Assembly (NCBI GenBank): GCA_028690585.1
Contig: JAQVAZ010000001.1
Location: forward strand, 62,001 to 126,000
From: Candidatus Altimarinota bacterium
Lineage (GTDB): Bacteria > Patescibacteriota > Gracilibacteria > JAHISY01
Reading direction: 5' to 3'
Length of the DNA stretch: 64,000 bases
Position 1 is the first letter of the stretch. The number at the start of each line of letters is the position of its first letter. This document shows positions 1 through 64,000 of this stretch, piece after piece. A program made the translations under genes and the position numbers. The notes beneath the pieces were generated by a model. The model was not told the DNA's origin and made no database searches. It saw only the letters and a program-made list of their open reading frames with translations.

Positions 1-29
1 GATTAAGTTAGCAAATATTAAATTTCTGG

Positions 30-49
30 ATTCCCGCTTTCGTGGGAAT
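30..49. repeat. Short intergenic palindrome upstream of ruvB
   Basis: An eight-pair stem (ATTCCCGC with GTGGGAAT, one G-T pair) closes a TTTC loop. It is followed by AATGACA, the same flank seen after the hairpin at 6042-6060. It is one of a set of short GC-rich intergenic palindromes in this window. Confidence 0.55.
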
Positions 50-79
50 GACAAAAAGGAGCTACCAGCTGCCAACTAT

Positions 80-1135
80 ATGATTGAGAGGCAAGATTCC
101 AAGTCGAAAGCCAAGAATCCTCGCATCGTGGAGAAGGAAGCGGATAGCGACGATTTGGCGAAGTTTGATTCTGCGTTGCGGCCGGGAAGCTTCACTGAGT
201 ATGTAGGTCAGCAGGAGTTAAAAAAGAATCTCCAAGTCTTCCTCACTGCCGCGAAGCAGCGCAATGAAGCGCTGGAGCATACTCTCTTTTACGGGCCGCC
301 AGGTCTCGGCAAAACTACACTCGCGCATGTGTTATCGAATGAGTTGGGAGTGAATCTACGCATTACTTCTGGGCCAGCGCTGGATCGCCCAGGAGATCTC
401 GCGGCGATTCTCACCAATCTCCAACCGCGCGATATTCTTTTTATTGATGAGATTCACCGGCTGAAGACTGTGGTGGAGGAAGTGCTCTATACCGCGATGG
501 AAGATTTCGCGATTGATCTCGTGCTCGGCAAAGGTGCGGGTGCCAAAACTATGCGGCTCGATATCCCCCGCTTCACCTTGGTTGGCGCTACTACGAGATT
601 TTCTGGGCTCAGTGCTCCACTGCGTGATAGATTTGGTAGTGTATTTCGTTTGGATTTTTACAATGAGAAAGAAATCGAAAAGATTCTCCATCGCAGCGCG
701 AAACTTCTCAATGTGAAACTCGATGAAGCTGCGTGTGAATGCCTCGCAAAATCTACTCGCGCCACTCCCCGCATCGCGAATCGCTTACTCCGTCGAATGC
801 GCGATTTCGCGGAAGTGAATCACGCGGGAGTGATTACTTGTGATGTAGTGAATCAAAGTTTGAAAGCTTTGGGTGTGGATGAGTTGGGTTTGGATGCGCA
901 TGATCGGAGGATTCTCGAAATCCTGATTAAAAAATTCGGTGGTGGCCCAGTGGGATTATCTACACTTGCAGCGGCTTCCTCGGAAGAAGCAGAAACAATC
1001 GAAACAGTAGTGGAGCCTTTCCTGCTGCAACTTGGTTTTCTCTCTCGCACTCCACGTGGAAGAATCGCAACCGAAGCGGCTTACCAACATCTCGGGATTA
1101 CTCCACCTCCAAGCAACGCAAAATTAAAGCTCTAA
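80..1135 (+). CDS. ruvB: Holliday junction branch migration helicase RuvB
   Basis: RuvB is the AAA+ motor that drives Holliday junction branch migration with RuvA and hands the junction to RuvC. The 351-aa protein has the normal family length. It shows Walker A (GPPGLGKTT, residues 72-80), Walker B with DEIH (about 122-126), the sensor-1 stretch LVGATTR (about 167-173), an arginine-rich SAPLRDRF motif and the C-terminal winged helix beginning near [11 protein letters not shown]. The ATG at 80 leaves a charged N-terminal extension of about 30 residues before the conserved LRP motif. No ruvA or ruvC lies beside it in this window. Assignment is secure; the exact start is less so. Confidence 0.95.
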
Positions 1136-1168
1136 ATCCACTCAAGCTTGAGGAGTTGCTTGCTATAC

Positions 1169-1184
1169 CACCAAGATATAGTGT
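1169..1184 (+). promoter_or_regulatory. Candidate NrdR box upstream of nrdR
   Basis: The 16-mer CACCAAGATATAGTGT matches 12 of 16 positions of the known NrdR-box pattern (acaCwAtATaTwGtgt), with an intact right half. It lies 12 bases before the nrdR ATG, which would fit autoregulation. A single half-degenerate box is weak evidence. Confidence 0.35.
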
Positions 1185-1190
1185 ATTTTG

Positions 1191-1208
1191 TGCGCAATGC
1201 ATTGCGCA
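1191..1208. repeat. 18-bp perfect palindrome spanning the nrdR start codon
   Basis: TGCGCAATGCATTGCGCA is a perfect palindrome whose centre lies just after the ATG at 1197. It could be an operator or a hairpin that hides the start codon. Which of these applies cannot be told from sequence. Confidence 0.6.
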
Positions 1209-1640
1209 AAATGTGGAGCTATCGATACAAGTGTGATTGATTCTCGCGAAACCGAGAATGGTGCAGCTATTCGTCGAAGAAGAAGTTGTGATAAATGTGG
1301 TTATCGTTTCACAACCTACGAGAGGATTGATGCTGCGAGTTTTGTTGTGGTAAAGAAGAATGGCACTCGTGAATCTTTCGCTCGCGAGAAACTAGAAAAA
1401 TCTCTTTGGGTGGCTTGCCAGAAGCGGCCGATTCGCCGAGATCAGATTGATACGATTCTTACCAAGATAGAAGAAGAGTTGCGCGGTGAGAAAGAAGTAG
1501 ATTCTCGCAAGATTGGGCAGCTGGTGATGAAGTATCTCAAGATGCTGGATGATGTAGCTTACATTCGCTACGCTTCCGTTTATCGTGAATTCAAAGATGT
1601 AGCGAGTTTCCAGAAAGAAGTTCGGATGCTTCGTAAATAA
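1197..1640 (+). CDS. nrdR: Transcriptional repressor NrdR
   Basis: NrdR senses dATP/ATP through an ATP-cone and represses ribonucleotide reductase genes. The protein has the N-terminal zinc ribbon (C3-x2-C6 and C31-x2-C34), the basic RRRR stretch just before the second cysteine pair, and an ATP-cone domain from about residue 50 (VVVKKNGTRESFAREKL) to 140. The 147-aa length from the ATG at 1197 is normal. An upstream in-frame TTG at 1188 is less likely, because the family starts directly at M-x-C-x2-C. A candidate NrdR box and a palindrome overlap the start. The next gene begins 6 bases after its stop. Confidence 0.93.
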   Translation: MHCAKCGAIDTSVIDSRETENGAAIRRRRSCDKCGYRFTTYERIDAASFVVVKKNGTRESFAREKLEKSLWVACQKRPIRRDQIDTILTKIEEELRGEKEVDSRKIGQLVMKYLKMLDDVAYIRYASVYREFKDVASFQKEVRMLRK

Positions 1641-1646
1641 TTTTTT

Positions 1647-2711
1647 ATGCGCAATTGGCTCAAAATTACACTAGCAACTTCAGTGTTGCTGCTTGGATTT
1701 ACCAGCGCTTTTGCTGAGGAATCTTCCTTGGATGCCAAAACAGAATTTGCGGTTGGGAAAATTATCACTACTGATACAGCGGAAACACAGATTCAGATTT
1801 TTTCAGAAGCGCATCAAGGAGAAATAGTTACTACTCAAACGAATCCAGATTTCACTCTCACGGAAAATCAAAAGCCAGTCAGTGGTGAAGAAGTGGTGAT
1901 GGGAAAATTCCAAACAAGTGATGGTGAGAGTTGGCAGATTTACGATAGATACCGTTTGCCAGCTTTGGCTCTGCTTACATTATTCGCTTTTGCTTTAGTC
2001 ACTCTCATAGGAGGCAAGCGTGGTTTAGCCTCACTGTTTGGTTTAGCGGTTTCCATTGCGTTGATTGCTTTCGCTTTGATTCCACTACTCGCCGATGGTT
2101 ATTCACCGCTTTGGGTTGGATTAGCAGGCGGCGCAGTGATTGCTGGTATTGGAATTTTTGTCGCGCATGGATTTAACCGCAGATCCTTACTCGCCTTTTA
2201 CGCCACTTTTCTCACACTGATTTTCGCCACAATATTGATTTACGCTTGTATAATTTTTACGGAGCTTTTTGGCACTGGCAGTGAAGAATCGGTTTATCTT
2301 ACTGGTGGTATGCTGGCGAATCTTGATTTACAAGGATTACTTTTCGCGGGGATTCTCCTCGGCAGTCTCGGAGTCTTAGACGATATCACTGTCGCGCAAG
2401 TCACTGTGGTGGATGAATTGATTACCGCAAATCCTAAACTTACCAAGCGCGAATTATTCCACAGCAGTCTGCGAGTCGGTAGAGAGCATATTGCTTCTAT
2501 GGTAAATACTCTCGCTTTAGCTTATGTGGGAGTCGCTTTACCGCTGATTCTTTTACTCGCAGTAGATTCTTCTCAGCCGCTTTGGGTCGTAATCAATTCT
2601 GAGTTTATCGGAGAAGAAATCGTAAGAACTTTAGTCGGTGTGATAGCTCTGACTCTCGCTTCTCCAATTGCTGGCTTTATTGGCGCGAATTTTCTCAAGC
2701 GCAAAAGATAA
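1647..2711 (+). CDS. YibE/F family membrane protein
   Basis: The 354-aa protein has an N-terminal signal-like helix (residues 5-23), an extracytoplasmic domain to about residue 105, then about seven membrane helices. The stretch GILLGSLGVLDDITVAQ near residue 235 is the hallmark of the YibE/F family, and the following polar helix with VDELITANP is typical. Family members are multipass proteins of unknown function, often suspected transporters. It starts 6 bases after nrdR and is probably co-transcribed with it. Family call is good; function unknown. Confidence 0.85.
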   Translation: MRNWLKITLATSVLLLGFTSAFAEESSLDAKTEFAVGKIITTDTAETQIQIFSEAHQGEIVTTQTNPDFTLTENQKPVSGEEVVMGKFQTSDGESWQIYDRYRLPALALLTLFAFALVTLIGGKRGLASLFGLAVSIALIAFALIPLLADGYSPLWVGLAGGAVIAGIGIFVAHGFNRRSLLAFYATFLTLIFATILIYACIIFTELFGTGSEESVYLTGGMLANLDLQGLLFAGILLGSLGVLDDITVAQVTVVDELITANPKLTKRELFHSSLRVGREHIASMVNTLALAYVGVALPLILLLAVDSSQPLWVVINSEFIGEEIVRTLVGVIALTLASPIAGFIGANFLKRKR

Positions 2712-2732
2712 TGTTTAGATTTTTCCGCGTGT

Positions 2733-2738
2733 TAGAAT
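2733..2738 (+). promoter_or_regulatory. -10 element (TAGAAT) for the 2772 gene
   Basis: TAGAAT is preceded by TG one base upstream (extended -10). The predicted start site near 2745 would leave a 27-base leader. No clear -35 box or Shine-Dalgarno sequence is visible. Confidence 0.45.
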
Positions 2739-2771
2739 CTTCGGGTGTTTTTTACTTAATCAGCAAAACTC

Positions 2772-3395
2772 ATGCAAACCAAAATCACTCAGATTCTCAA
2801 AAACATAGAAAATCTCTATAGAGATCTAGAAAAGGAATATCAAAAAGCTTCCAAAAATTATGGATTCTCGCTGAAGGGCAAGAAGGTTATTTTCTTAGAG
2901 TCTATTCGTAAGAGTAATAAGAAAATCAAAGAGAGTGCTTTTCATTATATTTTTACGGCGAGTTTCTGTCATTTGCTTTCGATTCCTTTTATTTGGGCAA
3001 TGATTATTCCGATTTTTTTGCTAGATATTGGGCTTTGGATTTATCAGGCTTTTGCTTTTCCGCTTTATGGGATTCCTAAAGTGAAGCGCCGAGATTATAT
3101 TATTTACGATCGGAAATTCCTCAGCTATCTCAACGTGATTCAAAAATTGAATTGCACCTATTGCACTTACGCGAATGGTTTGTTTGCTTACGCGGTGGAA
3201 ATCGGTGCGCGCACTGAGAGGTATTGGTGCCCGATCAAAGCAGCAAAACATCCACGCGTTACCCATTCTTTGTATGCGGAGTTTGCGGATTACGGAGATC
3301 CAAAGGGTTTTAAGCAGAAATTTAATCACGCAGATTATTCGAAGTTGGAAAGCAATCCGAAACCCAAAGCTAAGAATCAGAAGAAGAAGAGATAG
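2772..3395 (+). CDS. Conserved membrane protein with CxxC-Y-NG motif
   Basis: The 207-aa protein starts with a charged helical region, then a hydrophobic block at about residues 58-100 that can form one or two membrane helices. A conserved soluble part follows with LNCTYCTYANG (about 126-137) and IGARTERYWCPIKAAK (about 143-158), and it ends in a lysine-rich tail. I recognise this Cys-containing motif from uncharacterised proteins in many bacteria. The three cysteines suggest metal binding or redox chemistry, which is inference. Function unknown. Confidence 0.75.
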   Translation: MQTKITQILKNIENLYRDLEKEYQKASKNYGFSLKGKKVIFLESIRKSNKKIKESAFHYIFTASFCHLLSIPFIWAMIIPIFLLDIGLWIYQAFAFPLYGIPKVKRRDYIIYDRKFLSYLNVIQKLNCTYCTYANGLFAYAVEIGARTERYWCPIKAAKHPRVTHSLYAEFADYGDPKGFKQKFNHADYSKLESNPKPKAKNQKKKR

Positions 3396-3407
3396 GCTAA
3401 AATGCTT

Positions 3408-3428
3408 ATATCTTCGGGGTATAGCGCA
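3408..3428 (+). pseudogene. Truncated copy of tRNA-Pro 5' end and leader
   Basis: The 14 bases CGGGGTATAGCGCA (3415-3428) are identical to the first 14 bases of the intact tRNA-Pro at 3507, and the preceding ATATCT is shared too. The similarity ends abruptly. A TAAAAT -10-like element lies just upstream (about 3398-3403), so this may mark the original promoter-tRNA junction before a small insertion or duplication moved the intact gene 92 bases downstream. Confidence 0.55.
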
Positions 3429-3506
3429 TCAGCCTTCGCCTTTCAGGTTACGGCCGACAGGGTTGACTAGCTTATCTAAAAAATAAAACATTTAAAATAT
3501 ATCTCC

Positions 3507-3582
3507 CGGGGTATAGCGCAGTTGGTAGCGCGCACGCATGGGGTGCGTGAGGTCGTCGGTTCAAGTCCGGCTACCCCGACCA
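3507..3582 (+). tRNA. tRNA-Pro (GGG)
   Basis: The 76-nt cloverleaf has acceptor CGGGGTA paired with TACCCCG, a D-arm (GCGC AGTTGGTA GCGC), an anticodon stem CACGC/GCGTG around loop ATGGGGT (anticodon GGG), a T-arm with GGTTCAAGTCC and an encoded CCA at 3580-3582. Confidence 0.95.
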
Positions 3583-3610
3583 AAAATAATTTACCCAGTA
3601 GGATTCGACC

Positions 3611-4078
3611 ATGAAGAGAAACTCAATAATATTTCTGCAAGCAGTCATCGTGCTTGTCGGTATCGGTGCTTTTGCCTTCTTGCTTTGGGAGCCTCACATC
3701 GAGGGTAGGAATGCGCATGCCATACTCTTCGAGATTTATTTTCAAGATTCCTTCTTGGCATATGCATATGCAGCATCCATTGCATTTTTCGTGGCGATAT
3801 ACCAAGCGTTTAAGCTACTCGGATACATCGGGCAAAATAAATTATTCTCACCAAATTCCGTGAAAGCTATACGGATTATAAAATACTGCGCATTAATCCT
3901 TATTGGTTTTATCGCAGCAGCAGAAGCCTACTTATTCATAATTCGACCTGGCGATGATATAGCCGGCGGGGTTTTCATCGGCATCCTCATCGCTTTCGGT
4001 TCGATTGTGATTGCCACCGCGGCGGCGATGTTTGAAAGAATTTTGCTTCACCGAATTAGAATTAAAAAGAAGAATTAG
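3611..4078 (+). CDS. DUF2975-like four-helix membrane protein
   Basis: The 155-aa protein has four predicted membrane helices: residues 5-25, 48-68, 90-112 and 119-142. The stretch KLFSPNSVKAIRIIKY between helices 2 and 3 and the polar end AAAMFERILLHRI resemble DUF2975 proteins. Those are small integral membrane proteins often encoded next to small DNA-binding regulators. No such regulator is adjacent here. Family call is from memory of the pattern; function unknown. Confidence 0.6.
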   Translation: MKRNSIIFLQAVIVLVGIGAFAFLLWEPHIEGRNAHAILFEIYFQDSFLAYAYAASIAFFVAIYQAFKLLGYIGQNKLFSPNSVKAIRIIKYCALILIGFIAAAEAYLFIIRPGDDIAGGVFIGILIAFGSIVIATAAAMFERILLHRIRIKKKN

Positions 4079-4126
4079 GGTGATAGAATCACTACGAAAT
4101 TTTCTTCAATTCGCAAACTTATTCAT

Positions 4127-4132
4127 TAAAAC
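4127..4132 (+). promoter_or_regulatory. -10-like element placing transcription start at the ATG
   Basis: TAAAAC ends 7 bases before the ATG at 4139, so the expected transcription start coincides with the start codon. No Shine-Dalgarno sequence is present. Confidence 0.4.
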
Positions 4133-4138
4133 TTTCTT

Positions 4139-4357
4139 ATGGAAACCAAAGACTCAAATGGCACTCTACTCGCTGACGGCGATGCGGTGCATCTCATCAA
4201 AGATCTCAAAGTAAAGGGAATGCCTCTCGCGCTGAAGCGTGGTGAAGTGATTAAAAATATTCGACTCACTGATGAGCCAGAAGAAGTGGAATGCCGCATT
4301 GGTAAATCTACAATTGTTTTGAAAACTTGTTTCTTGAAAAAAAGAAAGGAGGATTAA
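4139..4357 (+). CDS. PhnA/YjdM C-terminal domain protein
   Basis: The 72-aa protein matches the C-terminal SH3-like domain of PhnA/YjdM proteins: KDSNGTLLADGDAV near the N-terminus, then IKDLKVKG and an IKNIRL strand. Full-length family members carry an N-terminal zinc ribbon, which is missing here, so this is a stand-alone domain of about 60% of usual length. The old link of phnA to phosphonate use is doubtful, and the role is unknown. Confidence 0.75.
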   Translation: METKDSNGTLLADGDAVHLIKDLKVKGMPLALKRGEVIKNIRLTDEPEEVECRIGKSTIVLKTCFLKKRKED

Positions 4358-4433
4358 TCACTGATTTTCCAACTTAACTATTTTTAAAGCAAAAACTTGA
4401 GTTGGATCTTTAAAGGTTTAAACTAGCAAGCGC

Positions 4434-4439
4434 TAATTT
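4434..4439 (+). promoter_or_regulatory. -10-like element placing transcription start at the MATE ATG
   Basis: TAATTT ends 7 bases before the ATG at 4446. The same hexamer at the same distance precedes the 60703 gene. No Shine-Dalgarno sequence is present. Confidence 0.4.
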
Positions 4440-4445
4440 TTCTCC

Positions 4446-5819
4446 ATGCCCGAAATACCAAAAATTCCGAAAGTGATTAACTATCTCCTCGAAGGCCCAG
4501 TGGTGAAATCCATTTTCAAGATTTCTCTGCCGATTATTTTCGCGAATGTATTACTGACTGCTTATCAACTCATCGATACTTTTTGGGTAGGCAGACTCGG
4601 AGTGAATGCTGTGGCGGCGGTTTCTCTCAGCTTCCCACTGATTTTCTTTCTCAATTCCCTCGCGATGGGATTCACGCTTGCGGGTAGCATTCTTATCTCT
4701 CAATACAATGGTAAAGGAGATAAGCGCAATGTGGATTTAGCTTTGGGGCAGACTTTTACCTTCGTTACTTTAGTAGCGATTGTTTTGAGTATCATCGGTT
4801 ATTTCTCTGCGGGTTTTGCGCTGAGTTTCCTGACTTCCGATGCTGCGGTGTTGCCTGAGGCTACGATTTACCTGCAAATCTCTTTCATCACGATGGTAGC
4901 GACTTTTATCTATACGATTTTCCAATCTGCTTTGCGTGGAATCGGAGAAGTGAAACTGCCGATGATTATCATTCTCATCACAGTAATTCTCAATTTCTTA
5001 CTCGATCCCCTCTTTATGTTTGGTTATGGGACAATACCAGCGATGGGAGTAGCGGGAGTGGCCTATGCAACACTCATTACAGAAGTGCTTTCTGCAGTGA
5101 TTGGTATCGGAATTCTAATTATGGGTAGATACCGCCTCAAGCTTCTCTGGGTAGATCTAAAACCGCGCTTCATTTGGATTAAAAAACTTTTCAATCTTGG
5201 TTTACCTTCCTCCGTTGAAATGTCGATTCGCAGCCTAGGAATGATGCTGATGATTGTGTTGGTTTCTACCTTTGGCACGCTTACCGTGGCTGCTTACGGA
5301 GTCGGTGTGAAGATTCTCAGTCTTGCTATCATTCCTGCGATGGGATTTGCGATGGCTGCTACCACGCTGGTGGGAAATAACCTCGGAGCAAAGCAACATG
5401 CGCGCGTAGAGAAAATTGCGAAAGCGGGTATGAAAATTGCTTTCTTTACACTTACGGCTTTGGGTTTACTCGTATTTCTTTTCGCGAAACCGATTTCCGC
5501 TTTCCTCGTGCCAAACGATCTCCCACTAATAGAAATGTCAGCTATCTTCATCAAAATTATCGCTTTTACTTTCGGTCTGGTAGGAATCCAGATGGTGATT
5601 ATCGCTACGATTCGCGCAGCTGGTGAGGCTACCACCGCGATGTTTATCGCGATGTTACAAACCTTTTTCCTTTTTATAGCAGGCTATATTCTCGCGGTAG
5701 TTATGCATCTCGGAGAAGATGGTTTGTGGTGGGCTTATCCAGTTTCCAATGTTTTAGGTGTGATAGTAGCTTTCATCTATTATCAAAAAAAAGATTGGTT
5801 GAAGAAAGAATTGGTTTAA
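4446..5819 (+). CDS. MATE family efflux transporter
   Basis: The 457-aa integral membrane protein has the 12-helix MATE pattern, which exchanges Na+ or H+ for organic cations and drugs across the cytoplasmic membrane. Two MatE repeats are visible. The first begins with IFKISLPIIFANVLLTAYQLIDTF and has the WVGRLGVNAVAAVSL motif (about 48-62). The second begins near residue 240 (KLFNLGLPSSVEMSIRSLG). Length is typical. It is a single-gene unit flanked by intergenic DNA. The substrate cannot be predicted. Confidence 0.92.
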   Translation: MPEIPKIPKVINYLLEGPVVKSIFKISLPIIFANVLLTAYQLIDTFWVGRLGVNAVAAVSLSFPLIFFLNSLAMGFTLAGSILISQYNGKGDKRNVDLALGQTFTFVTLVAIVLSIIGYFSAGFALSFLTSDAAVLPEATIYLQISFITMVATFIYTIFQSALRGIGEVKLPMIIILITVILNFLLDPLFMFGYGTIPAMGVAGVAYATLITEVLSAVIGIGILIMGRYRLKLLWVDLKPRFIWIKKLFNLGLPSSVEMSIRSLGMMLMIVLVSTFGTLTVAAYGVGVKILSLAIIPAMGFAMAATTLVGNNLGAKQHARVEKIAKAGMKIAFFTLTALGLLVFLFAKPISAFLVPNDLPLIEMSAIFIKIIAFTFGLVGIQMVIIATIRAAGEATTAMFIAMLQTFFLFIAGYILAVVMHLGEDGLWWAYPVSNVLGVIVAFIYYQKKDWLKKELV

Positions 5820-5855
5820 GAAAGGATTAAGAATTAAGGTTTAGAAAAAGTGTAG

Positions 5856-5876
5856 AGACGTCCCGTTGGGGCGCCT
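5856..5876. repeat. Intergenic palindrome, GTAGAGACG type
   Basis: An imperfect stem around loop GTT (GACGTCCC GTT GGGGCG), preceded by GTAGAGACG. It is related to the hairpin at 37075-37095, which is preceded by GTAGAAACG. Confidence 0.55.
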
Positions 5877-5898
5877 TTGCTTCTATCGCTATCGCTGG

Positions 5899-5917
5899 TC
5901 TGGATTTGTAATCCAGA
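5899..5917. repeat. REP-like hairpin with TGT loop (copy A)
   Basis: TCTGGATT and AATCCAGA close a TGT loop. The 5' flank CGCTGGTC is shared, in opposite orientation, with copy B at 6019-6039 (AACCCCGACCAGCG), so the two form an inverted pair about 100 bases apart. Confidence 0.6.
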
Positions 5918-6018
5918 TCGAAACGTTTTTTATTCAGTAGGAGTTAGATTGTTTTTTTAAATTCTTAGGAAGCATTTGTTTGTAGTCTATAGAGCAAGTG
6001 CTAATCAAAAAATATTTA

Positions 6019-6039
6019 GTCGGGGTTACAAACCCCGAC
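6019..6039. repeat. REP-like hairpin with ACA loop (copy B)
   Basis: GTCGGGGTT and AACCCCGAC close an ACA loop, a nine-pair perfect stem. It is the reverse-orientation partner of the hairpin at 5899-5917. A similar hairpin occurs at 37159-37179. Confidence 0.65.
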
Positions 6040-6041
6040 CA

Positions 6042-6060
6042 GCGTGGGCTTCGCCCTCGC
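6042..6060. repeat. Intergenic palindrome followed by CAATGACA
   Basis: GCGTGGGC and GCCCTCGC close a TTC loop with one mismatch, followed by AATGACA as at 30-49. With its neighbours it fills the 345-base gap between the MATE gene and dapA. No other gene or RNA is visible in that gap. Confidence 0.5.
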
Positions 6061-6152
6061 AATGACAGCGTTTAAAAAATCTACTTTCTAATATCTATCA
6101 AGTTTGACGGATGCGAGATAATCCCACTAAGATTCCTTTAATTCAGGATTTC

Positions 6153-6158
6153 TAAATT
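6153..6158 (+). promoter_or_regulatory. -10-like element placing transcription start at the dapA ATG
   Basis: TAAATT ends 7 bases before the ATG at 6165. The 18 bases immediately upstream (6136-6153) are repeated upstream of galU at 33040-33057. Confidence 0.4.
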
Positions 6159-6164
6159 TTTCCT

Positions 6165-7049
6165 ATGCAACTCCGAGGTGCTTACACTGCTTTGGTTACT
6201 CCCTTCAATCCAAAAACTCAGGAAGTGGATGAAGCAAAGTTGCGTGAGTTGGTGGATTTCCAAATTCGTAGCGGTGTAGATGGCATCGTGCCAGTCGGCA
6301 CCACAGGAGAATCCGCGACTCTCAGCAAAACCGAGCATCGCACCGTGATAGATATCGTAATCAACGAAGTGAAAGGCAGGATTCCCGTCTTGGTTGGCAC
6401 TGGTAGTAATTCCACACACGAAGCAGTAAAAACTACGGAGTATGCGCTGAAGGCTGGCGCGGATGCAGGATTATGTATTTCTCCGTATTACAACAAACCC
6501 ACGCAAGATGGAATCATCGCGCATTACACTGAGATTGCGAAGGTTGGTTTACCAACGATTCTCTACAATGTGCCGAGTCGAACTGGGAGAAATATCGAAG
6601 CCGAAACCACTCTCACTCTCGCGAAGAATCCAAACATTATCGGCATCAAGGAGGCGAGTAATAACCTCACGCAAATCAAACAGATTTGTGACAATAAGCC
6701 AGCGGATTTCGCCGTGTTGTCTGGTGAAGATTCTGAAACCATCGATATCATCAAACTCGGTGGCGTGGGTTGCGTAGGCGTGGTTTTGAATCAGATTCCA
6801 GCAGAATATACCGAGATGGTGAGATTGGCTTTGGCTGGAAAATTCTCTGAGGCTCAAGCGATTCACGATAAATATATTGCGCTGATGAAGCTCAACTTCG
6901 TGGATAACAATCCGATTGATGTGAAATGGGGTTTGAGTCTCATGGGCTTGATTGATTACGCGGTGAGACTACCTCTCACTCAGCCAAGTGAAGAGAATAA
7001 AAAAAAGATTCTGGCAGAGTTGCAGAAGTTAGGATTAGCAAAAAATTAA
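6165..7049 (+). CDS. dapA: 4-hydroxy-tetrahydrodipicolinate synthase (DapA)
   Basis: DapA condenses pyruvate with aspartate semialdehyde at the start of the lysine/diaminopimelate branch. The 294-aa TIM-barrel protein has GTTGES (45-50), the catalytic Tyr134 in LYNVPSRTGRN, Schiff-base Lys162 in GIKEAS and the pyruvate-binding region GVGCVGVV. Length is typical. No other lysine-pathway gene is adjacent, which is common in reduced CPR genomes, and related aldolases (N-acetylneuraminate lyase, KDG aldolase) share the fold. The SRTGRN motif favours DapA. Confidence 0.88.
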   Translation: MQLRGAYTALVTPFNPKTQEVDEAKLRELVDFQIRSGVDGIVPVGTTGESATLSKTEHRTVIDIVINEVKGRIPVLVGTGSNSTHEAVKTTEYALKAGADAGLCISPYYNKPTQDGIIAHYTEIAKVGLPTILYNVPSRTGRNIEAETTLTLAKNPNIIGIKEASNNLTQIKQICDNKPADFAVLSGEDSETIDIIKLGGVGCVGVVLNQIPAEYTEMVRLALAGKFSEAQAIHDKYIALMKLNFVDNNPIDVKWGLSLMGLIDYAVRLPLTQPSEENKKKILAELQKLGLAKN

Positions 7050-7059
7050 TTAATTTTTT

Positions 7060-7608
7060 ATGGAAGATCCTGGAGAGCATCTAGTTGGTCAGTACTTAAA
7101 GGAGATTAAAAAATGTGATTTTGTCGAATATAATTTACAAACTGGAAAAAAACAGGGTGAAATTGATGTAGTTGGTATAGATAGTGTGAATAATATTGTG
7201 TATGTATGTGAGGTTGCTACGCATTTAGATGGTTTGCATTACAATAAAAATGGAAAACCTGACAATGTTAGGAGATTTTTAGCGAAGTTTGAAAAGGATA
7301 TTGATTATATTCAGGCTAATTTCAAAGAATATAAGAGAATATTTATGCTTTGGACCCCTGTAGCAAAAAACTCCAAAAAAGGTTCAAAACATAATCAAAT
7401 AGAGGATTTAAAGATGATTCAAGAAAAAATAAGAAAATCTAAAAATATTGAAATAGATATTATTAAAAATAATGAATATTATAAATGTTTACAGGAATTA
7501 AGAGGCGTAGCAGCGAAAACAAAAAATCCAATGAATTCGCCAATTATGCGTTTTCTTCAAATTGAAGAAAGATTAAAAAAGAATTCAAAGAGAGATATTT
7601 ACCTATAA
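7060..7608 (+). CDS. Hypothetical protein, possible PD-(D/E)xK-like nuclease
   Basis: This 182-aa protein begins 10 bases after dapA but is clearly more AT-rich than its neighbours, which suggests recent acquisition. The first 60 residues read like a restriction-endonuclease-like fold: a helix with EHLVGQYL, then GEIDVVGID, a turn, and VYVCEVATHLDG. The expected E-x-K is E-x-A here, so catalysis is uncertain. The rest is lysine-rich and helical. No family recognised with confidence. Confidence 0.55.
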   Translation: MEDPGEHLVGQYLKEIKKCDFVEYNLQTGKKQGEIDVVGIDSVNNIVYVCEVATHLDGLHYNKNGKPDNVRRFLAKFEKDIDYIQANFKEYKRIFMLWTPVAKNSKKGSKHNQIEDLKMIQEKIRKSKNIEIDIIKNNEYYKCLQELRGVAAKTKNPMNSPIMRFLQIEERLKKNSKRDIYL

Positions 7609-7612
7609 TCCC

Positions 7613-7641
7613 TTGCAAGCAAGCGGTTATTCTCGTAAAAT
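7613..7641 (+). promoter_or_regulatory. Promoter of RNase P RNA
   Basis: TTGCAA (7613-7618) and TAAAAT (7636-7641) are separated by exactly 17 bases. The expected start, 7 bases after the -10, is 7648, the first base of the P1 helix of the RNA. It calibrates the -10 consensus for this genome. Confidence 0.75.
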
Positions 7642-7647
7642 ATGCGA

Positions 7648-8005
7648 AGCCTAAGTAAGCGAAGTAATCGCTTCTTGATTTATCGGGAAGAGGAAAGTCC
7701 GGGCAGCCTACACTCACGGGAGTGGCTAACGGCCACCAGGAGTAATCCTAGGGAAAGTGCCACAGAGACAATACTAGTTGCGAAGCAGCAATGTTTCGTA
7801 GCGAAACGTGAAAAGTGAGATGGTGTTTCACTCTCGAGATGAAGCTACATCTCTCACTCATTGGCAACAATGGAGTGTGGTAAACCCTCTCGGCTGCAAG
7901 GTGAGATTGGTATAGCGGAATCAGGTTGTGTGTAGCCTCCGCATTACTCACCGCTTAGATAAATGATTACTCACGACAAAACCCGGCTTATTGCTTGCTT
8001 AGGCT
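7648..8005 (+). ncRNA. rnpB: RNase P RNA, bacterial type A
   Basis: This is the catalytic RNA that matures tRNA 5' ends. The conserved CR-I block GAGGAAAGTCCGGGC (near 7691), the AGGGAAAGTGCCACAGAGACA-like block (near 7752, given here in part) and the 3' conserved ACCCGGCTTA (near 7981) are all present in the right order. The P1 helix forms between AGCCTAAG at 7648 and CTTAGGCT ending at 8005. Length of about 358 nt is normal. A T-rich stretch follows the 3' end. Confidence 0.93.
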
Positions 8006-8017
8006 AAACTTTTTCCC

Positions 8018-8023
8018 TAAAAT
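8018..8023 (+). promoter_or_regulatory. -10 element for rpsU
   Basis: TAAAAT, with predicted start near 8030, leaves a 21-base pyrimidine-rich leader without a Shine-Dalgarno sequence before the ATG at 8051. Confidence 0.45.
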
Positions 8024-8050
8024 CCTCCCACTTCATTTCTTTTTGTTTCC

Positions 8051-8257
8051 ATGGCAACTACCCTCATCCGCAAAGATCGTGAAAGCGCTGACCAACTCCT
8101 AGTTCGATTCAATCGTTCTTCTACTCGTTTTGTGAAAGCAACTCGCCGCAGCCGCTATCGCCAGACTTCCGTAAACAATAGATTGAAGAAGAAAACTGCT
8201 GCGATTATCCGTGAGAAGCATCGCACAGAATCTGCTCGCACAAAGTTTTACGAGTAG
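8051..8257 (+). CDS. rpsU: Small ribosomal subunit protein bS21
   Basis: The 68-aa, very basic protein matches bS21: an N-terminal strand (LIRKDRESADQLLVRFNR) followed by basic helices (RRSRYRQTSVNNRLKKKTAA). bS21 sits near the 3' end of 16S rRNA and the anti-Shine-Dalgarno region and helps initiation. It lies between rnpB and prmC and ends in its own terminator. Confidence 0.85.
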   Translation: MATTLIRKDRESADQLLVRFNRSSTRFVKATRRSRYRQTSVNNRLKKKTAAIIREKHRTESARTKFYE

Positions 8258-8274
8258 ATTTCCATAATTCAGCT

Positions 8275-8295
8275 AAGCTACAAGAGTAGCTTTTT
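8275..8295 (+). terminator. Rho-independent terminator after rpsU
   Basis: AAGCTAC and GTAGCTT form a seven-pair stem with loop AAGA, followed by a run of five T. It ends only 4 bases before the prmC ATG, so it must lie within or against the prmC leader. Confidence 0.75.
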
Positions 8296-8299
8296 GTGT

Positions 8300-9091
8300 A
8301 TGCAAATTACCCTTGCTTTACAGCGCGCTACTGAATCTATTCCCCGCCTCGATGCGGAAGTTTTACTCGCGCATTCTTTACAACAATCCCGCGAATGGTT
8401 AATCACTCACAATGATGTGGAAATCGAAACCGCTGCTTTTGATAAGTTAGTTGCGCAACGCAAAGCAGGAAAATCCGTAGCAGCGCTTATCGGTCAGAAA
8501 GAATTCTTTGGTTTGAAATTCAGCGTGGATGAAAATGTTTTAATCCCCCGCCCAGAAACAGAATTACTTGTAGAGGAAATTCTTCGCCTAAAACCCGCAA
8601 GCTTACTCGATGTGGGTTGCGGGAGTGGTTGCATCGCGATTGCTGTGAAGAAGAATTTACCGAGCTGTGAAGTTTCTGCGTGTGATATCTCCCCTGCTGC
8701 TTTAGCAATAGCGAAAAAGAATATGGAAAACCACGCGGTTGCCATCCAATTCTTTCAATCCGATTTACTGGCAGAAATTTCTGGCAGCTATGAAATCATC
8801 GCTGCCAATCTTCCTTATATTCCTTTGGAAGATACGGATATAGAAGCAGGGGTAAAAGCTTTCGAGCCACACACTGCTCTTTTCGGTGGAGAATCTGGTT
8901 TAGAAATTATTACGCGCTTACTACAACAGATTTCGGAATTACCCACTTCTCCACATTTCGTTTTACTCGAGATTGGAATTAACCAAGCGGAAGAGTTAGA
9001 GAAAATTATTCCTACAATTATTCCAGCAGCGAGAGTGGAATTTATAAAAGATTTCCAAGGGATTCAGCGAGTGGCACGAATTAAGTTCTAA
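8300..9091 (+). CDS. prmC: Release factor glutamine methyltransferase PrmC
   Basis: PrmC (HemK) methylates the Gln of the GGQ motif in release factors, and prfA follows directly. The 263-aa protein has a helical N-terminal domain, the SAM-binding motif DVGCGSG (104-110), acidic DISPAA (129-134) and the substrate motif at 170-173, which reads NLPY instead of the usual NPPY. I chose the ATG at 8300; an in-frame TTG six bases earlier lies in the T-run of the rpsU terminator. Confidence 0.9.
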   Translation: MQITLALQRATESIPRLDAEVLLAHSLQQSREWLITHNDVEIETAAFDKLVAQRKAGKSVAALIGQKEFFGLKFSVDENVLIPRPETELLVEEILRLKPASLLDVGCGSGCIAIAVKKNLPSCEVSACDISPAALAIAKKNMENHAVAIQFFQSDLLAEISGSYEIIAANLPYIPLEDTDIEAGVKAFEPHTALFGGESGLEIITRLLQQISELPTSPHFVLLEIGINQAEELEKIIPTIIPAARVEFIKDFQGIQRVARIKF

Positions 9092-9228
9092 ATGTTCTAG
9101 TTGTTCAAATTGTTCTAAATGTTATTTAAAGTTTCCCCGACTTTGAAAGAATTCGAATCCTAAAAAACTTAATCCTTAATCCTGTTTCCTTAATCCTTTT
9201 AAATACTGCCAACTACTAACTAAAAACT

Positions 9229-9234
9229 GTAAAC
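9229..9234 (+). promoter_or_regulatory. -10-like element for prfA
   Basis: TAAACT preceded by TG ends 9 bases before the prfA ATG at 9243, predicting an almost leaderless mRNA. The same hexamer precedes the response-regulator gene at 16415-16420. Confidence 0.35.
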
Positions 9235-9242
9235 TATCTGCA

Positions 9243-10304
9243 ATGCAAGCTAAAGTCCAAAAACTCGTTACCGAATTCGAAACGATTGAAAAGGAATTAT
9301 CTAATCCTGAGGTGATTGCTGATCTCAAGCGTTTCCGCGAATTGCGCATCCGCCACGCGCAACTCTCTACTGATATCGATTTATTTCACGCTTATCTCAC
9401 TGCGAGTAAAAATCTCGCAGATGCAGAAGCAACTCTCGCTTCGGGTGATGCGGATTTGCGTGAATTAGCGGAAGAGGAGAAATCTGAAGCAAAAGCAAAA
9501 CTCGCTGAGTTGGAAGCGCAACTCAAAGTAGCTTTACTACCGAAAGATCCGAATGAAGGTAAGAATGTGATTATCGAAATCCGCGCTGGCACTGGTGGTG
9601 AAGAAGCTGCTTTATTTGCGGCAGAGTTAGCTAGGGCTTACTTTCGTTTCGCCGAGGATAACGGTTTGAAAATCGAGTTGATGGGAAAATCGGAAGCGGA
9701 TGCAGGTGGCCTCAAAGAAATTATTTTTAAAGTAGCGGGAAGTAGCGCTTATTCCAAATTTAAATTTGAAGCTGGCACTCATCGAGTGCAACGCATTCCT
9801 GCTACCGAAGCAAAAGGTAGGATTCACACATCCGCAGTCACTGTGGCAGTCTTACCAGAGGCAGAAGAGCTTGATATCACCATCAAACCTGAGGATATTC
9901 GTGTGGATATCTTTTGCTCCTCTGGCCCAGGTGGGCAAAGTGTGAATACTACTTACTCAGCGATTCGTATCACGCATCTACCGACTGGTATCGTTGTCAG
10001 CCAGCAAGATGAGAAATCTCAAACCAAGAATAAAGCGAAAGCCATGCAGGTTTTGCGCAGTCGCTTACTCGCGCATGAGGAAGCAATCGCTTCCAAAGAA
10101 AGAGGAGATTTACGTAGCGGAATGATTGGCAGTGGAGACAGGAGTGAGAAGATTCGCACTTACAACTTCCCACAAGATCGAATTACCGACCATCGCATCG
10201 GGCAGAATTTTTCCAATCTTCCGAAGATTATGGATGGAGATTTGGGAGATATCGTGGAGGCTTTGGCTGAAGCGGATATCTCAGAAAAAATGAAAAGTAA
10301 TTGA
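9243..10304 (+). CDS. prfA: Peptide chain release factor 1
   Basis: RF1 terminates translation at UAA and UAG. The 353-aa protein has the coiled N-terminal domain, the tripeptide anticodon PAT (186-188; the RF1 signature is PxT, whereas RF2 has SPF) and GGQ (230-232) in [10 protein letters not shown], which is the methylation site for the upstream PrmC. Length is normal. The gene itself stops at TGA, so it is terminated by RF2, whose gene must lie elsewhere. This confirms that TGA is a stop codon in this organism. Confidence 0.96.
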
Positions 10305-10316
10305 TTCCAGTTTTGT

Positions 10317-10322
10317 TAAAAT
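10317..10322 (+). promoter_or_regulatory. Extended -10 element for the SLH protein gene
   Basis: TG-T-TAAAAT; the predicted start near 10329 leaves about 4 bases before the ATG at 10333. Confidence 0.45.
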
Positions 10323-10332
10323 TAGTTTGCTT

Positions 10333-11556
10333 ATGAGGAAATTTTTCTACTGCATCGCGCTAGTATTCTGCTTGGTTACAAGTAGTTTAGAAGTTTCTGC
10401 GCTTACCAATCCTGAGCCAAATCCTTTCGCGAACGTCGAAGTAGGAGAAACCACTTTTACAGCCACTGTTTCTGCTACCGATGGAGTGATTCTCACCGTG
10501 AAAGATTCTGCTAATAAAGAGTATTCTGCACGGTTTGATTCCATCATGAAATATCGCGATGGTGCTGGTCCAGCCGCAGCCAATGAATTCGCTCTCGGAG
10601 ATAAAGTGAGAGTTCTCATAGATAAAGATGGAGTGATTGTAGCTGCGCAAGATGCGCAACTCTTGCTTTGCAATCAAAGCTTCTCGGGTTATGTGAGAAA
10701 TCCTACCGCTACTGGTTTCACCATCGAAACTCTCGAAGGTGAAAAATACCAAGCAAATATCGGAAGCACTACTCGTTATCGCGATGAAGATAGTAAATCG
10801 CTTTTCGGTTACACTCCGCATGCTGGTGATACTGTGAGGATTCACGGAGTGGTAAATACCAACACAAAGCAAATTTTTACAGAAACTTTTGGAGCTTATA
10901 TTTCTCTGCTTTCTGCGGAAGCTACTGCTTCTCTCGTTACCCAAGTGAAAGAAGAAGCTGCGGCGAAAATTGAGAATGAGGTGAAGCAACTTCGCGCCAA
11001 TCCAGAATTCGGTGATGTGGATAGTAGGCAAAACTTCTTCGATGCTATCCAATTCGTGAAGCGCGAAGGAATGGTAAACGGTTACAAAGATGGAAGTTTT
11101 CAGCCAAGTAATCTCATTAACCGCGCAGAATTCACTAAGATTATCGTGAATACGAAATACGCGAGTGAGGTTGCTACTAATAAACTTACAGAGAAATGCT
11201 TCCCCGATGTTGCGCTAGATGCGTGGTTTGCACCTTTCGTTTGCTTAGCAAAAAGTAAAGGAATCATCGCGGGTTATCCTGATGGAGATTTCAAACCAGA
11301 GAATCCTGTGAATCTTGCAGAAGCGGTTACGATTATTTCCAATACTTTTGGTTTAGAGATTCCTGCAGCTGCGAGTGGTGAAGCTTGGTATCAGCGTTTC
11401 CTTGCCAAAACTAGTGAGATGCGCATCACCCCTCTCGAATTTTCCGATGCTGCTGCTTCTCTCACACGCGGACAAATGGCAGAATTAATTATGCGCGCTA
11501 CGCAAAATTCGCGTGGAAAACTAGCTACTTATCTGGAGTATCTCAAGACAGAATAA
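10333..11556 (+). CDS. Secreted protein with S-layer homology (SLH) domains
   Basis: The 407-aa protein starts with a signal peptide (about residues 1-24, RKFFYCIALVFCLVTSS core), then two beta-rich segments of about 80 residues each that resemble each other (both contain a YRD motif after TTRYRD / KYRD). The C-terminal half has SLH repeats. The first runs through FVKREGMVNGYKDGSFQPSN, the second through AKSKGIIAGYPDGDFKPENP, and a degraded third follows. SLH domains usually bind cell-wall polysaccharide, so this is probably a cell-surface protein. The ATG at 10333 is preferred to an in-frame TTG at 10327. Confidence 0.85.
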   Translation: MRKFFYCIALVFCLVTSSLEVSALTNPEPNPFANVEVGETTFTATVSATDGVILTVKDSANKEYSARFDSIMKYRDGAGPAAANEFALGDKVRVLIDKDGVIVAAQDAQLLLCNQSFSGYVRNPTATGFTIETLEGEKYQANIGSTTRYRDEDSKSLFGYTPHAGDTVRIHGVVNTNTKQIFTETFGAYISLLSAEATASLVTQVKEEAAAKIENEVKQLRANPEFGDVDSRQNFFDAIQFVKREGMVNGYKDGSFQPSNLINRAEFTKIIVNTKYASEVATNKLTEKCFPDVALDAWFAPFVCLAKSKGIIAGYPDGDFKPENPVNLAEAVTIISNTFGLEIPAAASGEAWYQRFLAKTSEMRITPLEFSDAAASLTRGQMAELIMRATQNSRGKLATYLEYLKTE

Positions 11557-11601
11557 TTTTTTGATGAAAACTCTTATACAGAAAATATGGGTTTTTTCGT
11601 G

Positions 11602-11607
11602 TAAAAT
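11602..11607 (+). promoter_or_regulatory. -10 element for the lytic transglycosylase gene
   Basis: TAAAAT preceded by TG; predicted start near 11614 leaves about 5 bases before the ATG at 11619. Confidence 0.45.
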
Positions 11608-11618
11608 CGAAAAGCTTT

Positions 11619-12539
11619 ATGTTAAATCCTTTTCATACTCGCAACCGTTTCCAAAACTCTTTTCTCTCCCAGTGGATTATCAAGATTGCTTTGGTGTTTT
11701 TTGTGTTACTGGTGGTGTTTGGAATCTATACTGGCGCGAAGAAAATTCTTCTCAGCCAAACGGGTTTACTCACAGTGGATTGGCCAACTGAGTTGGAATT
11801 TTGCGGAGAGAAAGTGCCGCTAGATGATTTCTATATTCGCGAAGATTGGGAGAGAGAATTTCTGATTACTCTCGCAGAAGATTACCAAAATATTCTTTAT
11901 CTCAAGCGCGCACCAAAATATTTTCCTCTCATCGAATCTGAGCTAAAAGCACGGAATTTACCAGATGATTTGAAATACATTGCAGTAGCGGAAAGCGCTT
12001 TGCGTGAGGAAATAAAAAGTAGCGCAGGCGCGCAAGGAATTTGGCAGTTTGTGCCAGCTACCGCGCAGCATTATGGTTTGCGTGTGGATAAAGAGATTGA
12101 TGAAAGAAACAATGTGGAAAAAGCCACGGTAGCAGCTTTCACTTACTTTGAGTTTCTTCACAATAAATTCGGGAATTGGACTCTAGCAGCTGCTGCTTAT
12201 AATTCTGGAGAAAATGGTTTAGCGCGCAGAATGGAAGAGCAAGAGGTTGGTAATTATTACGATTTATATCTCAATTCAGAAACTTCGCGTTATCTTTTCC
12301 GGATTCTTGCTATCAAGGAAATCATGCAGCATCCCGAGAAATACGGTTACGATTTAAGAGATTCGGATAATTTTGCTTGGCCAGATTTCGAAATCCAAAC
12401 AGTAATTGGGCCGATTACGGATTTAGCTGCTTGGGCAAAAGAAAATTCCACCACTCTGCGCGCGATTAAAGAGCTGAATCCTTGGATTGTAAACACAACT
12501 CTCCCAGGCGGTAGTTGGAAACTGAAGATTGTGAAATAG
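11619..12539 (+). CDS. Membrane-anchored lytic transglycosylase (SLT domain)
   Basis: The 306-aa protein has one N-terminal membrane helix (about 22-38) and an SLT lysozyme-like domain from about residue 98 to 230. The catalytic Glu125 is in VAESALRE, followed by the canonical SSAGAQGIWQF block and AAAYNSGENGLARRM. The C-terminal 60 residues (from about 250) resemble a LysM-like or adaptor module in MltD-type enzymes but I cannot assign it firmly. It would cleave peptidoglycan glycan strands in the cell envelope. It ends 3 bases from the convergent mscS gene. Confidence 0.9.
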   Translation: MLNPFHTRNRFQNSFLSQWIIKIALVFFVLLVVFGIYTGAKKILLSQTGLLTVDWPTELEFCGEKVPLDDFYIREDWEREFLITLAEDYQNILYLKRAPKYFPLIESELKARNLPDDLKYIAVAESALREEIKSSAGAQGIWQFVPATAQHYGLRVDKEIDERNNVEKATVAAFTYFEFLHNKFGNWTLAAAAYNSGENGLARRMEEQEVGNYYDLYLNSETSRYLFRILAIKEIMQHPEKYGYDLRDSDNFAWPDFEIQTVIGPITDLAAWAKENSTTLRAIKELNPWIVNTTLPGGSWKLKIVK

Positions 12540-12542
12540 CTG

Positions 12543-13628
12543 CTATTTTTGTAGATGGATAGTTTGAGTGGGGAAAGCAATCTCAATCTTGGCTTTCTCA
12601 AAAGCTTCTTTAATCGAGAGATTAATTGCCTGCTGAATATCCATGTATACATTGTAGTTATTGCTTTTCACGAAATACACCACCTCAAAAATCAAACTAA
12701 AATCACCAAAAAGCTTGAAGTGACAACGATCGAAATCAGCGTTTTCTTGCTTTTCGATAATTTTCCTAATGATTTCATTAACCTTCTTCAGCTGGGTGGA
12801 AGTGGTGGAATAAACTACTCCGAAGGTAAAAACGATTCTGCGTTTCCGCATTTTCTTGAAGTTTTTAATGCGGGTAGAAGTAAGCTCGGTATTGCTAATC
12901 ACTAGCTCTTCTCCTCCGAGTGAAACGATGCGCGTAGTTTTCAATCCAATTTTCTTTACATCTCCCATATCAGTGCCTACTACGATGAAATCCCCGATTT
13001 TGAAAGGTGCATCAAAGTAGATGGAAAAACTACTAAATAAATCTCCCAAAATATTTTGCAGTGCAAAAGCTACTGCCACACCTCCAATTCCGAGTGAAGC
13101 AGCAAGAGTGGTTACATTGAACCCGAAACTACTCAGGATGATCAAAACTGCAGTTGCCCAAAGCACAATATTGGCAACAAATTTTACCCCGTTGATTGCA
13201 GTTTGCTTCTCTTCTGCTTGCTGCTCGGTTTTACCCCACACTTTTTTTAGGCTGTAGTTAATTATCTTTTTAGTAAAAACCACAATTTGGATTACCATCA
13301 CTGTTACTATGACTCCATTCGCAATTCTCAACGCTAAAGGACTCTCAATGCGGAGAGTTTGGAAAGCAGCGTAAAGCGCTAGTAAAGTGTAAAAATAGCT
13401 AGGAATTTGCTCTAAGATTGCAACACTCACATCATCCAAATCAGTGATATTACGCTTCGAGAGTTTACTAAGTTGCACTAGGATTATCTTTCGGAAAATC
13501 CGAAAAAGAATCATCAAGCCTAAAAAAATACCGATTGCAGAAAGTAAATCGTTACTACTGAAACTTCCTATCTGAAAGCTGTATTTTTGGAAGAATGTTT
13601 GTATCGCGCTGAAATCAATATTTGGCAT
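12543..13628 (-). CDS. mscS: Small-conductance mechanosensitive channel (MscS family)
   Basis: The 361-aa protein has four hydrophobic helices in the first 185 residues. The pore helix TM3 reads LAASLGIGGVAVAFALQNIL, with the glycine/alanine packing typical of MscS, and is followed by the beta domain (GDFIVVGTDMGDVKKIGLKTTRI) and a C-terminal alpha/beta domain. It releases osmolytes on hypo-osmotic shock. A TAAAAT lies 9 bases upstream of the ATG, so the mRNA is probably leaderless. Slightly longer than E. coli MscS (286 aa) because of an extra N-terminal helix. Confidence 0.9.
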   Translation of the reverse strand: MPNIDFSAIQTFFQKYSFQIGSFSSNDLLSAIGIFLGLMILFRIFRKIILVQLSKLSKRNITDLDDVSVAILEQIPSYFYTLLALYAAFQTLRIESPLALRIANGVIVTVMVIQIVVFTKKIINYSLKKVWGKTEQQAEEKQTAINGVKFVANIVLWATAVLIILSSFGFNVTTLAASLGIGGVAVAFALQNILGDLFSSFSIYFDAPFKIGDFIVVGTDMGDVKKIGLKTTRIVSLGGEELVISNTELTSTRIKNFKKMRKRRIVFTFGVVYSTTSTQLKKVNEIIRKIIEKQENADFDRCHFKLFGDFSLIFEVVYFVKSNNYNVYMDIQQAINLSIKEAFEKAKIEIAFPTQTIHLQK

Positions 13629-13744
13629 GTATTTAGATTTTATTTAACTCTTTCATCTTAGCCTAAAAATAGCCTAAAGATAATATTTTTATATTACACA
13701 ATATACTTGCTTTATCGGCAATCATATATTAGTATTTCACACTT

Positions 13745-14986
13745 ATGCAAATCACCTTTCGAAACTTTTTTATCGCGCATCCATTACGCAAAACCAAGCA
13801 GTGGTTGAGCTTTATCAGTTTTGGAGTTTTTTTCTTGATTCTTCAAATCAATCTCACTGCGGGGAATTCTTTTATTGCGTTAGCAGAAGCTTCTCAACCT
13901 GAAGTTCAGCTGCAGCCTACCAAGGTTTATCAACCACTCGTAGCTGCGATTCAAGATGAATACGAAAACCAATGGAAAGAAATGGAAATCGCGCATGCGT
14001 TGCGTGGAGAAAAAAAAGCGGGTGTATATATCCATATGAATAACATTGCGAATCAGAAATTCCTCAAACCCGAGATTGAAGAATTGAAGCAATTTAAAAA
14101 CGCTTCCGTAATTTTTGATGTGAAAGGTAGTTTTGTTTACTTCGCTACGGATTCTGCGATTGCGAAGAAATACGGTTTAGTAAAACCGCTTTACGATTTA
14201 CCTGCGATTATCCAGCAATTCAAAGCAGTAGGCATCTATACTGTCGCGCGTGTAATCGCTGTGAAAGATTCAGAATTCTACTGGAAGAATAATGCTACTG
14301 TAGCACTAAAAAGCCCATATACGGGTAATGTGGTAGCGGAATGGGTAGATCCAGCCAACTCTGAGGTTTTGGATTATAACCGTGAGGTAATCAGCGAAAT
14401 CCTCGATGCGGGTATCGATGAAATCAATCTCGATTTTATTCGTTATCCAGATAAAGTTACCAACAACTTCCTCGGAATTACTTCTGCGGAGAAGATGGCT
14501 AATATCGAAAATTTCGTGAAGCGTGTGAGGGAGGTGATCGATTCCAAACCAAACAAAGCAATTTTTAGCATAGATACTTTCGCAATCGTTGGATTAGACT
14601 TCGATGCGAATGCTGGGCCGCTGGGGCAAAATGTAAAAGCGCTGGCGCCTTATGTGGATATTATCGCGCCGATGCTTTACCCAAGCACTTTTGGTGAGGA
14701 AACAGTTTATTACGATCCAAAGGTTGATAAAGGTGGGAGAAGTTATAGTCTTGTGAAAAAAACTTTACTAGCTTATCAGCAGCTTCTCGGAGAAGAAGAA
14801 GCGCATAAACTCAGACCTTGGATTCAGGGTTACTATATGGAAAAAAGCGATTTAATTCAGCAAATCAAAGGAGTTTATGATGCAGGTTATTGTGGATTTC
14901 TCGTGTGGAATATCTTCAACGATTACACCCTTACCTACGCAGCGATGCGAGAGGTAGAAGTGCCAGCGCATTGTAGTGAGAATTAA
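13745..14986 (+). CDS. Secreted putative glycoside hydrolase (DUF4015-like)
   Basis: The 413-aa protein has a long basic N-terminal region and a signal/anchor helix (about residues 20-45), then a TIM-barrel-like domain. The stretch GIDEINLDFIRYPD (about 214-227) and LAPYVDIIAPMLYPS (about 300-314) match the putative glycosyl hydrolase family DUF4015. The DEINLDFIRYPD strand carries likely catalytic acids. The substrate is unknown; relatives are thought to act on surface polysaccharide. A TAGTAT hexamer ends 10 bases upstream of the ATG. Confidence 0.82.
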   Translation: MQITFRNFFIAHPLRKTKQWLSFISFGVFFLILQINLTAGNSFIALAEASQPEVQLQPTKVYQPLVAAIQDEYENQWKEMEIAHALRGEKKAGVYIHMNNIANQKFLKPEIEELKQFKNASVIFDVKGSFVYFATDSAIAKKYGLVKPLYDLPAIIQQFKAVGIYTVARVIAVKDSEFYWKNNATVALKSPYTGNVVAEWVDPANSEVLDYNREVISEILDAGIDEINLDFIRYPDKVTNNFLGITSAEKMANIENFVKRVREVIDSKPNKAIFSIDTFAIVGLDFDANAGPLGQNVKALAPYVDIIAPMLYPSTFGEETVYYDPKVDKGGRSYSLVKKTLLAYQQLLGEEEAHKLRPWIQGYYMEKSDLIQQIKGVYDAGYCGFLVWNIFNDYTLTYAAMREVEVPAHCSEN

Positions 14987-14989
14987 CGC

Positions 14990-15919
14990 TTAGATCTTCC
15001 CAGCGCTGCCGAGGATATCGATTTTGTGCTTCACCATTTCGGTTACCGCAGTGCGCGCTGCGCCGAGGAATTTCCTCACATCGAAATTATCAGGATTCTC
15101 TTTCAGGCTTTTTCTCGTGGCGGCTGTCATCGCGAGGCGGATATCTGTATCGATATTTACTTTGGCGACTCCGTGCTTTGTAGCTTCGCTAATCATAGCT
15201 TCTGGCACTCCCTTGCTTCCCTTCACTGCGCCACCATACGCATTGATTTCTTCCACGAAATTCTGCAAAACGCTGGAAGCGCCGTGTAATACGAGAGGGA
15301 TTTTTACTAAATCTGAGATTGCTTGGCAGCGCTCGAAATCCAACTTCGGATTTGCATCCATCGCGAATTTGTAAGCTCCGTGTGAAGTTCCGATTGCAAC
15401 TGCGAGAGAATCCACTCCAGTTTTCTTTACGAAATCTAACGCTTGCTGTGGGTCGGTATAGCTTCCCTGCCCCGCTTCTACTTTGATGTTATCTTCCATT
15501 CCTTCCAGCCTTCCAAGCTCCCCTTCTACCACCACACCTTTGCTATGCGCGTAATCCACCACTTTCTTAGTTAGCGCTACATTATCTTCGTAAGAGTGTT
15601 TGCTTCCATCAATCATCACGCTGGTGAAACCGTTATCAATACAATCTTTGCAAACTTCGAAATCCTCGCCATGATCGAGGTGAAAAACAATTGGAATCTC
15701 AGGATTTCCTTCCGCTGCAGCTTCAATCAATCTGCGGAGATATAAACTCCCAGCATATTTCCTGGCGCCTGCGCTTACCTGCAAAATCACTGGTGATTGC
15801 TTCTCTTTTGCTCCTTCCATAATTCCTTGGATGATTTCCAGGTTATTTACATTAAAAGCACCGATAGCGTATTTGCCAGCGATAGCTTTCTTGAAAAGCT
15901 CAGTAGAAGTAGTAAGCAT
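14990..15919 (-). CDS. fba: Class II fructose-bisphosphate aldolase
   Basis: This zinc enzyme splits fructose-1,6-bisphosphate into two triose phosphates in glycolysis. The 309-aa protein shows FHLDHG (79-84; Asp82 catalytic, His83 zinc ligand), the signature GFTSVMIDGSKH, the second zinc region VEGELGRLEG, AIGTSHGAYKF and LVLHGAS. Length fits the short class II type. The gene converges on the 13745 gene with a 3-base gap. A TTAGAAT element lies about 29 bases upstream of the ATG. Tagatose-bisphosphate aldolase is a close relative and cannot be fully excluded. Confidence 0.92.
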   Translation of the reverse strand: MLTTSTELFKKAIAGKYAIGAFNVNNLEIIQGIMEGAKEKQSPVILQVSAGARKYAGSLYLRRLIEAAAEGNPEIPIVFHLDHGEDFEVCKDCIDNGFTSVMIDGSKHSYEDNVALTKKVVDYAHSKGVVVEGELGRLEGMEDNIKVEAGQGSYTDPQQALDFVKKTGVDSLAVAIGTSHGAYKFAMDANPKLDFERCQAISDLVKIPLVLHGASSVLQNFVEEINAYGGAVKGSKGVPEAMISEATKHGVAKVNIDTDIRLAMTAATRKSLKENPDNFDVRKFLGAARTAVTEMVKHKIDILGSAGKI

Positions 15920-16030
15920 TGCGAGTAAGGATTAAAGATTGCGTTTATTCTAACAAACTTAACTTACTCTCGTAATCAGAAACTTCTTCATCCGCGGATA
16001 TCGCCTATGTGAGGTGGTGGAGCTTCATGC

Positions 16031-16036
16031 TAAAAT
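16031..16036 (+). promoter_or_regulatory. -10 element for tRNA-Trp
   Basis: TAAAAT lies 20 bases upstream of the first base of the tRNA. No good -35 is visible. Confidence 0.45.
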
Positions 16037-16056
16037 GTCGCGGTAATTTTGCATCT

Positions 16057-16132
16057 AGGCCCATAGTGTCAATGGTTAGCACACCGGTCTCCAAAACCGT
16101 TAGTGAGGGTTCGAATCCTTCTGGGCCTGCCA
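16057..16132 (+). tRNA. tRNA-Trp (CCA)
   Basis: The 76-nt cloverleaf has acceptor AGGCCCA/TGGGCCT, D-stem GTGT/GCAC, anticodon loop CTCCAAA (anticodon CCA), T-arm GAGGG TTCGAAT CCTTC and encoded CCA. The outermost anticodon-stem pair is mismatched. The CCA anticodon reads only UGG, which agrees with TGA being a stop here. Confidence 0.93.
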
Positions 16133-16143
16133 GCAACAAGGTT

Positions 16144-16169
16144 CTTCCGCCATAGGCGGAAGGTTTTTG
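16144..16169 (+). terminator. Hairpin after tRNA-Trp, probable terminator
   Basis: CTTCCGCC and GGCGGAAG form an eight-pair stem with loop ATA, followed by GTTTTTGG. Position and T-run suit a terminator, although the palindrome also resembles the dispersed GC-rich palindromes of this genome. Confidence 0.55.
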
Positions 16170-16287
16170 GTGCTGCTGGTTTACGAAGGTGAGGATTCTC
16201 CCCGTAGAGGAATAATCTTTAGTTTTTCACTCGGGTTTTGAGGCGGCTCGTGAAGGAATTTTGAATTTAAAAAAATGATTGGCTCGC

Positions 16288-16330
16288 TTCGAATCCCTGC
16301 CTGCCGGCAGGCAGGCTTCTGGGCCTGCCA
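16288..16330 (+). pseudogene. tRNA-Trp 3'-end remnant interrupted by a 20-bp palindrome
   Basis: TTCGAATC (16288-16295) and CTTCTGGGCCTGCCA (16316-16330) together reproduce the last 23 bases of tRNA-Trp exactly. Between them sits the perfect palindrome CCTGCCTGCCGGCAGGCAGG (16296-16315) and nothing else. The remnant lies 156 bases after the intact tRNA. It looks like an old attachment-site copy later hit by a palindrome insertion. The 155 bases between the two copies contain no gene. Confidence 0.75.
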
Positions 16331-16414
16331 TTAAAATGGTATTAAGAGCGATTTTTGATTTGGAAAAACTTCTTGTCATTCTCCCCTCAGAGATTTAAAG
16401 TAAGCGCCTTAAAT

Positions 16415-16420
16415 TAAACT
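16415..16420 (+). promoter_or_regulatory. -10-like element placing transcription start at the regulator ATG
   Basis: TAAACT ends 7 bases before the ATG at 16427; the same hexamer precedes prfA. Confidence 0.35.
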
Positions 16421-16426
16421 TAGTCG

Positions 16427-16789
16427 ATGCAAAAAATTCTCATCATCGAAGATGAAAAAACGTTAGGAGGTATCTACGAAAAATTCCTCAACTCTGAGGG
16501 TTTTCCAACAAAATGGATTGAATCCACTAAAGAAGCAAAAGCACTTAGTAGCTCTTTTGCAGCGGATTTAGTTTTGTTGGATCAAGGTTTACCAGATGAA
16601 ACGGATGGTATCGAAGCTTTGCCAGCATTAAAAAAACTTTTTCCTCAGGCTAAGTTTGTAATTTTTTCCAATTACAGCGCTTTTGCGCTAGAAGAAAAAG
16701 CGTTGCAGGCTGGCGCGGATGCTTACTGGGTAAAGGTAGATATTCGCCTCAGCAATCTCTCCCAGAAGATTAAAGAGTTATTTCAATAA
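16427..16789 (+). CDS. Single-domain response regulator (receiver only)
   Basis: The 120-aa protein is a CheY-like receiver domain with no output domain. It has acidic EDE near residue 8-10, phospho-acceptor Asp52 (VLLDQGLPDE), Ser81 in place of the switch Thr and conserved Lys103. It probably relays or titrates phosphate, perhaps from the histidine kinase encoded convergently: the last 12 bases of the two genes overlap on opposite strands. Pairing with that kinase is inference from position. Confidence 0.88.
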   Translation: MQKILIIEDEKTLGGIYEKFLNSEGFPTKWIESTKEAKALSSSFAADLVLLDQGLPDETDGIEALPALKKLFPQAKFVIFSNYSAFALEEKALQAGADAYWVKVDIRLSNLSQKIKELFQ

Positions 16790-18886
16790 TTCCACACAGA
16801 AGCTGCTGCCTCCTTGGGGCGTATCTTCCACCCAGATTTTGCCTTTGTGTAATTCGAGGATTTTTTTGCAGATATACAAACCCAAACCGATTCCTCCTTC
16901 CTTGGAATTCACTCCTCCCTTGAATTTCTCAAAAACCATCTTCTTCTGTTTATCAGGAATCCCCAGCCCATTATCCGCTATACAAACTTTTATTCGATTA
17001 TTTGCTTCTTCTACTCGGAGAATCACCTCTCCTTTTATAGGTGTGAATTTAATCGCGTTACTGAGGAGATTGTGAAAAACCTGCTGGATTTGGAGTGGAT
17101 CGATTTGCAGCCAAGTTTGTTTCTGGAGTTTATTCTCAAACTTCATACGTAAAGGTTTTTCTTTCGTAAGTGGCAAGAAATTCTTATAAATCTCCTCAAG
17201 AAATTTCCCGAAATCCATTTTCTGAAGCTTCAACTCTGCTTTATTGAAATCGTATTTCTGCACACTGAAAAGTTTATTCACCAATGCGTGTAGCTTCTCC
17301 ATCGCATTTAGCGCAGTTTTCACATCTTCTTTTTCATCTCCTTCTTCAAAAGAATTTTCTAGCATCTCAATCTGCAGTAGCGCGATATTGAGTGGAGTGC
17401 GTAATTCATGCGCGCTAGCAGAAATAAAATCTGCTTGCTGGCTAAGCAATTCACGGATTCTACGATTTTGTTGTTGGAGGCTGAGAGTTTTGCGCTTCAC
17501 TTCTTTATTGAGCGCATTACTAAAAATCGTATTTGTAAGTTTAAGATTTAGAAAAGCCTCAGATTTTTCCAAAGCCTCGATTTCTTCTCTAGTGTAAATA
17601 TCATCGAATTGTTTTTTACCTAAAACGAAAAACCCCATCAAATCCTTATTAGGGTTAAAAAGTGGTAAGCAAACTTCTCCTAACTCTTTTAATTCATTGT
17701 AGAAATCATAATTTTTTCTACTATCATCTTCACGCAAGGCTTGGATTTCTTTCGTTACTAAAATCTCTTTATGGTTTCTAAAATACTGCATTAAAGCAGC
17801 ATATTTCTTTTGATTTATCTCATTTAATAATACAAACCTAGCAAAACTAATCTTCAGTCTTTGGCAAAAAGTTTTTGCTAAATCCTTTTCAAAATCTCTG
17901 AGATTGCTGTAGATGATATTTTTATCACGAAATTCTTTGATGTTTTGATTGAAATTTTCCACACTAGTAATTCCAAAGAAGCTGTGGAATTTTGCAGAAT
18001 TAAAGAGATTACGGATTTGGCTGTAGGCCAATAAGGCTACTAGAAAAATAATGGAGTAAACATAAATAAACTCCACCTCTTTCACGAAAATAGTAAAAAT
18101 CTTATAAATCAGAATCCCTAATCCAAAAGCTGTAGATAAAGCAGTTACCCTTTTGAGGGTTTTTGAAATAACTAGTTTGGTATCGAGGAAGCGATAGCGC
18201 AGGATGGAATAAAAAGTTGGGGTAGAGAAGAAGAGAGTGAAAACCACTGCTTCATTTTGGAAAATATAAATGCCGAAAAGTGGTAATAATACATTGGTTG
18301 CTAGCGGAAAAAACTCGAAGAAAGAAAAACCAATTGTGGCTAATAATAATTTTTTTCTTTCCACTCCCCTTGTTTTATGGAGCTTATATAAAGCTAAGCC
18401 AAATATCCCAAGGAGACTTCCCTGAAACACGATAAAGTAAGGAAGATATAGTTTTCCAAACTCATCTGCTACATAAATACCATTTTCGATAATCAAAGAT
18501 TTGTGTATAAGTGGGGTTAAAGAAACTCCTATAAAAATTAAAGCTGCTGCAAAAATCAGATATTTTATTTTTCTTGATAATGGTTTAATTTCTTTTGGAA
18601 AGTTATAAAAAAATAAAAAAAGTGCTGGTAGCATTAATCCTGGAGTGGCCCAAGCTATACGAAAAAAGAAAATAGCTTTAGTAGCATCAATTACGCTGTA
18701 GCCTATTGGAGCAAAATATCCTCCAATGTAAAGCGCTAACATCCAAATTACGCTAGCAATAGAAAAAGCAAAATAGGCTTGGTTGCTGGTAGATTTATAG
18801 TTGCTTCGCAAAACATGTATTCCTGTAGCAATGACTGTTGCAATACAAAAAAGATACAGTGATGTGATGTATATCAAAGGAAGCAC
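16778..18886 (-). CDS. Sensor histidine kinase with 7TM N-terminus
   Basis: The 702-aa protein has seven to eight N-terminal membrane helices (to about residue 290) of the HisKA 7TM type. A GAF-like region comes next, then a coiled coil and the kinase core. The H-box reads SASAHELRTPLN, the N-box HNLLSNAIKF and the G-box DNGLGIP, and the ATP lid ends in GGIGLGLYICKKI. It probably senses a signal in or near the membrane and autophosphorylates on the H-box histidine. The start is GTG at 18886, which gives a good first membrane helix. It overlaps the convergent response-regulator gene by 12 bases. Confidence 0.88.
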   Translation of the reverse strand: MLPLIYITSLYLFCIATVIATGIHVLRSNYKSTSNQAYFAFSIASVIWMLALYIGGYFAPIGYSVIDATKAIFFFRIAWATPGLMLPALFLFFYNFPKEIKPLSRKIKYLIFAAALIFIGVSLTPLIHKSLIIENGIYVADEFGKLYLPYFIVFQGSLLGIFGLALYKLHKTRGVERKKLLLATIGFSFFEFFPLATNVLLPLFGIYIFQNEAVVFTLFFSTPTFYSILRYRFLDTKLVISKTLKRVTALSTAFGLGILIYKIFTIFVKEVEFIYVYSIIFLVALLAYSQIRNLFNSAKFHSFFGITSVENFNQNIKEFRDKNIIYSNLRDFEKDLAKTFCQRLKISFARFVLLNEINQKKYAALMQYFRNHKEILVTKEIQALREDDSRKNYDFYNELKELGEVCLPLFNPNKDLMGFFVLGKKQFDDIYTREEIEALEKSEAFLNLKLTNTIFSNALNKEVKRKTLSLQQQNRRIRELLSQQADFISASAHELRTPLNIALLQIEMLENSFEEGDEKEDVKTALNAMEKLHALVNKLFSVQKYDFNKAELKLQKMDFGKFLEEIYKNFLPLTKEKPLRMKFENKLQKQTWLQIDPLQIQQVFHNLLSNAIKFTPIKGEVILRVEEANNRIKVCIADNGLGIPDKQKKMVFEKFKGGVNSKEGGIGLGLYICKKILELHKGKIWVEDTPQGGSSFCVELLK

Positions 18887-18936
18887 TTTGTATTCGTTAA
18901 ATATTTTAGTGATGGAATCGGGTGGATTTTATCAGA

Positions 18937-20490
18937 TTACAAATTATAATTTGCAACTCTTCCTATAGTTAAGATGTTTTCGCCAATCCTAAAATCAGGC
19001 ACAAAAATAACCCCAGGCTTATTCTTGCTTGCTGCGAATCCTTTTGCGGTGGTTTCTGCAATATCTAAATATTTTTGTTTTATGTCATCAGGGATTATCT
19101 GTAGTAAGTTTTTGGCCATTTTTCTACCTGCTCCATTGCCTCTTCCTTCTAGAAGTATCCCGATTGCGTTAATGGTTATAACTTCATGATTTCCATCTAA
19201 GCTTAAATCTTTGGGTAAACCAAGTGATTGATGGTTAGCTTGAATAGCTGTGTTAATTGTTCTATGAAAATCTTCCCAACTTCTTTTTTCAGAAAAATCT
19301 CCAATGAGTTGTGAATAATGAAGCGGATTTTCCCAGCCCTCTTGCTGAAAGACTTCTCTCAGGGTTGTAACATTTGCAAAAGTAAAACCTACTTTCCCTA
19401 AGAGAGAAAGAAAAGCTCCTCGGCTTAGTTTTTCAGTTAAATGTCTTGTTACGACTTCGGGGTGATGATAAAAGATTAAATCCTCTCCAGTGAGAGGATC
19501 TTTTTTGCTTGGGGGATTAAGAAGCTCTTCATGAGAATATTCTCTAGCTTCTCCAAAAATTTGGGTTGGGGAAAAAGTTTCTTGAGTTCTTGAATTTACT
19601 AGATAATGCCCACCATTGTCGAAAATGGTTTTATATAATTTTGCTACAAGCTCAATAATCTCTGGTGTTATCTCAGCGGAAGTGAAGTTTCTGATTTCAG
19701 GAGTTGGAGATTCCTTTACTGTTTCACGAATAGGCAAGGGAATAATTCTTGCTGCTGGTTTTTTTGCCGTAGTGAAATGGAGGTAAAAACAATTATCTGC
19801 TTTTTCTCCATATAATCTTACTAACTCTTCTGCTTCATTGCGGCTTTCTGCGCGAATTTGCTGCAACTGAATTTCCCGAAAACCAACACTACTTAATTCG
19901 CTTTTCGCTAATCTGGGAGTGTGGAAACACTGCCAATCATTGGTATCCCACATCCTTGCGCTTGCAGAATCTAAGCATGCGCGAATATCAGGATTTTTCC
20001 TTCCGAAATCACTGGCTGCATCAAAAGCTGGAAGGTAGGCAACGAATTCTCCTCCTGGTTTTAAGGCTTTGAAGATAGATTGATACATTGCCACCACCGC
20101 TTCTCTAGTGGGAGGAATGATTGAATTTGTTGAAATCACCGTATCAAATTCACTAGTGAATCCAAGATTGGTAGTATCGCCAAAACGATGTGTGAGATTT
20201 GGATGAGAAAATTTTGCCTGAGACTCACACAGCATTCCTTCACTAAAATCACAAGCGGTGATTTTTGTTTCGGGAAAATTCTCGAGAATGGTTTTTTGTA
20301 AATTAATCGCGCTGCCGCAGCCTACGATTAAAACTTTTATTTGATTCCTAAGCTCCTGAATGATTCTTTCTACTTTTTCTGGGAAACTTGTCAGTGAATA
20401 AACTTCGTTTTCATATCCTGCTGCGAAATTATCCCAGTGTTTTGGCGTTTCTGTTTTTGATCCAGTTGGATTTTGGAGAAGTGTTGGCAT
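18937..20490 (-). CDS. SAM methyltransferase fused to a GNAT-like domain
   Basis: The 517-aa protein (from the ATG at 20490) has a class I methyltransferase in its first 230 residues: VLIVGCGSAINL, then ACDFSEGM and a GGEFVAYLPAF strand. The C-terminal half, after about residue 260, ends with EVITINAIGILLEGRGNGAGRKM. Its RGNGAG resembles the acetyl-CoA pyrophosphate loop of GNAT acetyltransferases. The middle part is unassigned. An upstream TTG start would add 20 basic residues. The fusion suggests two-step modification of one small molecule or protein; the substrate is unknown. Confidence 0.6.
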   Translation of the reverse strand: MPTLLQNPTGSKTETPKHWDNFAAGYENEVYSLTSFPEKVERIIQELRNQIKVLIVGCGSAINLQKTILENFPETKITACDFSEGMLCESQAKFSHPNLTHRFGDTTNLGFTSEFDTVISTNSIIPPTREAVVAMYQSIFKALKPGGEFVAYLPAFDAASDFGRKNPDIRACLDSASARMWDTNDWQCFHTPRLAKSELSSVGFREIQLQQIRAESRNEAEELVRLYGEKADNCFYLHFTTAKKPAARIIPLPIRETVKESPTPEIRNFTSAEITPEIIELVAKLYKTIFDNGGHYLVNSRTQETFSPTQIFGEAREYSHEELLNPPSKKDPLTGEDLIFYHHPEVVTRHLTEKLSRGAFLSLLGKVGFTFANVTTLREVFQQEGWENPLHYSQLIGDFSEKRSWEDFHRTINTAIQANHQSLGLPKDLSLDGNHEVITINAIGILLEGRGNGAGRKMAKNLLQIIPDDIKQKYLDIAETTAKGFAASKNKPGVIFVPDFRIGENILTIGRVANYNL

Positions 20491-20620
20491 AGCAAAAAAT
20501 GGGTTATCGCCTCGCTTTTTTCGGCGAGAACTACGAAATTCACGATACAACCCAAAAATTAAATCTTCATGAAATCATGGTAGTTGATTCATGTAGTTTT
20601 AATATAAGTTTTTATAAAAC

Positions 20621-21409
20621 CTATTTAGTATAATCAACTTTCCGCGTGATTTTTTTCCAGGCAGCGAAACTTTTTTTGAATATTTTTACAATTTCTGCGA
20701 TATCACTTGTGTAATACACTAACTTCAAATCACCCTTATCTAATAGCCTTTGCTTATTTTCCTTACCTCGTTTGGAAAACATCATTTTGTTTTCATTCTC
20801 AAAAATTGGTTTCCAAAAAGGATGCGCGAGAATCGGAAAATTTTTCTCTACCATACCTTTTTGTTTCAGCTGAATGAAAAGTGCAGCTTCCAGCGCAGTG
20901 CCGATGCCACCTGGCGCGAGATAAATCCCATGCGAGCTTCGCACGAATTCTTCCAAACGCGTAGTGAAACATTGGAATTTTTCAGTTACATCAAGGAAAG
21001 GATTGAATTCATGCGATTCTTTCTCTGGCAAATCCATCAAAACTCCTTGATTGCGCGCTTCTCCGTTGGTTTCATTTAGCGCCTGATACAAACCCGTAGA
21101 AGCTGCCAACATCAAACCACCTCCCCCACCAGTCACGATATCTACATCGAGAGATTTTCCCAACTCGCGCGCGAGATTACTTACAAACTGAAATTCCTCT
21201 GAAGTAGTATCCTCAATCTTCGCGCTACCAAAAACTGTAACGCGGAAATGCCTAAGATAAGCATTCTCAAAACTCTCATAAAGCAGCTTCTCATAATGCA
21301 TACGCGCTTTATCTAGCTTCTTCTCCAGCTTACGCGAAGCGCGGTGGCTAAATTTTATTTTTTTAGCAGCGGTTATTTTGGCGAAACCTTCTTCGCGGTA
21401 AGAAGCCAT
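20621..21409 (-). CDS. LOG family protein (TIGR00730 type)
   Basis: The 262-aa Rossmann protein has VTGGGGGLMLA (92-102) and the family motif APGGIGTALEA (165-175), which matches the PGGxGTxxE signature of LOG cytokinin-riboside phosphoribohydrolases and nucleotide nucleosidases. In bacteria these enzymes hydrolyse nucleoside monophosphates to base and ribose phosphate. A basic helical region of about 50 residues precedes the core and is longer than usual. Its ATG directly abuts the stop of the upstream dehydrogenase gene, so the two are co-transcribed. Confidence 0.83.
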   Translation of the reverse strand: MASYREEGFAKITAAKKIKFSHRASRKLEKKLDKARMHYEKLLYESFENAYLRHFRVTVFGSAKIEDTTSEEFQFVSNLARELGKSLDVDIVTGGGGGLMLAASTGLYQALNETNGEARNQGVLMDLPEKESHEFNPFLDVTEKFQCFTTRLEEFVRSSHGIYLAPGGIGTALEAALFIQLKQKGMVEKNFPILAHPFWKPIFENENKMMFSKRGKENKQRLLDKGDLKLVYYTSDIAEIVKIFKKSFAAWKKITRKVDYTK

Positions 21410-22366
21410 TTAAGTAGATTTAATTTGATGAGTAAGCTTGCGTTGCTTCCGAAATTCCTCGATGGATTCAAAAGCGGCGCAATACATTTTCTCTTTAGCG
21501 GTATCTGCGTAAAAAGCGATATGCGGAGTAGCAATCACTTCAGGGAGATTCAATAAAACTTTATCTAGCTTAGGATTTTTTTCATTCTCGATTACGTCTA
21601 GCGCAACTTTGCGGAATTTCCCTGCTTTGATTGCTTTTACTAGCGCAGCGGTATCAATCAAACTTCCTCGCGCAGTATTTACCAGAATTACCCCAGTTTT
21701 CATTTGCGCAATATTTTTACTATTTATAAGGTGTTTTGTTTCATGCGTGAGTGGAGTGTGAAGTGTGATGATATCGGACTTTCTCCAAATTTCACTCAGG
21801 GATTTCACATGTCGGAATCCAAACTTTTTCGCGAGTTTCGCATCAGGATATTTATCGAAAGCGATTACTTCCATCCCAAATCCGCGGGAAGCAATCCCAC
21901 AAACCTTGCTGCCAATCTTCCCTACTCCAACTACTCCGAGAGTTTTTCCGCGGAGAGTTTCTCCACATAAACCTTGATAGCAGAAATCACAGCCTTTGGC
22001 GCGCTTATTGCCTTCCACGATATTTCTCGTGGCTGCGAGTAAAAGTGCAAAAGTATGCTCCGCAATCACATGTGATCCATAATCCGCTACATTACAAACA
22101 GCGATTCCAAGTTTCCGCGCAGCTGCTAAATCAATGTGATCGAAACCTGCGCTACGAGTAATGAGAAGCTTGAGTTTTGGTAGTCTCTTGAGATTCTCTC
22201 CAGAAAAATCGGAATGAATAAATCCACAAATAATTTCTGCATCGCTGCAGCGTTTCAGAAACTTCGCAGAAAAAACCTCCTCGAAGCAAATTGCCTGAGG
22301 ATAATTTTTTAGAATAGCTACTTTTTCGTTTGGTTCAACTTCGAAAAAATAAATTTTTGATTCCAT
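21410..22366 (-). CDS. D-isomer 2-hydroxyacid dehydrogenase
   Basis: The 318-aa NAD-dependent enzyme has the Rossmann motif GVVGVGKIGSKV (about 143-154), the active-site Arg in NTARGSLID, the Glu in VIENEKNP and the His in ATPHIAFY. All three catalytic residues are in place. Such enzymes reduce 2-keto acids such as pyruvate to D-lactate; the short IENEKNP loop and ATPHIAFYADTA resemble D-lactate dehydrogenases, but the exact substrate is not certain. It lies 18 bases downstream of the PKD-protein gene stop region on the same strand. Confidence 0.87.
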   Translation of the reverse strand: MESKIYFFEVEPNEKVAILKNYPQAICFEEVFSAKFLKRCSDAEIICGFIHSDFSGENLKRLPKLKLLITRSAGFDHIDLAAARKLGIAVCNVADYGSHVIAEHTFALLLAATRNIVEGNKRAKGCDFCYQGLCGETLRGKTLGVVGVGKIGSKVCGIASRGFGMEVIAFDKYPDAKLAKKFGFRHVKSLSEIWRKSDIITLHTPLTHETKHLINSKNIAQMKTGVILVNTARGSLIDTAALVKAIKAGKFRKVALDVIENEKNPKLDKVLLNLPEVIATPHIAFYADTAKEKMYCAAFESIEEFRKQRKLTHQIKST

Positions 22367-22384
22367 ATCAGAAGTTTTTCCAAG

Positions 22385-24589
22385 CTATTCTACTTTGATT
22401 GTAGTGGTGTATTGAGAAGCGTTTCCAAGCTTATCGTAAATCGTAAGCGTTGTTGCATAGCTACCTGTTTTCTTGAAGATATGAGTAGGATTTACCACGC
22501 TGCTAGTTTCTCCATCGTTGAAAACCCAGTTGTAGCTTGATATTTCTCCTAGGCTACTACTTGCATCGAAAGAAACTGCTAGTGGAGCTTTCCCACTATT
22601 TCTCGAAGCCGTGAAAGCTGCGCTGAGTGAAGAGTGAGTAGCGATGATTTTTACAGTATCATAATAGGTGCTGCCATCATCCGCGTGGAGAATCAGCTTC
22701 ACAAGATATTCACCAGTTTCGGTGAAAACATGGGAGGTTTGCGCGCGTTGATAAATAAAATTCTCAGGCTTGTTGTTGCCAGTTTCTTGCGCATTGAAAT
22801 CCCATTCGTAAGAAATAATCTTGCGGTTATTTGGTAACCGGCTACCAGAAGCATCGAAATTTATTGCCAGAGGCGCTGGGCCAGAAAGTTTATCTGCACC
22901 AAAATCAATCACAGGTAACTCTTCCCCTACCAAAACTTTGGTTGTAGCTTCGGAAGTATTTCCATCAGCATCGGTGATTTTTAGTTTTACAGTGTAATTG
23001 CCAGTAGTTTGATAACGATAAGAAGCGTTGCTACCTTCCGCATCCCAAACATTATCTCCATCGAAATCCCACTGGTATTTCACAATGTTGTTATCTTTAT
23101 CTTTAGAATCAGTAGCTTCGAATTTCACTTCAAAAGGCGCGGAGCCAGCTACTGCTTGGTAGCGATTGCTGAAGGCTGGGCTGGTGGTAATCACCGCTTG
23201 AGGCGCATAGCTAGTATCATTTACTTTGATTTCGATGATATCGCTTTTTACTTGCCCGCTAGCGTAAGTTATACGCAGAGTCACTGGATAAGTGCCAGGT
23301 TTTGTAAATGTGAATTTATCGCGTTGGCCAGTGAGTTTCGCTACTCCATCACCAATTAACCACTCATAGCTATCAATCTTGGAAGTTCCGCTACTTACAT
23401 TTCCACTCGCATCGAAAGTCACAGTGAGTGGTGCGGCACCAGCCTGTGGAGTAGCTTTCAAGACTAATTTGCTTTGATCATAATCACCTGGCTCATAAAC
23501 AGTAATCACTTTTTCAAAAGTTTTTTCCTCGTGTTTACCATCAGCTTCTAAGTCAGCAGAGGTAACGGTAAGAGTTATTTTATGTTCACCAATCTTATCG
23601 AAGGTGTAGCTAACTTTACGATAAGAAACACCATCCATATCAGCTCTACCATCACCATCAAGATCCCAACTATAATTTGTGATTTGAGAATCCTGTGGGT
23701 CTGCGATGCTGTCGGCGCTGAGTTTTACCGTGAGAGGCACTTCACCAGATTCAAAATCAGCTTTGATTTCGCCGTAGATTTTTTGCGTAGAAATCGAAAC
23801 CACTTTGGTATACTCCTTCACAATAGTTGGATCTCCATTCTTTGGCTGCATTCTTACCAAGAGTTTCACATCAAACACTCCGTTGTTTTTGCCACCATTT
23901 GGGAAATAAAGCGTAACTTTTTCTCCGGTAGCATCTATCACTCCATCTCCATCTCTATCCCACTCATAGCTCACCAAATCATGTGAGCTTTTGAATCCAC
24001 TTGTGATTCTTTCTGCTGAGAAATCAATTTGAATCGGAGAAGTGAGTGAATAAGTGTAGGTTGGATTTGTAACGATTTCGATTGGAAGCTCAGAGGCGGT
24101 CATTTGGAATTTACTGATGTAAGAGTAAATCACTACCCAAATCACCATAATCACGATAAATAATGCAGAGATAATCAGCATCTTGCGAGTAGCTTTTTTC
24201 TTTACATCAACCTCACTTTTGGTAGCAAGCAAGCGTTTGCCAAACTGAAAAACCAAGGCGATTACCAGCGCTAAAGCGGTTAATCCGAAGAAAACGCTAA
24301 TGATTCCAATTGTCCAATTCTTGAAAGTAGTAGGTTGTAAACCAAAACTCGCGATGGTTTCACTACCTGCGCGTAAACCAAAAATCATCGCAGCAATCAA
24401 AACCACAAACAAGAAAATAAACAAAGTGCCACAACCAAATGCAACCTTACTAGGTTGAATCTTGGAAGTAGCAGAAGGCTTACTTGGTTGTGGATTATTA
24501 CTTGCAGGTTTCACAGCAGTAGCTTCTGCAGTTTTATCAATAATACTACTCACTTGATCTAATCCGGTAAGGTTTTTATTTTCAGGCAT
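22385..24589 (-). CDS. Membrane-anchored surface protein with six PKD domains
   Basis: The 734-aa protein has a polar, proline-rich N-terminus and three membrane helices (about residues 50-72, 88-112 and 130-152). A long extracellular part follows with six PKD-type immunoglobulin-like domains, each with a WDFDGD or WDLDGDG-like turn and a Y-x-F...G-x-Y-x-V-x-L strand. The DxDGDG turns probably bind calcium. It is the last gene of the minus-strand pilin cluster and probably displays a structural stalk on the cell surface. Domain count is from reading the repeats by eye. Confidence 0.82.
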   Translation of the reverse strand: MPENKNLTGLDQVSSIIDKTAEATAVKPASNNPQPSKPSATSKIQPSKVAFGCGTLFIFLFVVLIAAMIFGLRAGSETIASFGLQPTTFKNWTIGIISVFFGLTALALVIALVFQFGKRLLATKSEVDVKKKATRKMLIISALFIVIMVIWVVIYSYISKFQMTASELPIEIVTNPTYTYSLTSPIQIDFSAERITSGFKSSHDLVSYEWDRDGDGVIDATGEKVTLYFPNGGKNNGVFDVKLLVRMQPKNGDPTIVKEYTKVVSISTQKIYGEIKADFESGEVPLTVKLSADSIADPQDSQITNYSWDLDGDGRADMDGVSYRKVSYTFDKIGEHKITLTVTSADLEADGKHEEKTFEKVITVYEPGDYDQSKLVLKATPQAGAAPLTVTFDASGNVSSGTSKIDSYEWLIGDGVAKLTGQRDKFTFTKPGTYPVTLRITYASGQVKSDIIEIKVNDTSYAPQAVITTSPAFSNRYQAVAGSAPFEVKFEATDSKDKDNNIVKYQWDFDGDNVWDAEGSNASYRYQTTGNYTVKLKITDADGNTSEATTKVLVGEELPVIDFGADKLSGPAPLAINFDASGSRLPNNRKIISYEWDFNAQETGNNKPENFIYQRAQTSHVFTETGEYLVKLILHADDGSTYYDTVKIIATHSSLSAAFTASRNSGKAPLAVSFDASSSLGEISSYNWVFNDGETSSVVNPTHIFKKTGSYATTLTIYDKLGNASQYTTTIKVE

Positions 24590-24629
24590 TGAGTTGATTT
24601 TGGAAATTGCTGATAGTTTAACTTATTTA

Positions 24630-25169
24630 CTAAGGAGTGGTAGTTGTAGTAGTTGTTGTTGAGGTGAGGTCGCTGCCAGTTGGCCCATCTTCAATCAAAG
24701 TATTTACAAATGCATAAGCTAACAAAATAATGATAATACCAATCGTTACATAGATAATAATTTTCTTAGCTTTGCCTGACTGCTCATCTTCACCCATAGA
24801 AGTAACATAAAGGAAACCAGCATAAATTAGCGCAATCATCGCAATTAGCGCGAGAAAACCCAAAGCAAAATTTACCCAGTTAAGAATTGCTTCGCGTAAT
24901 CCAGTAAGAGTTGTAATACCTTTATAGGAATCGGTTGATGGTATTGTGAGGCAATTGGTGGTATCGCAGCCTGGTTGAGTAGCGCTGCCTCCACCTGTTT
25001 GCACTCCAATACTGAGATTATCAGTAGTCACTCCTAAGCTGACATCAGAAGCTAAATTTGCGGATTGAGTTTTGACATCGCTTTCTGAAAGAGTTGCCAG
25101 TGAAGTTGCTAGCAATAAACTAGTGATTCCAACTTGGAGGATTTTGCGGAATGTGGAATTTTTTTGCAT
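24630..25169 (-). CDS. VirB2/TrbC-like pilin, single module
   Basis: The 179-aa protein has a signal peptide, a short disulfide-prone segment (GCDTTNCL) and one pilin module: helix LGFLALIAMIALIYAGFLYV, a polar loop with GEDEQSGKAKK, and a second helix ending ILLAYAFVNTLI. This is the type IV secretion pilin pattern common in Patescibacteria. It ends in a run of eight threonines. The same loop (G-x-E-E-x-x-x-K-x-K-K) and AY-x-VN end recur in the three neighbouring genes, so the module is clearly repeated. Confidence 0.78.
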   Translation of the reverse strand: MQKNSTFRKILQVGITSLLLATSLATLSESDVKTQSANLASDVSLGVTTDNLSIGVQTGGGSATQPGCDTTNCLTIPSTDSYKGITTLTGLREAILNWVNFALGFLALIAMIALIYAGFLYVTSMGEDEQSGKAKKIIIYVTIGIIIILLAYAFVNTLIEDGPTGSDLTSTTTTTTTTP

Positions 25170-25180
25170 GAATTATTAAA

Positions 25181-26656
25181 TTACCAATTTACATTTACTC
25201 CACTATCACCTGTAGATACATTTACGTTTCCTCCATCGCTGTTTCCATTTGAGCCCTCCGATACTAGAGTATTTACGATTGCGTAAGCAGAGATAATCAA
25301 TACAATACCAACTACAACCCAAAGAATAATTTTCTTAGCTTTGCCAGTTTGCTCTTCATTACCAAAGGCAGTGATATAGAGGAAGCCTGCGTAAATCAAC
25401 GCAGTGATAGCTAAAACAGAAACGAAAGGTAAAACGAAATTTGTCCAACCTGCAATCATACCGATTGCGTTGCTGTAGGTATTTCCTTTGTAGTTATTTT
25501 TGAAAACCGTGAGGCCTTGAGCTGCGCCTGGTCCAGTAATAATAGCAGTGGATCCATTGCTGCTCGGCCAAGTGAAGCCGAGATTCCAATTTGTGCCACC
25601 TACATTTACAGTGCCACCATTATTTCCGAGTAATCCTCCGAGTAGGCTTGTGGCAGCGCTACCAACCAAGCTTGAAGTAGCTGTGCTGAGGATTCCTGTT
25701 GTTGCGCTGGTTGTGGTTGTAGCGGTTGTTGCAGCTGTTATAGTTTTAACACAGCATTTATAACCACTCGCGCAATCTCCGCCTCCGCTATAACCCTGCC
25801 AACCATCTGGGCAAATAAATAAACTAGTTGCTTGGCAAGTTGCGCCTGAGCCAACGACTCCGCAGCTACCACCAGCGGCTACTGCACCTGTGGTGCTGCT
25901 AAAAAGATCACCGAAGATTCCTGCTTTCAATAAAGCCGGCTGACTCAAAAAGCTAGTTTTTGGGTTAGTAGATTTAGAATCAACTTTTTGGATAGTTTCT
26001 AACTCTCTTTCTTTTACTGCATTTTTTATTTTCAAAACTACTGCAGCATAATCTTCTTGCGCTTTATCCCAATCTGCTTTTTGCTGAATGCATTTAGTTG
26101 TATCGTTACTATACAAACTCAAGCAATCACCTACTGCAGCGTTGGTTGCTTCGAGTTTATTTCTTACAGCTACTTCTTCGTTTTTCAGATTTACCCAATA
26201 TTTATCATTTGCATTGAAGGCTTCTCCAATCGTGGAATTAGTTAATTCACTTTTAGTTTTAGCTGCGCTGCGTTGAGTTTGCGCATAATCTTCATAACCA
26301 ATCGCAGCATCGAGTTGCTGGTAATCTCCACGCAATTCCTTCGCGGTATCGATTTGCGCCGCGAGGCGGGTTGTGCAATTCGCAGCTTCTTGCTGCTTAT
26401 CATAAGCACCACTATCTCCTTGCCCGATTGCTTTCCGATAATCACTCCGCGCAGTTTTCACAGCATCTACATAAGGTTTCAGCTGAGATTGCGCAGCAGC
26501 ATCAAAAATTACGCTAGATTGGAGTTGCTTCGCTTCTCCAAAGCCTAGAATCCAAATCAAAACTCCTAGCGCTAAGAAGAAAAAAACCAAAGCAAACTTC
26601 GAATCAGAAGCTAGTTTTTGGATATCATTGCGAGATTTTTGAGATAGTTTCAGCAT
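25181..26656 (-). CDS. Large surface protein ending in one pilin module
   Basis: The 491-aa protein has an N-terminal membrane helix (about 24-42), then a helical, coiled-coil-prone region to about residue 230. A cysteine-rich patch comes next (GGSCGVVGSGATCQ through GYKCCVK, six cysteines), followed by a low-complexity Thr/Ala linker and a C-terminal pilin module (VLAITALIYAGFLYITAFGN, loop EEQTGKAKK, then SAYAIVNTLV). It lies 11 bases upstream of the single-module pilin gene. It may be a minor pilin or tip protein; this is inference from architecture. Confidence 0.65.
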   Translation of the reverse strand: MLKLSQKSRNDIQKLASDSKFALVFFFLALGVLIWILGFGEAKQLQSSVIFDAAAQSQLKPYVDAVKTARSDYRKAIGQGDSGAYDKQQEAANCTTRLAAQIDTAKELRGDYQQLDAAIGYEDYAQTQRSAAKTKSELTNSTIGEAFNANDKYWVNLKNEEVAVRNKLEATNAAVGDCLSLYSNDTTKCIQQKADWDKAQEDYAAVVLKIKNAVKERELETIQKVDSKSTNPKTSFLSQPALLKAGIFGDLFSSTTGAVAAGGSCGVVGSGATCQATSLFICPDGWQGYSGGGDCASGYKCCVKTITAATTATTTTSATTGILSTATSSLVGSAATSLLGGLLGNNGGTVNVGGTNWNLGFTWPSSNGSTAIITGPGAAQGLTVFKNNYKGNTYSNAIGMIAGWTNFVLPFVSVLAITALIYAGFLYITAFGNEEQTGKAKKIILWVVVGIVLIISAYAIVNTLVSEGSNGNSDGGNVNVSTGDSGVNVNW

Positions 26657-26661
26657 AATGA

Positions 26662-27825
26662 TTAGAAGATACCGCTAAAGATTTTCCAAAAGGTTAAAGC
26701 TTTGAATACAGTATTTAGCTCTGCAGTGGTAGCAGTGAGTTGTTTTTCCGCTTCTACGATATGCGCGCTAAGCTCTGTTTTGACAGCGTTTAATTGATTG
26801 AGCGCACCTTCATAAGTGGCTTTCAAATTTCCACTAACTGCTTCCTGTGTAGCGAGTGTAGAGTTTGCTTCTTTGAGAGATTGCTGACACCACCCTAAGC
26901 CTTGCGCAGGAGTAAGATCTTGCGAATTTGTCTGAGCAAATCTCAGAGCGGTGATATCAGTATCAAGTTTTTTTGTTACTGCTTCTAGCGTGGTAGTGAG
27001 TTGTGCGATTTTTTCGAGTTGAGTAGCTTCTGCTTCCCAGGCTTTTTCATAATCGCTTTTGCGTTTGGCGCAGGGATTTTCCTGATAAGTGTTATCAATC
27101 AAGCACTTTTGTAAAAGCACTTGTTGGTTATCAGTTTTAGCGCGGTATTGATTCAGTGCAGCGAAGAGTTTTTGAATCTCAGTTTTTCCAATAATATTAT
27201 TATCTGTATCGCGGAATTTATATTTTTTGAGAATCTTGGTTTCCTCTTCTAGGGTGATTGCAGTTTTTTGAATTTGTTGATTGCAGTTTTGCGCAGTAGC
27301 GAGATTACTTTCAGCGGTTGTGCAGCTTTCTGTATCAGCGCAAAGCAAAGCTTCGTTTTCTAAACTAGCGATGGAAATACTCAAATTACTGCGTTGCTCA
27401 CTAAACTGTTTTTCGAGAGAAGCGATTTGAGCGTTGAGGCTACTGAGCTCAGTATCGATTTCTCCGATTTTTTCCCACTGTGAGTTTGCTGCGTAATCCA
27501 CATATCTAGTTACGAGTTTGATTTTTTGCGCGCGAAGATTACTCAGATCTTGCGCGGTAGTTTGCGCAGCGCAGCTACTCTCTATGCTATTAGCAATGCC
27601 AAGCGTATCAGCTTGGAGTTGTTTACTTTTTTCCGTAGCGCTGCCTGCTAACGCAAGTATCAGAATCGCGAGAATAATCAAAAAACCAGCGAAAGCGTGT
27701 TTCAATTTTGATTCTTTAGCCTGAAATCCACGGATATTGCGTGGATTTCGATTAGCGATGCGGCGAATCCTAATTTTTATACCCCGTAACGCTGGCTTCG
27801 ATTTTGTTTTTGTTTTGAGAGGCAT
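26662..27825 (-). CDS. Membrane-anchored coiled-coil protein
   Basis: The 387-aa protein has a very basic N-terminus, one membrane helix (about 46-65) and then nearly 300 residues rich in Gln, Ala, Leu and Glu with heptad character, plus scattered cysteines. It ends abruptly in a short hydrophobic segment (ALTFWKIFSGIF). It starts 6 bases upstream of the next gene in the pilin cluster and may be a periplasmic spacer or scaffold of the apparatus. No family recognised. ATG at 27825 is chosen over the adjacent TTG. Confidence 0.6.
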   Translation of the reverse strand: MPLKTKTKSKPALRGIKIRIRRIANRNPRNIRGFQAKESKLKHAFAGFLIILAILILALAGSATEKSKQLQADTLGIANSIESSCAAQTTAQDLSNLRAQKIKLVTRYVDYAANSQWEKIGEIDTELSSLNAQIASLEKQFSEQRSNLSISIASLENEALLCADTESCTTAESNLATAQNCNQQIQKTAITLEEETKILKKYKFRDTDNNIIGKTEIQKLFAALNQYRAKTDNQQVLLQKCLIDNTYQENPCAKRKSDYEKAWEAEATQLEKIAQLTTTLEAVTKKLDTDITALRFAQTNSQDLTPAQGLGWCQQSLKEANSTLATQEAVSGNLKATYEGALNQLNAVKTELSAHIVEAEKQLTATTAELNTVFKALTFWKIFSGIF

Positions 27826-27864
27826 CAATTTGTTTTAAGTTGCCTCCCCTATCTAATCCGAAAA

Positions 27865-28020
27865 TTAGAGAGAGAAGATCCGAGCAAATACACCACTCTT
27901 ACGAGTTGTGCGGTAACCACGTGGATTTGCGTTGCGGATTGGGTTGATTGCGAAATGCACACGCTTTGTGGAGATACGAGTAGCTGCCCGAGTTGTTTTG
28001 GTTTTTGTTGTTTTAGACAT
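27865..28020 (-). CDS. Small very basic protein, 51 aa
   Basis: An ATG-initiated reading frame of 51 codons encodes a protein with about 15 Arg/Lys residues, starting MSKTTKTKTTRAATRISTKR and containing NPRGYRTTRKSG. The composition looks like a nucleic-acid-binding or ribosome-associated protein, but I recognise no family. It lies between two pilin-cluster genes with intergenic space on both sides, so it may be an independent gene. Codon use resembles its neighbours. Confidence 0.5.
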   Translation of the reverse strand: MSKTTKTKTTRAATRISTKRVHFAINPIRNANPRGYRTTRKSGVFARIFSL

Positions 28021-28105
28021 GTGATTTGGTGGTTAAGAAATCAGGATATCTTAGCAGAAGATGGCTTTCCAATCAATCAGGGAGGCTTGACACAAGCCTT
28101 AAATA

Positions 28106-29884
28106 TTAGATATTCACCTGCACAGTAGTTTTATTTAGAGTGTTGCTATTGCTGCCAGAAGCGAGAGTATTCACAAGAGAATAAGCAGAAATACTAATAA
28201 CGATTCCCGCTACTGCTCCGAGAATAATCTTCTTGGCTTTACCTGCAATTTCATCATTTCCAAAGTTTGCTACCCAAAAGATTCCTGCGATCAAGATAGC
28301 TACTACAGAGATAATTCCAACGAAAGTTGTGAGGAAATTTGTAATACCTGTGAGGAGCTGAATACCTTGATTTATGTTCACACTTGCTGTGCCAGTAGAA
28401 GAATCTACTACGAAGATAAAGCTGCGAATGAGTGTATCTGCAAGGAGAATCACTCCGAGGCCTCCGATACTCCAAAGTAAAGTTTTCTTATGTTTGGTTA
28501 CTACTTCTTCGTTTCCAAGTGAGCTAATAATGAAAATCGCAGAATACACAATAAAGAAAACTGCAACACCTCCCATGAGGCTGGAGAAGAAATTCACTAC
28601 TCCCATGATTTGAGTAGTAGCTGTTTGCCCGAGAATAATCGCGCTGCGGCAACTAGCTGGCGCGGAAGCGAGATTCCCTGACTTAAGGAATTCCACGCAT
28701 TCTGGAGTAGTTAAACCACTGCTGGTATTGGCTGGATAGATAAAGTTAAAAATCAAATTATCTAAAACAATCAGCGTAATAAACGCAGTAAGTGAATGTA
28801 TAAGATATTTCTTTTCCTTCTCGATGCCCTCCTCATTACCACCAGCAGAGATGATATGCACTCCCGCCAAAAACATAAATAAAACTGCAACTGCTCCAGC
28901 CAGCACTTTGAGATAACCAAAAATATTTCTGGCTTCAGTTTGGAAATAAGTAGCGATAGATGTTACAAAGCTGGTTTCTGCTACGGTTACTTTTCCATTC
29001 ACGATAGTGAAAAGGCTGCCGCCTGGAGTAGCTGCGCTACCACCTTCGAAGAAAGCGATTACTAGAATATCTATCGCAAAAATAATTGCTAAAGCGATAA
29101 TACTCCAAGTGAGATTAGTTTTACCTTTCTTGATTCCTTCTTCGTCGCTAGCAGTTACCAGCTGGAAAGCAGCGAGGAGTAACCATAAAACTGCCATTCC
29201 GCTGGCTGCGTATTTGAAAAAATCTTTTACATTATAAAGTAGCGCATTGATTGTGCCGATTCCGCTTTCATTGAAGCCAGCGCCACGAGTTGTAGAAGAA
29301 GGATTAGTAGCTGTGCTTGAAAAATTCGCGAGACCTGAATTCTCGAAACCACTACCAAGAAAAGAGTCTGTAGTTTTGCTGGCTGGAGTCGTAGTGCTTG
29401 TCCCAGTATTAGCAGCAGCTTTAGCTGTTTCTATATTTTTTAGGGTTGCTGCGGTTGAAGCATCTTGTATTGCATAATAATCAGGATTCGCTGCTCTGGC
29501 TGCATCTATCGTTTCTCCTGCGGATGCATCAGCCTCTGCCTGCGCTTTTTCAGCTGCTGCTTTCTCTAAAAGAACAGCTTCATCTGTAGCTCTAAAAGCA
29601 GTTCCACAACTAATGGCACAAACTTTAACTTGAGAATCAGAAGCTCCATTCATTGTATCTGCAGCTTTGCAACACAAGCTACAATCATCTGCACTAGTAA
29701 CCTGAGTTGCACAAGTTTTGCCAGCATCAGAAGCAACCCCACTAGCAATATCCGATTTTAGTAAGTTGCTATCCAGAGTTTGGGTCGCAGTTACTCCAAT
29801 CAAAACTAAAGTAAACACAGCTAGGCTGGCTGTAAATAAATACTTAGTTTTTTGCTTGCGTAATGTGATTCGGTTGGAGTGCAT
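28106..29884 (-). CDS. Polyprotein-like protein with four pilin modules
   Basis: The 592-aa protein has a signal/anchor helix, a cysteine-rich N-terminal region (CATQVTSADDCSLCCK and CAISC) and an Ala/Glu helical segment. Four consecutive two-helix pilin-like modules follow; each loop carries an acidic pair and a lysine cluster (DEEGIKKGK, NEEGIEKEKK, NEEVVTKHKK, NDEIAGKAKK). Only the last ends in the AYSLVNTL form of the single-module pilin. Fusion of four modules in one chain is unusual for pilins, which are normally separate subunits. It starts 1 base after the stop of the next gene upstream. Confidence 0.72.
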   Translation of the reverse strand: MHSNRITLRKQKTKYLFTASLAVFTLVLIGVTATQTLDSNLLKSDIASGVASDAGKTCATQVTSADDCSLCCKAADTMNGASDSQVKVCAISCGTAFRATDEAVLLEKAAAEKAQAEADASAGETIDAARAANPDYYAIQDASTAATLKNIETAKAAANTGTSTTTPASKTTDSFLGSGFENSGLANFSSTATNPSSTTRGAGFNESGIGTINALLYNVKDFFKYAASGMAVLWLLLAAFQLVTASDEEGIKKGKTNLTWSIIALAIIFAIDILVIAFFEGGSAATPGGSLFTIVNGKVTVAETSFVTSIATYFQTEARNIFGYLKVLAGAVAVLFMFLAGVHIISAGGNEEGIEKEKKYLIHSLTAFITLIVLDNLIFNFIYPANTSSGLTTPECVEFLKSGNLASAPASCRSAIILGQTATTQIMGVVNFFSSLMGGVAVFFIVYSAIFIISSLGNEEVVTKHKKTLLWSIGGLGVILLADTLIRSFIFVVDSSTGTASVNINQGIQLLTGITNFLTTFVGIISVVAILIAGIFWVANFGNDEIAGKAKKIILGAVAGIVISISAYSLVNTLASGSNSNTLNKTTVQVNI

Positions 29885-29885
29885 T

Positions 29886-31634
29886 TTAAAGTTTTACATC
29901 TATCATCGTGCCCGAAGAAGTTGTGCTGGAAAGCACTGTATTTACCAGCGCATAAGCAGAAATCGTGAGAACTAATCCTAGCGCGGCTGCTAACATAATC
30001 TTTTTGCCTTTCTCTGCTTGCTCAGCATTAAACGCGGCAGTGGAAAGATAAAGCCCACCAACTACCATTGCTAAAACAGCTAGGATTGCTGAGAAGGTTA
30101 GTAAGAAATTTGTGAAACCACCGAGCTGCGCAGAGAAGCTAGCGATTTGGGTATCTCCCAAACCACCAGTAGCTGGCATAAAGATAGTTACGAAAACTTC
30201 TGAAACGAGGATAATCAGCAAACCTAAGAAAATCCAAGTAATCATTTTCTTTTGTTTTGTAATGATTTCTTCTTCTCCACCTGCTGCTACCATTTTGAAA
30301 CCAGCGAGGAAAAGCATAAAAACTGCCATCGCGCCGATGAAAGTTTGGAAATATTTCACATAATTCAGAACAAAAATCTTTGCTTGGATTCCGCTTTGCG
30401 CGAGTAGTGCTGCGTGTTGCGTGATTGCATCAGCACCAGTGAGGGTTACATTTGGAGCAATTACATTATCTACGAGTATCGTAGTTGCTCCTGCAATCAA
30501 TAAACCAATCGAAGCCCACACGAGAGATTTCCTAGAATTTTTTACAGTTTCTTCATCACCTACCGCGGTAATCATGCGGAAAGCAGAAATTCCCATCGTA
30601 AGTAAAGCTACTCCACCGAGAATGTATTGAATCAATCTACCCGCTGAGCGGAAAGAGTAACCAACAAGAGTAGCGGAGATTTGAGTAGTAGCAGGATTTG
30701 CCAACAAGCTATCGCTATTGCTTCCGAGGCTCATCAGACTTAGCGCTTGGGAAAAAGGCTCAGCTAACGCGAGGATTAAGAAACCCGTAAAAGCCCAAAT
30801 CATTTGATCTTTGAATTTTTTCAAAGCTTCATCTTTACTCGCAGATCCAAGGAAAGTAATCACATACAAACCGAGGTAAAGCATAAATACTCCTCCGAGA
30901 ATATATTTTGCGATTACGATTAATCTAGCAATCAAACTATCTTTCACGAGATTAGTGATTAGCGCATCATTGGTTTTCCAATTTGTAGAGATGTAAGAAT
31001 CCGTGAAATGTGGAACTTTATCTGGTGAAGCGGATTCGAGTAATTGGAGAGTTGAGCCTGTTTTGTTTTTTGTTGTGGATGTTGAGGTTGTTGTTTTAGC
31101 TGCAGTTGTATCACCCACAATTGCTGCTGGTGTTTTAATACTTCCGTAATTAGCGCAAGATGTTTGGCAGTTAGTATTTGCACCACAGCAAGTTGCACAA
31201 TTACTCGTATCACCATTCGCTTCTTTTACACACTTACTAATCAGCGTAGCATCTGTGGCTGAAACCGCATCCATAGATGCATAGTAATCAGGATTATCTG
31301 CTCTCGCTTTATCTAGAGTTGCTGTTATATCTGCATTACTTTGCGCGTTTGGTTTCGTGATATTTTCATCTACATAAGTTTGGTATTCAGTGCTACTTTT
31401 TTTCAGCGCATCCATTTTCTGGATACAAGTTAAGCTTGTGCAGCCACTTGTTTTGCAGCATGTAATACAATCTTGCTGAGTTGTAGCAGCTTGCATCGGA
31501 TTAAGTTTTGCGTAGCATTCTTCCGCTGTTTCAGCTGTTGCGATCCCAGAGAATGCAATCACTAAACCAAAACAAAAACCAAGTGCGAGAATTGGTTTCC
31601 AAAATTTCCGAGATTTGGTTTTATTTTCCAGCAA
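29886..31634 (-). CDS. Second protein with four pilin modules
   Basis: The 582-aa protein parallels the 28106-29884 gene: N-terminal membrane helix, cysteine-rich segment (CITCCKTSGCTSLTC and CATCCGANTNCQTSC), a Ser/Thr linker and four two-helix modules with loops ASKDEALKKFK, GDEETVKNSRK, GEEEIITKQKK and NAEQAEKGKK. The last module ends SAYALVNTVL. The two genes are probably ancient duplicates. The start is TTG at 31634; TAAAAC ends 8 bases before it, which would make the mRNA leaderless and would make this the first gene of the pilin operon. Confidence 0.7.
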   Translation of the reverse strand: MLENKTKSRKFWKPILALGFCFGLVIAFSGIATAETAEECYAKLNPMQAATTQQDCITCCKTSGCTSLTCIQKMDALKKSSTEYQTYVDENITKPNAQSNADITATLDKARADNPDYYASMDAVSATDATLISKCVKEANGDTSNCATCCGANTNCQTSCANYGSIKTPAAIVGDTTAAKTTTSTSTTKNKTGSTLQLLESASPDKVPHFTDSYISTNWKTNDALITNLVKDSLIARLIVIAKYILGGVFMLYLGLYVITFLGSASKDEALKKFKDQMIWAFTGFLILALAEPFSQALSLMSLGSNSDSLLANPATTQISATLVGYSFRSAGRLIQYILGGVALLTMGISAFRMITAVGDEETVKNSRKSLVWASIGLLIAGATTILVDNVIAPNVTLTGADAITQHAALLAQSGIQAKIFVLNYVKYFQTFIGAMAVFMLFLAGFKMVAAGGEEEIITKQKKMITWIFLGLLIILVSEVFVTIFMPATGGLGDTQIASFSAQLGGFTNFLLTFSAILAVLAMVVGGLYLSTAAFNAEQAEKGKKIMLAAALGLVLTISAYALVNTVLSSTTSSGTMIDVKL

Positions 31635-31697
31635 ATTTTTGGTTTTAAATCGGGATATTCTACCAGAAAAAGCCTGCTAAAGCAATCGAACAACCAA

Positions 31698-31725
31698 GAA
31701 AAAAGCCTCACTTAGTGAGACTTTT
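31698..31725 (-). terminator. Rho-independent terminator of the 31751 gene
   Basis: On the minus strand GTCTCAC and GTGAGGC pair around loop TAA (31705-31721), followed by a run of six T. Confidence 0.75.
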
Positions 31726-31750
31726 CGCAAGGGGTGATGTTGGGATTTCC

Positions 31751-32851
31751 TTAAGCTTTGCGGCCACCGCGGCGTTTGCGGTTAGCTTCTGGGCCTTTCT
31801 TCTTACTTGCATCGAGTTTATACAGCGCGCGGCCAACTCTCGCAAACCAAGGAGTTTTCTGGAGGTTAAGAGAGATTGTGCCTTTTTTTACTTGGCGTTG
31901 CTTCAAAACTCCACGGATGATTTCTTCTTTTGTGAGTGGAGATTTCTTTGCGAGTAAATCTTCGATGATATCAGCTACGGTGCCTTCGCTGTATCCCCAT
32001 TCGCGTAAAGCGTATAAACCTCTGCCAATCAAAACGAAATTTTCATCACGGATTAATTCATTATGCACCGCTTGCACAGTCACAACTTTCTTATCGAAAC
32101 CATGCTCGGAAATCTTATTCGCAATCTCTACAAAATGAATCGGCTTCTGAAGCTCACGCATGATAATCAGCGCTTTATCGCGGAGGCTGCGTGGATTGAT
32201 ATGTCTCCAGCCCATTAGTCCCCAACCTTCTTCTACTTTCTTGAGGCGAGGATCGATTTCCAAAACTGCAGCGATGGTTTCTGATTTTAGATTCTTACCA
32301 CTGTTGGCGAGGATTGCTCTTGCCATATTCACGAGGCGCACTTCATCCGTAACTTCCTTTTGCTTACTGAGAGAATTCACTGCTTTATCAGCGATGAGAT
32401 TAATCTCGGTGAGAGGAATTTTGCTGCTGCGCCAGAATGGTTTGAAGTTACTGGTTCTTTCAGATTTCACACTCTCATCAACTGCGAGTGAAAGTCTCAC
32501 GATGTTTCCATCGATTTCACTCAGGGAGTGAATCATATTCAAAACTTCAGAAACCAATTTATCTTCTACTTTTACTCCTCCGTTTTTAATCAAAACTCCT
32601 TTTGCTAATTCATTGATGTGTTGGAGTTTGGTGCTGCCAATCGTGCGGCGGAGCTTGCTTAGCGCGATATTTTCAATCTGACGAATTCTTTCTCTCGTAA
32701 CATCAAAATGCTGCCCAATCTTTTCTAGCGTTTCACGATTCTTGCCTGTGAGAGCAAATCGGCGATTCACTACTTCCCTTTCTTTCTCCGATAAAACGAG
32801 GAAGAGTTCTTCGAGAACTTGAGAGAGATTGATAGCAGCTGCTGTATTCAT
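31751..32851 (-). CDS. Sigma-70 region 4 / HARE-HTH regulator
   Basis: The 366-aa protein begins with a sigma-70 region 4 HTH: LSEKEREVVNRRFALTG, then LEKIGQHFDVTRERIRQIENIALSKLRR, the classic -35-binding helix pair. The region 2 core-binding domain is absent. The C-terminal third has a HARE-HTH winged helix (KALIIMRELQKPIHFVEIANKI through GRGLYALREWGY) as in the RNA polymerase delta subunit. It ends in a very basic tail. It likely binds DNA or RNA polymerase as an auxiliary factor. I chose the ATG at 32851, because the 11 residues before it are polar and unconserved. Confidence 0.72.
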   Translation of the reverse strand: MNTAAAINLSQVLEELFLVLSEKEREVVNRRFALTGKNRETLEKIGQHFDVTRERIRQIENIALSKLRRTIGSTKLQHINELAKGVLIKNGGVKVEDKLVSEVLNMIHSLSEIDGNIVRLSLAVDESVKSERTSNFKPFWRSSKIPLTEINLIADKAVNSLSKQKEVTDEVRLVNMARAILANSGKNLKSETIAAVLEIDPRLKKVEEGWGLMGWRHINPRSLRDKALIIMRELQKPIHFVEIANKISEHGFDKKVVTVQAVHNELIRDENFVLIGRGLYALREWGYSEGTVADIIEDLLAKKSPLTKEEIIRGVLKQRQVKKGTISLNLQKTPWFARVGRALYKLDASKKKGPEANRKRRGGRKA

Positions 32852-33065
32852 ATTTGGTGAGTTATTTCTTTGCCTGCTTGGCAACGTTTGAGAGATTAAA
32901 GTTACTTGACGAGATTGTCAACAGCGCTTCTTGAAGCACTTGATTCCAACTTTTCCAAAAAGTAAAGGATTGAATTTTCGCATGATAAATCACTTCTGTC
33001 AAATGCGCTTTGAAGCATTTTATTACTCGGTTTCCCCTACTTTAATTCAGGATTTCTCTATCTGT

Positions 33066-33071
33066 TAAAAT
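33066..33071 (+). promoter_or_regulatory. Extended -10 element for galU
   Basis: TG-T-TAAAAT ends 8 bases before the ATG at 33079, so the transcript should begin at or next to the start codon. Confidence 0.5.
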
Positions 33072-33078
33072 CTTCGCG

Positions 33079-33954
33079 ATGAAAAAAATACGCAAAGCTG
33101 TTTTACCCGTTGCTGGTTTTGGCACTCGCAATCTGCCAGCCACCAAATCCATTCCGAAGGAGTTGCTGCCGATTGTAGATACTCCGGCTTTGCAGCTTCT
33201 CGTGGAGGAAGCGGTAGCGGCTGGCATCGAAGAAATTATTTTTGTAGTTTCTCCAGGCAAAACGGCGATTCAAGAATATTTCTCTCCTTCGCTACCACTG
33301 GAAGAAAAACTGAAAGAAGCTGGGAAAAATGATTTACTCCAGCAAATCCAGTGGATTTCGCAACTCGCGAAATTCACTTATGTGAATCAAGCGCAACAAC
33401 TCGGTGATGGCCACGCGATTCTCCAAGCGCAGCAAGCGGTTGATGGTGAAGCTTTCCTCGTGTTATTCGGTGATGAGATTGTGGTTTCCACTCCTTCCCT
33501 TACTACCGAATTACTCGCAGCTTACACAGCGAAAGAATCTTCCATCGTAGCTTTGCAGCAAGTTTCTCCTGCAGAAGTTTCTCGCTATGGAATTATCCAA
33601 CCAGGAATACGTGAGGAAAATCTCGTTGAGATAGCTGGTTTCGTAGAGAAACCCAAACCGGCTGATGCGCCGAGTGATTTAGCTATCATCGGAAAATATA
33701 TTTGCACTCCCGCGATTTTCCCCATTCTCGCTGCGCATCCAAACTCTTCTGGAGAGATTCGTTTAATCGATGCGCTGAGTGAATTACTCGCTAGCGAAAA
33801 AGTTTATGGATTAGTTGCGAATGGAGAGAGATATGATTTGGGAGATAAGTTTGGTTTCGTAAAAGCGAATCTGGATTTCGCTTTGCAACATCCCGAAACC
33901 GCTTCTCGCATGCAAGCGTATTTACGCGAATTAGCTGGGAGATTAAAATCTTAA
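33079..33954 (+). CDS. galU: UTP-glucose-1-phosphate uridylyltransferase
   Basis: GalU makes UDP-glucose from UTP and glucose-1-phosphate for envelope polysaccharide synthesis. The 291-aa nucleotidyltransferase has the signature VAGFGTRNLPATKSIPKELLP (residues 11-31, quoted only in part: GFGTRNLPATKSIPKE), FGDEIVV in the metal site and FVEKPKP. Length is typical for bacterial GalU. A TPR gene starts 13 bases downstream and tsaC follows, probably as one operon. Confidence 0.92.
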   Translation: MKKIRKAVLPVAGFGTRNLPATKSIPKELLPIVDTPALQLLVEEAVAAGIEEIIFVVSPGKTAIQEYFSPSLPLEEKLKEAGKNDLLQQIQWISQLAKFTYVNQAQQLGDGHAILQAQQAVDGEAFLVLFGDEIVVSTPSLTTELLAAYTAKESSIVALQQVSPAEVSRYGIIQPGIREENLVEIAGFVEKPKPADAPSDLAIIGKYICTPAIFPILAAHPNSSGEIRLIDALSELLASEKVYGLVANGERYDLGDKFGFVKANLDFALQHPETASRMQAYLRELAGRLKS

Positions 33955-33967
33955 GAGACTCAAAAAT

Positions 33968-34561
33968 ATGGAAGACGAAAAACTCCAACAAATTCTCGAT
34001 TCAGCTGATTCCCTCAAAGCTGCTGGAAAACATCGGGAAGCGATTACGCTGTGTGAAGAAATTCTCGCAGAAGATCCAGAGTGTAATGAAGCTTACGAAG
34101 AAATTGGCGATAACTTTATTTCGCTGCGCGAATTATCCAAAGCCGAAAAAGCTTTACGACAAGCAATCAAATTCGCGCCGGATTCTGCGAATGCTGCTTA
34201 TCTCATGGGATTTCTGCATTCCTGCCGCAGAGAATGGAAAGCTTCTATCCTCATGCTAGAAGTTGCCGATGATTTGAAACCGAATCACAGTGAAATTCTC
34301 CGCTGCCTCGGTTGGAGTTATTTTATGAGTGGAGATACTGCGCGCGGTGTGATTCTCCTCGAGAGGGCAAAAACTTTGGTGCCAGACGATGTCTATGTTT
34401 TGACCGATTTAGGTGTGTGTTATCTCAATGAAAGAAAGATTGAGAAAGCTTTACCGATTTTTCGTAGAGTGCTAGAAATCGATCCGAATAATGAAAAAGC
34501 GCGCGAATGTTTACTTATCGTAGAAGAATACGCTGCTTCCTCAAAGAAGTTGAAACATTAG
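33968..34561 (+). CDS. Tetratricopeptide repeat protein
   Basis: The 197-aa cytoplasmic protein consists of about five TPR motifs, for example EAYEEIGDNFISLRELSKAEKAL and ARECLLIV at the end, with the usual W/L-G-Y-F-A-P spacing. TPRs mediate protein-protein contacts, and the partner is unknown. It lies 13 bases after galU and 4 bases before tsaC in the same direction. Confidence 0.85.
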   Translation: MEDEKLQQILDSADSLKAAGKHREAITLCEEILAEDPECNEAYEEIGDNFISLRELSKAEKALRQAIKFAPDSANAAYLMGFLHSCRREWKASILMLEVADDLKPNHSEILRCLGWSYFMSGDTARGVILLERAKTLVPDDVYVLTDLGVCYLNERKIEKALPIFRRVLEIDPNNEKARECLLIVEEYAASSKKLKH

Positions 34562-34565
34562 GATT

Positions 34566-35180
34566 TTGAAAATCATTCAAATCACTTCTCGTAACGAAGC
34601 TTCCGCTTTGCGTGAGGCTGTAGCGATTCTTCGCAGTGGTGGAATCATCGCGCATCCCACAGATACAGTGTGGGGTCTCGCAGCGGATTGGAGTAATCCA
34701 AAAGCGGTGAAAAAAATCCACCAAAGCAAAGGCAGCGAAGCAAGTAAAAATCTGCTTATTAATCTTCCTAGTAAAGCTTGGTTAAGCAAACTTGGCAGCA
34801 AACTCTGCAAAGCGCATAAACTCGCCAAAGCTTTTTGGCCGGGCGGTTTAGCTTTACTTATTCTCACAAAAGATGGAAAAGGAAAGCTGGGAGTGAGATT
34901 TCCAAAACACCACCTCAGCAATCAACTTGCGAAAGCTTTTGGTAAACCACTGATTACTACTTCTGCAAATCTGCGCGGAGAAACTCCCGCTACTTCTGCT
35001 ATGGAGATTGCGGAGATTTTCGCGCAGCGCAAAGTGAAACCCGATTTGATTCTCGCAGATAATTCCAAACCAGCGAAACTACCTTCTACGATTGTAGATG
35101 TTTCGGGTAGCGAAGCGCAGTTGATTCGCAGCGGTGTGATTTCTTTTACACGAGTTTTGCAAATGCTAAAGCGCCAGTAG
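34566..35180 (+). CDS. tsaC: L-threonylcarbamoyladenylate synthase (TsaC/Sua5 type)
   Basis: The enzyme makes threonylcarbamoyl-AMP for the t6A37 modification of ANN-decoding tRNAs. The 204-aa protein has the family signature GGIIAHPTDTVWGLA (about 25-39), KGSEASKNLLINLP, and the KRxK-like surface with PLITTSANLRGE. It is the short TsaC form without a Sua5 C-terminal domain. The start is a TTG 4 bases after the TPR stop. Its last 35 bases overlap the convergent small membrane-protein gene. Confidence 0.88.
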   Translation: MKIIQITSRNEASALREAVAILRSGGIIAHPTDTVWGLAADWSNPKAVKKIHQSKGSEASKNLLINLPSKAWLSKLGSKLCKAHKLAKAFWPGGLALLILTKDGKGKLGVRFPKHHLSNQLAKAFGKPLITTSANLRGETPATSAMEIAEIFAQRKVKPDLILADNSKPAKLPSTIVDVSGSEAQLIRSGVISFTRVLQMLKRQ

Positions 35181-35613
35181 TGATTTCCAGCACAATCAAG
35201 CCAGAAAGCAAAACCCCTATGGAAACTAACACAACAGCTGGTTTTTTCTTCACTCCAAATAACCACGCTACCAAAGCTCCAGAGTAACCACCACTTCCTG
35301 GTAATGGGATAGCGATGAAGATTGTGAGAAACAAAGCTCCGAAGCGTAGGAAGTTGGCGCTGTGGCGGTGGCGGGTTTTATGGAAGATTTTTTCTAGCAG
35401 CTTATCGAAGAAAGTGGAATTTTTACGCAGGAAAACTACCACTGGCTCGAGAATAAGAATTACTATAGTAATTGCGATGATGTTGCCAAGACATCCCCAA
35501 AAATAAGCTTCTGCTGGGGTGAGATGCCCAAAAGTCATTCCCCACGGAATCGCAAAACGTGCTTCTCCGATAGGAGTTGCACCGAGTAAAAAGGTAATTA
35601 ACTTGGTTGGCAT
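35146..35613 (-). CDS. Small multi-drug export family membrane protein
   Basis: The 155-aa protein has about four membrane helices and the motif LLGATPIGEARFAIPWGM near the N-terminus, plus PLPGSGGYSGALVAWLFG, which fits the Sm_multidrug_ex family (PF06695). Despite the name, family members are poorly characterised. The GS-rich re-entrant-like motif is conserved. Its 3' end overlaps tsaC by 35 bases on the opposite strand. Confidence 0.78.
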   Translation of the reverse strand: MPTKLITFLLGATPIGEARFAIPWGMTFGHLTPAEAYFWGCLGNIIAITIVILILEPVVVFLRKNSTFFDKLLEKIFHKTRHRHSANFLRFGALFLTIFIAIPLPGSGGYSGALVAWLFGVKKKPAVVLVSIGVLLSGLIVLEITTGALAFAKLV

Positions 35614-35745
35614 CGCGGAAGAGTTTAGCAGTTGTGAGAGAGAAAGGAATAAAGAATATAGAATAAGGAATAAAGCTTTCTATCTTTTCTAACTTCTCGA
35701 TGCGCTTCGCTTACTCGAAGAGAAAATTGGGATTCTCTCGCGTGT

Positions 35746-35751
35746 TAAAAT
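35746..35751 (+). promoter_or_regulatory. Extended -10 element for rsmH
   Basis: TG-T-TAAAAT; the predicted start near 35758 leaves about 4 bases before the TTG start codon at 35762. Confidence 0.5.
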
Positions 35752-35761
35752 TCAGGTAATT

Positions 35762-36661
35762 TTGAGTTCTCCCCCACTCCACATTCCCGTTTTACTTTCT
35801 GAGGTTTTGGAAAATTTACAGCTAAAAGTTGGAGATACTGTGGTGGATGCAACGCTGGGCTTAGGTGGCCATTCGCTTGAGATGCTTCAGATTATTGGTA
35901 GCCAAGGGAAACTCATCGGTTTCGATGCGGATCCGCGCAACCTTGATATCGCTACAGCAAAATTCCAGAAGTTTCCAAATGTAAGACTCATCCAGGCGAA
36001 TTTTCGCGAGATGGGAAATTTCCTCTCCGCTGATTCTGTAGATGCGATTCTCATGGATATCGGAATGAGTAGCCTTCACTTCGATGATGCTTCGCGCGGC
36101 TTCAGTTTCCAGCGTGAGGGTAATCTCGATATGCGACTCAATCAATCGCAACCTTTCAGCGCGAAGGAAATCGTAAACGGTTGGAGTGAAAATAATCTTA
36201 TGAAGATTCTCCGTGAGTATGGAGAAATCCATACTTCCGCAAAAGTTGCGCGAGGAATTATCACTGCGCGGAAAGCAAAACCTCTCGAAACTACTTTGGA
36301 TTTAGCTGCAGCGGTGGAAGCAAAAACGCTGCTACCACAGGTTTTCCAAGCTTTGCGTATAGCGGTGAATGATGAGTTGGCTGCGCTACAAGAAGGTTTA
36401 GCTGCCGCAGTGAAGCTTCTCAAGCCAGACGGAAGAATTGCAGTGATTAGTTTTCATTCACTCGAAGATCGAATCGTGAAAAACTTTTTCCGGGAAAACA
36501 CGAAGCGTTGTATCTGCCCACCAGAAAAATTAAAATGTGACTGCAATCATTCTCCCCTACTAAAAATTATTACCAAGAAACCTATCAAACCCAGTAAGGA
36601 GGAGATTCAAAAAAATCCAAGAAGCCGCAGCGCATTACTTCGTATCGCAGAGAAGCTATAA
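35762..36661 (+). CDS. rsmH: 16S rRNA m4C1402 methyltransferase RsmH
   Basis: RsmH (MraW) methylates N4 of C1402 in 16S rRNA. The 299-aa protein has the N-terminal HIPVLLSEVLENL, SAM motif DATLGLGGHS (about 29-38), FDADPRN, the catalytic region MDIGMSSLHFDDASRGFSF and the C-terminal ISFHSLEDRIVK. The start codon is TTG at 35762. It heads a short division-type cluster, as in the classic dcw operon, with an FtsL-like gene 7 bases downstream. Confidence 0.95.
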   Translation: MSSPPLHIPVLLSEVLENLQLKVGDTVVDATLGLGGHSLEMLQIIGSQGKLIGFDADPRNLDIATAKFQKFPNVRLIQANFREMGNFLSADSVDAILMDIGMSSLHFDDASRGFSFQREGNLDMRLNQSQPFSAKEIVNGWSENNLMKILREYGEIHTSAKVARGIITARKAKPLETTLDLAAAVEAKTLLPQVFQALRIAVNDELAALQEGLAAAVKLLKPDGRIAVISFHSLEDRIVKNFFRENTKRCICPPEKLKCDCNHSPLLKIITKKPIKPSKEEIQKNPRSRSALLRIAEKL

Positions 36662-36668
36662 TTCCACC

Positions 36669-37025
36669 ATGAGTTTCATCATCAGTAGCGGTAACGAAGC
36701 AACTCCAGGAGTGAGAAGAAGAACTTTATCTTCGCGAATTGAGGTTGGCACAGTGACTCTGACTTTTGTGATTCTCGCTTTGGCTTTAGTCGTGAGTTTG
36801 ATTTATCTTGCGCATGCGAATCGCACTGCCACTCGTGGTTATGCTTTGAAGAAGCTAGAAATAGAGAAGAATCAGCTACAAACCCAGGCAGAGATTTGGG
36901 AGCAAAAAGTGAGTGAAGCGGAAAGCCTGAATACAATTACAGCTTCTCCTACTGTGAAAGGTATGCAACCAGTAAAAGATTCGATTTATATCCAACCAAA
37001 GGAAAAAGCAGAGGGTAAGGAATAA
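36669..37025 (+). CDS. FtsL-like single-pass membrane protein
   Basis: The 118-aa protein has a basic N-terminus, one membrane helix (about 31-50) and a coiled-coil stretch (LKKLEIEKNQLQTQAEIWEQK) as in FtsL/DivIC septal proteins. Sequence conservation in this family is very low, so the call rests on topology, size and position directly after rsmH, where ftsL sits in most bacteria. No division gene (ftsI, murE) follows; a secretion ATPase gene does. Confidence 0.6.
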   Translation: MSFIISSGNEATPGVRRRTLSSRIEVGTVTLTFVILALALVVSLIYLAHANRTATRGYALKKLEIEKNQLQTQAEIWEQKVSEAESLNTITASPTVKGMQPVKDSIYIQPKEKAEGKE

Positions 37026-37074
37026 GTTGGAATATAGAATAAAGCTTTTAGAATAGAAATTAAAAATAGCGTAG

Positions 37075-37095
37075 AAACGCCCCAGCGGGGCGTTT
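37075..37095. repeat. Intergenic palindrome, GTAGAAACG type
   Basis: AAACGCCCC and GGGGCGTTT form a nine-pair perfect stem with loop AGC. It is related to 5856-5876. Confidence 0.65.
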
Positions 37096-37158
37096 AGTTT
37101 GAGAGGAAAAGAACCCTTTATAAAAAATTATAAGGCTGGTGAATTTCCCAAACAGTAA

Positions 37159-37179
37159 GAGCGGGTTACAAACCCGCTC
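37159..37179. repeat. REP-like hairpin with ACA loop
   Basis: GAGCGGGTT and AACCCGCTC form a nine-pair perfect stem with loop ACA, the same design as 6019-6039. Together with the 37075 palindrome it repeats the order seen between the MATE gene and dapA. Confidence 0.65.
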
Positions 37180-37285
37180 CCGCATTTGATTTTTTGAATC
37201 TTCTTACAATCTAAAAACTACCTTCTATTACCTATCAACTATCAAGGCTTTGGATTTCCGAATAGTTTCTTCTAGAATTGGGGAA

Positions 37286-39802
37286 ATGAATTGGAGTGAT
37301 TTCCTACATCTCGTGCTTCTCTGGGTAGAAATTATCGTTGGAGGTTTCATTTTATTAAAGCTAACTACCACGCTACTCACTCGTTATTGGGATTTTAAGC
37401 GCAGCCTCGAGTTGGTTTTTCTCCGCGTTTTGATTCCGAAAAAAGATTCTAAAGAAGATAAACAAGGGGATTCTGAGCATGAGCAATTTGGTAGCAGCAA
37501 AGAGTTTCGCAAGATTACTGGCATCATGGTGCATCTGCTCGAGAATCTCCAAGCGATGTTTTCGCGCGATTTCAAAACACATCTCATCGGGCAGGATTTC
37601 TTTTCGCTCGAATATGCGGTTTTGGAGGGAGAGTTATATTTCTTTGTGGTGGCTCCACGCAAATTTAAGCACATGCTAGAGAAGCAGATTACGGGCTTCT
37701 ACAAAGATGCGGTGATTGATCAGGTGCCTGATTACAATATTTTAAAAAAAGGTAATCGGAGCGGAGGTGCAGCTTTTGTTTTGGCGAAATCCTATGCTGA
37801 GCCTATCAATACTTTCCAAAAATTGGAGAGTGAAACGATCAATCCGATTATCAACGCTTTCAGCAAAATCAATCCTGATGAAGGGGCTGCGATTCAAATC
37901 ATGCTGCGGCCAGTAAAAGCTGGTTGGCGGAAAAAATGTAGAGAATTGGCAGATGCGCTTTATACTCGTAAGAATACTTCTCACTCCCCTTTTGGTTTCC
38001 TAGGAAATATTTTTGGGATTCTAATTCATGGCCCGAAGAATGAATACCTTTCCACTAACTCAGATGGAGGAATGAAAGCGCAAGTTACTCAAAATGTGCA
38101 GAATATGGTAAAGCTAATCGCGGATAAATCTGAGCATGGTGGTTATGATGCTACGATTCGTGTGGTGGTAAGCGCTTTAGATGAAGCGCGGATAGCACAA
38201 ATCAAAGGTTCTATCATGAGCACCTTTACTCAGTTTGCGGTGCCTGGTTACAACTCTTTTTGGGATACACATCTACACTCGGATAAAACTTTGGTTCGGA
38301 GTTTTATCTTCCGCAACTGCCACCGTAGTTGGGCTGAGAGTTTGCGTATCTGGAAACGCTTCGAAAGCCAGATGATTCTCGGCACGGAAGAAATTGCTTC
38401 TATCTTCCACTTCCCCGATATTCGTTACAATCCTTCCACGGTGATTAAGTGGCAGGATTTCAAAGTGGAGCCTGCGCCAAGCAACCTACCAAAAGAAGGT
38501 TTATTACTCGGTTACAACACTTACCGCGGAGAGAAGAAAGATGTAAGGATTCAGCGTGATGATAGGCGGAGACATTTCTACATGATTGGTAAATCGGGAA
38601 CTGGTAAATCCACTTTGCTGGAGGGAATGATTAAGCAAGATATCGCCAATGGTGAAGGTGTCTGTGTCGTCGATCCGCATGGAGATTTAGTGGAAGCGAT
38701 TCTCCCCTACATCCCACGCAGCCGCGCGGATGATGTGATTTACTTCAATCCCGGTGATTTGTCTCGGCCGATTGGGTTGAACATTCTTGAAGGCAAAACT
38801 CCCGATGAAAGAGAATTCATGGCGAATGAAGCGCTTGCGATTTTCATCAAGATGTTTGGTGAAGAAATCATGGGGCCACGCCTCCAACATTATTTCCGCA
38901 ATGGTTGTCTCACTCTGATGGAAGATGAGGAAGAAGGCGCAACTTTGATTGATTTAACCAGATTATTTACCGATGATGCGTGGCAACGCTACAAAGCTTC
39001 CAAAGTGAAGAATCCTGTGGTGAAAAACTTTTGGACAAAAGAAATGGCAGCTTCCGGCCAGCGCGAGAAGCAGGAAATCATTCCTTACTTCAACTCCAAA
39101 TTTGGCCCTTTCATTACCAACGGTTTGATTCGTAATATCATCGGGCAAACCAAATCCGCTTTCAATATTCGTGAAGCGATGGATGAAGGAAAAATCATTC
39201 TCTGTAATCTCTCCAAAGGAAAAGCGGGAGAATTAAATTCCCAACTCTTGGGTAGTATTCTTGTCGCCAAAATCCAACAAGCAGCGATGAGTCGCGTAAA
39301 TATTCCAGAAAAAGAGCGCAAAGATTTCTACCTCTATGTCGATGAATTCCAAAACTTCGTGACGGATTCCTTCGCTTCGATTCTCTCTGAGGCTAGAAAA
39401 TACCGTTTAAACTTAATCGTAGCGCATCAATACATCGCGCAGATTACCAAAGCGCAAGGTGGTGGCAAAGGTAAACACGAAGATACAGAAATCCGCGATG
39501 CGGTTTTTGGTAACGTAGGAAGTATGCTTTGCTTCAAGATTGGCGCGAGTGATGCAGAGACGATGGCGAAAGAATTTGCGCCAGTATTTACTGAGCAAGA
39601 CTTGATAAATATTGCCAACTACAAAGCCTGTATCAAACTCAATATCAATAATGCTACTTCCCGTGGCTTCACTCTCGAAACGATTTACGATGTGAGTGGC
39701 AAGGATGATGAAGCTGCGGAAGCCATCCGCCAACTTTCTCGCCTCAAGTATGGAAGAGATAGAGAATTCGTCGAGGCGGAAATCTACAAACGCGTAACTT
39801 AA
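37286..39802 (+). CDS. Type IV secretion ATPase, VirB4/TraG-like (paralogue 1)
   Basis: The 838-aa protein has a membrane helix near the N-terminus (about 8-30), a large alpha/beta domain to about residue 380 and a HerA/VirD4-type ATPase domain. Walker A reads IGKSGTGKSTLLEG, VVDPHGDLVEAIL follows, and Walker B is FYLYVDEFQNF with RKYRLNLIVAHQYIAQI after it. Such ATPases energise substrate or pilin transfer in type IV systems. It is a clear paralogue of the 61068-63989 gene. The ATG at 37286 is chosen over a TTG 36 bases upstream. Confidence 0.83.
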   Translation: MNWSDFLHLVLLWVEIIVGGFILLKLTTTLLTRYWDFKRSLELVFLRVLIPKKDSKEDKQGDSEHEQFGSSKEFRKITGIMVHLLENLQAMFSRDFKTHLIGQDFFSLEYAVLEGELYFFVVAPRKFKHMLEKQITGFYKDAVIDQVPDYNILKKGNRSGGAAFVLAKSYAEPINTFQKLESETINPIINAFSKINPDEGAAIQIMLRPVKAGWRKKCRELADALYTRKNTSHSPFGFLGNIFGILIHGPKNEYLSTNSDGGMKAQVTQNVQNMVKLIADKSEHGGYDATIRVVVSALDEARIAQIKGSIMSTFTQFAVPGYNSFWDTHLHSDKTLVRSFIFRNCHRSWAESLRIWKRFESQMILGTEEIASIFHFPDIRYNPSTVIKWQDFKVEPAPSNLPKEGLLLGYNTYRGEKKDVRIQRDDRRRHFYMIGKSGTGKSTLLEGMIKQDIANGEGVCVVDPHGDLVEAILPYIPRSRADDVIYFNPGDLSRPIGLNILEGKTPDEREFMANEALAIFIKMFGEEIMGPRLQHYFRNGCLTLMEDEEEGATLIDLTRLFTDDAWQRYKASKVKNPVVKNFWTKEMAASGQREKQEIIPYFNSKFGPFITNGLIRNIIGQTKSAFNIREAMDEGKIILCNLSKGKAGELNSQLLGSILVAKIQQAAMSRVNIPEKERKDFYLYVDEFQNFVTDSFASILSEARKYRLNLIVAHQYIAQITKAQGGGKGKHEDTEIRDAVFGNVGSMLCFKIGASDAETMAKEFAPVFTEQDLINIANYKACIKLNINNATSRGFTLETIYDVSGKDDEAAEAIRQLSRLKYGRDREFVEAEIYKRVT

Positions 39803-39901
39803 AAAACCCAAATTGGGTTGGTGGGGAGGGATTTGGTTTTGTATTACTACAATACCGCATCTCCTCCCCTTTGCTGCTTACTCAGATGCGCGGGTTTGAG
39901 T

Positions 39902-40135
39902 CTAGGCTGCTGCCTTTACAAGCCTGATGCCAAGTTGAGACACAGTCCCGATTCCTGACATGTGTCCCATGTTTCTTGCGGCCCCGATTTTCCGGAGAAG
40001 AGGAAAGAGTATCTTCCGGTCACCAGTGGTCAACTTGGTGTCAGCTGTGGGCATATGCTTGCCTAGGAGTTGCCTGGCAATTCTTTTGGCGGTTTTTCCA
40101 CCTTTGCCGATTTTGCCATCTTTGTCCTTGTCCAT
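39902..40135 (-). CDS. Small basic protein with EF-hand-like loop
   Basis: The 77-aa protein begins MDKDKDGKIGKGGKTAKRIA, where DKDKDGKI matches a calcium-binding EF-hand loop placed at the very N-terminus. The rest is basic, with a second polar stretch ADTKLTTGDRK. Unlike almost every other gene here it has a good Shine-Dalgarno sequence (AAGGAG, 8 bases before the ATG), and its codon use differs from its neighbours, which suggests horizontal origin. Two palindromes lie just upstream. No family recognised. Confidence 0.55.
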   Translation of the reverse strand: MDKDKDGKIGKGGKTAKRIARQLLGKHMPTADTKLTTGDRKILFPLLRKIGAARNMGHMSGIGTVSQLGIRLVKAAA

Positions 40136-40160
40136 AAACAACTCCTTCCAGTTGAAGTTT

Positions 40161-40180
40161 TTCGTGGGAAATTCCACGAA
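40161..40180. promoter_or_regulatory. Palindrome upstream of the EF-hand-like gene
   Basis: TTCGTGG and CCACGAA flank six bases (GAAATT), about 26 bases upstream of the start codon on the minus strand. It suits an operator or a structured leader. Confidence 0.45.
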
Positions 40181-40195
40181 GGTTAAAGTTACCAG

Positions 40196-40211
40196 TGTGG
40201 AATACTCCACA
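40196..40211. promoter_or_regulatory. Second palindrome upstream of the EF-hand-like gene
   Basis: TGTGGA and TCCACA around ATAC. It shares the TGGAAT core of the 40161 palindrome. The rest of 40212-40440 holds only an inverted CCCACT/AGTGGG pair near 40284-40306 and no gene that I can support. Confidence 0.4.
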
Positions 40212-40440
40212 AAGTCAGCCTTAGCTATTCCCGCGTAACACAAGCAGCAGCCTCATCTTTTGCATCCGCAAACCTCCTCCCCCACTAGATTGGTGTGAGT
40301 GGGATTCAGCTTCGAATAGTCAAAAGACAAGGCGATTCTTGCGTTACCAAAATGTCAAAGAGCTTTTCTTTTATTAAGACTTTCAAGTGTTGCGGATTAT
40401 TTCACTTTGAGTTCATCTTGTCAAATAGCGATTAGTATCG

Positions 40441-41289
40441 TTAATTAACATTAACCCAAGTGTTTCCATCAGAAACCAAATCTATATTTCCTATTTCCAT
40501 CGTAGATAAAATTTTCTTCCCCTTCAATCTCTCAATCACATCTGCATGCGGGTGGCCGAATTGATTATCTTTCCCAGCGGAAACTACTGCAATCTCAGGA
40601 TTCACCGCAGCTAACCATTCCTCGCTATTACTCGTGTGGCTACCGTGATGCCCGAGTTTCAAAACATCGGCGCTTAGATTCACTCCAGTCGCGAGTAAAT
40701 CTTTCTCTCCTGCGATATCGAGATCTCCAGTCAGTAGCAAACTAGTTTTCCCAAAAGTGATGCGAGTGGTGATAGAGGTTGCGTTGGTATCTGCTACTTT
40801 TTTCCCAGCAAGATTCTCTAGTGGATAAAGTGTATCCACGATTACTCCCCCACCAAAATCAAAATCTGTTTTCGCGTCCGCGATGATTGTGTGGATTTTT
40901 TGTTGCGCGATTTGCTGCAATAAATCTTGATACCAAGTGCTTTCACCTACGATTCCGGTGAGTAAAATATTCTCCACCTCGTATCTCCGCAATACTTCTG
41001 CGAAACCTGCGATGTGGTCGGCATCGGGATGTGTGATGATGACGAGATTGATTTTCTTCTCGAAGAATCCCAACTCCTCTCCGAGTGGCGTGAGAATATT
41101 TCCCACTGGCCCAGCATCTACGAGGATTCTCTGCTGCTGCGGAGTCTGAATCAAAATCGCATCACCTTGGCCGACATCGAGGAAACTCACCCGCAGATTT
41201 TCCTGCGGCAGATTCGCAAAACCAAAACCCAGGAGAATAATTATTCCCAGCAACCCTCCGTAAATCTCCAGCAGGAAGCGTTTTTGCAT
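40441..41289 (-). CDS. ComEC/Rec2-related metallo-beta-lactamase-fold hydrolase
   Basis: The 282-aa protein has an N-terminal membrane helix (about 7-25) and then the MBL fold: VSFLDVGQGDAILIQ, the metal motif HPDADHIAG (H-x-D-x-D-H), LLLTGDLD and LGHHGSHTS. It corresponds to the C-terminal extracytoplasmic nuclease-like domain of ComEC without the DNA channel. It could degrade one strand of incoming DNA in natural transformation. Stand-alone copies are common in CPR bacteria. The function is inferred. Confidence 0.85.
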   Translation of the reverse strand: MQKRFLLEIYGGLLGIIILLGFGFANLPQENLRVSFLDVGQGDAILIQTPQQQRILVDAGPVGNILTPLGEELGFFEKKINLVIITHPDADHIAGFAEVLRRYEVENILLTGIVGESTWYQDLLQQIAQQKIHTIIADAKTDFDFGGGVIVDTLYPLENLAGKKVADTNATSITTRITFGKTSLLLTGDLDIAGEKDLLATGVNLSADVLKLGHHGSHTSNSEEWLAAVNPEIAVVSAGKDNQFGHPHADVIERLKGKKILSTMEIGNIDLVSDGNTWVNVN

Positions 41290-41319
41290 TGGGAGTATTG
41301 TAGCGGAGCTTCACCAAAT

Positions 41320-42183
41320 TTACCCTCCGTATTTTTCACCTACTTCTCGCATTGCTTCTTCTAAACCTTTTTGAATCTTGCGCGCTTTTTCCTTATCAAT
41401 TTTTTGAGTTTTCTCATCCATATAAAGATATCTTCCTAATTCAATTTGGATAACATTTCTCTTGAATCTTTCGCTCAAAGGTAATCCATCGTTATATTCT
41501 TTTCCATATTTTGTAGTGATATATCCTCCTTTATAAGGTGTGTTGATATGCGGTTTAATACCGAGGTTTTTTTCTACTGCTGCAGCAAAAAATTCCATAA
41601 TCTCAGGATCGCAAGCAGTGCCATCTTTATCACCCAAACAAATTTCTGGAAATTTATCTTTTCTTTCACTATCTTCTGCTGGATTAGGTTTCAGCATGAG
41701 ATTGCCAGTATCATGCAAATCAAAAATAATTACCCTCTCGTTTTCAGTTTCTGCTTCTTCAATCGCTGCTTTTACCCTGCTGTGATATTCATCATAATAT
41801 CTCTCTAAGAGTGCTTCTTTTTCATTAGAAGTTAATTCTTCTTTCCAGATTGGCACTCCATTGAAATCTGTTTCGCGGAATAAATCCGCTGCATCTCTAG
41901 CGCGATTTGGATCTCCGATAGCCCTAGAAAAACCAGCGATAACTTTTTGCGATTTAGGAATATCCTTCGGGATTATTCTACGAGTTCTGAAATCCGAAAA
42001 GTTTCCCAGCAGTCTAAGAATATTTCCTCTCAAATCTGCTCTTAATTTTTCTCGGATTTTTATTTTTTCTCCTTCTCTAGTAGCAATTTCACGAGGAATA
42101 TAATAACTACCATGAGTAGCAAGCACTAATATATTTCTAGGGAATTCTCTTTCGGTTTCGATAGATTGATGTTGTTTTTCCAT
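41320..42183 (-). CDS. N-formylglutamate amidohydrolase-like protein
   Basis: The 287-aa protein shows the FGase pattern: VLATHGSYYIPREI near the N-terminus, GFSRAIGDPNRARD, and FDLHDTGN, whose histidines and acids bind zinc. The later VIQIELGRYLYMD fits the family too. Homologues release formate and glutamate in histidine breakdown, but no histidine-pathway gene is nearby and CPR bacteria usually lack it. The actual substrate is probably another N-acylated amino acid or peptide; this is inference. Confidence 0.75.
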   Translation of the reverse strand: MEKQHQSIETEREFPRNILVLATHGSYYIPREIATREGEKIKIREKLRADLRGNILRLLGNFSDFRTRRIIPKDIPKSQKVIAGFSRAIGDPNRARDAADLFRETDFNGVPIWKEELTSNEKEALLERYYDEYHSRVKAAIEEAETENERVIIFDLHDTGNLMLKPNPAEDSERKDKFPEICLGDKDGTACDPEIMEFFAAAVEKNLGIKPHINTPYKGGYITTKYGKEYNDGLPLSERFKRNVIQIELGRYLYMDEKTQKIDKEKARKIQKGLEEAMREVGEKYGG

Positions 42184-42222
42184 AAAAAATCTGCGTGTAT
42201 TATAACATAAAACACAGATTTC
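42184..42222 (-). promoter_or_regulatory. Promoter within an inverted repeat, FGase-like gene
   Basis: On the minus strand TATAAT lies between the arms AAATCTGTGT and ACACGCAGATTT. The arms could form an operator or a leader hairpin around the -10. Confidence 0.4.
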
Positions 42223-42272
42223 ACCAAATAGGCAGAAAAAATCTCCTAGGGCTTATAAGTAAGAAAATCGCG

Positions 42273-42689
42273 TTAATCCAACAGGTTTAATCCGATTTCC
42301 TCGCTGAATTTCCGATTTACTTCTCCATCGATAATATCAATCACACACTCTGCGGTTGCGCTGACAATCGCAAAATCCAGATGCCCGCCAAAGCAGTGAT
42401 GTTTATTATCCGCGAGATTCGCGTGGAGATGAAGATAAAGCTTTCCATCTAGTGTGGAGATATTTCCCATCAGCGGTGCAATCTCGAAATCCCCTTTCAA
42501 CTCCGTGGAGTGATATTTCTTCTCCGCAGTTTCAAATAATCCAATCGTTGCTTGATTCGTAGCTCCGATACCAGAAACCACTCCTAACTTAATTTGATTC
42601 TCCTCACACACTTTTTTGAGAATTTCTACAATCTCTTCACCTTTATCAATCCTGATTACGATTTTGTTTCCGAAGCGTTTGCTTTGCAT
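42273..42689 (-). CDS. PPC/DUF296 domain protein
   Basis: The 138-aa protein is a stand-alone plants-and-prokaryotes-conserved (PPC, DUF296) domain: VVSGIGATNQATIGLF, LHLHANLADNKHHCFGGHL and a C-terminal strand. The three His in HLHAN...HHCFGGH probably bind zinc, as in known structures. Bacterial members form trimers; their role is unclear, though DNA binding is often suggested. It lies immediately outside the left end of the mobile island. Confidence 0.85.
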   Translation of the reverse strand: MQSKRFGNKIVIRIDKGEEIVEILKKVCEENQIKLGVVSGIGATNQATIGLFETAEKKYHSTELKGDFEIAPLMGNISTLDGKLYLHLHANLADNKHHCFGGHLDFAIVSATAECVIDIIDGEVNRKFSEEIGLNLLD

Positions 42690-42731
42690 AGGTAGCTTTT
42701 TAAAAACGTTGGTGCGTTATTTTAAGTAGTT

Positions 42732-42904
42732 GGCGAGGGAGGATTGAAGTTAGCTTCAAAGTTATTCTACAATAAAATTTCTAAACCAATCGTCTGGAAA
42801 TCTTTTCTTAAATTAAAATTTTTTCTCTACAGCGGATATTCGCGCCTCCACACTCCCCACGCCAAAACCTGCCACCAAAGGTGGCAGAACTTGTCGTGGT
42901 GGGC
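42732..42904. repeat. Tandem unit 1 of left-end array (hairpin 42845-42912)
   Basis: A conserved ~100-base AT-rich segment (contains CTTAAATTAAAATTTTTTCT) is followed by a hairpin. CCTCC pairs with GGAGG and CCCCACG with CGTGGTGG; the inner stem TGCCACC/GGTGGCA has loop AAA. AACC and GAAC flank the inner stem. Confidence 0.75.
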
Positions 42905-43077
42905 GAGGGAGGATTGAAGCTAGCTTTTAGATTTACCTAAAACAAAATTCCTACACCAGTCGCCTGGAAATATTTTTCTTAAATTAAAATTTTTTCTCTA
43001 CAGCGGAGATTCGCGCCTCCACACTCCCCAGAAAAAAATAACCCCCGCCAAGACGGGGAACATTTTTTCTGGTGGGC
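42902..43077. repeat. Tandem unit 2 of left-end array (hairpin 43016-43085)
   Basis: Same layout as unit 1, but the middle stem is AGAAAAAAAT paired with ATTTTTTCT and the inner stem is CCCCG/CGGGG. The outer CCTCC/GGAGG stem is kept. The unit begins with a copy of the tRNA-Ile 3' end. Confidence 0.75.
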
Positions 43078-43255
43078 GAGGGAGGATTGAAGTTAGCTTT
43101 TAGATTTACCTAAAGCAAAATTCCTCCACTAGTCGCCTAGAAATCCTTTTCTTAAATTAAATTTTTTTCTCTACGAGGAAATTCTCACCACCCCACTCTC
43201 CACACAAAACCTCCACTCTTCGAGTGGAGAACTTGCGTGGTGAGAAGGGTGGTAG
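43075..43255. repeat. Tandem unit 3 of left-end array (hairpin 43187-43253)
   Basis: Same layout. The outer stem has changed to ACCACCC/GGGTGGT, the middle to CCACACAA/TTGCGTGG and the inner to TCCACTC/GAGTGGA with loop TTC. Changes occur on both sides of each stem, so pairing is kept. Confidence 0.75.
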
Positions 43256-43436
43256 TAGATACTTTCCTTTTCACTTCACTCTTGATTTCAATAAGAAACG
43301 CTGTATTCGGAAAATCAATGGGAGGAATAAGTTTATTGAGGAGGTTTACTTGAAAGAGCGCGAAATCCCTTTTGAGAGCATTGATTCTTTGAATTTAATC
43401 AGTAAGGAGAGGGATGAGGTAGTAATGAGCATCTAG
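43224..43436 (+). CDS. Small hypothetical protein at island left end
   Basis: A 70-codon frame starts with GTG inside the right arm of hairpin 3 and encodes a polar protein containing FPFHFTLDFNKKRC and ISKERDEVVMSI. The start inside the repeat suggests either a chance frame or a gene tail joined to the attachment site by recombination. No family recognised. Confidence 0.3.
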   Translation: MENLRGEKGGSRYFPFHFTLDFNKKRCIRKINGRNKFIEEVYLKEREIPFESIDSLNLISKERDEVVMSI

Positions 43437-43500
43437 TGATCATCGGTTTTTAGGTTAAAACCTAAGAATTTACATTTTAATCCTTAATTATTTCGTCAAA

Positions 43501-44085
43501 ATGGGAAGATATTACTACGACAAAAAGGTAACAGTCGAAGACTGTAAAGGAATAAGTGTTTTCTTTCTAAAGAAACATGGGTATTTTTCTAACTTTTACC
43601 GATCTGGAACTTTGCGTTGGCTCAGGAATAGCGAGGAAACAGGGAATATTGGCATTTCAATAGATGCTGATAATCAATATCTGAGGGTGGAGTACATTTC
43701 CACAGATAGAGAGACTGGAGAAAAGAGGGAAAAGGATTATAAGATCAGGGTTACTAGCACTAGTTGTCATTTTGGTGGGTATAGATATTGGTTTTCGTGC
43801 TACTTTTGTAACAAACGAGTAGGCAAACTTTTTATTTATGGCAAAAATGATTTTGCTTGTCGGCATTGCTTGGATCTGAGTTATAAAATCAGAAATGCTG
43901 GTGGTTTTGAAAGAATGGTCGGCAAAATAGCTAACGCTGATGAGCTTGATGAAATGAGAGAAAATCTAAGAATCAAATACTATCGAGGAAAACCTACTAA
44001 GCGTTTTCAAAATTATCTTAAAAAGAGTGATGAATTCAAAAAGGCGATAGTCTTGGCGGAAAGAAGTTTAAGCGAATTATGGTAA
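43501..44085 (+). CDS. Zinc-ribbon protein of the mobile island
   Basis: The 194-aa protein has a beta-rich N-terminal half (GTLRWLRNSEETGNIGISID) and a zinc ribbon in the middle: FSCYFCNKRVGKL followed by FACRHCLDLSY (C-x2-C...C-x2-C, about residues 99-125). A basic helical C-terminus follows. I recognise this architecture from uncharacterised proteins that travel with serine-recombinase elements in many bacteria. It may bind DNA or RNA during transfer or integration, which is inference. Confidence 0.65.
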   Translation: MGRYYYDKKVTVEDCKGISVFFLKKHGYFSNFYRSGTLRWLRNSEETGNIGISIDADNQYLRVEYISTDRETGEKREKDYKIRVTSTSCHFGGYRYWFSCYFCNKRVGKLFIYGKNDFACRHCLDLSYKIRNAGGFERMVGKIANADELDEMRENLRIKYYRGKPTKRFQNYLKKSDEFKKAIVLAERSLSELW

Positions 44086-44156
44086 ACCAAACACAACTCT
44101 GCATTCGTTGTGTGATATTGCGAAGCTATCACACAAAATGTCTAGTTGTGTTTGGT
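44086..44156. repeat. Nested inverted repeats downstream of the zinc-ribbon gene
   Basis: Outer arms ACCAAACACAACT and AGTTGTGTTTGGT are perfect 13-mers. Inside them TTGTGTGATA and TATCACACAA pair over a nine-base loop. No T-run follows, so it is not a standard terminator. It begins right after the stop codon and ends about 25 bases before the riboswitch-like RNA. Confidence 0.7.
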
Positions 44157-44179
44157 TTGGGGAAGTTGGTAGAATCAAA

Positions 44180-44275
44180 AAGCTTTCATCGAGAGTGCGG
44201 GGAGAGATTTGGCTCTACGAACCGCCAGCAACCTACCGACAAGGCAAGGTGCTAAAACCAAATGATGATACTCGG
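44180..44275 (+). ncRNA. SAM riboswitch-like leader (SAM-I clan)
   Basis: The sequence follows the SAM-I clan order. P1 arm TCATC (44186-44190) pairs with GATGA (44264-44268), and ATCGAGAG follows. P2 GCGG/CCGC encloses GAGAG and GGCTCTACGAA. GCAACC (44228-44233) and GGTGCTAAAACC (44247-44258) are the invariant joining and P3/P4 blocks. Downstream, GGAGGTTAAAAA and TTTTTAACTTCC form a hairpin (44277-44308) just before the next ATG and can act as the expression platform. It would bind S-adenosylmethionine. Finding it before tiny island genes is unusual. Confidence 0.72.
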
Positions 44276-44313
44276 TGGAGGTTAAAAACCTTTTGTTTTT
44301 TAACTTCCCTACA

Positions 44314-44490
44314 ATGACACTATTTTATGATCCAAAGTCGAAAAAAAATATTCAGCGTTCATGGTCAACGAAGGAGGATATCGAAAAAATGATGAAGGAA
44401 GCCAGAGAGAAAGGCTGGATTTATCAATGCACGCATTACATTACAAGAGAATCAGAGGAGGGTGAAGAATTGGGAGAAATAGTTTCTTAA
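44314..44490 (+). CDS. 58-aa protein under the SAM riboswitch-like leader
   Basis: The small acidic/basic helical protein has MTLFYDPKSKKNIQRSWSTK at its start and a Cys-His-containing stretch (YQCTHYI). No family is recognised. It starts 6 bases after the hairpin that ends the riboswitch region; a GTG start at 44275 would place the N-terminus inside that hairpin and is less likely. It is followed 9 bases later by another tiny gene. Confidence 0.5.
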   Translation: MTLFYDPKSKKNIQRSWSTKEDIEKMMKEAREKGWIYQCTHYITRESEEGEELGEIVS

Positions 44491-44499
44491 CTTTTTACA

Positions 44500-44655
44500 A
44501 TGACTAAAGAACTCTTAGGGCTTTGGGATGTAAGCGCAATGCTTCGCGAAGGCAAAACACCGCAAGAAATCGCGGCTATTATTTTTCCACAAATGGAAAA
44601 AAGAATGAAAGAATTAGAAACTAAGTCGTCCAGCAAAGAAAAAAACGACCACTAA
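44500..44655 (+). CDS. 51-aa protein, second gene after the riboswitch
   Basis: A helical protein containing LGLWDVSAMLREGKTPQEIAAII, which reads like a short helix-turn-helix or a dimerisation hairpin, followed by a charged tail. It probably forms a two-gene unit with the 58-aa gene. Its stop overlaps the stop of the convergent 44652-44840 gene by 4 bases. No family recognised. Confidence 0.45.
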   Translation: MTKELLGLWDVSAMLREGKTPQEIAAIIFPQMEKRMKELETKSSSKEKNDH

Positions 44656-44840
44656 GCACTCTTTTTTACCGAAGCCTTTTCTGCTTCTGTTAATTCTTTT
44701 CTCTTGTGTTCAAGCAATAGTTTACAAAACTCAATCAATTCCCTACCTCTAACTCTAGCTTTTTCATCGCTAATTTCCTCCCCAAACTCCTTTTTCCAGA
44801 TGGCTTTAAATTCTGCGATTTCTTCGTCTGAGATAGTCAT
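44652..44840 (-). CDS. Small helical protein, 62 aa
   Basis: The sequence MTISDEEIAEFKAIWKKEF, then GEEISDEKARVRGRELIEF, is a two-helix pattern I recognise from many short CPR and mobile-element proteins of unknown function. It lies downstream of the restriction operon on the same strand, 44 bases after the end of res, and may be co-transcribed with it. Confidence 0.6.
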   Translation of the reverse strand: MTISDEEIAEFKAIWKKEFGEEISDEKARVRGRELIEFCKLLLEHKRKELTEAEKASVKKSA

Positions 44841-44883
44841 AAGATAATATGTTAAAGGTAAGTTTGAATTAGTAGAATTACTA

Positions 44884-47397
44884 TTAACTCAAACTAGAAA
44901 AAGCTTCATTTATCCGTTGTTGCCAGTTTTGATCAGAGAAAACATCGTATCTCAGCGGTATAGTAGCAATCTTCAAACTATTCAAGTCTTCTCTCTGCTC
45001 AGCCAGCCGATTACAAAGCTCAAATACGCTTTCCTTATACTTAGTATCTTCGTTCATAAGGTGTAAGCCTTTAGTTTCTACAACATGGATATTTTCAACA
45101 CGCTTACCATCTTTTGAAAGTGTAAAAATAAAGTCAGGATAAATCTTGTGCTTCTTCCAGCCTTGCAAGGCATAATTTTGCCGAGCAGCATTACGAAACC
45201 AAAACAACAGCCGATCTTGCCCTTCAAGATAGCTCACGAATTCCTTTTCTAGCCCATTGAGAGACTCTTCTGGTATGAAATCCAGCAAACTTTTCTCACT
45301 TGGATGAAATGCGGATACTACTTCTTTAAATTTTTGTTCATGGGGAAATTGAAAACCACTTACAACCACAAAGCGAATTGTGTCATTCTTAATTAGCTTA
45401 TAGAAAATTCCTTCAATCAAACGATCTTTTTCACTCTGTAGATGCTTTTTGCTTTCTTCTTGGATGAAAATGAAATTATTGGCAACAAGTTTCTCGCCAT
45501 GCTTTTTGATCAATCTTTCGATTACTGTATTTCCAAAATCGTATGCGATCCATGGATTTGGCACAATCTCAATAAGATGGCGCGTAAGTAAAACCGTGTC
45601 GATCTCTAGCCCGCCAGCCTTGAGTTGTTTACTTGATTTCTCCTCGATCAGCTCATCCTCATCTTTTGACCATGCAAACACCAACTCTTTATCCTTTTCT
45701 TCCGTTTCAGACAAAGAGAGATCAAAGAGCTTTGAAATATCAGCTTCCTCCCAATCAATTCGGCTTTCGAGATCAACGATGTAATCCACAGATTCCCACT
45801 TTCCATTACGCTCGACCATGAATAATGGAAGTGTGATTGTTTTTGCAACTGCTTGGAATTGCTCTCGCATTTGTGCCACTTTTACAGTTGTCGATTTAGT
45901 AGCAATCTGCCCATCGCTTACCACAATACTATTCACGAGATCACCAAGTCCTTCTTCTATCAATCCTTCGCGCACACTTCTTATGAGCTTATCCGCCTGT
46001 TGTTGATACACGAAAACATAACTCTCATCGAGTTCCGCTATACCAGTTTTCGCGCCAAATGGTTGCCGAAGAATACGCCCGACAAGTTGGGTAAGCGCAT
46101 TTTTGGAAGTTGGTTTCGTGAGAATGGTGAGAACATACGCAAAAGCGCAATCCCAGCCCTCCTGAAGCGCCTGCTTCGTGATTATGAAGCGAATCGGACA
46201 CTCAGGCGACATAAGCCCGCCAAGATCATCTACGGCTTTAAGCTCGTCTTTCTCGCTAGTTTTAATCGCGATTTGTTCTGGAGGAACGCCAGCCTTCTCG
46301 ATTAAATATTCTTTCACATCTTCCGAATGGATGAAGCCACTTCCACGCTGCTCTTTGCCAGTCCGCTCGGCTTGGATTAAACAAATCGGGCGAATGTAAT
46401 TACCTGTTTCGGCATCGTATTCCTCGGCTTTACTACGAAGCTGATTAAGTTTTTCAATGCTTGCGAGTATGGTATCGTGCCAGTTAGTGCTTGTTTTATT
46501 CGTGATATGCAGGTCAAGCTTTATCATTCCTTCATCATTCAAACTTTTACCAGAAACGGAAACGAGGATATTACTACCGATGGGTGGTGTAGCAGAAAGC
46601 TCAACGATAAGAGAGGGATTTAATCCAAGGAGTGTTTCTTGCGCGAGTTTCGAGTAAGCCTTTTGCCCCTCATCTAAGATAATCATCGGATTCAACACAC
46701 GCAAAACATTTCCAAGCGAGGTTTTGATCTGCTTACCCCAAAACCCATTTTGTTTAGATTGCTCCTTCTCCCCACCGAAATAATCCAAGTTTGGAAATCT
46801 CTCGAGTAGTTTTTGCTGCTCTACATGATTATCTTCTGGCGGAAAAAACTCGGCAAAAGCACCGCTATCTTTGAAAACCTTGAGGGTTTCTTTAGTCTGT
46901 CGATTCGCCGCAGGCAACATCATGAGCAGCACGCATAAGCTTTGCTCTACATCGTTGGGCGTGAAGCGATCGGTTTTTTCGAGAATGAGTGTGCGACCGC
47001 CTGTAATGGTATCAAGCACTTGCCGATAGTGATGCCCTCGATCGCGCAAGGCGCGGAGTGTTTGATTGTAAATTTGCGTCGTCGGCACAACCCACAACAC
47101 AAGCCCAGTGCTTCTCTGATAAAAAGTATCATTGGCGATGCCGAGAGTATGCACGGCAAGCAGTGTTTTGCCGCCGCCAGTCGGAATCCTTAAACAAAAA
47201 TTCGGCACATCTTCGTGGAGTGCGTTTTGTTTTTCTTGATAATGAATCAGCTCACCATCTTTTGTTTTTATACCAAAAGTATTCCACGCATCGAGACTAG
47301 CGTGTTTACGATTGCCATCCTTACGCTCACGAGCGACTGCCGTGAGGTAATCGCGAATGCGAGCGAGTGTCGTTTCTTGATAGTGTTTGAGGTGCAT
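44884..47397 (-). CDS. Type III restriction enzyme, Res (helicase-nuclease) subunit
   Basis: The 837-aa protein has the superfamily 2 helicase core with Walker A TGGGKT (73-78), the DEAD-box equivalent ILDEGQKAYS and motif VI QLVGRILRQPFG. A C-terminal PD-(D/E)xK nuclease region contains VVETKGLHL. Res translocates or scans after the Mod subunit recognises unmethylated sites and cuts nearby DNA. Its ATG overlaps the stop of the protease gene by one base (TAATG), so the two are translationally coupled. It is the last gene of the mod-protease-res operon. All catalytic motifs look intact. Confidence 0.88.
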   Translation of the reverse strand: MHLKHYQETTLARIRDYLTAVARERKDGNRKHASLDAWNTFGIKTKDGELIHYQEKQNALHEDVPNFCLRIPTGGGKTLLAVHTLGIANDTFYQRSTGLVLWVVPTTQIYNQTLRALRDRGHHYRQVLDTITGGRTLILEKTDRFTPNDVEQSLCVLLMMLPAANRQTKETLKVFKDSGAFAEFFPPEDNHVEQQKLLERFPNLDYFGGEKEQSKQNGFWGKQIKTSLGNVLRVLNPMIILDEGQKAYSKLAQETLLGLNPSLIVELSATPPIGSNILVSVSGKSLNDEGMIKLDLHITNKTSTNWHDTILASIEKLNQLRSKAEEYDAETGNYIRPICLIQAERTGKEQRGSGFIHSEDVKEYLIEKAGVPPEQIAIKTSEKDELKAVDDLGGLMSPECPIRFIITKQALQEGWDCAFAYVLTILTKPTSKNALTQLVGRILRQPFGAKTGIAELDESYVFVYQQQADKLIRSVREGLIEEGLGDLVNSIVVSDGQIATKSTTVKVAQMREQFQAVAKTITLPLFMVERNGKWESVDYIVDLESRIDWEEADISKLFDLSLSETEEKDKELVFAWSKDEDELIEEKSSKQLKAGGLEIDTVLLTRHLIEIVPNPWIAYDFGNTVIERLIKKHGEKLVANNFIFIQEESKKHLQSEKDRLIEGIFYKLIKNDTIRFVVVSGFQFPHEQKFKEVVSAFHPSEKSLLDFIPEESLNGLEKEFVSYLEGQDRLLFWFRNAARQNYALQGWKKHKIYPDFIFTLSKDGKRVENIHVVETKGLHLMNEDTKYKESVFELCNRLAEQREDLNSLKIATIPLRYDVFSDQNWQQRINEAFSSLS

Positions 47398-48077
47398 TAT
47401 TTTGATCTAATTTTTTCTAAAGCATCTTTTAAATAATCAACAGCAAACGCATATCCAACGCCGACAAATCTGTTGCGATTAAGGAAGAAAATAATTCTCC
47501 GCAATGTCTCTGGTAACCGAATTCCAAACATCTGAATATCTCCTTGTAAATTTGGAATTATCTGCAATAAAGCGGCAAGATCGGAATCAAATTTCGCCTC
47601 TGTTCGTGTGATGATTCCAATAACACGACCACATTGATCTAAAACTGGTCCGCCAGAATTTCCTTGATTTATAGGACCATCAATTTGCAGAGCCTTAACG
47701 CCATCAATATCAATTTTTCTTGAAGCCCAACCTTTATGAATGGATAATCTCGGAAGATCTAATCCCTGCCCTGCGAAAATCACATCGCTAAACTCTTCAA
47801 ATTTATCGTAGACAACAAGCTCAAAAAATTTTAATTCTTTGCTTGCATTGACTTTGAGTATCGCAAAATCTTTGGTCTCATCGAGCATCGAAACTTGTGC
47901 TTCGAGTTGAGATTGATCGTCAAATCTAACTATTATATTCGTACTAGTTTGATTATTCTGTCTGACAACATGAGCATTTGTTGCGATCAGACCATCGCTA
48001 GAAATAATAAAACCACTTCCGCGAGAATTAATATCTGAACAATGGACAGAAGCGACCTTTTCTAAAACTTTTTTCAT
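47397..48077 (-). CDS. Trypsin-like serine protease inside the restriction operon
   Basis: The 226-aa protein is a chymotrypsin-fold (Trypsin-2/DegP-like) protease domain with a complete triad: His36 (ATNAHVV), Asp70 (ETKDFAILK) and Ser141 (QGNSGGPV). It has neither signal peptide nor PDZ domain, so it probably acts in the cytoplasm. It starts 2 bases after the mod stop and ends overlapping the res start, so it is made as part of the restriction system. A protease in a type III restriction operon is not part of the classical system. It might be activated during phage attack; this is inference. Confidence 0.85.
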   Translation of the reverse strand: MKKVLEKVASVHCSDINSRGSGFIISSDGLIATNAHVVRQNNQTSTNIIVRFDDQSQLEAQVSMLDETKDFAILKVNASKELKFFELVVYDKFEEFSDVIFAGQGLDLPRLSIHKGWASRKIDIDGVKALQIDGPINQGNSGGPVLDQCGRVIGIITRTEAKFDSDLAALLQIIPNLQGDIQMFGIRLPETLRRIIFFLNRNRFVGVGYAFAVDYLKDALEKIRSK

Positions 48078-48079
48078 CT

Positions 48080-49750
48080 TTATTCAGTTAATTGATAAAT
48101 CTCAAACGGCAGCTGTGAGAAAACGATCTTTCTCTCGTCAAGCTGCCTTTGATTTAGAAATTTAGTTGGCGCAAAAACAAGCCGCTTCTTTTCCTTCGGC
48201 TTGCCGAGCTTGTCTGCGAGAGTGAGATTGAAAGCGAGCGAGCGAAGCTTCGCAGAATCTGGCTCGTAAAAAAGATAAACCTCGTATTCGTGACTCTCAC
48301 CGATGAAATGCCGCTTCTCATTAAGAGTTTTTTCATTCCATTCCTCGCCAGTGGCGGTGTAGAAAACATACCGCGCTAACTCACTATAGCTCGGCAATCT
48401 TTTGCCATTCAGAATAGTTTTCATCTCAATCTCTTTGCCGAGATCAAAGTAGCTAAACGATCCGCCAAAACCTTTTCTCAGTTTCTCATCTTTCGCATTC
48501 GGTACACCACGCATCACTCGTCGCACACGCTCGGCGGTGATCGTGTCGGCATAATCCTCACACTCCACGAGAATAAACTTTCGATTGCCGCCGTCTTCTG
48601 CATTGAGGGCTAAAACAGCGTGAGCCGTCGTGCCTGAGCCAGCGAAGGAGTCGAGAATAATGGAATCTTTATCAGTAGAAAGTTGAATGATTTTTTTGAG
48701 AAGCGAAACTGGTTTTGGCGTATCGAAGAGATCTTCTGAGAAAATCGTTCTCATTTCATTTTTTGATGTTCTATTACTACCAACTTCTTGATGATTCCAT
48801 ATCGTTTCTATCGGCATAGCCTTTCTTTTGTCGGCATAGATTTTAAAATACGGATTCCATCCATTTTTACCGGAAATCCACTCAATTCTTTCAATCTCTG
48901 CCTCAATTTTCTTTTTACTCCAGCGCCAACACCCTTTTGCTCCACTAGATTCGAAAGGCAAAACTTTAGTTCCATCTGGTGCGATCAATGGATAAAACAA
49001 ACTTTCGCTTATGTTGCCACCCATCACGCGGAGCGGCTTTAGATAATAGACTCGTCCATTGGCATCTTTTTTGTTGTAGTGTTCAGGAATTTCTTCATCT
49101 ATGTAATTATTTGGAGCAAAAATATTTTTATTGTTTGTGTAAATAAGTATGTGATCATGTCTCACTGAAAATTTAGCATCCATTCTTGGACTATCTGATT
49201 TTTCCCAAATAACATTCGCTACAAAGTTCTCTTCACCAAAAACTTCATCCATCAGCATTCGCAGATGCGCCACTTCGTTGTCATCAATACTCACAAAAAT
49301 CGCTCCATCCTCACGCAGAAGATCGCGGAGTAGCTTCAGTCGCGGCATCATCATGCATAGCCATTTGTCGTGCCTCGTAAGATCTTCGCGATCCACAGTT
49401 TCCCCGAGCCACTCCTTATGCATTGGGCTATTTACCGCATCGTTGTATGCCCAGCCCTCGTTGCCAGTATTGTATGGCGGATCAATGTAAATACACTTCA
49501 CTTTTCCAGCGTAAGTCGGAAGCAAAGCCTTCAACGCTTTCAAATTATCGCCGTGAAGAATGAGATTATCATGCAAGCTTGTTTTCGCCGTGAGACTTTT
49601 TGACTTCTGTGGAATCAACTCACAATACGGCACACCGAGGTGATAGTTGGCGACAAACTGCTTACCTTTGAATTGTAGGGAGGGCACAGGAGGAGAAGCA
49701 AAGATCAGATTGCCCTCAGCCCTCAAACGAAAAGTGGGGCAACCCAGCAA
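48080..49750 (-). CDS. Type III DNA adenine methyltransferase (Mod subunit)
   Basis: The 556-aa protein is a beta-class N6-adenine methyltransferase: DPPYNTG (90-96) precedes the SAM-binding DSFAGSGTTAHAV in the C-terminal half. The surrounding LHGDNLKALKALLPTYAGKVK is typical of Mod proteins. Mod recognises the target site and, with Res, forms the restriction complex. The start is uncertain. The reading frame opens at TTG 49750, but the first ~35 residues look unlike other Mod proteins, and a GTG at 49687 is possible. It heads the operon and is divergent from the 50043 gene. Confidence 0.87.
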   Translation of the reverse strand: MLGCPTFRLRAEGNLIFASPPVPSLQFKGKQFVANYHLGVPYCELIPQKSKSLTAKTSLHDNLILHGDNLKALKALLPTYAGKVKCIYIDPPYNTGNEGWAYNDAVNSPMHKEWLGETVDREDLTRHDKWLCMMMPRLKLLRDLLREDGAIFVSIDDNEVAHLRMLMDEVFGEENFVANVIWEKSDSPRMDAKFSVRHDHILIYTNNKNIFAPNNYIDEEIPEHYNKKDANGRVYYLKPLRVMGGNISESLFYPLIAPDGTKVLPFESSGAKGCWRWSKKKIEAEIERIEWISGKNGWNPYFKIYADKRKAMPIETIWNHQEVGSNRTSKNEMRTIFSEDLFDTPKPVSLLKKIIQLSTDKDSIILDSFAGSGTTAHAVLALNAEDGGNRKFILVECEDYADTITAERVRRVMRGVPNAKDEKLRKGFGGSFSYFDLGKEIEMKTILNGKRLPSYSELARYVFYTATGEEWNEKTLNEKRHFIGESHEYEVYLFYEPDSAKLRSLAFNLTLADKLGKPKEKKRLVFAPTKFLNQRQLDERKIVFSQLPFEIYQLTE

Positions 49751-49783
49751 CCTGGTTGACCCTCACATTCGGCACTCACGCAC

Positions 49784-49978
49784 CTACAGCTCGGCAGGAA
49801 GCGGATTACCCCGCTTTGCTGCTGTAAATGCGTTTAAAGAGCCTTTATCCCCGAATACAATGAGAGTCAACGCGAGCATTCTCTCACATGGGTTAAGTGG
49901 TGGCAAAATAAAGCTGAATTCAGGATTAAAATCTAAAAAAACCTTCCTTAAGGAATTGATTATTTGATTTTTATTCAA
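49784..49978 (-). CDS. Short frame upstream of mod, possibly its broken 5' end
   Basis: A 64-codon ATG-started frame contains VFGDKGSLNAFTAAKRGNPL. It ends at a TAG 34 bases before the mod frame. The intervening 30 or so codons are open in the same frame except for TAG and TGA codons. It may be a real leader gene or a decayed N-terminal extension. No family recognised. Confidence 0.3.
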   Translation of the reverse strand: MNKNQIINSLRKVFLDFNPEFSFILPPLNPCERMLALTLIVFGDKGSLNAFTAAKRGNPLPAEL

Positions 49979-49981
49979 GAT

Positions 49982-50004
49982 AACCGATTTAAACGGTTTA
50001 TAAT
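49982..50004 (+). promoter_or_regulatory. Operator-like repeat and TATAAT box upstream of the 50043 gene
   Basis: AACCG and CGGTT flank seven bases (49982-49998) and run directly into TATAAT (49999-50004). Such a repeat overlapping a promoter suits a repressor site between the divergent mod operon and the 50043 gene. A second -10-like TAAAAT lies at 50028-50033. Confidence 0.45.
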
Positions 50005-50042
50005 CGCCAAGTCTTATTGATTTCGGCTAAAATCTGGCAAGC

Positions 50043-51113
50043 ATGATTGATCAAAAACCTAATTGGGCGAATCCAAACAAACTGCTTCTTGCTTGGTATT
50101 TACTGCAAATAGCAAAAGAAAAATCAGAGAAAAAATCTAAATTTGGGAAAGATTTTATCCGAGATTGTTTTCCAAATTTAACAACATACGAAATATTCAA
50201 GCTTTCAGATTTGGAAATGTTTCTGCGAGGTTTTATTAGAGATGGCTTGATTTCAGAAATGTATGAGGAGAGATTTATACATGACGAAAAGAAAGATGAA
50301 ACTGTCAGTAAGGGGGTTGAGCATATTACACTCGATAAAGTTAGCGACCTCTTTGATTTTAGCAGCATAGTTGGATCTGATATTTTTTCAATTGAATACG
50401 ATTTTAAAATCAATCACAAAAAAGTATTGAGTTTTATTAAGGATTATTTAGAAAAGTGGAAAAACGATAAGTTATTTTTGCCTGATATGAATTTCCCAAA
50501 AGCCGAAAAACAGCTCGAAAAAGTTGCAAAACATATTCACTATTTGTTGTGGAACTATTCTGTAGAAATGTTGCTGGTTGATGAGCCATATTCTTCCGAA
50601 AAAATAGACTTTATTGCAGGCATGCTTTTTCTGGAGAGTATTGGTGATATCGAAATATTAAAACTTGATGTAAAAAAGAAAGATAAACTTTTCGGCGGAC
50701 AAGAAATGGCTTTACGGGTTAACGTAAAGGATAAATTCTTCCAAGATTTCAAAGATGACCAGATTAGGCTTAATTTTGATTTTGAAAAATTAAAAAAAGG
50801 AGAAAAAGAAGAAATCCTAGACAAGATAACTTTCCATCCACCAAAACTACTGAGATTCAAAAATATCGAGTATGAGATAAAAGAGGGATGTATCCCTCAA
50901 ACTCTACTAAAGCTTGCTGCTAGTAAAAAAAGCAAAGCGATTCTTTCTAAGGAGTTGGAGGATGTTACGGAAGGAGGAAAAAAAGTAATTAAGAAAGCAC
51001 TCAATAATTTCCGCAGAAACCTCAGAAAAAAGTTTAGCTTCCCAAGTAATGAGCTTTTCTTTGAAGTGAAAGCGGGTGAAATTAGATTTAAAGACGATCT
51101 ATTTCAGTTCTAG
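50043..51113 (+). CDS. Hypothetical island protein with C-terminal winged-helix-like domain
   Basis: The 356-aa protein is AT-rich in codon use and lysine-rich. The N-terminal part (LLLAWYLLQIAKEK, then FLRGFIRDGLISE) is helical. The last 90 residues (CIPQTLLKLAASKKSKAILSKELEDV, then KKALNNFRRNLRKKF and two beta strands) have the helix-helix-wing order of OmpR-type winged helices. It could be a regulator of the divergent restriction operon or a separate defence effector. No family recognised with confidence. Confidence 0.55.
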   Translation: MIDQKPNWANPNKLLLAWYLLQIAKEKSEKKSKFGKDFIRDCFPNLTTYEIFKLSDLEMFLRGFIRDGLISEMYEERFIHDEKKDETVSKGVEHITLDKVSDLFDFSSIVGSDIFSIEYDFKINHKKVLSFIKDYLEKWKNDKLFLPDMNFPKAEKQLEKVAKHIHYLLWNYSVEMLLVDEPYSSEKIDFIAGMLFLESIGDIEILKLDVKKKDKLFGGQEMALRVNVKDKFFQDFKDDQIRLNFDFEKLKKGEKEEILDKITFHPPKLLRFKNIEYEIKEGCIPQTLLKLAASKKSKAILSKELEDVTEGGKKVIKKALNNFRRNLRKKFSFPSNELFFEVKAGEIRFKDDLFQF

Positions 51114-51185
51114 CCAAAAAAGCCATAAAAAAGTACTACTAGAAGGTCTATTTAGAGCCTTTCTTTCAAGGGAAAATACCCCACG

Positions 51186-51344
51186 ATGAAAAGTGAGGTT
51201 AAGCATGCCGAAAGAATAGTGAGTAATCGCTCTGAAATAATATTGAGAGCGCATTATCCTGAAGATAATCCCAAAGAAACACTTGAGGGAATTACTAATG
51301 CGCTTTCACAGATGGGAGTATTTGATGGAATTGATAAAAAGTAA
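51186..51344 (+). CDS. 52-aa protein preceding the recombinase
   Basis: The ATG-started frame begins MKSEVKHAERIVSNRSEIIL and contains HYPEDNPKETLEGI. Similar tiny genes often precede serine recombinases in CPR elements, which is a recollection rather than something tested here. It lies 50 bases upstream of the recombinase in the same direction and might be an excision or control factor. Confidence 0.5.
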   Translation: MKSEVKHAERIVSNRSEIILRAHYPEDNPKETLEGITNALSQMGVFDGIDKK

Positions 51345-51358
51345 CTTCTCTAACCTTA

Positions 51359-51387
51359 TTGATTTCGGCTAACTAAGTGGATAGAAT
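51359..51387 (+). promoter_or_regulatory. Promoter of the serine recombinase gene
   Basis: TTGATT (51359-51364) and TAGAAT (51382-51387) are spaced by 17 bases, and the -10 ends 8 bases before the ATG at 51395, so the mRNA is probably leaderless. The -35 lies in an 18-base sequence (51355-51372) that also occurs at 50013-50030. Confidence 0.55.
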
Positions 51388-51394
51388 CTAACTG

Positions 51395-53068
51395 ATGAAC
51401 AGTTTCGGTAACAGTACGGAGAGCAAGAGAAGGGTGGCTATCTATATTCGTGTATCTACCGTAGAACAAAAGATTGATGGATATGGGTTAGAAGCTCAAG
51501 AAAAGAAGTTGCTTGATTATGTGAATCAAAACACAATGCTTGGCTTAGAGACTAAGCGAGAGTGGATTTATAAAGATGTTCACACTGGTAGTGATTTTAT
51601 GCGTCCAAAGCTTCAGGAGCTACTAGCAGATGTTAAACAGGGTAAGTTTGATGCGGTGTTGGTTTGGAAGATAGATCGTCTTTCGAGATCATTGAAGCAC
51701 TTATTGAGTATCTTTGAGACTTTTGAAAAGAATCAAGTTAGCTTTGTTTCAGTTCAAGAAAACATTGATTTTCGTGGAGCAATCGGCAAATTGATTTTTC
51801 AGATCTTCGGAGCAATCGCACAATTTGAAAGAGAGTTGATTAAGGGTAGAACCCAAATGGGAAGGCTAACTTCTGCTGAACTTGGAAATTATATCGGAAC
51901 TCATATTCCCTATGGATACAAACCAGTCGCTAATCCAAACGGAAAAGGTAAGAAGCTAGAAATCATTCCAAAGGAAAAGAAACAAGTTGAGGAAATCTTC
52001 AATTGGTATATCTACGAAGAACTAGGTGATGGTCAAATAGCCAAGAGACTGAATGAATTGAGAGTTCCAAAAGGAGAACATACGAAAGCTAAAGATATGT
52101 ATTCATCATGGACTGCAAAAGTTGTTTCAAAGATTATTGAGAATTCGCTTTATAGAGGTGAGTGTGTAGCAAACAGAAAAGACGAAAATGGTGGTGAGCT
52201 GCTAGAAAAAGATTGGACTGTTGTTAGTATTCCTCCATGTGTTTCCGAATTTACTTTTTATCAAGCTCAAAATGCTCGTAGAAGTCGCGTAGGAGGTAGG
52301 AGAAATACAGATTATCTACTTACTGGGAAGCTCGTAGATATGACGCTAGAGACTCCTAAGAAGTTTAGTGGAGCAAAAAGGCACAAAGGAGGATTCAGCT
52401 ATCGCCGAAAGCAATTCCAAAAAGCTGGCAATCATTATCCTGTGTTTGAGATAGCTGGGAAGCAGATGGAAGATTGGGTTTGGGAAAAGATAATGAAGGC
52501 GATGAAAAATCCTGAGATTTTTATCAAACATTATCTTTCAAAGAAATACAGTGATCCTACAAGAATTCAGAAAATCGAAGATAATTTAAATAATCTTCGA
52601 GAAAGAAAAGTAAATGAGGAGATCGCGATCGGTCGGATTGAAGAAGCTTTTGAAAAAGGCACTTATAGCGAAGAGAAGCTTCAAGAAAAAACTGCCAGTA
52701 AAAATAAAGAAATTGCTGATATTGATCAGAAGATTATAAAGCTAGAAGAAGAGCTGGGAATCTTGAGTTCAATAAGTGTTGAGGTTCAGAAACTTAAATC
52801 TGCTTCTGAGCAGGTGAAATATCGATTAGATAAGTTGCCTCATAAACAGAAAAAGATTCTTTGTGATTTGTTTGTGGAGAAAATTGAAATGAGGCGGGAG
52901 AAGGTTGGAAAGAAGTGGAAAATCCAAGCTGATGTATTTTTTCGTTTCAACCCTGATAAGTTCTCTGAACCAGCAGAAGTGGGTAGAACCCAAAAACTCG
53001 ATAATAAAAGTGCGACAGAATCAAAGCATCCCAAAAAGGGATTTGATGGTGGGCGAGGGAGGACTTGA
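51395..53068 (+). CDS. Large serine recombinase (island integrase)
   Basis: The 557-aa protein has the resolvase catalytic domain with Ser21 in YIRVST, DRLSRS and the ELIKGRTQMGR helix, then the recombinase domain (to about residue 300). The position of the usual zinc beta-ribbon lacks its cysteine pairs (YLLTGKLVDMTLETPKKFSG). A long coiled coil follows at about 395-480. The last codons (GGRGRT and stop) are read from the tRNA-Ile 3' end, so the gene end is formed by the attachment site. It would insert and excise the island. Confidence 0.9.
   Translation: MNSFGNSTESKRRVAIYIRVSTVEQKIDGYGLEAQEKKLLDYVNQNTMLGLETKREWIYKDVHTGSDFMRPKLQELLADVKQGKFDAVLVWKIDRLSRSLKHLLSIFETFEKNQVSFVSVQENIDFRGAIGKLIFQIFGAIAQFERELIKGRTQMGRLTSAELGNYIGTHIPYGYKPVANPNGKGKKLEIIPKEKKQVEEIFNWYIYEELGDGQIAKRLNELRVPKGEHTKAKDMYSSWTAKVVSKIIENSLYRGECVANRKDENGGELLEKDWTVVSIPPCVSEFTFYQAQNARRSRVGGRRNTDYLLTGKLVDMTLETPKKFSGAKRHKGGFSYRRKQFQKAGNHYPVFEIAGKQMEDWVWEKIMKAMKNPEIFIKHYLSKKYSDPTRIQKIEDNLNNLRERKVNEEIAIGRIEEAFEKGTYSEEKLQEKTASKNKEIADIDQKIIKLEEELGILSSISVEVQKLKSASEQVKYRLDKLPHKQKKILCDLFVEKIEMRREKVGKKWKIQADVFFRFNPDKFSEPAEVGRTQKLDNKSATESKHPKKGFDGGRGRT
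53028..53065. other. Right attachment site region (attR)
   Basis: A small hairpin ATCCC/GGGAT (53028-53042) is followed by GGTGGGCGAGGGAGGA, the tRNA-Ile 3' end. The arrangement of a hairpin directly before this sequence mirrors each unit of the left-end array. Confidence 0.55.
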
Positions 53069-53123
53069 ACCTCCGACCTCAACATTATCAGTGTTGCGCT
53101 CTAACCAACTGAGCTACTCGCCC
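53047..53123 (-). tRNA. tRNA-Ile (GAU)
   Basis: The 77-nt cloverleaf on the minus strand has acceptor GGGCGAG/CTCGCCC, D-loop AGTTGGTTA, anticodon GAT in loop CTGATAA, T-arm GGTTCAAGTCC and encoded CCA. Its 3' end overlaps the last 22 bases of the recombinase gene on the other strand and is the integration target. Confidence 0.95.
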
Positions 53124-53252
53124 GAGATGTTTGAATCCGAAGCCGAGGCATTTTAGGGAAGTTAGCGAGAAATTTCAAAGCCTAACCATCGTTTTCCTGA
53201 ATTTGGTAGCTTTCTCACACGAAATAGCTTTCTTTTTAGGGTTTCCGCGCGC

Positions 53253-53258
53253 TAGAAT
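53253..53258 (+). promoter_or_regulatory. -10 element for relA/spoT
   Basis: TAGAAT ends 10 bases before the ATG at 53268; the predicted leader is about 3 bases. Confidence 0.45.
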
Positions 53259-53267
53259 ACTGGCGCT

Positions 53268-55409
53268 ATGGCAGCTGATTTGAAAAAAATTCTTAGCGTT
53301 GTAGGGAGTTATCTTCCAGATGCGAATCTGGAGAGGATTTCCGAAGCCTACAAATTTGCTGAAGAAAAACACGCTGGGCAGATGCGTTTCTCGGGTGAGC
53401 CTTACTTCATCCATCCAGTGGCAGCTACGATGCATCTGCTTTCACTGAAGCCAGATGAAGATACGATTATTGCTTGCTTACTGCATGATGTTATCGAAGA
53501 TACAGATACGGATGTGGAAGTGATTCAGAAAAAATTTGGGAAAACAGTTGCGCAGCTTTGTATGGATATGGAGAAGCTTGGCACCGTGAGATACCAAGGC
53601 CAAGAAAGGCAAATCGAGAATCTCCGCAAAATGTTTGTGGCGATGGCGCGCGATTTGCGCGTGATCTTCATCAAGCTTGCGGATCGCCTGCACAATATGG
53701 AAACGCTGGAATTCGTGCGGCCAGATAAGCAGCAGCGCATCGCGCAGGAAACGCTGCAAGTATATGCACCGATTGCAGCGCGGCTTGGTATCTTCGAATT
53801 CAAAGCGAAGCTGGAAGATTTAGCTTTCAAAGTTTTGCATCCAGAAGATTATGCGAAATTGAAAAAAGAATTAGCCGGCAGTATCGAAAATCAAGAAGCT
53901 TTCGTGAGTAAAGCGAAGAAAGAGTTGAAAAATATTCTGCAGAAAGAAGGAATTAAAGTAGAAGTATTCGGCCGCGTGAAACATCTCTACTCTATCTGGC
54001 GGAAGATGAAGCTGAAGAATTATCCAAGTCTAGATGAGTTGTATGATTTGTTTGCGCTGCGCGTAATCACCAAAACTACCGCAGAGTGTTACGCAACTCT
54101 CGGAATTATTCACAATCATTACACTCCTCTTTCTCGTAGATTCAAAGATTTTATCGCCGTGCCAAAACCAAACGGTTATCGCAGTTTGCATACCACTGTG
54201 ATTGGCCTCAGTCGCCAGTCACCTACTGAGATTCAGATTCGCACTCAGGAGATGCATGAGCAAGCGGAATATGGTGCCGCAGCGCATTGGCAATACTCTG
54301 CAAAGAAGCAATCAGTCAAAGTCGACGAAGAGAAACTCAAGTGGGTGAAGAATCTCGTGGAGCTGCATGAGAAGATGCAAGATAATGAAGAGTTTCAAGA
54401 GAATCTCACCAGTGATGTTTTGGAAGATAGGATTTTTATTCTCACTCCGCATGGTGATGTTTTCGATTTACCCGAAGGCGCGACACCGATTGATTTTGCT
54501 TATGCGGTGCATACGGGTGTGGGAAATACTGCAGTCGGCGCGAAAGTGAATGGGAAAATCGTAAAACTAGATGAAAAACTCCACAACGGTGAAGTGGTAG
54601 AAATTATCACGCGTAAGGATGCGAAACCCAATCGCTTCTGGTTGAGTTTCGTAAAAACTTCTGGCGCAAAAAGTAAAATCAAAGCGCATTTTGGGCAGAT
54701 GGATCAGGGTGAAAATCTCACTCTCGGAAAAGATTTGATTAACGCGAAACTAACTCGCCTCGGGAAATCAAAACTCGATGCAGATTATTCCATTCTGCGC
54801 GATTACAAGCAGCGCGATTTAGGTAAAAAAGAAAGAGAGCAGCTCTTGATTCGCATTGGTAATGGTAGCGTTTCTTCCTCTGCAGTGGTAAATAATCTCT
54901 TCAACTTAGAAGAGTTGATTGCCCAAAAAATTCCTCGCAAGAAACTTCCCAAAGCTGCAAAAGAAATTGCTTTCCGCGCAGATGAGATTCTGATCGAAGG
55001 TGTGAGTGGAATTGCTACGGAGTTTGCGAAATGCTGCAAACCAAAACCAGGCGACAAGATTTTTGCCGTGATGGGAAGAAAAGGCGCGATGATTCACAAG
55101 GAAAACTGTAAGCAAGTTTCGCGCAGCAATCCTGAGAGGAGGCTACAAGCTTATTTCGCGGGTGATGCACCACCACTGAAGCTAGTGAAGATTGCAATTG
55201 AAGGAGTGAATCGTGTGGGATTCTTGCGCGATATCGCTTCCAAAGTAGCGGAGTCGGGAATCAATATCGTAGATGTGAATTATCTCAAAGTAGATAAACA
55301 CCAAGCGAAGCGTGAATTCACTCTCGAAATCGAAAATATCGCGCAGCTTACAGGGATTCTCACTGAATTAGAAAAAGTCGATGGAGTGAAAGATGTGAGA
55401 AAAATCTAG
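53268..55409 (+). CDS. Bifunctional (p)ppGpp synthetase/hydrolase (Rel/SpoT)
   Basis: The 713-aa protein makes and breaks the stringent-response alarmone (p)ppGpp. The HD hydrolase domain keeps HDVIEDT (His73, Asp74) and an upstream His49. The synthetase domain has PKPNGYRSLHTTVIG with the EIQIRTQEMHEQAEYG block. TGS (VFDLPEGATPIDFAYAVHT) and a C-terminal zinc-finger/ACT region follow. Both activities look intact. It starts just right of tRNA-Ile, outside the island. The 3' end overlaps the convergent 55406 gene by 4 bases. Confidence 0.93.
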   Translation: MAADLKKILSVVGSYLPDANLERISEAYKFAEEKHAGQMRFSGEPYFIHPVAATMHLLSLKPDEDTIIACLLHDVIEDTDTDVEVIQKKFGKTVAQLCMDMEKLGTVRYQGQERQIENLRKMFVAMARDLRVIFIKLADRLHNMETLEFVRPDKQQRIAQETLQVYAPIAARLGIFEFKAKLEDLAFKVLHPEDYAKLKKELAGSIENQEAFVSKAKKELKNILQKEGIKVEVFGRVKHLYSIWRKMKLKNYPSLDELYDLFALRVITKTTAECYATLGIIHNHYTPLSRRFKDFIAVPKPNGYRSLHTTVIGLSRQSPTEIQIRTQEMHEQAEYGAAAHWQYSAKKQSVKVDEEKLKWVKNLVELHEKMQDNEEFQENLTSDVLEDRIFILTPHGDVFDLPEGATPIDFAYAVHTGVGNTAVGAKVNGKIVKLDEKLHNGEVVEIITRKDAKPNRFWLSFVKTSGAKSKIKAHFGQMDQGENLTLGKDLINAKLTRLGKSKLDADYSILRDYKQRDLGKKEREQLLIRIGNGSVSSSAVVNNLFNLEELIAQKIPRKKLPKAAKEIAFRADEILIEGVSGIATEFAKCCKPKPGDKIFAVMGRKGAMIHKENCKQVSRSNPERRLQAYFAGDAPPLKLVKIAIEGVNRVGFLRDIASKVAESGINIVDVNYLKVDKHQAKREFTLEIENIAQLTGILTELEKVDGVKDVRKI

Positions 55410-55909
55410 ATTTTTTTATCTATATCTGGGTATTCCACAGGAGTTCTTTCAGGAATTCGCGGTGGAGATTCTTCGCTGCCAAAACGTGGTAACCAGCTTC
55501 CACCATTTTTTACTTCTTTTAAATATGAAAAAAATTCTTTGAAACAAGCACTGCTACTAGTGAATCCCCAGTAAATCACTTTTCCAGATTTATCCAAGCA
55601 AGGATAGACTTCGATATTGTAATTAAAGGGTATGCCTTTTTGAGTTGTGAAATTCAGAGTAGCTTTGTAGGTATATAAATTAGGATTGGTTGGAAGGTTG
55701 ATTCTTTTTTCTTCAAAATCAAGTTGGTTGTTTGGTTGGAGTTGATGCACAAATAAATCAAGTTGCTGATATACATCCAAGAAAACATTATCTGGTAAAC
55801 CAGTGATTTTTACCCCTTCGATTTCTTTCTCGCGCAAAACTCTAGCTAAGAGCTTTCTTGATTCTATTTCTTCAAGCAACACTTGGCGCAATGTTTCCTT
55901 GGATCCCAT
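55406..55909 (-). CDS. Hypothetical protein, 167 aa
   Basis: A soluble protein with no recognised family. The N-terminus GSKETLRQVLLEEIESRK resembles the GSRETLKDILREEIKHK of the 60703 gene, so the two may share a short helical module. The middle has beta-type YKATLNFTTQKGIPFNYNIEV, and the C-terminus is proline-rich. It lies 11 bases downstream of lgt on the same strand. Confidence 0.6.
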   Translation of the reverse strand: MGSKETLRQVLLEEIESRKLLARVLREKEIEGVKITGLPDNVFLDVYQQLDLFVHQLQPNNQLDFEEKRINLPTNPNLYTYKATLNFTTQKGIPFNYNIEVYPCLDKSGKVIYWGFTSSSACFKEFFSYLKEVKNGGSWLPRFGSEESPPRIPERTPVEYPDIDKKI

Positions 55910-55920
55910 AGCGCATGATT

Positions 55921-56685
55921 CTAGCGCTTTTTTGCTATCCAGGCTAATCCAATCACTCCTGTGAGAAATACAGGAATACTCCAGAAAGCTCCGCTAGGAA
56001 TTCCTGCGATGAATCCATCAAGCGATTCTCTCCAAAGCAATTCCACGGTGATTCTGCCGATTCCATAAAGTGTGAGGAAAAGAAAAGAAAGAATTCCCTT
56101 CTTCGGTTTTATTCTGAAAGTAAGTATCAAAGCGGTGCCGATAATTACATTTTTCGCAGCTTCGAAAAGCTGAGAGGGATAGCGCGGAAGATTATCAGCG
56201 CGAGGGAAAACTACACCCCAGCTTCCATCAGTGGGTTTTCCCCACAATTCTCCATTTACAAAATTAGCAATTCTTCCGAAGAATAATCCGATTGCGGTTG
56301 GGATTGTGAGTAAATCTGTAATCTCCAAAAAAGATTTCTGATACTTCCGCGCAAACCAAACTACCGCAAGTAAAACTCCAGCCAAACCTCCGTGGAAACT
56401 CATACCGCCTTCCCAAACTTTGACGATTTGCAGTGGATTCAGCCAAAGTGTTTGCGGATGGTAAAACAAGGAATCTCCGAGCCTACCGCCGACAATCACT
56501 CCGAGGATTACAGCGAAGATGAGTGAATCAACTTCCTCGAGGGTGAGATTCACTAGCTTCTTTTTCGCGAGCGAAGCCAACCAGATGTAGCCGAGAACAA
56601 AAGAAAGCGCATAAGCGATTCCATACCAGCGAACTGAGAAGCTGCCGAGGCTGAGCGCGATGGGATTGAGAGTATCGGTCCACAT
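55921..56685 (-). CDS. lgt: Prolipoprotein diacylglyceryl transferase
   Basis: Lgt attaches diacylglycerol to the lipobox cysteine of lipoproteins in the cytoplasmic membrane. The 254-aa protein has seven membrane helices, with VRWYGIAYALSF near the N-terminus, GGRLGDSLFYHP, SFHGGLAG (catalytic His region) and the signature GRIANFVNGELWGKP. Length is at the short end of normal. It is followed by a hypothetical gene and preceded by intergenic DNA with no clear promoter box. Confidence 0.93.
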   Translation of the reverse strand: MWTDTLNPIALSLGSFSVRWYGIAYALSFVLGYIWLASLAKKKLVNLTLEEVDSLIFAVILGVIVGGRLGDSLFYHPQTLWLNPLQIVKVWEGGMSFHGGLAGVLLAVVWFARKYQKSFLEITDLLTIPTAIGLFFGRIANFVNGELWGKPTDGSWGVVFPRADNLPRYPSQLFEAAKNVIIGTALILTFRIKPKKGILSFLFLTLYGIGRITVELLWRESLDGFIAGIPSGAFWSIPVFLTGVIGLAWIAKKR

Positions 56686-56837
56686 GGTGTTGGCGTTAGT
56701 AGCTAGTGTTGTAGAAAAATTTCTAAGGTTTTAATTTTCCCGAAGGGAAGCCTTCGGCTTTCAAACTAATTTTGCTTACTATAACATTTAGAACAATTAC
56801 AACAGTTAGAATATTTAGAACAAAGCGAAGCTTTATT

Positions 56838-57464
56838 TTATTTCCAGCCTCTCGTATTTATTTCCACGCGTGAGGTTTTATTTGTTTCTGTTTCGTAGAT
56901 CTCGATGAGGATGCGATTCACTTCATTGAAAGTTACGGTATCTTCTTCTAACCTTAGGATTTCTCGAAACTGTGCGGTGATGAGGAATTTAAGCAGCTTC
57001 CGGATTTTATCTTTGTAATCTTCAGGATTGCGTAGATAACCGAGATCATTGAAGAATTTCACACCAAAAGCTAATTCCACGAGTGAGAGTTTCTCCGTTT
57101 TTGGAATTACTTTGAAAACTACTTGAAGTAACTCATAAATCTCTGGAAAAGGTTTCTCTGGTGGCAGCAATGCGAGAATCCATTCGGCGATTTTGTAAGT
57201 CACTGCGAGTTGCGGAAGCGTGAAGTCGGGATGCTGCTTACTTGCAACTTCAGTAATCAAAAACAACTCTCCGAGTTTGCGCATCAAGCGCAGATTCACC
57301 TCAGAAAATAACTCAAGACTACCGCCTTTGCGTGATTTTATTTTCTTCACACCTTTGGCAATCGCGGAAACCATTCCCATCTCTTGCGTAAAAATTCGCA
57401 AAATCCTATCGGCTTCTCCGTAGTTTTGTTTGCGCAACACGATACCGCTACTTCTGAATTCCAC
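56838..57464 (-). CDS. recO: DNA repair protein RecO
   Basis: RecO loads RecA onto gaps with RecR and anneals strands. The 208-aa protein has the N-terminal OB fold (SSGIVLRKQNYGEADRILRIF) and a helical C-terminus. The zinc-finger cysteines found in many RecO proteins are absent and the C-terminus is short, which is common in CPR versions. It starts with GTG at 57464 and is divergent from leuS. Confidence 0.85.
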   Translation of the reverse strand: MEFRSSGIVLRKQNYGEADRILRIFTQEMGMVSAIAKGVKKIKSRKGGSLELFSEVNLRLMRKLGELFLITEVASKQHPDFTLPQLAVTYKIAEWILALLPPEKPFPEIYELLQVVFKVIPKTEKLSLVELAFGVKFFNDLGYLRNPEDYKDKIRKLLKFLITAQFREILRLEEDTVTFNEVNRILIEIYETETNKTSRVEINTRGWK

Positions 57465-57502
57465 AAAAATATGCTAATTTACGCTTATCTTACCCCGATT
57501 AT

Positions 57503-60500
57503 ATGGATTATAACCATCTGGAAATCGAGCCGAAATGGCAGAAGCGCTGGGATGAATCTCAGCTTTACCGCGCGGATGATGCTGATACGAAGCGCGAGAA
57601 GCTTTATGTTTTGGATATGTTTCCATATCCGAGTGGCGCAGGTTTACATGTAGGCCACCCAGAGGGCTACACCGCAACCGATATCGTTTCGCGCAAAGCG
57701 CGGATGGAAGGTAAGAATGTTTTGCATCCGATGGGTTGGGATGCCTTCGGTTTGCCAGCAGAAAATCACGCCATCAAAACCGGAATTCACCCAGATAAAA
57801 ATACTGATGCGAATATCAAAACTTTTACCCGCCAAATCAAGGCGTTGGGATTCAGCTACGATTGGGAAAGAGAAATTACTACTAGCAAACCAGATTACTA
57901 CCGCTTCACGCAGTGGTGGTTTCTATTTCTCTACAAGCAAGGTTTAGCCTATCAGAAGGAAGCAGCGGTGAATTGGTGTGGTGATTGCCAGACGGTTTTG
58001 GCAAATGAGCAAGTCATCGATGGGAAATGCGATAGATGTAAGAATCCGGTGATTCAAAAGAAAATGAAGCAGTGGTTTTTCCGCATTACCGATTTCCTCG
58101 AAAAGAAAGGTAATACCAGCGGATTACTTGATGGCCTCGATAAAATCGATTGGCCAGAATCTACCAAGACTGGCCAGCGCAATTGGATTGGAAAAAGCGA
58201 AGGTGCGGAAATTGATTTCAATGTGAAGGGAATTTCGCGCGGAGACTTGAATCGTGATTTTCATCCAAGCTCTGATAGCGATTGTGGAAATTTATTTTTG
58301 GTTACTTGGAATACCGTTGCGGAAAATGGCTGTGAAGAAAATGATTCTAAGAAAAAAGATTTCGCAGTAGGTGAAAAACTGATTGATTCAAAAGCAAAAG
58401 CGCAGGTGATTTTGCAGGGTTTAGCAGAGGCGGAAGATGCTGCGAAAGATAACTTCAGGATTCTTGAAGCGGTGGTAGCGGAAAATCATTTACACGCGGT
58501 TGTGTGGATTAATGATGATGCTGGTGGAATTGGGAAAGTTCTAAATCAACTGAAAGGAGTTTCTGCGAGAAGATTTTTTGAAAACTATCCAGAATTATCT
58601 AATGCGCTTAACTCCACCACCGTGCCTAACCCCACCGTTAACGGTGGGGTTAAAAAAGCTGGTGCAATCAAGAAAGATAAAAATAATAAATCTCAATTTA
58701 ACCATCTCTGGCGCAAAGGCTATCACTTCTCGCTACTTGCCAATCACGCTAGCTATGAGAATGCGATGAATTACATCGCGCAGCATTCAGAAAAATCTAA
58801 GGTTGCGAGTTTCTACGCGCAGCTGCCAGTGGCTTTACGCGTTTTTACCACTCGCCCAGATACTTTATTCGGCGCCACTTTTATGGTGGTAGCACCGGAG
58901 CATTCCATCATCCAGAATCTGAAATCGGAAATCACAAACTGGAAAGAAGTAGAAAAATATCTCGAAGAAGCTTCACGCAAAACTGAGTTGGCGCGCCAAG
59001 CGGAGAAAGAAAAAACTGGTGTAAAGCTTGAAGGAATCTCTGCTATCAATCCAGTGAATGGTAAGGAAACTCCGATTTTCGTAGCGGATTATGTGTTGAT
59101 GGGCTATGGCACTGGTGCGATTATGGCGGTGCCAGCGCATGATGAGCGTGATTTTGAATTTGCAAAAGTAATGAATGAGAAATATGGTAAGAATACAATT
59201 GAAATTAAATATGTAGTGATATCACAAACTGGCAGCTATCAAACACCATCAAAAAAACATGATTTCCAAACTTACGAAAGCTTAGAAGGTTTAAGGGCTC
59301 AGATATTAAAAGATCCAAGTGATGAGGTTGTGAGATCAATTCTCACTGGTTTAATAATTTCCAAAAGAGCTTTTGAGAATGCTGGAATTAGTTTTAATTC
59401 TGGAGAATTTTCTCTTTTAACTACCGAAGAATGTAAGAAAAAGATTATTGCGAAGTTAGAAAATGATGGAGTTGGTAAAGCGAAAATCACTTACAAGATG
59501 CGTGATTGGTTGGTAAGCCGTCAGCGCTATTGGGGTGCTCCAATTCCGATTATTCACTGTGAGAAGTGTGGCGCGGTGCCGGTCGCAGAAGCAGATTTGC
59601 CAGTGAAATTGCCTACCGATGTGGATTTTCATCCAACTGGTGAATCCCCGCTTGTGATATCGGAAACTTTCCACGCGGGAGTCACTTGCCCGAAGTGTGG
59701 AGGCAAAGCGCGAAGAGAATGCGATACGATGGATACTTTTGTTTGTAGCAGTTGGTATTACTTCCGCTATGCCGATCCGAAGAATGATAAAGAATTCGCC
59801 AGCAAGGAATTACTGAAGCAGTGGTTGCCAGTGGATCTTTACGTTGGTGGTGCTGAGCATACAGTATTACATCTCCTCTACTCGCGCTTCTTTACGAAAG
59901 CTGCGCATGCTGCGGGTTTGATTCAATTCGATGAGCCTTTTCTCAAGCTGCGCCACCAGGGAATGATTCTCGGAGAAGATGGTCAGAAGATGAGTAAATC
60001 TCTCGGCAACGTAATCAATCCTGATGAGGTTGTGAAAGAGTTTGGTGCGGATACGCTGCGCATGTATGAAATGTTTATGGGCCCATTCGAGGGTAGTTGC
60101 CCATGGAGCACGAAGGGTGTGATTGGCTTGCGCAGATTTCTTGAAAAAGTTTGGCGGCTGTATGAAAAAGTTTCTGATTCAACTGATACGAAGCTGGAGA
60201 AAACTCTTCATAAAACTATCAAGAAAGTGAGTGAAGATATCGATAGCTTCGGTTTCAATACGGCGATTTCTCAGATGATGATTTTTGTAAATGAAGCTAC
60301 GGGTGAAAAAGAATTTCCTCGCGCTTTTGCAGAAAAATTCTTGTTGCTACTTGCGCCTTTCGCACCACACTTCACAGAGGAATTGTGGGAGAAATTGGGA
60401 AATAAAGATTCGATTCACTCTCAACCTTGGCCAAAATTTGATGCGAAACTCACAGTAGATTCCACCATCACACTCGCAATTCAAATCAATGGAAAACTGC

Positions 60501-60649
60501 GCGATACCATCGAAGTGGCTGCGGATATTTCCAAAGAGGAAGCAATCAAACTCGCGAAAGCTTCACCCAACGCTGCGAAGTGGCTGGAGGGAAATGCCAT
60601 CAAGAAAGAAATCTATGTGACTGGGAAGCTGGTTAGCTTTGTGGTTTGA
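57503..60649 (+). CDS. leuS: Leucyl-tRNA synthetase with inserted HUH/Y1 domain
   Basis: LeuRS charges tRNA-Leu. The 1048-aa protein has class I motifs HVGH (49-52) and KMSKS (829-833). It also has the zinc knuckle WCGDC...CDRC, the CP1 editing domain (TTRPDTLFGA, AVPAHDERD) and a C-terminal anticodon-binding domain. Normal bacterial LeuRS has about 800-860 residues. The excess is an insertion of about 200 residues (243-443) between EGAEIDFNV and ALRVFTTRPD, two adjacent strands at the CP1 boundary. All LeuRS active-site motifs on both sides remain, so the enzyme is probably functional. The gene ends in TGA. Confidence 0.93.
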   Translation: MDYNHLEIEPKWQKRWDESQLYRADDADTKREKLYVLDMFPYPSGAGLHVGHPEGYTATDIVSRKARMEGKNVLHPMGWDAFGLPAENHAIKTGIHPDKNTDANIKTFTRQIKALGFSYDWEREITTSKPDYYRFTQWWFLFLYKQGLAYQKEAAVNWCGDCQTVLANEQVIDGKCDRCKNPVIQKKMKQWFFRITDFLEKKGNTSGLLDGLDKIDWPESTKTGQRNWIGKSEGAEIDFNVKGISRGDLNRDFHPSSDSDCGNLFLVTWNTVAENGCEENDSKKKDFAVGEKLIDSKAKAQVILQGLAEAEDAAKDNFRILEAVVAENHLHAVVWINDDAGGIGKVLNQLKGVSARRFFENYPELSNALNSTTVPNPTVNGGVKKAGAIKKDKNNKSQFNHLWRKGYHFSLLANHASYENAMNYIAQHSEKSKVASFYAQLPVALRVFTTRPDTLFGATFMVVAPEHSIIQNLKSEITNWKEVEKYLEEASRKTELARQAEKEKTGVKLEGISAINPVNGKETPIFVADYVLMGYGTGAIMAVPAHDERDFEFAKVMNEKYGKNTIEIKYVVISQTGSYQTPSKKHDFQTYESLEGLRAQILKDPSDEVVRSILTGLIISKRAFENAGISFNSGEFSLLTTEECKKKIIAKLENDGVGKAKITYKMRDWLVSRQRYWGAPIPIIHCEKCGAVPVAEADLPVKLPTDVDFHPTGESPLVISETFHAGVTCPKCGGKARRECDTMDTFVCSSWYYFRYADPKNDKEFASKELLKQWLPVDLYVGGAEHTVLHLLYSRFFTKAAHAAGLIQFDEPFLKLRHQGMILGEDGQKMSKSLGNVINPDEVVKEFGADTLRMYEMFMGPFEGSCPWSTKGVIGLRRFLEKVWRLYEKVSDSTDTKLEKTLHKTIKKVSEDIDSFGFNTAISQMMIFVNEATGEKEFPRAFAEKFLLLLAPFAPHFTEELWEKLGNKDSIHSQPWPKFDAKLTVDSTITLAIQINGKLRDTIEVAADISKEEAIKLAKASPNAAKWLEGNAIKKEIYVTGKLVSFVV
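58229..58831 (+). other. HUH (Y1_Tnp/RAYT-like) domain inserted in leuS
   Basis: LeuRS residues about 243-443 follow the IS200/REP-associated tyrosine transposase order. LFLVTWNTV is the first strand, followed by the helix around KAKAQVILQGLAEA. The metal-binding H329-x-H331 motif lies in ENHLHAVVWIN, then LNQLKGVSARRFF, LWRKGYHFSLL and the helix AMNYIAQHSEK with candidate nucleophile Tyr424. The usual wording of this family is NHVHLLV, LKGxTAR and YIxxQ/NP. All catalytic residues are present. The frame is open throughout. Confidence 0.85.
58627..58652. repeat. 26-bp perfect palindrome inside the inserted domain
   Basis: The centre is CCCCACCGTTAACGGTGGGG, extended by TAA and TTA on the two sides, with no mismatch. 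It encodes PNPTVNGGV in the loop between the HUH half and the tyrosine half of the domain. Confidence 0.85.
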
Positions 60650-60663
60650 CAGTCAAGCAGCTT

Positions 60664-60698
60664 AATTAGATAATGGGATACTTAATTATCTAATTTTT
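60664..60698 (+). terminator. AT-rich terminator after leuS
   Basis: AATTAGATAAT and ATTATCTAATT form a perfect 11-pair stem with a ten-base loop, followed by a T-run. Its right arm contains TAATTT, which ends 7 bases before the next ATG (60703), so one sequence may serve as terminator and promoter. Confidence 0.65.
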
Positions 60699-60702
60699 AA
60701 AG

Positions 60703-61071
60703 ATGGCATTAATAGCGGGATTAGAGTTGTCGGAAAACCCAGAAGTTGGTGGGAGTAGGGAAACATTGAAAGATATTTTGCGCGAAGAAATTAAGCATAA
60801 ACTTAATCCCTATCTGGTTTTTAGAAAGGTTGTTGCAAGGGCAATTAAGAAAGAAGTAGGTTACTATTCAGATGATGTAGATAGAATTTTTCAAGACATT
60901 AAGGGCATTATCGACGGGGATGATGATTCAAGACTGCTCGAATTCGCAGCGAAATGGGTTGTAGCGAATCGTGAAGCACTGAGATTTATTTTTGAAATCG
61001 TTGCGAAAAATTCTCCTGATGCACCGAAAAAACCAAAACATAAAGAAGTTAAATGTTTTCTCTTGGATTAA
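60703..61071 (+). CDS. Hypothetical helical protein, 122 aa
   Basis: A soluble, mostly helical protein with no recognised family. GGSRETLKDILREEIKHK near the N-terminus resembles the start of the 55406-55909 protein; the rest (YYSDDVDRIFQDIKGIIDG) is acidic. TAATTT at 60691-60696 ends 7 bases before the ATG. Its stop overlaps the stop of the convergent secretion ATPase gene. Confidence 0.6.
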   Translation: MALIAGLELSENPEVGGSRETLKDILREEIKHKLNPYLVFRKVVARAIKKEVGYYSDDVDRIFQDIKGIIDGDDDSRLLEFAAKWVVANREALRFIFEIVAKNSPDAPKKPKHKEVKCFLLD

Positions 61072-63989
61072 TTTTTATCTTTAGAGATATTGTGTTGCTT
61101 CACAGTATTCACTGGCGGGCGGCTGGGTTGAGGTTTGATTTTCGGTAGTTGGTAACCAGATTTATTCGCTGGTCTAGGTGTAGGTTTCGGTTGCTGCGGG
61201 ATGGCTGCTTCTCCAGGGAAATGTGGTTGGATTGGTTTCCTTTCTTCCAGCTTCGCCACAATTTTCTCAGCGGTTTCTTCCGCTTTTTCTTCTACCTTTT
61301 CTAGCTTCGCAAAAATTTTCTTCTCACCGACAGAAGCATCTTTCTCGATGAGTTGTTTCTTCTCCGCTTTTTGCCCAGCAATTTCTTCCTGCTTCTCTGA
61401 GTTTTCACTCCAGCGTTTGATTTTATCTTCTACCATCGCGCGAGGTTTACTGTATCTCTCGCGTGAGAAACGAATCACCTTCTCTCTCCTACCCTCTTCT
61501 GTTTCATTACCTACAGGTGGCAGTGTAGCTGCAGAGAATGGTTGGCTTGGCATTCCATCAATCAGTAGCTTGGAGTAGAGGCTGTATTTCGGAAGCTGCA
61601 CTAAATCATTTGGAGTAACCACTTCGCTAAATTGCTTCGAGATATATTCAGCATCATCGAAACCGACTTGGAAACTCAAAGTTGTGCCAACGTTACCAAA
61701 AACTGCTTCTTGCACTTCTTCACTCATCTGCGCGATATACTGATTCGCCATCGTGAGATTCAAGCGATATTTCCTAGCTTCAGAGAGAATCGTGGCAAAA
61801 GAGTCTGTAGCGAAATTTTGAAACTCATCCACATAGAGATAAAAATCCACTCTATCTTTCTCAGGAATATTACTGCGACTCATCGCATCCAGCTGGAATT
61901 TCGTGATAATCATACTTCCCAGCAGAGAGGAATTATCTTCACCGATTTTTCCTTTCGATAGATTGCAGATGAAGATTTTTTTATTATCCATCGCGTAGCG
62001 CAAATCAATCATCGACTTCGGCTGGCCGACGATATTGCGGATAATCGCGGAAGAAAGGAATTGCCCAACTTTATTTTGAATCGGCGAAATCGCTTCCACG
62101 CGTTGCTTGTCTTGCATCTTCTCAAACTCATCTTCCCAGAAGCGTTTTACGATTGGATCAGAAATTTTCTTTACCACTTGCCTACGGAAATTTTTATCTA
62201 CGAGAATGCGAGGAATTCCTAGCATCGTGGTATTTGGATATTCGAGTAGTGAAAGAATCGTATTACGCAAAATATGCTCCAACCGAGGCCCCCAGCTCTC
62301 TGCATAAAGTTTCTTGAAGATTCCTACCAATCCAGAGGCAACCACGCTATTCATCGCTGGATCGATGTTTTCCAGCATGTTGAAAGCTACTGGGAAATCT
62401 CTATCACTTGGATCAAACACAATCACATCATTTGTGCGATTACTTGGGATGTGGCTGAGAATCGTATCAGCGAGATCTCCGTGTGGATCCACCACCGCGA
62501 CTCCCTTGCCTGCGCGGATATCGGAGATAATCATATTCTCCAATAGTGTGGATTTCCCCATACCAGTTTTACCGATGATGTAGATGTGGCGGCGCCTATC
62601 TTCATTCCGAATCCCGAAGAGTTTATCTACTCCACGGTAGTTGGATTTCCCTAGGGTAGTAAGCTCTTTTTCTCTACTTGGATCTGGCAAATCGACTGGT
62701 GGCTCGAGTTTCTTACTGCTTACCCAAAAGATATTCGGAGTTTTTACTTCGATATTCGGTAGATGGAAAACTGTAGCCAACTCTTCCACATTCAAAACAA
62801 AAGATTCGTAAATTTCTCTTTCACGGAAACGCTGAATCACTGTGGTGTTATTGGTTTCCGCAATTTTGAAACTATTGAGATGTGGTTGGTTGAATTGCTT
62901 GAAAGCCCCAGTTAATTCTCTTATCTTCATTTTCGCTGCTGCAGTATCGGGAGTAGCGGAAGTGTATAAAACGCGAATGGAAACATCGAAAGGCAGTTTA
63001 ATCACTTTATCCATCACGGCATCGGTGGCGCTTTCTCTATCGTGGCTGCTAGTCATCGTTTCACTTAAGACATCTCCTCCTCCACTTTCTGCAGAGAAAG
63101 AATGTTTGCTGCCGCTCATCAAACCTTGGAAAAAGAAAACCCAGTAGATTGGAAAGAAAACAATCTTCGGCCAGATACTCCGAGTCATGAAAGCAATCGT
63201 ATACCACTTCTGCAGCTTATGAATATGGAAGAAAATTCCTTTCCCGAGGATTCTCGCGCATTCCGTCGCTTTCTTCCTCCATTCATCTCCGATAGGTTTT
63301 ATCACGATTTGCACCGCGGCTTTATCTCCCACATAAGGAAGCTTCATCAGTGTAGAAGTGATTCCTGAGAGTGGATCTACAGCGGTGCGAGTGATTTTGT
63401 CTTCGAATTGGGTGTAGCGTTTGATTGGATAGATACTCGGGCCGCTGAGAGTCAATTCTGCTGCGAGAGAATTTTGAAACTCTTTCAACTGTGTGAAGCC
63501 AGCGGGTTGCGCCAGTTTCTTTTCCATCTCCATCACCGCTGTGGTGGTAGCTTCCTCCGCATCAGAAATCTCAGGAGTGCGAATCTCCAGCTTTTCCTCC
63601 TGCATATAATCTTTCACTTCGGTGATTTCCACATCGGCATACTGCGCATAAATCTGATTTTCAATCAGGTTTTTCAAGTGAATTGGCACATGCGCATAAA
63701 ACTTTATCATCCCATCCACATTCGCGATTTCAAAAGAAAGGCTTTCTACATCGATTCCTTTTAGCTTATCTAGTAGAGAAATATGAGAATGGATACCATG
63801 TAATACCGCAAACATTTGCTCCGCTACGATTGGTAACTTCTCATTTTCTTTACTTACACGGATAGAAATCAAAACATACTTCTGATTCTGGCGATAACGG
63901 TGTTGCTGGATATCAATAAAAAGCCTCACACCAGAAATCACTGCGATGATTGCTGCAATTCCAATCGTAGCCTGAAACAAAATTTCCAA
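61068..63989 (-). CDS. Type IV secretion ATPase, VirB4/TraG-like (paralogue 2)
   Basis: The protein of at least 973 aa has an N-terminal membrane helix (about 5-24), a large alpha/beta domain and the same HerA/VirD4-type ATPase as the 37286 gene. Walker A is IGKTGMGKSTLLEN, then VVDPHGDLADTIL, and Walker B is FYLYVDEFQNF followed by RKYRLNLTMANQYIAQM. A long Lys/Glu helix and proline-rich tail of about 130 residues are unique to this paralogue. The apparent start is TTG at 63989. The frame stays open to the window edge, so the true start may lie outside. Confidence 0.82.
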   Translation of the reverse strand: MEILFQATIGIAAIIAVISGVRLFIDIQQHRYRQNQKYVLISIRVSKENEKLPIVAEQMFAVLHGIHSHISLLDKLKGIDVESLSFEIANVDGMIKFYAHVPIHLKNLIENQIYAQYADVEITEVKDYMQEEKLEIRTPEISDAEEATTTAVMEMEKKLAQPAGFTQLKEFQNSLAAELTLSGPSIYPIKRYTQFEDKITRTAVDPLSGITSTLMKLPYVGDKAAVQIVIKPIGDEWRKKATECARILGKGIFFHIHKLQKWYTIAFMTRSIWPKIVFFPIYWVFFFQGLMSGSKHSFSAESGGGDVLSETMTSSHDRESATDAVMDKVIKLPFDVSIRVLYTSATPDTAAAKMKIRELTGAFKQFNQPHLNSFKIAETNNTTVIQRFREREIYESFVLNVEELATVFHLPNIEVKTPNIFWVSSKKLEPPVDLPDPSREKELTTLGKSNYRGVDKLFGIRNEDRRRHIYIIGKTGMGKSTLLENMIISDIRAGKGVAVVDPHGDLADTILSHIPSNRTNDVIVFDPSDRDFPVAFNMLENIDPAMNSVVASGLVGIFKKLYAESWGPRLEHILRNTILSLLEYPNTTMLGIPRILVDKNFRRQVVKKISDPIVKRFWEDEFEKMQDKQRVEAISPIQNKVGQFLSSAIIRNIVGQPKSMIDLRYAMDNKKIFICNLSKGKIGEDNSSLLGSMIITKFQLDAMSRSNIPEKDRVDFYLYVDEFQNFATDSFATILSEARKYRLNLTMANQYIAQMSEEVQEAVFGNVGTTLSFQVGFDDAEYISKQFSEVVTPNDLVQLPKYSLYSKLLIDGMPSQPFSAATLPPVGNETEEGRREKVIRFSRERYSKPRAMVEDKIKRWSENSEKQEEIAGQKAEKKQLIEKDASVGEKKIFAKLEKVEEKAEETAEKIVAKLEERKPIQPHFPGEAAIPQQPKPTPRPANKSGYQLPKIKPQPSRPPVNTVKQHNISKDKN

Positions 63990-64000
63990 TGAGTGTGTTT

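Follow-up and report, generated by a model that had tools for sequence, protein, structure and literature searches.

The tandem units beside tRNA-Ile

The question raised by this locus is what the three tandem units at nt 42727–43262 of the window (the whole stretch of DNA analysed here, 64,000 nt) represent. The original prediction located them correctly, with start-to-start spacings of 170 and 173 bp, and its account of the hairpins was accurate: the stems, correctly given, differ between the units in the manner described yet stay paired. The spacers, which it called nearly identical, show a measured identity of 77–87%. Three candidates were put forward, namely folded recombination sites similar to integron attC sites, a tandem structured RNA, or scars of repeated integrations. 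What had been missed is that TGGTGGGCGAGGGAGGA recurs at the borders of the units and is complementary to the 3' terminus of tRNA-Ile(GAT). The gene for this tRNA (nt 53047–53123, identified by ARAGORN and Rfam) is found about 10 kb to the right of the units, separated from them by a genomic island, and is carried on the minus strand, as is the tRNA-sense reading of the units. Judged from their sequence, and read on the minus strand, the three units are the tail of tRNA-Ile(GAT). Searches against Rfam gave only chance-level matches at the units.

All features of the units are given here in minus-strand orientation, with the matches of a covariance model, R1, that was built from unit 3 and 15 other copies (see below). 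Unit 3 is closest to the tRNA in transcription order (nt 43070–43254; R1 match 43087–43254, 153.5 bits) and comprises a hairpin, an arm, a core and a direct copy of the tRNA-Ile 3' end. It is followed by unit 2 (nt 42897–43086; R1 match 42914–43086, 150.5 bits) and by unit 1, the most distant (nt 42727–42913; R1 match 42740–42913, 153.2 bits). The first hairpin, P1, is terminator-like and lies at nt 43206–43234 in unit 3, nt 43030–43070 in unit 2 and nt 42864–42892 in unit 1. The AACC and GAAC beside the inner stem are indeed fixed, as predicted, and on the minus strand correspond to the motif AAGTTCT/AGGTTTT, with G-U, U-U and U-G pairs. Next comes the arm, at nt 43182–43203 (GTGGAGAGTGGGGTGGTGAGAA) in unit 3, and at nt 43010–43029 and 42841–42860 in units 2 and 1, where it is a diverged inverted copy of the T-arm and acceptor strand of tRNA-Ile; the arm of unit 2 ranks first for its own tRNA. 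The core hairpin, P3, has the sequence CTAG-GCGA-CTAG in unit 3 (nt 43129–43140; helix 4 of the 16-copy alignment described below), CCAG-GCGA-CTGG in unit 2 (nt 42956–42967) and CCAG-ACGA-TTGG in unit 1 (nt 42786–42797), and shows covariation. At the end of each unit the 3' part of tRNA-Ile, from T-loop to CCA, is repeated in direct orientation (nt 43070–43091, 42897–42918 and 42727–42748 in units 3, 2 and 1, respectively), the CCA being decayed in unit 1. The P1 hairpin of unit 3, AAGTTCT...AGGTTTT, is identical in sequence to that of the tail behind tRNA-Leu(CAG), while the core of unit 3 is closer to that of unit 2, which points to copying from one tRNA locus to another.

The genomic island that separates unit 3 from tRNA-Ile (nt 43258–53046, the left border being approximate) is about 9.8 kb in length. 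Together with a SAM riboswitch, it carries genes for type III restriction and modification and for a large serine recombinase (nt 51395–53068, plus strand; PF00239 and PF07508), the latter gene overlapping tRNA-Ile at its 3' end. Both island junctions read CACCA, from which we infer that the island was inserted at this sequence after the array already existed. The outer stems reflect this arrangement, as those of hairpins 1 and 2 come from the tRNA-Ile 3' end while that of hairpin 3 comes from the end of the inserted island. The arm of unit 3 now pairs with the island end (predicted duplex energy –21.2 kcal/mol, relative to –16.2 kcal/mol with tRNA-Ile), and this accounts for the difference in the third outer stem. 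Within the island, the SAM-I riboswitch (nt 44183–44271) precedes small frames among which no methionine gene is evident, and a gene for a trypsin-like protease (nt 47397–48077) is situated between mod and res of the type III restriction system.

A genome-wide family of tRNA tails

A search of the 1.05-Mb genome using one unit as query recovered copies next to tRNA genes for Leu, Arg, Glu, Ser and Tyr. The DNA downstream of all 42 tRNA genes was then taken, and a copy of the tRNA's own last 23 bases was found within 330 bp in 16–18 of the 42 cases, exceeding 200 shuffles; the same 42 regions gave no strong match to the tRNA's own 3' end on the opposite strand. Members of the family occur behind 17 of the 42 tRNA genes, if the displaced Ile is included, and behind the tmRNA gene, and each copy carries the sequence of its host tRNA. 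The hosts are Leu-CAG, -TAG, -GAG and -CAA, Ile, Arg-TCT, -CCG and -GCG, Gly-CCC, Asp, Trp, Tyr, Glu-TTC and -CTC, Ser-CGA and -GGA, and Val-GAC, with tandem nests of tails at Ile, Leu, Glu and Asp. A second member lies within the window (nt 16133–16326, plus strand; R1 match 16116–16296, 133.7 bits), behind tRNA-Trp (nt 16057–16132), and consists of hairpin, arm, core, and a direct copy that is broken by a palindromic insert.

One tail element was found without a recognised tRNA (L083:323–487, contig G000:C44); the sequence ...GCTGCTCAACCA upstream of it may be the remnant of a tRNA gene. Palindromic repeats of other kinds (GCCTTCGCCCTTCGGGCTACGGC..., TTCTTCGTTCC...GGAACTTCGAATGGC and AAATTTTGCTAACGCAAAAT...) start exactly after the CCA of about a dozen tRNA genes, and also after the CCA of second 3' copies. 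The tRNA 3' ends with such repeats are in loci L009, L013, L028, L030, L031, L032, L037, L044, L046 and L049.

Anatomy and tRNA specificity

Tail elements are 125–190 bp in length, lie directly behind tRNA genes or the tmRNA gene, and are read in the tRNA direction. The order is CCA of the host, P1 hairpin, arm, core hairpin, and direct 3'-end copy (T-loop to CCA), and the tRNA 3' end thus occurs three times, as direct, inverted and direct copies. P1 has a short U-rich tail and the fixed AAGTTCT/AGGTTTT motif, the exact form of which occurs 10 times in the genome, always within tail elements; two of the three hairpins of the tRNA-Ile units score as terminator-like on the minus strand. The core hairpin follows the covarying pattern NNNN-GCGN-NNNN, and GCTARC usually stands just before the direct copy. 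A third core helix just after TGAGAA was considered and dropped, as single-sequence folds disagree on it.

The arm is a diverged inverted copy of the T-arm and the 3' acceptor strand of the host tRNA. In it, the complement of the T-loop is usually altered to (A/G)TGAGAA (TGAGAA or a close variant in the units), an alteration that, on paper, would place a tandem G-A pair between arm and T-loop. For RtT, a review of covariation mentions a helix that frames a tandem GA (PMC8250186). Across 15 copies the arm scores higher against its own tRNA than against other tRNAs (8.27 vs 6.71, p = 1e-4), and the same holds across 45 loci, two of them from E. coli (7.06 vs 6.15, p = 5e-5), the possible partners of the arm (the tRNA, the second 3' end, and the arm itself) being so nearly the same in sequence that the fit singles out none of them. 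This specificity is unchanged when only Watson-Crick pairs are scored, and is clear in aggregate while weak for several single copies. No arm was detected behind tRNAs lacking a 3' copy (4.57, compared with 4.47 for random tRNAs).

Covariation and strand bias

The original prediction had read the changing but paired stems as the mark of selection on a folded strand, and this was borne out in larger sets of copies. In an alignment of 16 copies from this genome, built from sequence alone, 93% of cells are standard pairs (shuffled mean, 68%) and 64 cells have changed on both sides, compared with 21.8 after shuffling. The covariation score for P1 and the core hairpin is 0.73, against 0.25 for shuffled alignments and at most 0.14 for slid partners. 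When other genomes are included (41 copies, whose alignment had been fitted to the structure), the score is 0.63 and that of shuffled alignments 0.19, again favouring the fold.

The substitutions are also asymmetric between the strands. On the tRNA-sense strand, which is the minus strand at this locus, the stems contain 23 G-T pairs and 3 A-C mismatches, in a count that takes no account of kinship between copies. Substitutions between arm and tRNA, counted with the same blindness to kinship, leave wobble pairs in 45 of 161 cases and break pairs in 9 of 151 (p = 2e-7). This asymmetry points to selection on RNA, or at least on the tRNA-sense strand, and argues against a palindrome effect of purely mutational origin.

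Comparison with RtT and other repeats

The closest counterpart appears to be RtT RNA (RF00391), known from the tyrT operon of E. coli as tandem repeats of 178 bp, with the small RNA rttR. To our knowledge, the tyrT repeats have so far been treated as an enterobacterial oddity without a clear role. In E. coli tyrT, exact 19-bp copies of the tRNA-Tyr 3' end recur every 178 bp, and the arm (GAAGG-ATGAGAA) is constructed in the same way as those described above, as GGGGAAGGATGAGAAG inverts CTTCGAATCCTTCCCC with the same TC-to-GA change. The RF00391 model, which gives four matches on E. coli tyrT, covers exactly the stretch from arm to CCA, and in it the arm closes on the 3' copy. Both kinds of element lie directly behind a tRNA in tandem units of about 171–178 bp, each ending in a copy of the tRNA 3' end, and both have a TGAGAA arm that is complementary to T-stem and acceptor and able to close with the 3' copy. 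The core sequences, however, do not align, and the terminator-like hairpin and GCGA core hairpin of the tail elements are not part of the RtT model. RtT, in the stretch examined, concerns tRNA-Tyr only, whereas tail elements serve many tRNAs and tmRNA, each with its own sequence. RF00391 gave no match above the gathering threshold in the window or in the relatives, and E. coli gave no significant match to R1. On these comparisons, the tail elements are like RtT in anatomy and fall outside that family by sequence. Earlier work, as cited in PMC2965389, suggests that rtT may take part in the stringent response, which is not evidence for the present units. A search of the literature found papers on RtT and no description of this tRNA-tail family.

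Resemblances to other repeats are more limited. REP/BIME sequences with their REP-associated transposases are likewise short, structured and present in many copies, and Y1 transposase domains are encoded in the present genome; the tail elements differ in containing tRNA sequence and in lying behind tRNAs. The direct repeats of integrating elements (PMC9897764) similarly leave part of the tRNA 3' end duplicated next to an intact gene, whereas the tail elements add an inverted copy and a fixed short core, occur at many isoacceptors in one genome, and have no recombinase gene within the unit.

Distribution in related genomes

A search of the genome and its relatives with R1 gave 28 matches in this genome, two to five in each of five sister-genus genomes, and single weak matches elsewhere in the class and in the phylum. 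As R1 includes the unit ends, this sampling of the relatives is not blind, although the tRNA-specific acceptor part hardly enters the model. Most of the weak matches that were opened lie at a tRNA 3' end and have that tRNA's own 3' copy; several have a recognisable inverted arm, and their core differs. Beyond the family of this genome, an RtT-like architecture is sparse, occurring in other families and also in further classes of the phylum. When all tRNAs of two genomes were inspected, 3' copies were present at about 5 of 46 (G002) and 1 of 37 (G034), the remaining raw matches being neighbouring tRNAs or marginal. A short-core subtype (GAAGTTTATGCCC...) was seen in only 2 of 192 genomes. A DNA-pattern search gave two matches each in GTDB genomes and viral contigs, none of them near a tRNA, and these were judged to be due to chance. 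No clean empty site was seen, and Leu-GAG differs between genomes. The uneven copy load suggests proliferation in the present lineage, and is more easily explained by a repeat that proliferates than by an RNA with a conserved function.

Some further features of these genomes were noted. The tRNA genes inspected in G034 have no encoded CCA, and one Met tRNA there has a partial 3' copy 84 bases downstream (L171, G034:C1:181080–182000). There are relatives with TGA codons inside their open frames, which, taken with the size of the genome, suggests that the phylum is Patescibacteria.

Y1_Tnp (IS200-like HUH transposase) domains were found in long frames. The LeuRS gene of the window (nt 57503–60649, plus strand) encodes one in its editing region (aa 313–368), with H-L-H kept, and another is present in a 1308-aa frame that resembles IleRS by sequence (L181:1832–5758, contig G000:C40; MPNHIHLVV, YIRSNP). 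Y1 matches also occur in frames of 950–1236 codons in two related genomes, and two further genomes of the class have them in frames of about 1000 codons.

Possible function and origin

We consider it probable (roughly 0.6) that the units belong to a family of RtT-like tRNA-tail elements that act at the RNA level through a closing helix and spread by copying and tandem duplication. Among the candidates of the original prediction, a tandem structured RNA comes nearest to this reading. Transcripts passing P1 would contain the arm and the second 3' end, whose pairing would create a closing helix that is tRNA-like and ends in CCA, similar to the one in the Rfam drawing of E. coli RtT; the tRNA itself is a further possible partner of the arm. 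The tail may accordingly affect maturation of the tRNA or be the source of a separate small RNA. Copying between tRNA genes, together with tandem duplication via the shared 3' ends, would multiply the elements, and at tRNA-Ile three copies would have accumulated before the serine-recombinase island came between them and their tRNA. Both the function of the tails and their mode of spread are candidate readings drawn from sequence comparison. Reverse transcriptase was rejected as a copying agent, as no RVT_1 domain was found in six genomes of the family.

A less probable explanation, and one we regard as tentative, is that the tails are MITE-like, non-autonomous elements that a transposase or recombinase mobilises in trans, that enter at tRNA 3' ends and duplicate the T-loop-to-CCA sequence there as a long target repeat, and that fold only for the DNA reaction. 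The burst of copies in one genome with few in its relatives, the tandem nests at four tRNAs, and the P1 hairpin shared by Ile unit 3 and Leu-CAG would all be expected of such an element, and it would be in keeping with the other repeat families that adjoin the CCA of both tRNA and second copy, and with the IS200-like Y1 domains. The wobble bias on the tRNA-sense strand is, however, difficult to reconcile with a fold used only in DNA, as are the U-rich tail and the fixed, imperfect motif that the hairpin keeps, and neither a parent element nor an empty site proving insertion was found.

The same strand bias bears on a very unlikely alternative, in which the covariation is mutational and arises by template switching in DNA palindromes (quasi-palindrome correction) with no selection involved. 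Arms and stems are palindromic and the arms track the local tRNA, consistent with such a process, but correction should erase mismatches while AAGTTCT/AGGTTTT keeps three non-Watson-Crick pairs, and an excess of G-U over A-C of 23 to 3 is not predicted by a process acting on DNA. Still more improbable is that the units are scars left by repeated integration of the serine-recombinase island at tRNA-Ile. Such scars were among the original candidates, and in their favour one end of the island is at tRNA-Ile and tRNA 3' ends are present within the units; this reading is largely refuted by the like units behind 16 other tRNA genes and tmRNA, where the sequenced tails have no island, and by the CACCA junction, which falls outside the units. 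Folded sites acting like integron attC, which similarly form tandem hairpins with conserved bases and variable stems, can be practically dismissed, as the GTTRRRY/RYYYAAC core boxes are absent from both strands, the inverted arms copy the tRNA 3' end, and no cassette genes lie between the units.

If the RtT-like, RNA-level reading of the tails is extended, RtT itself could belong to a general class of tRNA-tail RNAs that spans distant bacteria and has so far gone unrecognised. Each tail would combine an anti-T-arm strand specific to its tRNA with a spare CCA end and act on that tRNA as a switch or as a decoy, and the tails would be copied between tRNA genes, possibly by Y1 domains such as the two inside LeuRS and IleRS; this wider proposal is speculative, and we think it rather doubtful. 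The direct-inverted-direct layout of the tRNA 3' end and the TGAGAA change are now seen in many small-genome bacteria. With tails on 40% of the tRNA genes of one genome, they become a comparative problem with many natural replicates, in which the fold, its dependence on the tRNA and the mode of spread can be tested. Partial copies of a tRNA beside its gene need not be scars of integration.

Follow-up and report, generated by a model that had tools for sequence, protein, structure and literature searches.

One defence gene embedded in another is known for type I restriction-modification (R-M) and Hma systems. Type I operons hold embedded effectors, namely PrrC in EcoprrI, DarTG2 between hsdS and hsdR, and TgvAB in VPI-2, and hsdS/hsdR has been called a potential hotspot (PMC12255303, PMC11411939, PMC3710099, PMC12707154). 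A third gene has also been described for type III R-M systems, encoding a helicase-like ATPase, located 5' of mod and conserved in more than 500 genomes (PMC8259958), and protease activity was shown to be essential in LypABC, whose LypA/LypC proteases belong to the CARD-NLR systems (PMC13236601). The literature searched describes neither embedding at the type III mod/res junction nor a protease as guest; embedding as such being already established for type I, what is new in the locus presented here is the type III mod/res junction and the nature of the guest.

Layout of the operon and its island

The window is the whole stretch of 64,000 nucleotides analysed, from Candidatus Altimarinota bacterium (GCA_028690585.1, contig JAQVAZ010000001.1, positions 62,001-126,000 of the forward strand); all coordinates are those of the window.

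42719..43167, no strand: three tandem units of about 173 bp, each with a copy of the tRNA-Ile 3' end (exact at 42897-42913 and 43070-43086, degenerate near 42727)
43070..43086, no strand: second attachment repeat, at the far end of the island, exact 17-bp copy of the tRNA-Ile 3' end
43501..44085, plus strand: island protein of 194 aa, function unassigned (no Pfam or PADLOC match)
44884..47397, minus strand: res, type III restriction helicase-nuclease, 837 aa (SF2 motifs and PDF...ETK nuclease motif intact)
47397..47399, minus strand: stop codon of the protease gene as read in the sequence, whose last base (47397) also opens the res start codon (TAATG)
47397..48077, minus strand: guest gene, stand-alone trypsin-like serine protease (HtrA catalytic domain), 226 aa, triad H36-D70-S141
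48080..49687, minus strand: mod, type III beta-class DNA methyltransferase, 535 aa, probable GTG start (the ORF reaches TTG 49750)
50043..51113, plus strand: protein of 356 aa divergent from mod, possible regulator (no Pfam match)
51395..53068, plus strand: large serine recombinase, the island integrase (Resolvase 7.3e-37, Recombinase 9.7e-15), its end overlapping the tRNA gene
53047..53123, minus strand: tRNA-Ile(GAT), the integration site (ARAGORN), whose 3' 17 bp (53047-53063) form one attachment repeat

The gene order mod–protease–res was confirmed: all three ORFs run in one direction, on the minus strand. The original prediction had placed between mod and res a 226-aa protease with a complete His36-Asp70-Ser141 triad and no signal peptide, separated from one neighbour by 2 bases and overlapping the other by a 1-base start-stop, and this description held on inspection: gene order and triad positions agree, two bases (AG) lie between the mod TAA, which ends at 48080, and the protease ATG, the TAATG is read at the other border, and the catalytic domain begins at the very start of the translation.

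Judged by their gene motifs, mod and res constitute a type III R-M system. The mod product matches N6_N4_Mtase of Pfam (2.1e-40) and MTase_III of PADLOC (5.5e-157), and its translation contains the DPPY and FAGSGTT motifs of beta-class methyltransferases; its start is most likely GTG 49687 rather than TTG 49750, because homologous Mods align from residue 22 of the longest ORF. The res product matches ResIII (Pfam, 2.4e-9) and REase_III (PADLOC, 1.1e-162), and PTGGGKT, DE, SAT, GR..RQP and D755/E774/K776 are invariant in the Res alignment (A1). The usual mod-to-res adjacency, found in 97 of 122 related operons, is absent here, the 226-aa gene lying in between, but adjacency is usual and not defining for type III, and its lack is no ground for exclusion.

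The protease matches only trypsin/peptidase families (Pfam Trypsin_2, 6.9e-24), and its H36, D70 and S141 are invariant over 18-19 aligned relatives. The structure model (AF2, pLDDT 82.7) gave MucD, HTRA1 and DegS as PDB fold matches; no PDZ domain was found by Pfam, and the sequence shows neither a signal peptide nor a transmembrane stretch. In its own genome the protease matches only itself (E<=0.001). Viral scans returned no close relatives with the single sequence and, with the protease alignment, only HtrA-like proteins with N-terminal extensions, which also made up most of the matches in the phylum search. Among the relatives found, only L217 and the plasmid-borne L219 share the stand-alone layout and a helical insert; L217 (244 aa), the nearest stand-alone relative, lies near another large serine recombinase.

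The operon lies on an integrative island of about 10 kb bounded by 17-bp tRNA-Ile repeats, and the integration site is empty in same-family (sister) genomes, so that the location on a mobile island, also part of the original prediction, is confirmed. The tandem units of about 173 bp are traces of repeated integration. The 356-aa protein, whose structure model is unusable (pLDDT 32), has a homologue in a single further genome out of 362, where it too lies divergently next to a mod belonging to this type III family; it is a specific partner of the type III operon and possibly its regulator. That the whole arrangement is an artefact, through chimeric assembly, a frameshift or a dead gene, is hardly credible. 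The assembly is indeed a draft of 48 contigs, but the ORFs are uninterrupted on one contig of a genome listed as 98.7% complete and 0.2% contaminated, stop/start coupling is clean at both protease borders, every catalytic residue is retained, and the island ends are paired by att repeats.

The mod/res junction as a cargo slot

In this Res family, the distance between mod and res is bimodal, with 97 loci at -10 to 102 bp and 25 loci at 313 to 2335 bp. Inserts were present in 19/76 loci of the genome contigs, 4/11 same-phylum loci and 1/34 viral loci. They are co-oriented in 24 of 25 cases, versus 149 of 209 for the outer neighbours (p about 0.002), and the guests are often coupled on both sides to mod and res, that of L061 through a TAATG overlap identical to the protease/res overlap. 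The guests include HEPN+MNT, SLFN_AlbA_2, PIN and MazF toxins, PDDEXK_3, DUF3800 and ORF6N, as well as a DRT reverse transcriptase (UG21) and a GajB-like helicase, and several guests match PADLOC candidate families. Small membrane proteins were also found, and about half of the guests are without recognised defence or toxin function. The L056 insert was dropped as a guest, its sense ORF looking spurious and its antisense ORF resembling by eye a REP-associated transposase (no Pfam match).

The Res tree requires at least 14 changes of guest label, and the sister of the window on this tree, L032 (54% Res identity), is without guest. The res genes of L064 (empty), L061 and L062 (carrying different guests) are 86-92% identical in DNA, and the match between L061 and L064 is lost precisely at the two borders of the slot, the mod stop codon and the res start codon. 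In one clade (L114, L126, L130), the MNT domain of a guest is fused to Res. The mod/res junction of this widespread type III R-M family is a recurrent cargo slot, whose guests were repeatedly and independently gained or lost, and exchanged. It had been proposed that the spacing of the protease gene implies a joint function; because unrelated genes in this general slot are coupled identically, the TAATG of L061 included, the spacing points to shared expression and not to a shared mechanism.

The genome, same-phylum and viral sets supplied 121 other type III junctions, none with a protease between mod and res; there was likewise no protease upstream of res in 72,556 plasmids and 50,697 phages queried with a protease+Res chimera, and no other mod-protease-res case in 242 same-class genomes. 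The search for this arrangement beyond a single genome, which the original prediction had suggested, thus came back empty in every set, the outcome that this prediction had itself named as counting against it. Since the protease between mod and res was found in this genome only, the term "built-in" overstates its status, the gene being an exchangeable guest, and there is therefore no recurrence showing selection for a protease in the slot. A dedicated three-subunit type III enzyme, in which Mod-Res would have the protease as an obligate partner that Res switches on at unmodified DNA, a protease analogue of Craspase, is very improbable: it would fit with the tight coupling on both sides of the protease and with the one clade in which a domain from another guest has been fused to Res, but among 122 junctions the protease is seen a single time, L032 as the nearest Res relative does without it, and no difference of Mod or Res from the guest-free relatives is known.

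Role of the protease

About a quarter of related operons carry exchangeable genes of many different toxin or defence-like types in this same slot, so that an embedded second-line defence gene is the most likely identity of the protease. With modest confidence, we favour a guest in the type III cargo slot acting as a second-line (abortive-infection) effector in the style of PrrC/DarTG, an explanation built on the slot, the guest turnover, the coupling by overlap or spacing, the intact active site and the mobile island; the likeness of the trypsin domain to those of RT-Protease_XI, LmuA and Avs1b and the large serine recombinase near L217 also speak for it. The added defence or abortive layer of the original prediction is thereby retained as the most likely role. 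The protease would be an anti-phage or toxic effector restrained until infection and expressed along with the R-M enzyme by way of the mod transcript; once the first line fails, this intracellular trypsin-like protease would damage host or phage proteins. It might be gated directly by Mod/Res, as PrrC is, or act independently with shared expression only. A constantly active cytoplasmic protease would need a sensor or an inhibitor, and the absence of any such visible partner counts against the effector reading, as do the single occurrence of mod-protease-res and the half of the guests that lack a recognised defence or toxin function.

A specific version is put forward tentatively, as less likely than not: the cytosolic protease would be set free by the R-M complex, or when phage inhibits that complex, and would stop the infected cell, the junction being a general docking slot (protease, HEPN/MNT, PIN, SLFN, membrane proteins) under one R-M sensor. 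The near-identical operons differing only in the guest (L061, L062, L064), together with the MNT-Res fusion, make direct R-M gating testable. If the slot is what it appears to be, scanning mod/res junctions offers a simple route to new effectors, and the 24 guest loci reported here include families without known domain.

Alternatively, the protease could be passenger cargo of unrelated, selfish or addiction-type function, the slot keeping the operon expressed and lending promoter and ribosome supply. The guests are biochemically unrelated to one another and differ between near-identical operons, the protease is a singleton, and some guests are hard to tie to defence (pRiA4 ORF3, L120). We nevertheless judge this unlikely, though not far-fetched, as toxin and defence families abound among the guests, which do not look like a random set of genes, a plain transposon is suspected in one insert only (L056), and the MNT-Res fusion is proof that selection can favour integration with Res.

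Control of restriction was also considered. ClpXP limits self-damage by type I HsdR, and by analogy the protease might trim or degrade Res, or the Mod-Res complex when it stalls on host DNA, and so curb self-damage during establishment of the island in a new host. The protease is translated just ahead of Res and coupled to it, a mobile island would benefit, and restriction alleviation by proteolysis is known for type IA/IB enzymes (PMC12707154). This role is improbable: 97/122 related operons are without any such gene and the others carry unrelated ones, so the family does not need the protease, Res translation is already delayed in type III systems (PMC12707154), and HtrA-type domains come without an unfoldase.

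Comparison with known systems

With HtrA/DegP/DegS (S1C), the protease has in common the catalytic domain, the fold and the H-D-S triad; unlike them, it is without PDZ, signal peptide or membrane anchor, and has a helical insert ahead of the last strand. The same fold is found in several defence proteins, with PADLOC domain matches to RT-Protease_XI (7e-22, profile positions 341-492 of 510 only), LmuA of Lamassu (1.5e-10) and Avs1b (1.9e-7), and LypA/LypC of CARD-NLR share the trypsin-like fold. In those systems the protease is combined, by fusion or through an accompanying gene, with sensor, ATPase, SMC or reverse transcriptase parts, none of which occurs here: the protease of this locus is without the reverse transcriptase domain fused in RT-Protease_XI, and its neighbours are mod, res, orf356, the recombinase and orf194, with no SMC, STAND or NLR ATPase partner of Lamassu, AVAST type 1 or CARD-NLR among them. 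PDC-M35A, a PADLOC candidate (216-aa model), is likewise a small stand-alone protein and resembles the protease in its N-terminal half; the match is weak (2.3e-8, residues 3-100 only), whereas the stand-alone relatives L217 and L219 match PDC-M35A over most of the model length. Considered as a home family, PDC-M35A gave no match in 7 genomes. In 259 genomes of another phylum no strong member was found either, but the control was also silent at that threshold, so that this second result is no proof of absence.

The type III systems with an ATPase gene (PMC8259958) share with this locus a third closely linked gene, which lies there 5' of mod and here, as a protease gene and a single case, between mod and res. 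A further parallel is provided by PrrC, DarTG2 and TgvAB. Their hosts are type I and the host here is type III; they are anticodon nuclease, toxin-antitoxin or type IV restriction modules, and the guest here is a protease, a putative effector. As in these systems, a second gene lies inside an R-M operon under common expression, co-oriented with its neighbours and coupled to them.

Gene order and protease of the operon

The three genes of a type III restriction-modification (R-M) operon follow one another on the minus strand, with a 356-aa ORF divergent from mod.

to 48080, minus strand: mod, type III methyltransferase
47397-48077, minus strand: 226-aa trypsin-like protease
44884-47397, minus strand: res, type III restriction subunit
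50043-51113, divergent from mod: 356-aa ORF

Mod, Res and protease were identified by Pfam, PADLOC and NCBIfam, the trypsin-like domain having the HtrA catalytic domains as nearest. Reading the sequence confirmed the placement of a protease between mod and res in the original prediction: its ATG lies 2 bases past the mod TAA and its stop overlaps the res start in a TAATG, base 47397 being common to both. The listed mod start (TTG 49750) was corrected: residue 22 of that ORF is where homologous Mods set in, which puts the start probably at GTG 49687.

The active site is intact, as had been claimed, H36, D70 and S141 being present on verification, and the signal peptide is indeed absent, as are a PDZ domain and a transmembrane stretch. 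The AlphaFold2 model gave a two-barrel trypsin fold (pLDDT mostly 86-96 for residues 1-160), with a helical insert of low confidence at residues 163-201 and a last strand at 207-212; the top PDB matches (a sequence search was run too) were the protease domains of MucD, HTRA1 and DegS. The genome itself contains no second match at E≤0.001, so that the protease did not arise as a duplicate of an HtrA resident there. Relatives that share its stand-alone layout numbered only two (L-numbers designate loci compared with the window). The nearest, L217:9528-13603, from the same phylum, encodes 244 aa (identity about 34-37%) and adjoins a small unknown protein; another large serine recombinase is found at a distance of 1.6 kb, and R-M genes are absent nearby. 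The other, L219, is on a cyanobacterial plasmid, and its neighbours are annotated as tyrosine recombinase, DUF5615, DUF433 and ImmA/IrrE. From these few cases the stand-alone subfamily looks like mobile-element cargo.

The mod/res junction and its guests

Loci came from searching the same phylum and from scanning viruses and 84,980 species genomes, and the mod/res junction was visible in 122 of them, the window included. Queried with the window protease, these loci yielded no further protease between mod and res, the named guests (genes between mod and res) include no other protease, and with a chimeric query (protease plus the N-terminal part of Res) no plasmid or phage record matched over both parts. 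The original prediction had itself named occurrence in one genome as counting against it, and a singleton is what was found in the searched genomes, plasmids and phages.

The recurring feature is the mod/res slot. The distance from mod stop to res start is bimodal: 97 loci fall within -10 to 102 bp and 25 within 313-2335 bp, with none between. Inserts occur in 19/76 genome-scan loci, 4/11 same-phylum loci and 1/34 viral loci (some of the latter being near-duplicates), plus the window; as the sample was chosen by similarity to the window Res, this fraction holds for its Res family and not for all type III systems. Genes co-oriented with mod and res were found in 24/25 inserts versus 149/209 outer neighbours (p about 0.002). 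Two-sided coupling is common among guests, with longer gaps in L038, L062, L117 and L131.

Guests of the slot, by Pfam and PADLOC family
HEPN + MNT nucleotidyltransferase: L114, L122, L126, L130
Weak HEPN match: L041
SLFN_AlbA_2: L038, L052
PIN-domain toxin-antitoxin-like pairs: L053, L104
DRT-type defence reverse transcriptase (UG21-like) and PemK/MazF-like toxin, both in the slot: L102:5716-7969
GajB-like UvrD helicase: L035
PDDEXK_3: L062, L106
DUF3800: L108, L131
ORF6N: L117
PRiA4_ORF3: L120
Small membrane proteins, no Pfam family, judged by eye: L033:13234-13794, L052:735-1208, L054:6686-7474, L161:7495-7791
Pair of small proteins, no known family: L061:7259-8001, L074:3320-4167
MNT domain (Polbeta) of three of the HEPN + MNT loci, fused in-frame to the Res N terminus: L114:7398-10412, L126:2399-5434, L130:2414-5629

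Judged by family names, from which guest function was inferred, toxin and defence families are prominent in the list. Both loci with the pair of small proteins are from Bacteroidota, one protein containing 'EPIPYF..SINRNA', and the protein at L115:989-1381 resembles, by eye, the first of the pair.

Guests are exchanged. On a tree of 121 Res proteins (FastTree only), guest presence requires 15 changes, gain and loss not being separated, and at least 14 changes are forced by well-supported branches. The res genes of L064, L061 and L062 share 86-92% DNA identity, and these loci carry, respectively, no guest (an ATGA overlap), the unknown pair and PDDEXK_3. The alignment of L061 with L064 breaks at the mod stop and picks up at the res ATG, and the guest/res junction of L061 is a TAATG identical to that of the window. 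The original prediction took the spacing as implying joint function; since unrelated guests are spaced alike, gating by Mod-Res does not follow from the spacing by itself. The rival reading of a dedicated three-subunit enzyme including the protease is disfavoured, because the nearest relative is without it; the window's sister on the tree, L032, has no guest.

In the related L114, L126 and L130, an HEPN gene (NTase_sub_bind) lies between mod and a single ORF of ~1000 aa joining MNT domain and Res; as read from this ORF, the guest module is physically joined to the restriction subunit, possibly as a guard arrangement. The fusion has the form of a toxin-antitoxin pair with its antitoxin-like half within the restriction enzyme.

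A mobile island at tRNA-Ile

The location on a mobile island was borne out by 17-bp tRNA-Ile repeats, a large serine recombinase and an empty site in relatives.

53047-53063: 17-bp repeat, tRNA-Ile 3' end
43070-43086 and 42897-42913: exact copies
42719-43167: three tandem ~173-bp units containing tRNA-Ile 3'-end copies

The ~10 kb from the tRNA to the nearest copy hold a 194-aa ORF, res, protease, mod, the divergent 356-aa ORF and the recombinase gene, whose end overlaps the tRNA gene. We read the tandem units as remnants of several integrations into this one tRNA. In the same-family genomes L244-L246, relA, tRNA-Ile and an MBL-fold gene adjoin and the island is absent; in L247 and L248, of the same family, this arrangement differs in detail. 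Five same-family genomes contain no Res match at E≤1e-40, and none of the other genomes among 242 of the class contains a close protease match. The two genes at 41320-42689 (FGase, PCC) also lie between the MBL gene and the tRNA, which are adjacent in three sister genomes, and may be an older insertion.

The 356-aa ORF occurs in 2/362 genomes of the phylum, including the window's; in the only other one (L036) it is likewise divergent from a mod of the same type III family, without protease. Because of this pairing it belongs to the R-M operon and not to the protease, and its product may be a regulator of the operon.

Guest function and known systems

As a guest, the protease would act in defence, because so many guests belong to toxin and defence families and because type I systems provide a precedent for embedded genes: PrrC is a second-line effector (PMC12707154, PMC3710099), while DarTG2 (PMC12255303) and TgvAB (PMC11411939) are independent defence modules. 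Other systems have trypsin-like proteases as effectors, protease activity being essential in LypABC (PMC13236601). Rival explanations are that the protease is passenger cargo, or that it limits Res much as ClpXP limits HsdR. That genes can be embedded within defence operons is an established idea (preprint of Payne and colleagues, as cited in PMC12255303 and PMC11411939); the type III mod/res slot and a protease guest are unreported in the literature searched, most subscription papers lying outside it. For type III systems, linked third genes have been reported 5' of mod (PMC8259958), whereas that of the window lies between mod and res.

Follow-up and report, generated by a model that had tools for sequence, protein, structure and literature searches.

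The leucyl-tRNA synthetase (LeuRS) gene leuS of the window, i.e., of the whole 64-kb stretch of DNA that was analyzed, carries in its reading frame a Y1/HUH transposase-like domain in which all catalytic residues are kept, and a domain of this type occupies the same LeuRS site in 12 further genomes of the class. We explain this best, with a probability of roughly 60%, by a RAYT/REP-like system that is special to the class, whereby an essential synthetase accommodates the transposase, which is gained and lost there without splicing. To our knowledge, a transposase with an intact active site that is kept in frame in a synthetase, at one site and with repeated gain and loss, is undescribed. In the literature searched, neither a LeuRS nor any other synthetase with such a domain was found, which agrees with an earlier note on this DNA that knew of no described LeuRS of this kind.

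As this note had claimed, the leuS frame is uninterrupted over its 1048 codons and LeuRS motifs flank about 200 extra residues. The gene product scored 995.6 bits against the LeuRS profile TIGR00396 (cut-off 548.4), whereby the match lies on either side of the insert, and the HIGH and KMSKS motifs were both located. By score and motifs the product is a complete bacterial LeuRS; that it is a working synthetase is inferred. The Pfam search placed Y1_Tnp (PF01797) in the middle of the chain, and when the region 58181–58843 was searched alone, a clear Y1/HUH match was obtained (E = 2.2e-10, 41.2 bits, gathering score 23). The insert limits were deduced from an alignment with insert-free LeuRS sequences of the same family (Table 1); they are accurate to a few codons only and nearly identical to those proposed before (58229–58831). 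The insert sits where the first CP1 beta-hairpin turns, only a few residues ahead of the threonine-rich editing motif TTRPDT, in accordance with the CP1 beta turn that had been suggested. The insert consists of little beyond the Y1 domain and linkers, and its frame is open throughout. The postulated catalytic elements were found as well, namely the His-hydrophobic-His motif H329-L-H331, the LKG-x-(S/T)AR helix in the form of QLKGVSARR, and one catalytic tyrosine, Y424. The tyrosine stands in the sequence YIAQHS in the window insert versus Y-[IV]-x-x-N-P in most inserts.

A single-sequence AlphaFold2 model of the window insert has low confidence (pLDDT 40); the 28 best Foldseek matches of this model in the PDB are all Y1 TnpA proteins (IS608, ISDra2, IS200), and the same TnpA chains are picked up by sequence with the insert-family profile. 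The full-length single-sequence AlphaFold2 prediction of the window LeuRS was uninformative (pTM 0.23). The window insert scored 31.7 bits against the IS200/IS605 profile NF033573 (cut-off 55) and 35.1 bits against the curated RAYT profile NF047646 (cut-off 80), thus remaining below both cut-offs. Because it does not reach the latter one, we refer to the domain as RAYT-like and not as RAYT.

Table 1. Features of the window leuS gene and its insert (positions within the window)
Feature	Position	Strand	Basis
leuS, leucyl-tRNA synthetase, 1048 aa, insert in frame	57503..60649	+	open frame, TIGR00396
HIGH-type motif region (PYPSGAGLHVGHP)	57623..57661	+	motif location
CP1 first beta strand (GAEIDFNVKG), left edge of insertion site	58202..58231	+	alignment
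Inserted segment, residues 244–443, missing from LeuRS of G003, G004, G334	58232..58831	+	alignment
Y1/HUH transposase-like domain (NLFLVTWN to YIAQHSEK)	58289..58798	+	profile, alignment, structure matches
HUH motif H329-L330-H331	58487..58495	+	invariant, 16/16 inserts
LKG-x-SAR helix (QLKGVSARR)	58547..58573	+	insert alignment
26-nt perfect palindrome TAACCCCACCGTTAACGGTGGGGTTA, in frame, loop between LKG helix and LW motif	58627..58652	.	palindrome search
FNHLWRKGYHF motif, contains invariant W	58697..58729	+	insert alignment
Catalytic tyrosine Y424 (MNYIAQHS)	58772..58774	+	invariant, 16/16 inserts
Hairpin second strand and threonine-rich editing motif (ALRVFTTRPDT), right edge of site	58832..58864	+	alignment
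KMSKS catalytic loop	59987..60001	+	motif location

The survey of the class comprised 353 genomes, which were searched with PF01797 and the insert-family profile. A LeuRS with a Y1 insert was identified in 13 genomes from three families: the window genome (G000) in family f1, G321 and G326 in f33, and ten genomes in f15 (G154, G155, G174, G179, G180, G188, G193, G195, G203, and G221). The domain lies in the identical hairpin turn in every carrier. Since 12 more genomes of the class carry Y1 at this LeuRS site, the window insert is neither a chimera nor a recent acquisition. The earlier note did not mention a second carrier gene, ileS, nor the in-frame palindromes with their dispersed relatives, nor the patchy gain and loss described below. 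In IleRS, a loop of the CP1 editing domain houses a Y1 domain in three genomes of one family (G000, G001, and G004), and this site is empty in G003 and G005 of the same family. The ileS gene of the window genome (contig 40, L069, frame from 2323) encodes a Y1 domain whose active site is intact, and contains a perfect 30-nt palindrome. Its insert is the only one that passes the cut-off of 80 for NF047646 (88.8 bits), while an f15 LeuRS insert reached 61.8 bits. No embedded insert was found outside the class in a phylum-wide sample of 380 genomes, which were drawn evenly and partly belong to the same class, and a related-locus search of the genome contigs confirmed only two distant matches. With few exceptions, the stand-alone Y1 proteins of the class are more distant in sequence from the synthetase inserts than these are from each other, and in the Y1 tree the synthetase label requires only two changes. 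The f15 LeuRS inserts, the G000/G321 pair, the G326 insert, and the IleRS inserts form separate branches. Thus, judging from the sequences, the LeuRS site has probably been hit more than once. For the window insert itself, it is observed that the active site is intact and that another family, f33, has a homologue, namely the insert of G321, which is its closest relative (43% identity).

Some further observations concern the host genes and the Y1 genes of the class. In G182 (L063/L085) and G197 (L064/L092), an NTP pyrophosphatase of the RdgB/Ham1 type bears a Y1 domain at its N-terminus, and these fusions have perfect in-frame palindromes of 28 and 44 nt, respectively; RdgB is the third host-gene fusion of this Y1 kind. 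IleRS proteins of f33 and f15 genomes (L170, L171, L172, L175, L176) contain one or two copies of an in-frame histidine phosphatase domain, and that of G321 additionally contains a GNAT acetyltransferase domain, so that the synthetases of the class seem prone to hosting enzyme domains. The leuS gene of G195 is split over contigs 31 and 35 (L065, L122) inside the Y1 insert, perhaps because the population is mixed and only some of its members have the insert, or because of a repeat. In G174, a frameshift separates the palindrome of leuS (L056, contig 26) from the Y1 domain, which is either a real inactivation or a hairpin sequencing error. Two stand-alone Y1 genes of another subfamily (L003 on contig 5 of the window genome, L004 on contig 37) are a near-identical pair, and a truncated Y1 copy adjoins the L003 gene, which suggests recent movement. 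Genomes with TGA falling inside genes occur within the class, from which it may be inferred that the class is a CPR lineage similar to Gracilibacteria.

All 16 synthetase inserts retain the histidine pair of the HUH motif and the tyrosine, including the HUH half of the G195 insert, which is split over two contigs. Across ten aligned inserts, invariance extends beyond these three residues to one valine, one lysine, and one tryptophan, while the other nine inserts are only 21–31% identical to that of the window. G179 and G180 were the sole pair close enough for a dN/dS measurement, which yielded about 0.25 for the insert compared to 0.19 for the LeuRS body; the insert is under purifying selection in this pair. 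For the IleRS inserts, synonymous sites are saturated and dN is near 0.2. The earlier note had left open whether the intact catalytic residues reflect a very recent insertion or a retained function. We prefer the latter, because the catalytic residues are invariant across such divergent inserts and because insert and synthetase body are under similar constraint in the only measurable pair, whereas the recurrence in the class speaks against a very recent insertion.

The presence of the insert is patchy. On the tree of LeuRS bodies it needs about 10 gains or losses, nine of which are forced by well-supported branches. G188 has the insert versus an empty site in G187 (LeuRS 87% identical), and the same holds for G203 versus G204 (84%) and for G221 versus G192 (74%). 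In G188 and G203, the inserted sequence starts with the palindrome, within about one codon of the site. Among the eight f15 carriers compared, which cover a narrow range, the identity of the inserts is not correlated with that of the LeuRS bodies (rho 0.09). This hints at a movement between lineages, with only few genomes to judge from.

The palindrome in the window insert is the longest perfect palindrome of the window and folds as a DNA hairpin (z = -3.2). No second copy was found in the genome at up to three mismatches. The palindromes of the other inserts are perfect, 30–38 nt long, and have the forms GTTAACC...GGTTAAC, GTTAGCC...GGCTAAC, or GGTAGCC...GGCTACC; the translations of the insert palindromes include LTYHLGGRLT and LTGDLNRRLT. 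They are located before the Y1 domain in the f15 LeuRS inserts and in a loop inside it in the IleRS inserts and the window LeuRS. Perfect in-frame palindromes that measure 20 nt or more are present in 11 of the 16 synthetase inserts compared to 3 of 26 further Y1 loci; the Y1-RdgB fusions account for two of these three. With regard to the unpaired GTAG or CGTC tag that is expected at the foot of REP palindromes, the ends are GGTAGC in G174, G187, G188, and G195 and GTTAAC elsewhere, and CGTC flanks the palindrome in G203. The flanks of 42 copies from f1 genomes revealed no fixed tag outside the palindromes but only a weak T preference, and neither a target duplication nor a right-end hairpin was identified. 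The Rfam matches in the vicinity of the insert, to GlsR9 and, at the palindrome, to mir-205, were far under their gathering scores and were judged to be due to chance.

Dispersed palindromes were counted by a 30-mer pattern search in which 16 inner bases were left free. The pattern matched 9 times in the window genome, 28 times in G001, 25 times in G004, 13 times in G195, and 12 times in G154, compared to 0–1 matches for the reversed control pattern in these five genomes. Two or more dispersed 30-mers were present in 13 of 15 carriers versus 9 of 338 non-carriers (Fisher 3e-16). The insert's own copy is part of these counts, 12 of the 15 carriers having at least two copies at other positions; the association was not corrected for descent beyond the sister contrasts. 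Such contrasts were observed for G174, with five copies versus none in G172, G173, and G175, and for the genomes with IleRS inserts (G000, G001, G004), with 9–28 copies versus 1–2 in G003 and G005. In G155, G188, G193, and G195, dispersed copies are identical to the copy in the leuS insert. G187 (loci L108, L155–L157) has an empty leuS site and 15 copies, several of which exactly match the palindrome in the leuS insert of the sister genome G188, as would be expected after a loss. One G187 copy lies in frame in a probable cysteinyl-tRNA synthetase gene. G177, G210, and G211 have 7–11 palindromes and no known embedded insert, and no pattern copies were found in the f33 LeuRS carriers G321 and G326. 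The palindrome structure is kept while its sequence changes, since the 16 inner bases are fully self-complementary in 27 of 32 distinct 30-mers and all pair types occur at several positions. Of the 8 dispersed copies in the window genome, 7 are situated outside long reading frames; copies inside frames occur in other genomes. The dispersed palindromes of the window genome are of the ileS-insert type; thus, their likelier source is the ileS insert and not the leuS insert. Dispersed REP-like palindromes are linked to the ileS inserts and to most f15 leuS inserts, whereas the window leuS palindrome is single-copy, so that for the window leuS insert an active palindrome link is less certain than for the ileS insert. 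Another shared palindromic repeat of the window, CCTGCCTGCCGGCAGGCAGG, is located after the tRNA-Trp gene (16296–16315) and has exact copies in L037, L066, and L101 from other families and in L165 from the family of the window genome.

It might also be that the Y1 domain no longer moves DNA and serves the synthetase as a domesticated nucleic-acid-binding module, for example for tRNA, its own mRNA hairpin, or DNA. The palindrome would then be a regulatory hairpin, and the catalytic residues would be kept for hairpin binding or for an RNA-directed role. Such a module would fit the constraint on an insert that is common to the sister pair G179/G180, the single-copy palindrome of the window, and the histidine phosphatase and GNAT domains in frame in IleRS, which imply that domain capture is general in synthetases of the class. 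However, near sisters have otherwise ordinary LeuRS proteins without the insert, the same domain type occurs at unrelated sites in LeuRS and IleRS as well as fused to RdgB, the dispersed palindromes track the presence of the insert, and all nuclease residues including the tyrosine are invariant. We therefore consider this explanation unlikely, even if it remains the strongest competitor. It is clearly less probable that the domains are passengers, i.e., inert leftovers of RAYT insertions that are tolerated in a surface hairpin and are on their way out. The invariance of the two histidines and the tyrosine in 16 of 16 inserts, while the remainder diverges to 21–31% identity, and a dN/dS of about 0.25 are difficult to reconcile with inert remains, although the patchy presence, the weak profile score and altered post-tyrosine motif of the window copy, and the leuS frameshift beside the palindrome in G174 would agree with them. 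An intein or intron that is removed from the product would likewise lie in frame at a fixed conserved site of an essential gene; it was rejected, since the insert hardly exceeds the Y1 domain, is open throughout, showed no match to intein families in the Pfam and NCBIfam results for the window LeuRS, and no group I/II intron or other credible RNA family was found by Rfam in 57400–60700. An assembly chimera, which the earlier note had named as a possible refutation and which a draft genome of 48 contigs might suggest, was rejected without read mapping, because 13 separately assembled LeuRS genes share this junction, several of them on contigs above 70 kb, the window contig itself measuring 196 kb.

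Inteins and homing endonucleases are known to occupy a fixed conserved site in an essential gene, with patchy presence and empty sites in sister lineages. By general analogy, the insert behaves likewise; it differs in that it has no splicing domain, stays in the product as far as the sequence indicates, and has a different nuclease chemistry. The resemblance to RAYT/TnpA-REP enzymes comprises the HUH motif with a single tyrosine, the LKG-type helix, and, for the ileS and most f15 leuS inserts, a genome-wide set of short palindromes with a link to the transposase gene (PMC2817692, PMC8266576, PMC6006769). TnpA-REP enzymes cut and rejoin single-stranded REP hairpins via their HUH/Tyr site (PMC8266576). 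Known RAYTs, however, are described as domesticated transposases encoded by free-standing, single-copy genes that are often REP-flanked and are vertically inherited (PMC8049555), whereas the present domain is made as a segment of the LeuRS or IleRS chain, its palindrome is part of the reading frame, and its occurrence is patchy. With IS200/IS605 TnpA (IS608, ISDra2) the insert shares the catalytic residues and possibly, judging from the matches of the low-confidence model, the fold; it has no gene boundaries of its own, and no defined left or right ends were found. Palindromes that are translated in frame within functional proteins are known from Rickettsia palindromic elements and intragenic REPs (PMC3733652), and the CGTC that flanks the G203 insert palindrome is the tag reported for Rickettsia conorii repeats (PMC3733652). 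In Rickettsia only a short palindrome is inserted, whereas here a transposase domain comes with it.

In the RAYT/REP-like system that we favor, a RAYT-type Y1/HUH domain with a putatively active catalytic site would sit in the turn of the first CP1 beta-hairpin, which would carry it without harm to CP1, and the transposase would be produced as part of the essential LeuRS or IleRS. The domain may recognize palindromes of about 30 nt as single-stranded hairpins, and by analogy to TnpA-REP its HUH/Tyr site would cut and join them, by which they could spread through the genome and be duplicated at a low rate. This enzymatic activity and the mobilization of the palindromes are inferred, as is the movement of the gene segment, which together with its palindrome would be gained at or lost from a fixed, structurally tolerant site without splicing. 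The essential host gene would ensure expression and permit a loss only if it is exact and in frame. A further-reaching idea, which we regard as tentative and slightly short of even odds, is a homing-like behavior without splicing: the HUH domain, settled in one LeuRS turn and one IleRS loop, would use the essential enzyme as expression vehicle and refuge, move between the LeuRS genes of different lineages, and run its self-encoded palindromes genome-wide.

A large phylogenomic Y1 survey excluded proteins that were longer than expected, regarding them as fusions or misannotations (PMC6006769), and the present case is a warning that surveys which drop over-long Y1 proteins miss such genes. The function and persistence of RAYTs are open questions, and these synthetases allow near sisters to be compared for the presence or absence of the insert and for exact empty sites, which makes the link between a transposase and its REP population directly testable. 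The synthetases of this class thus offer an example of how an essential enzyme could shelter the enzyme of a mobile element without splicing.
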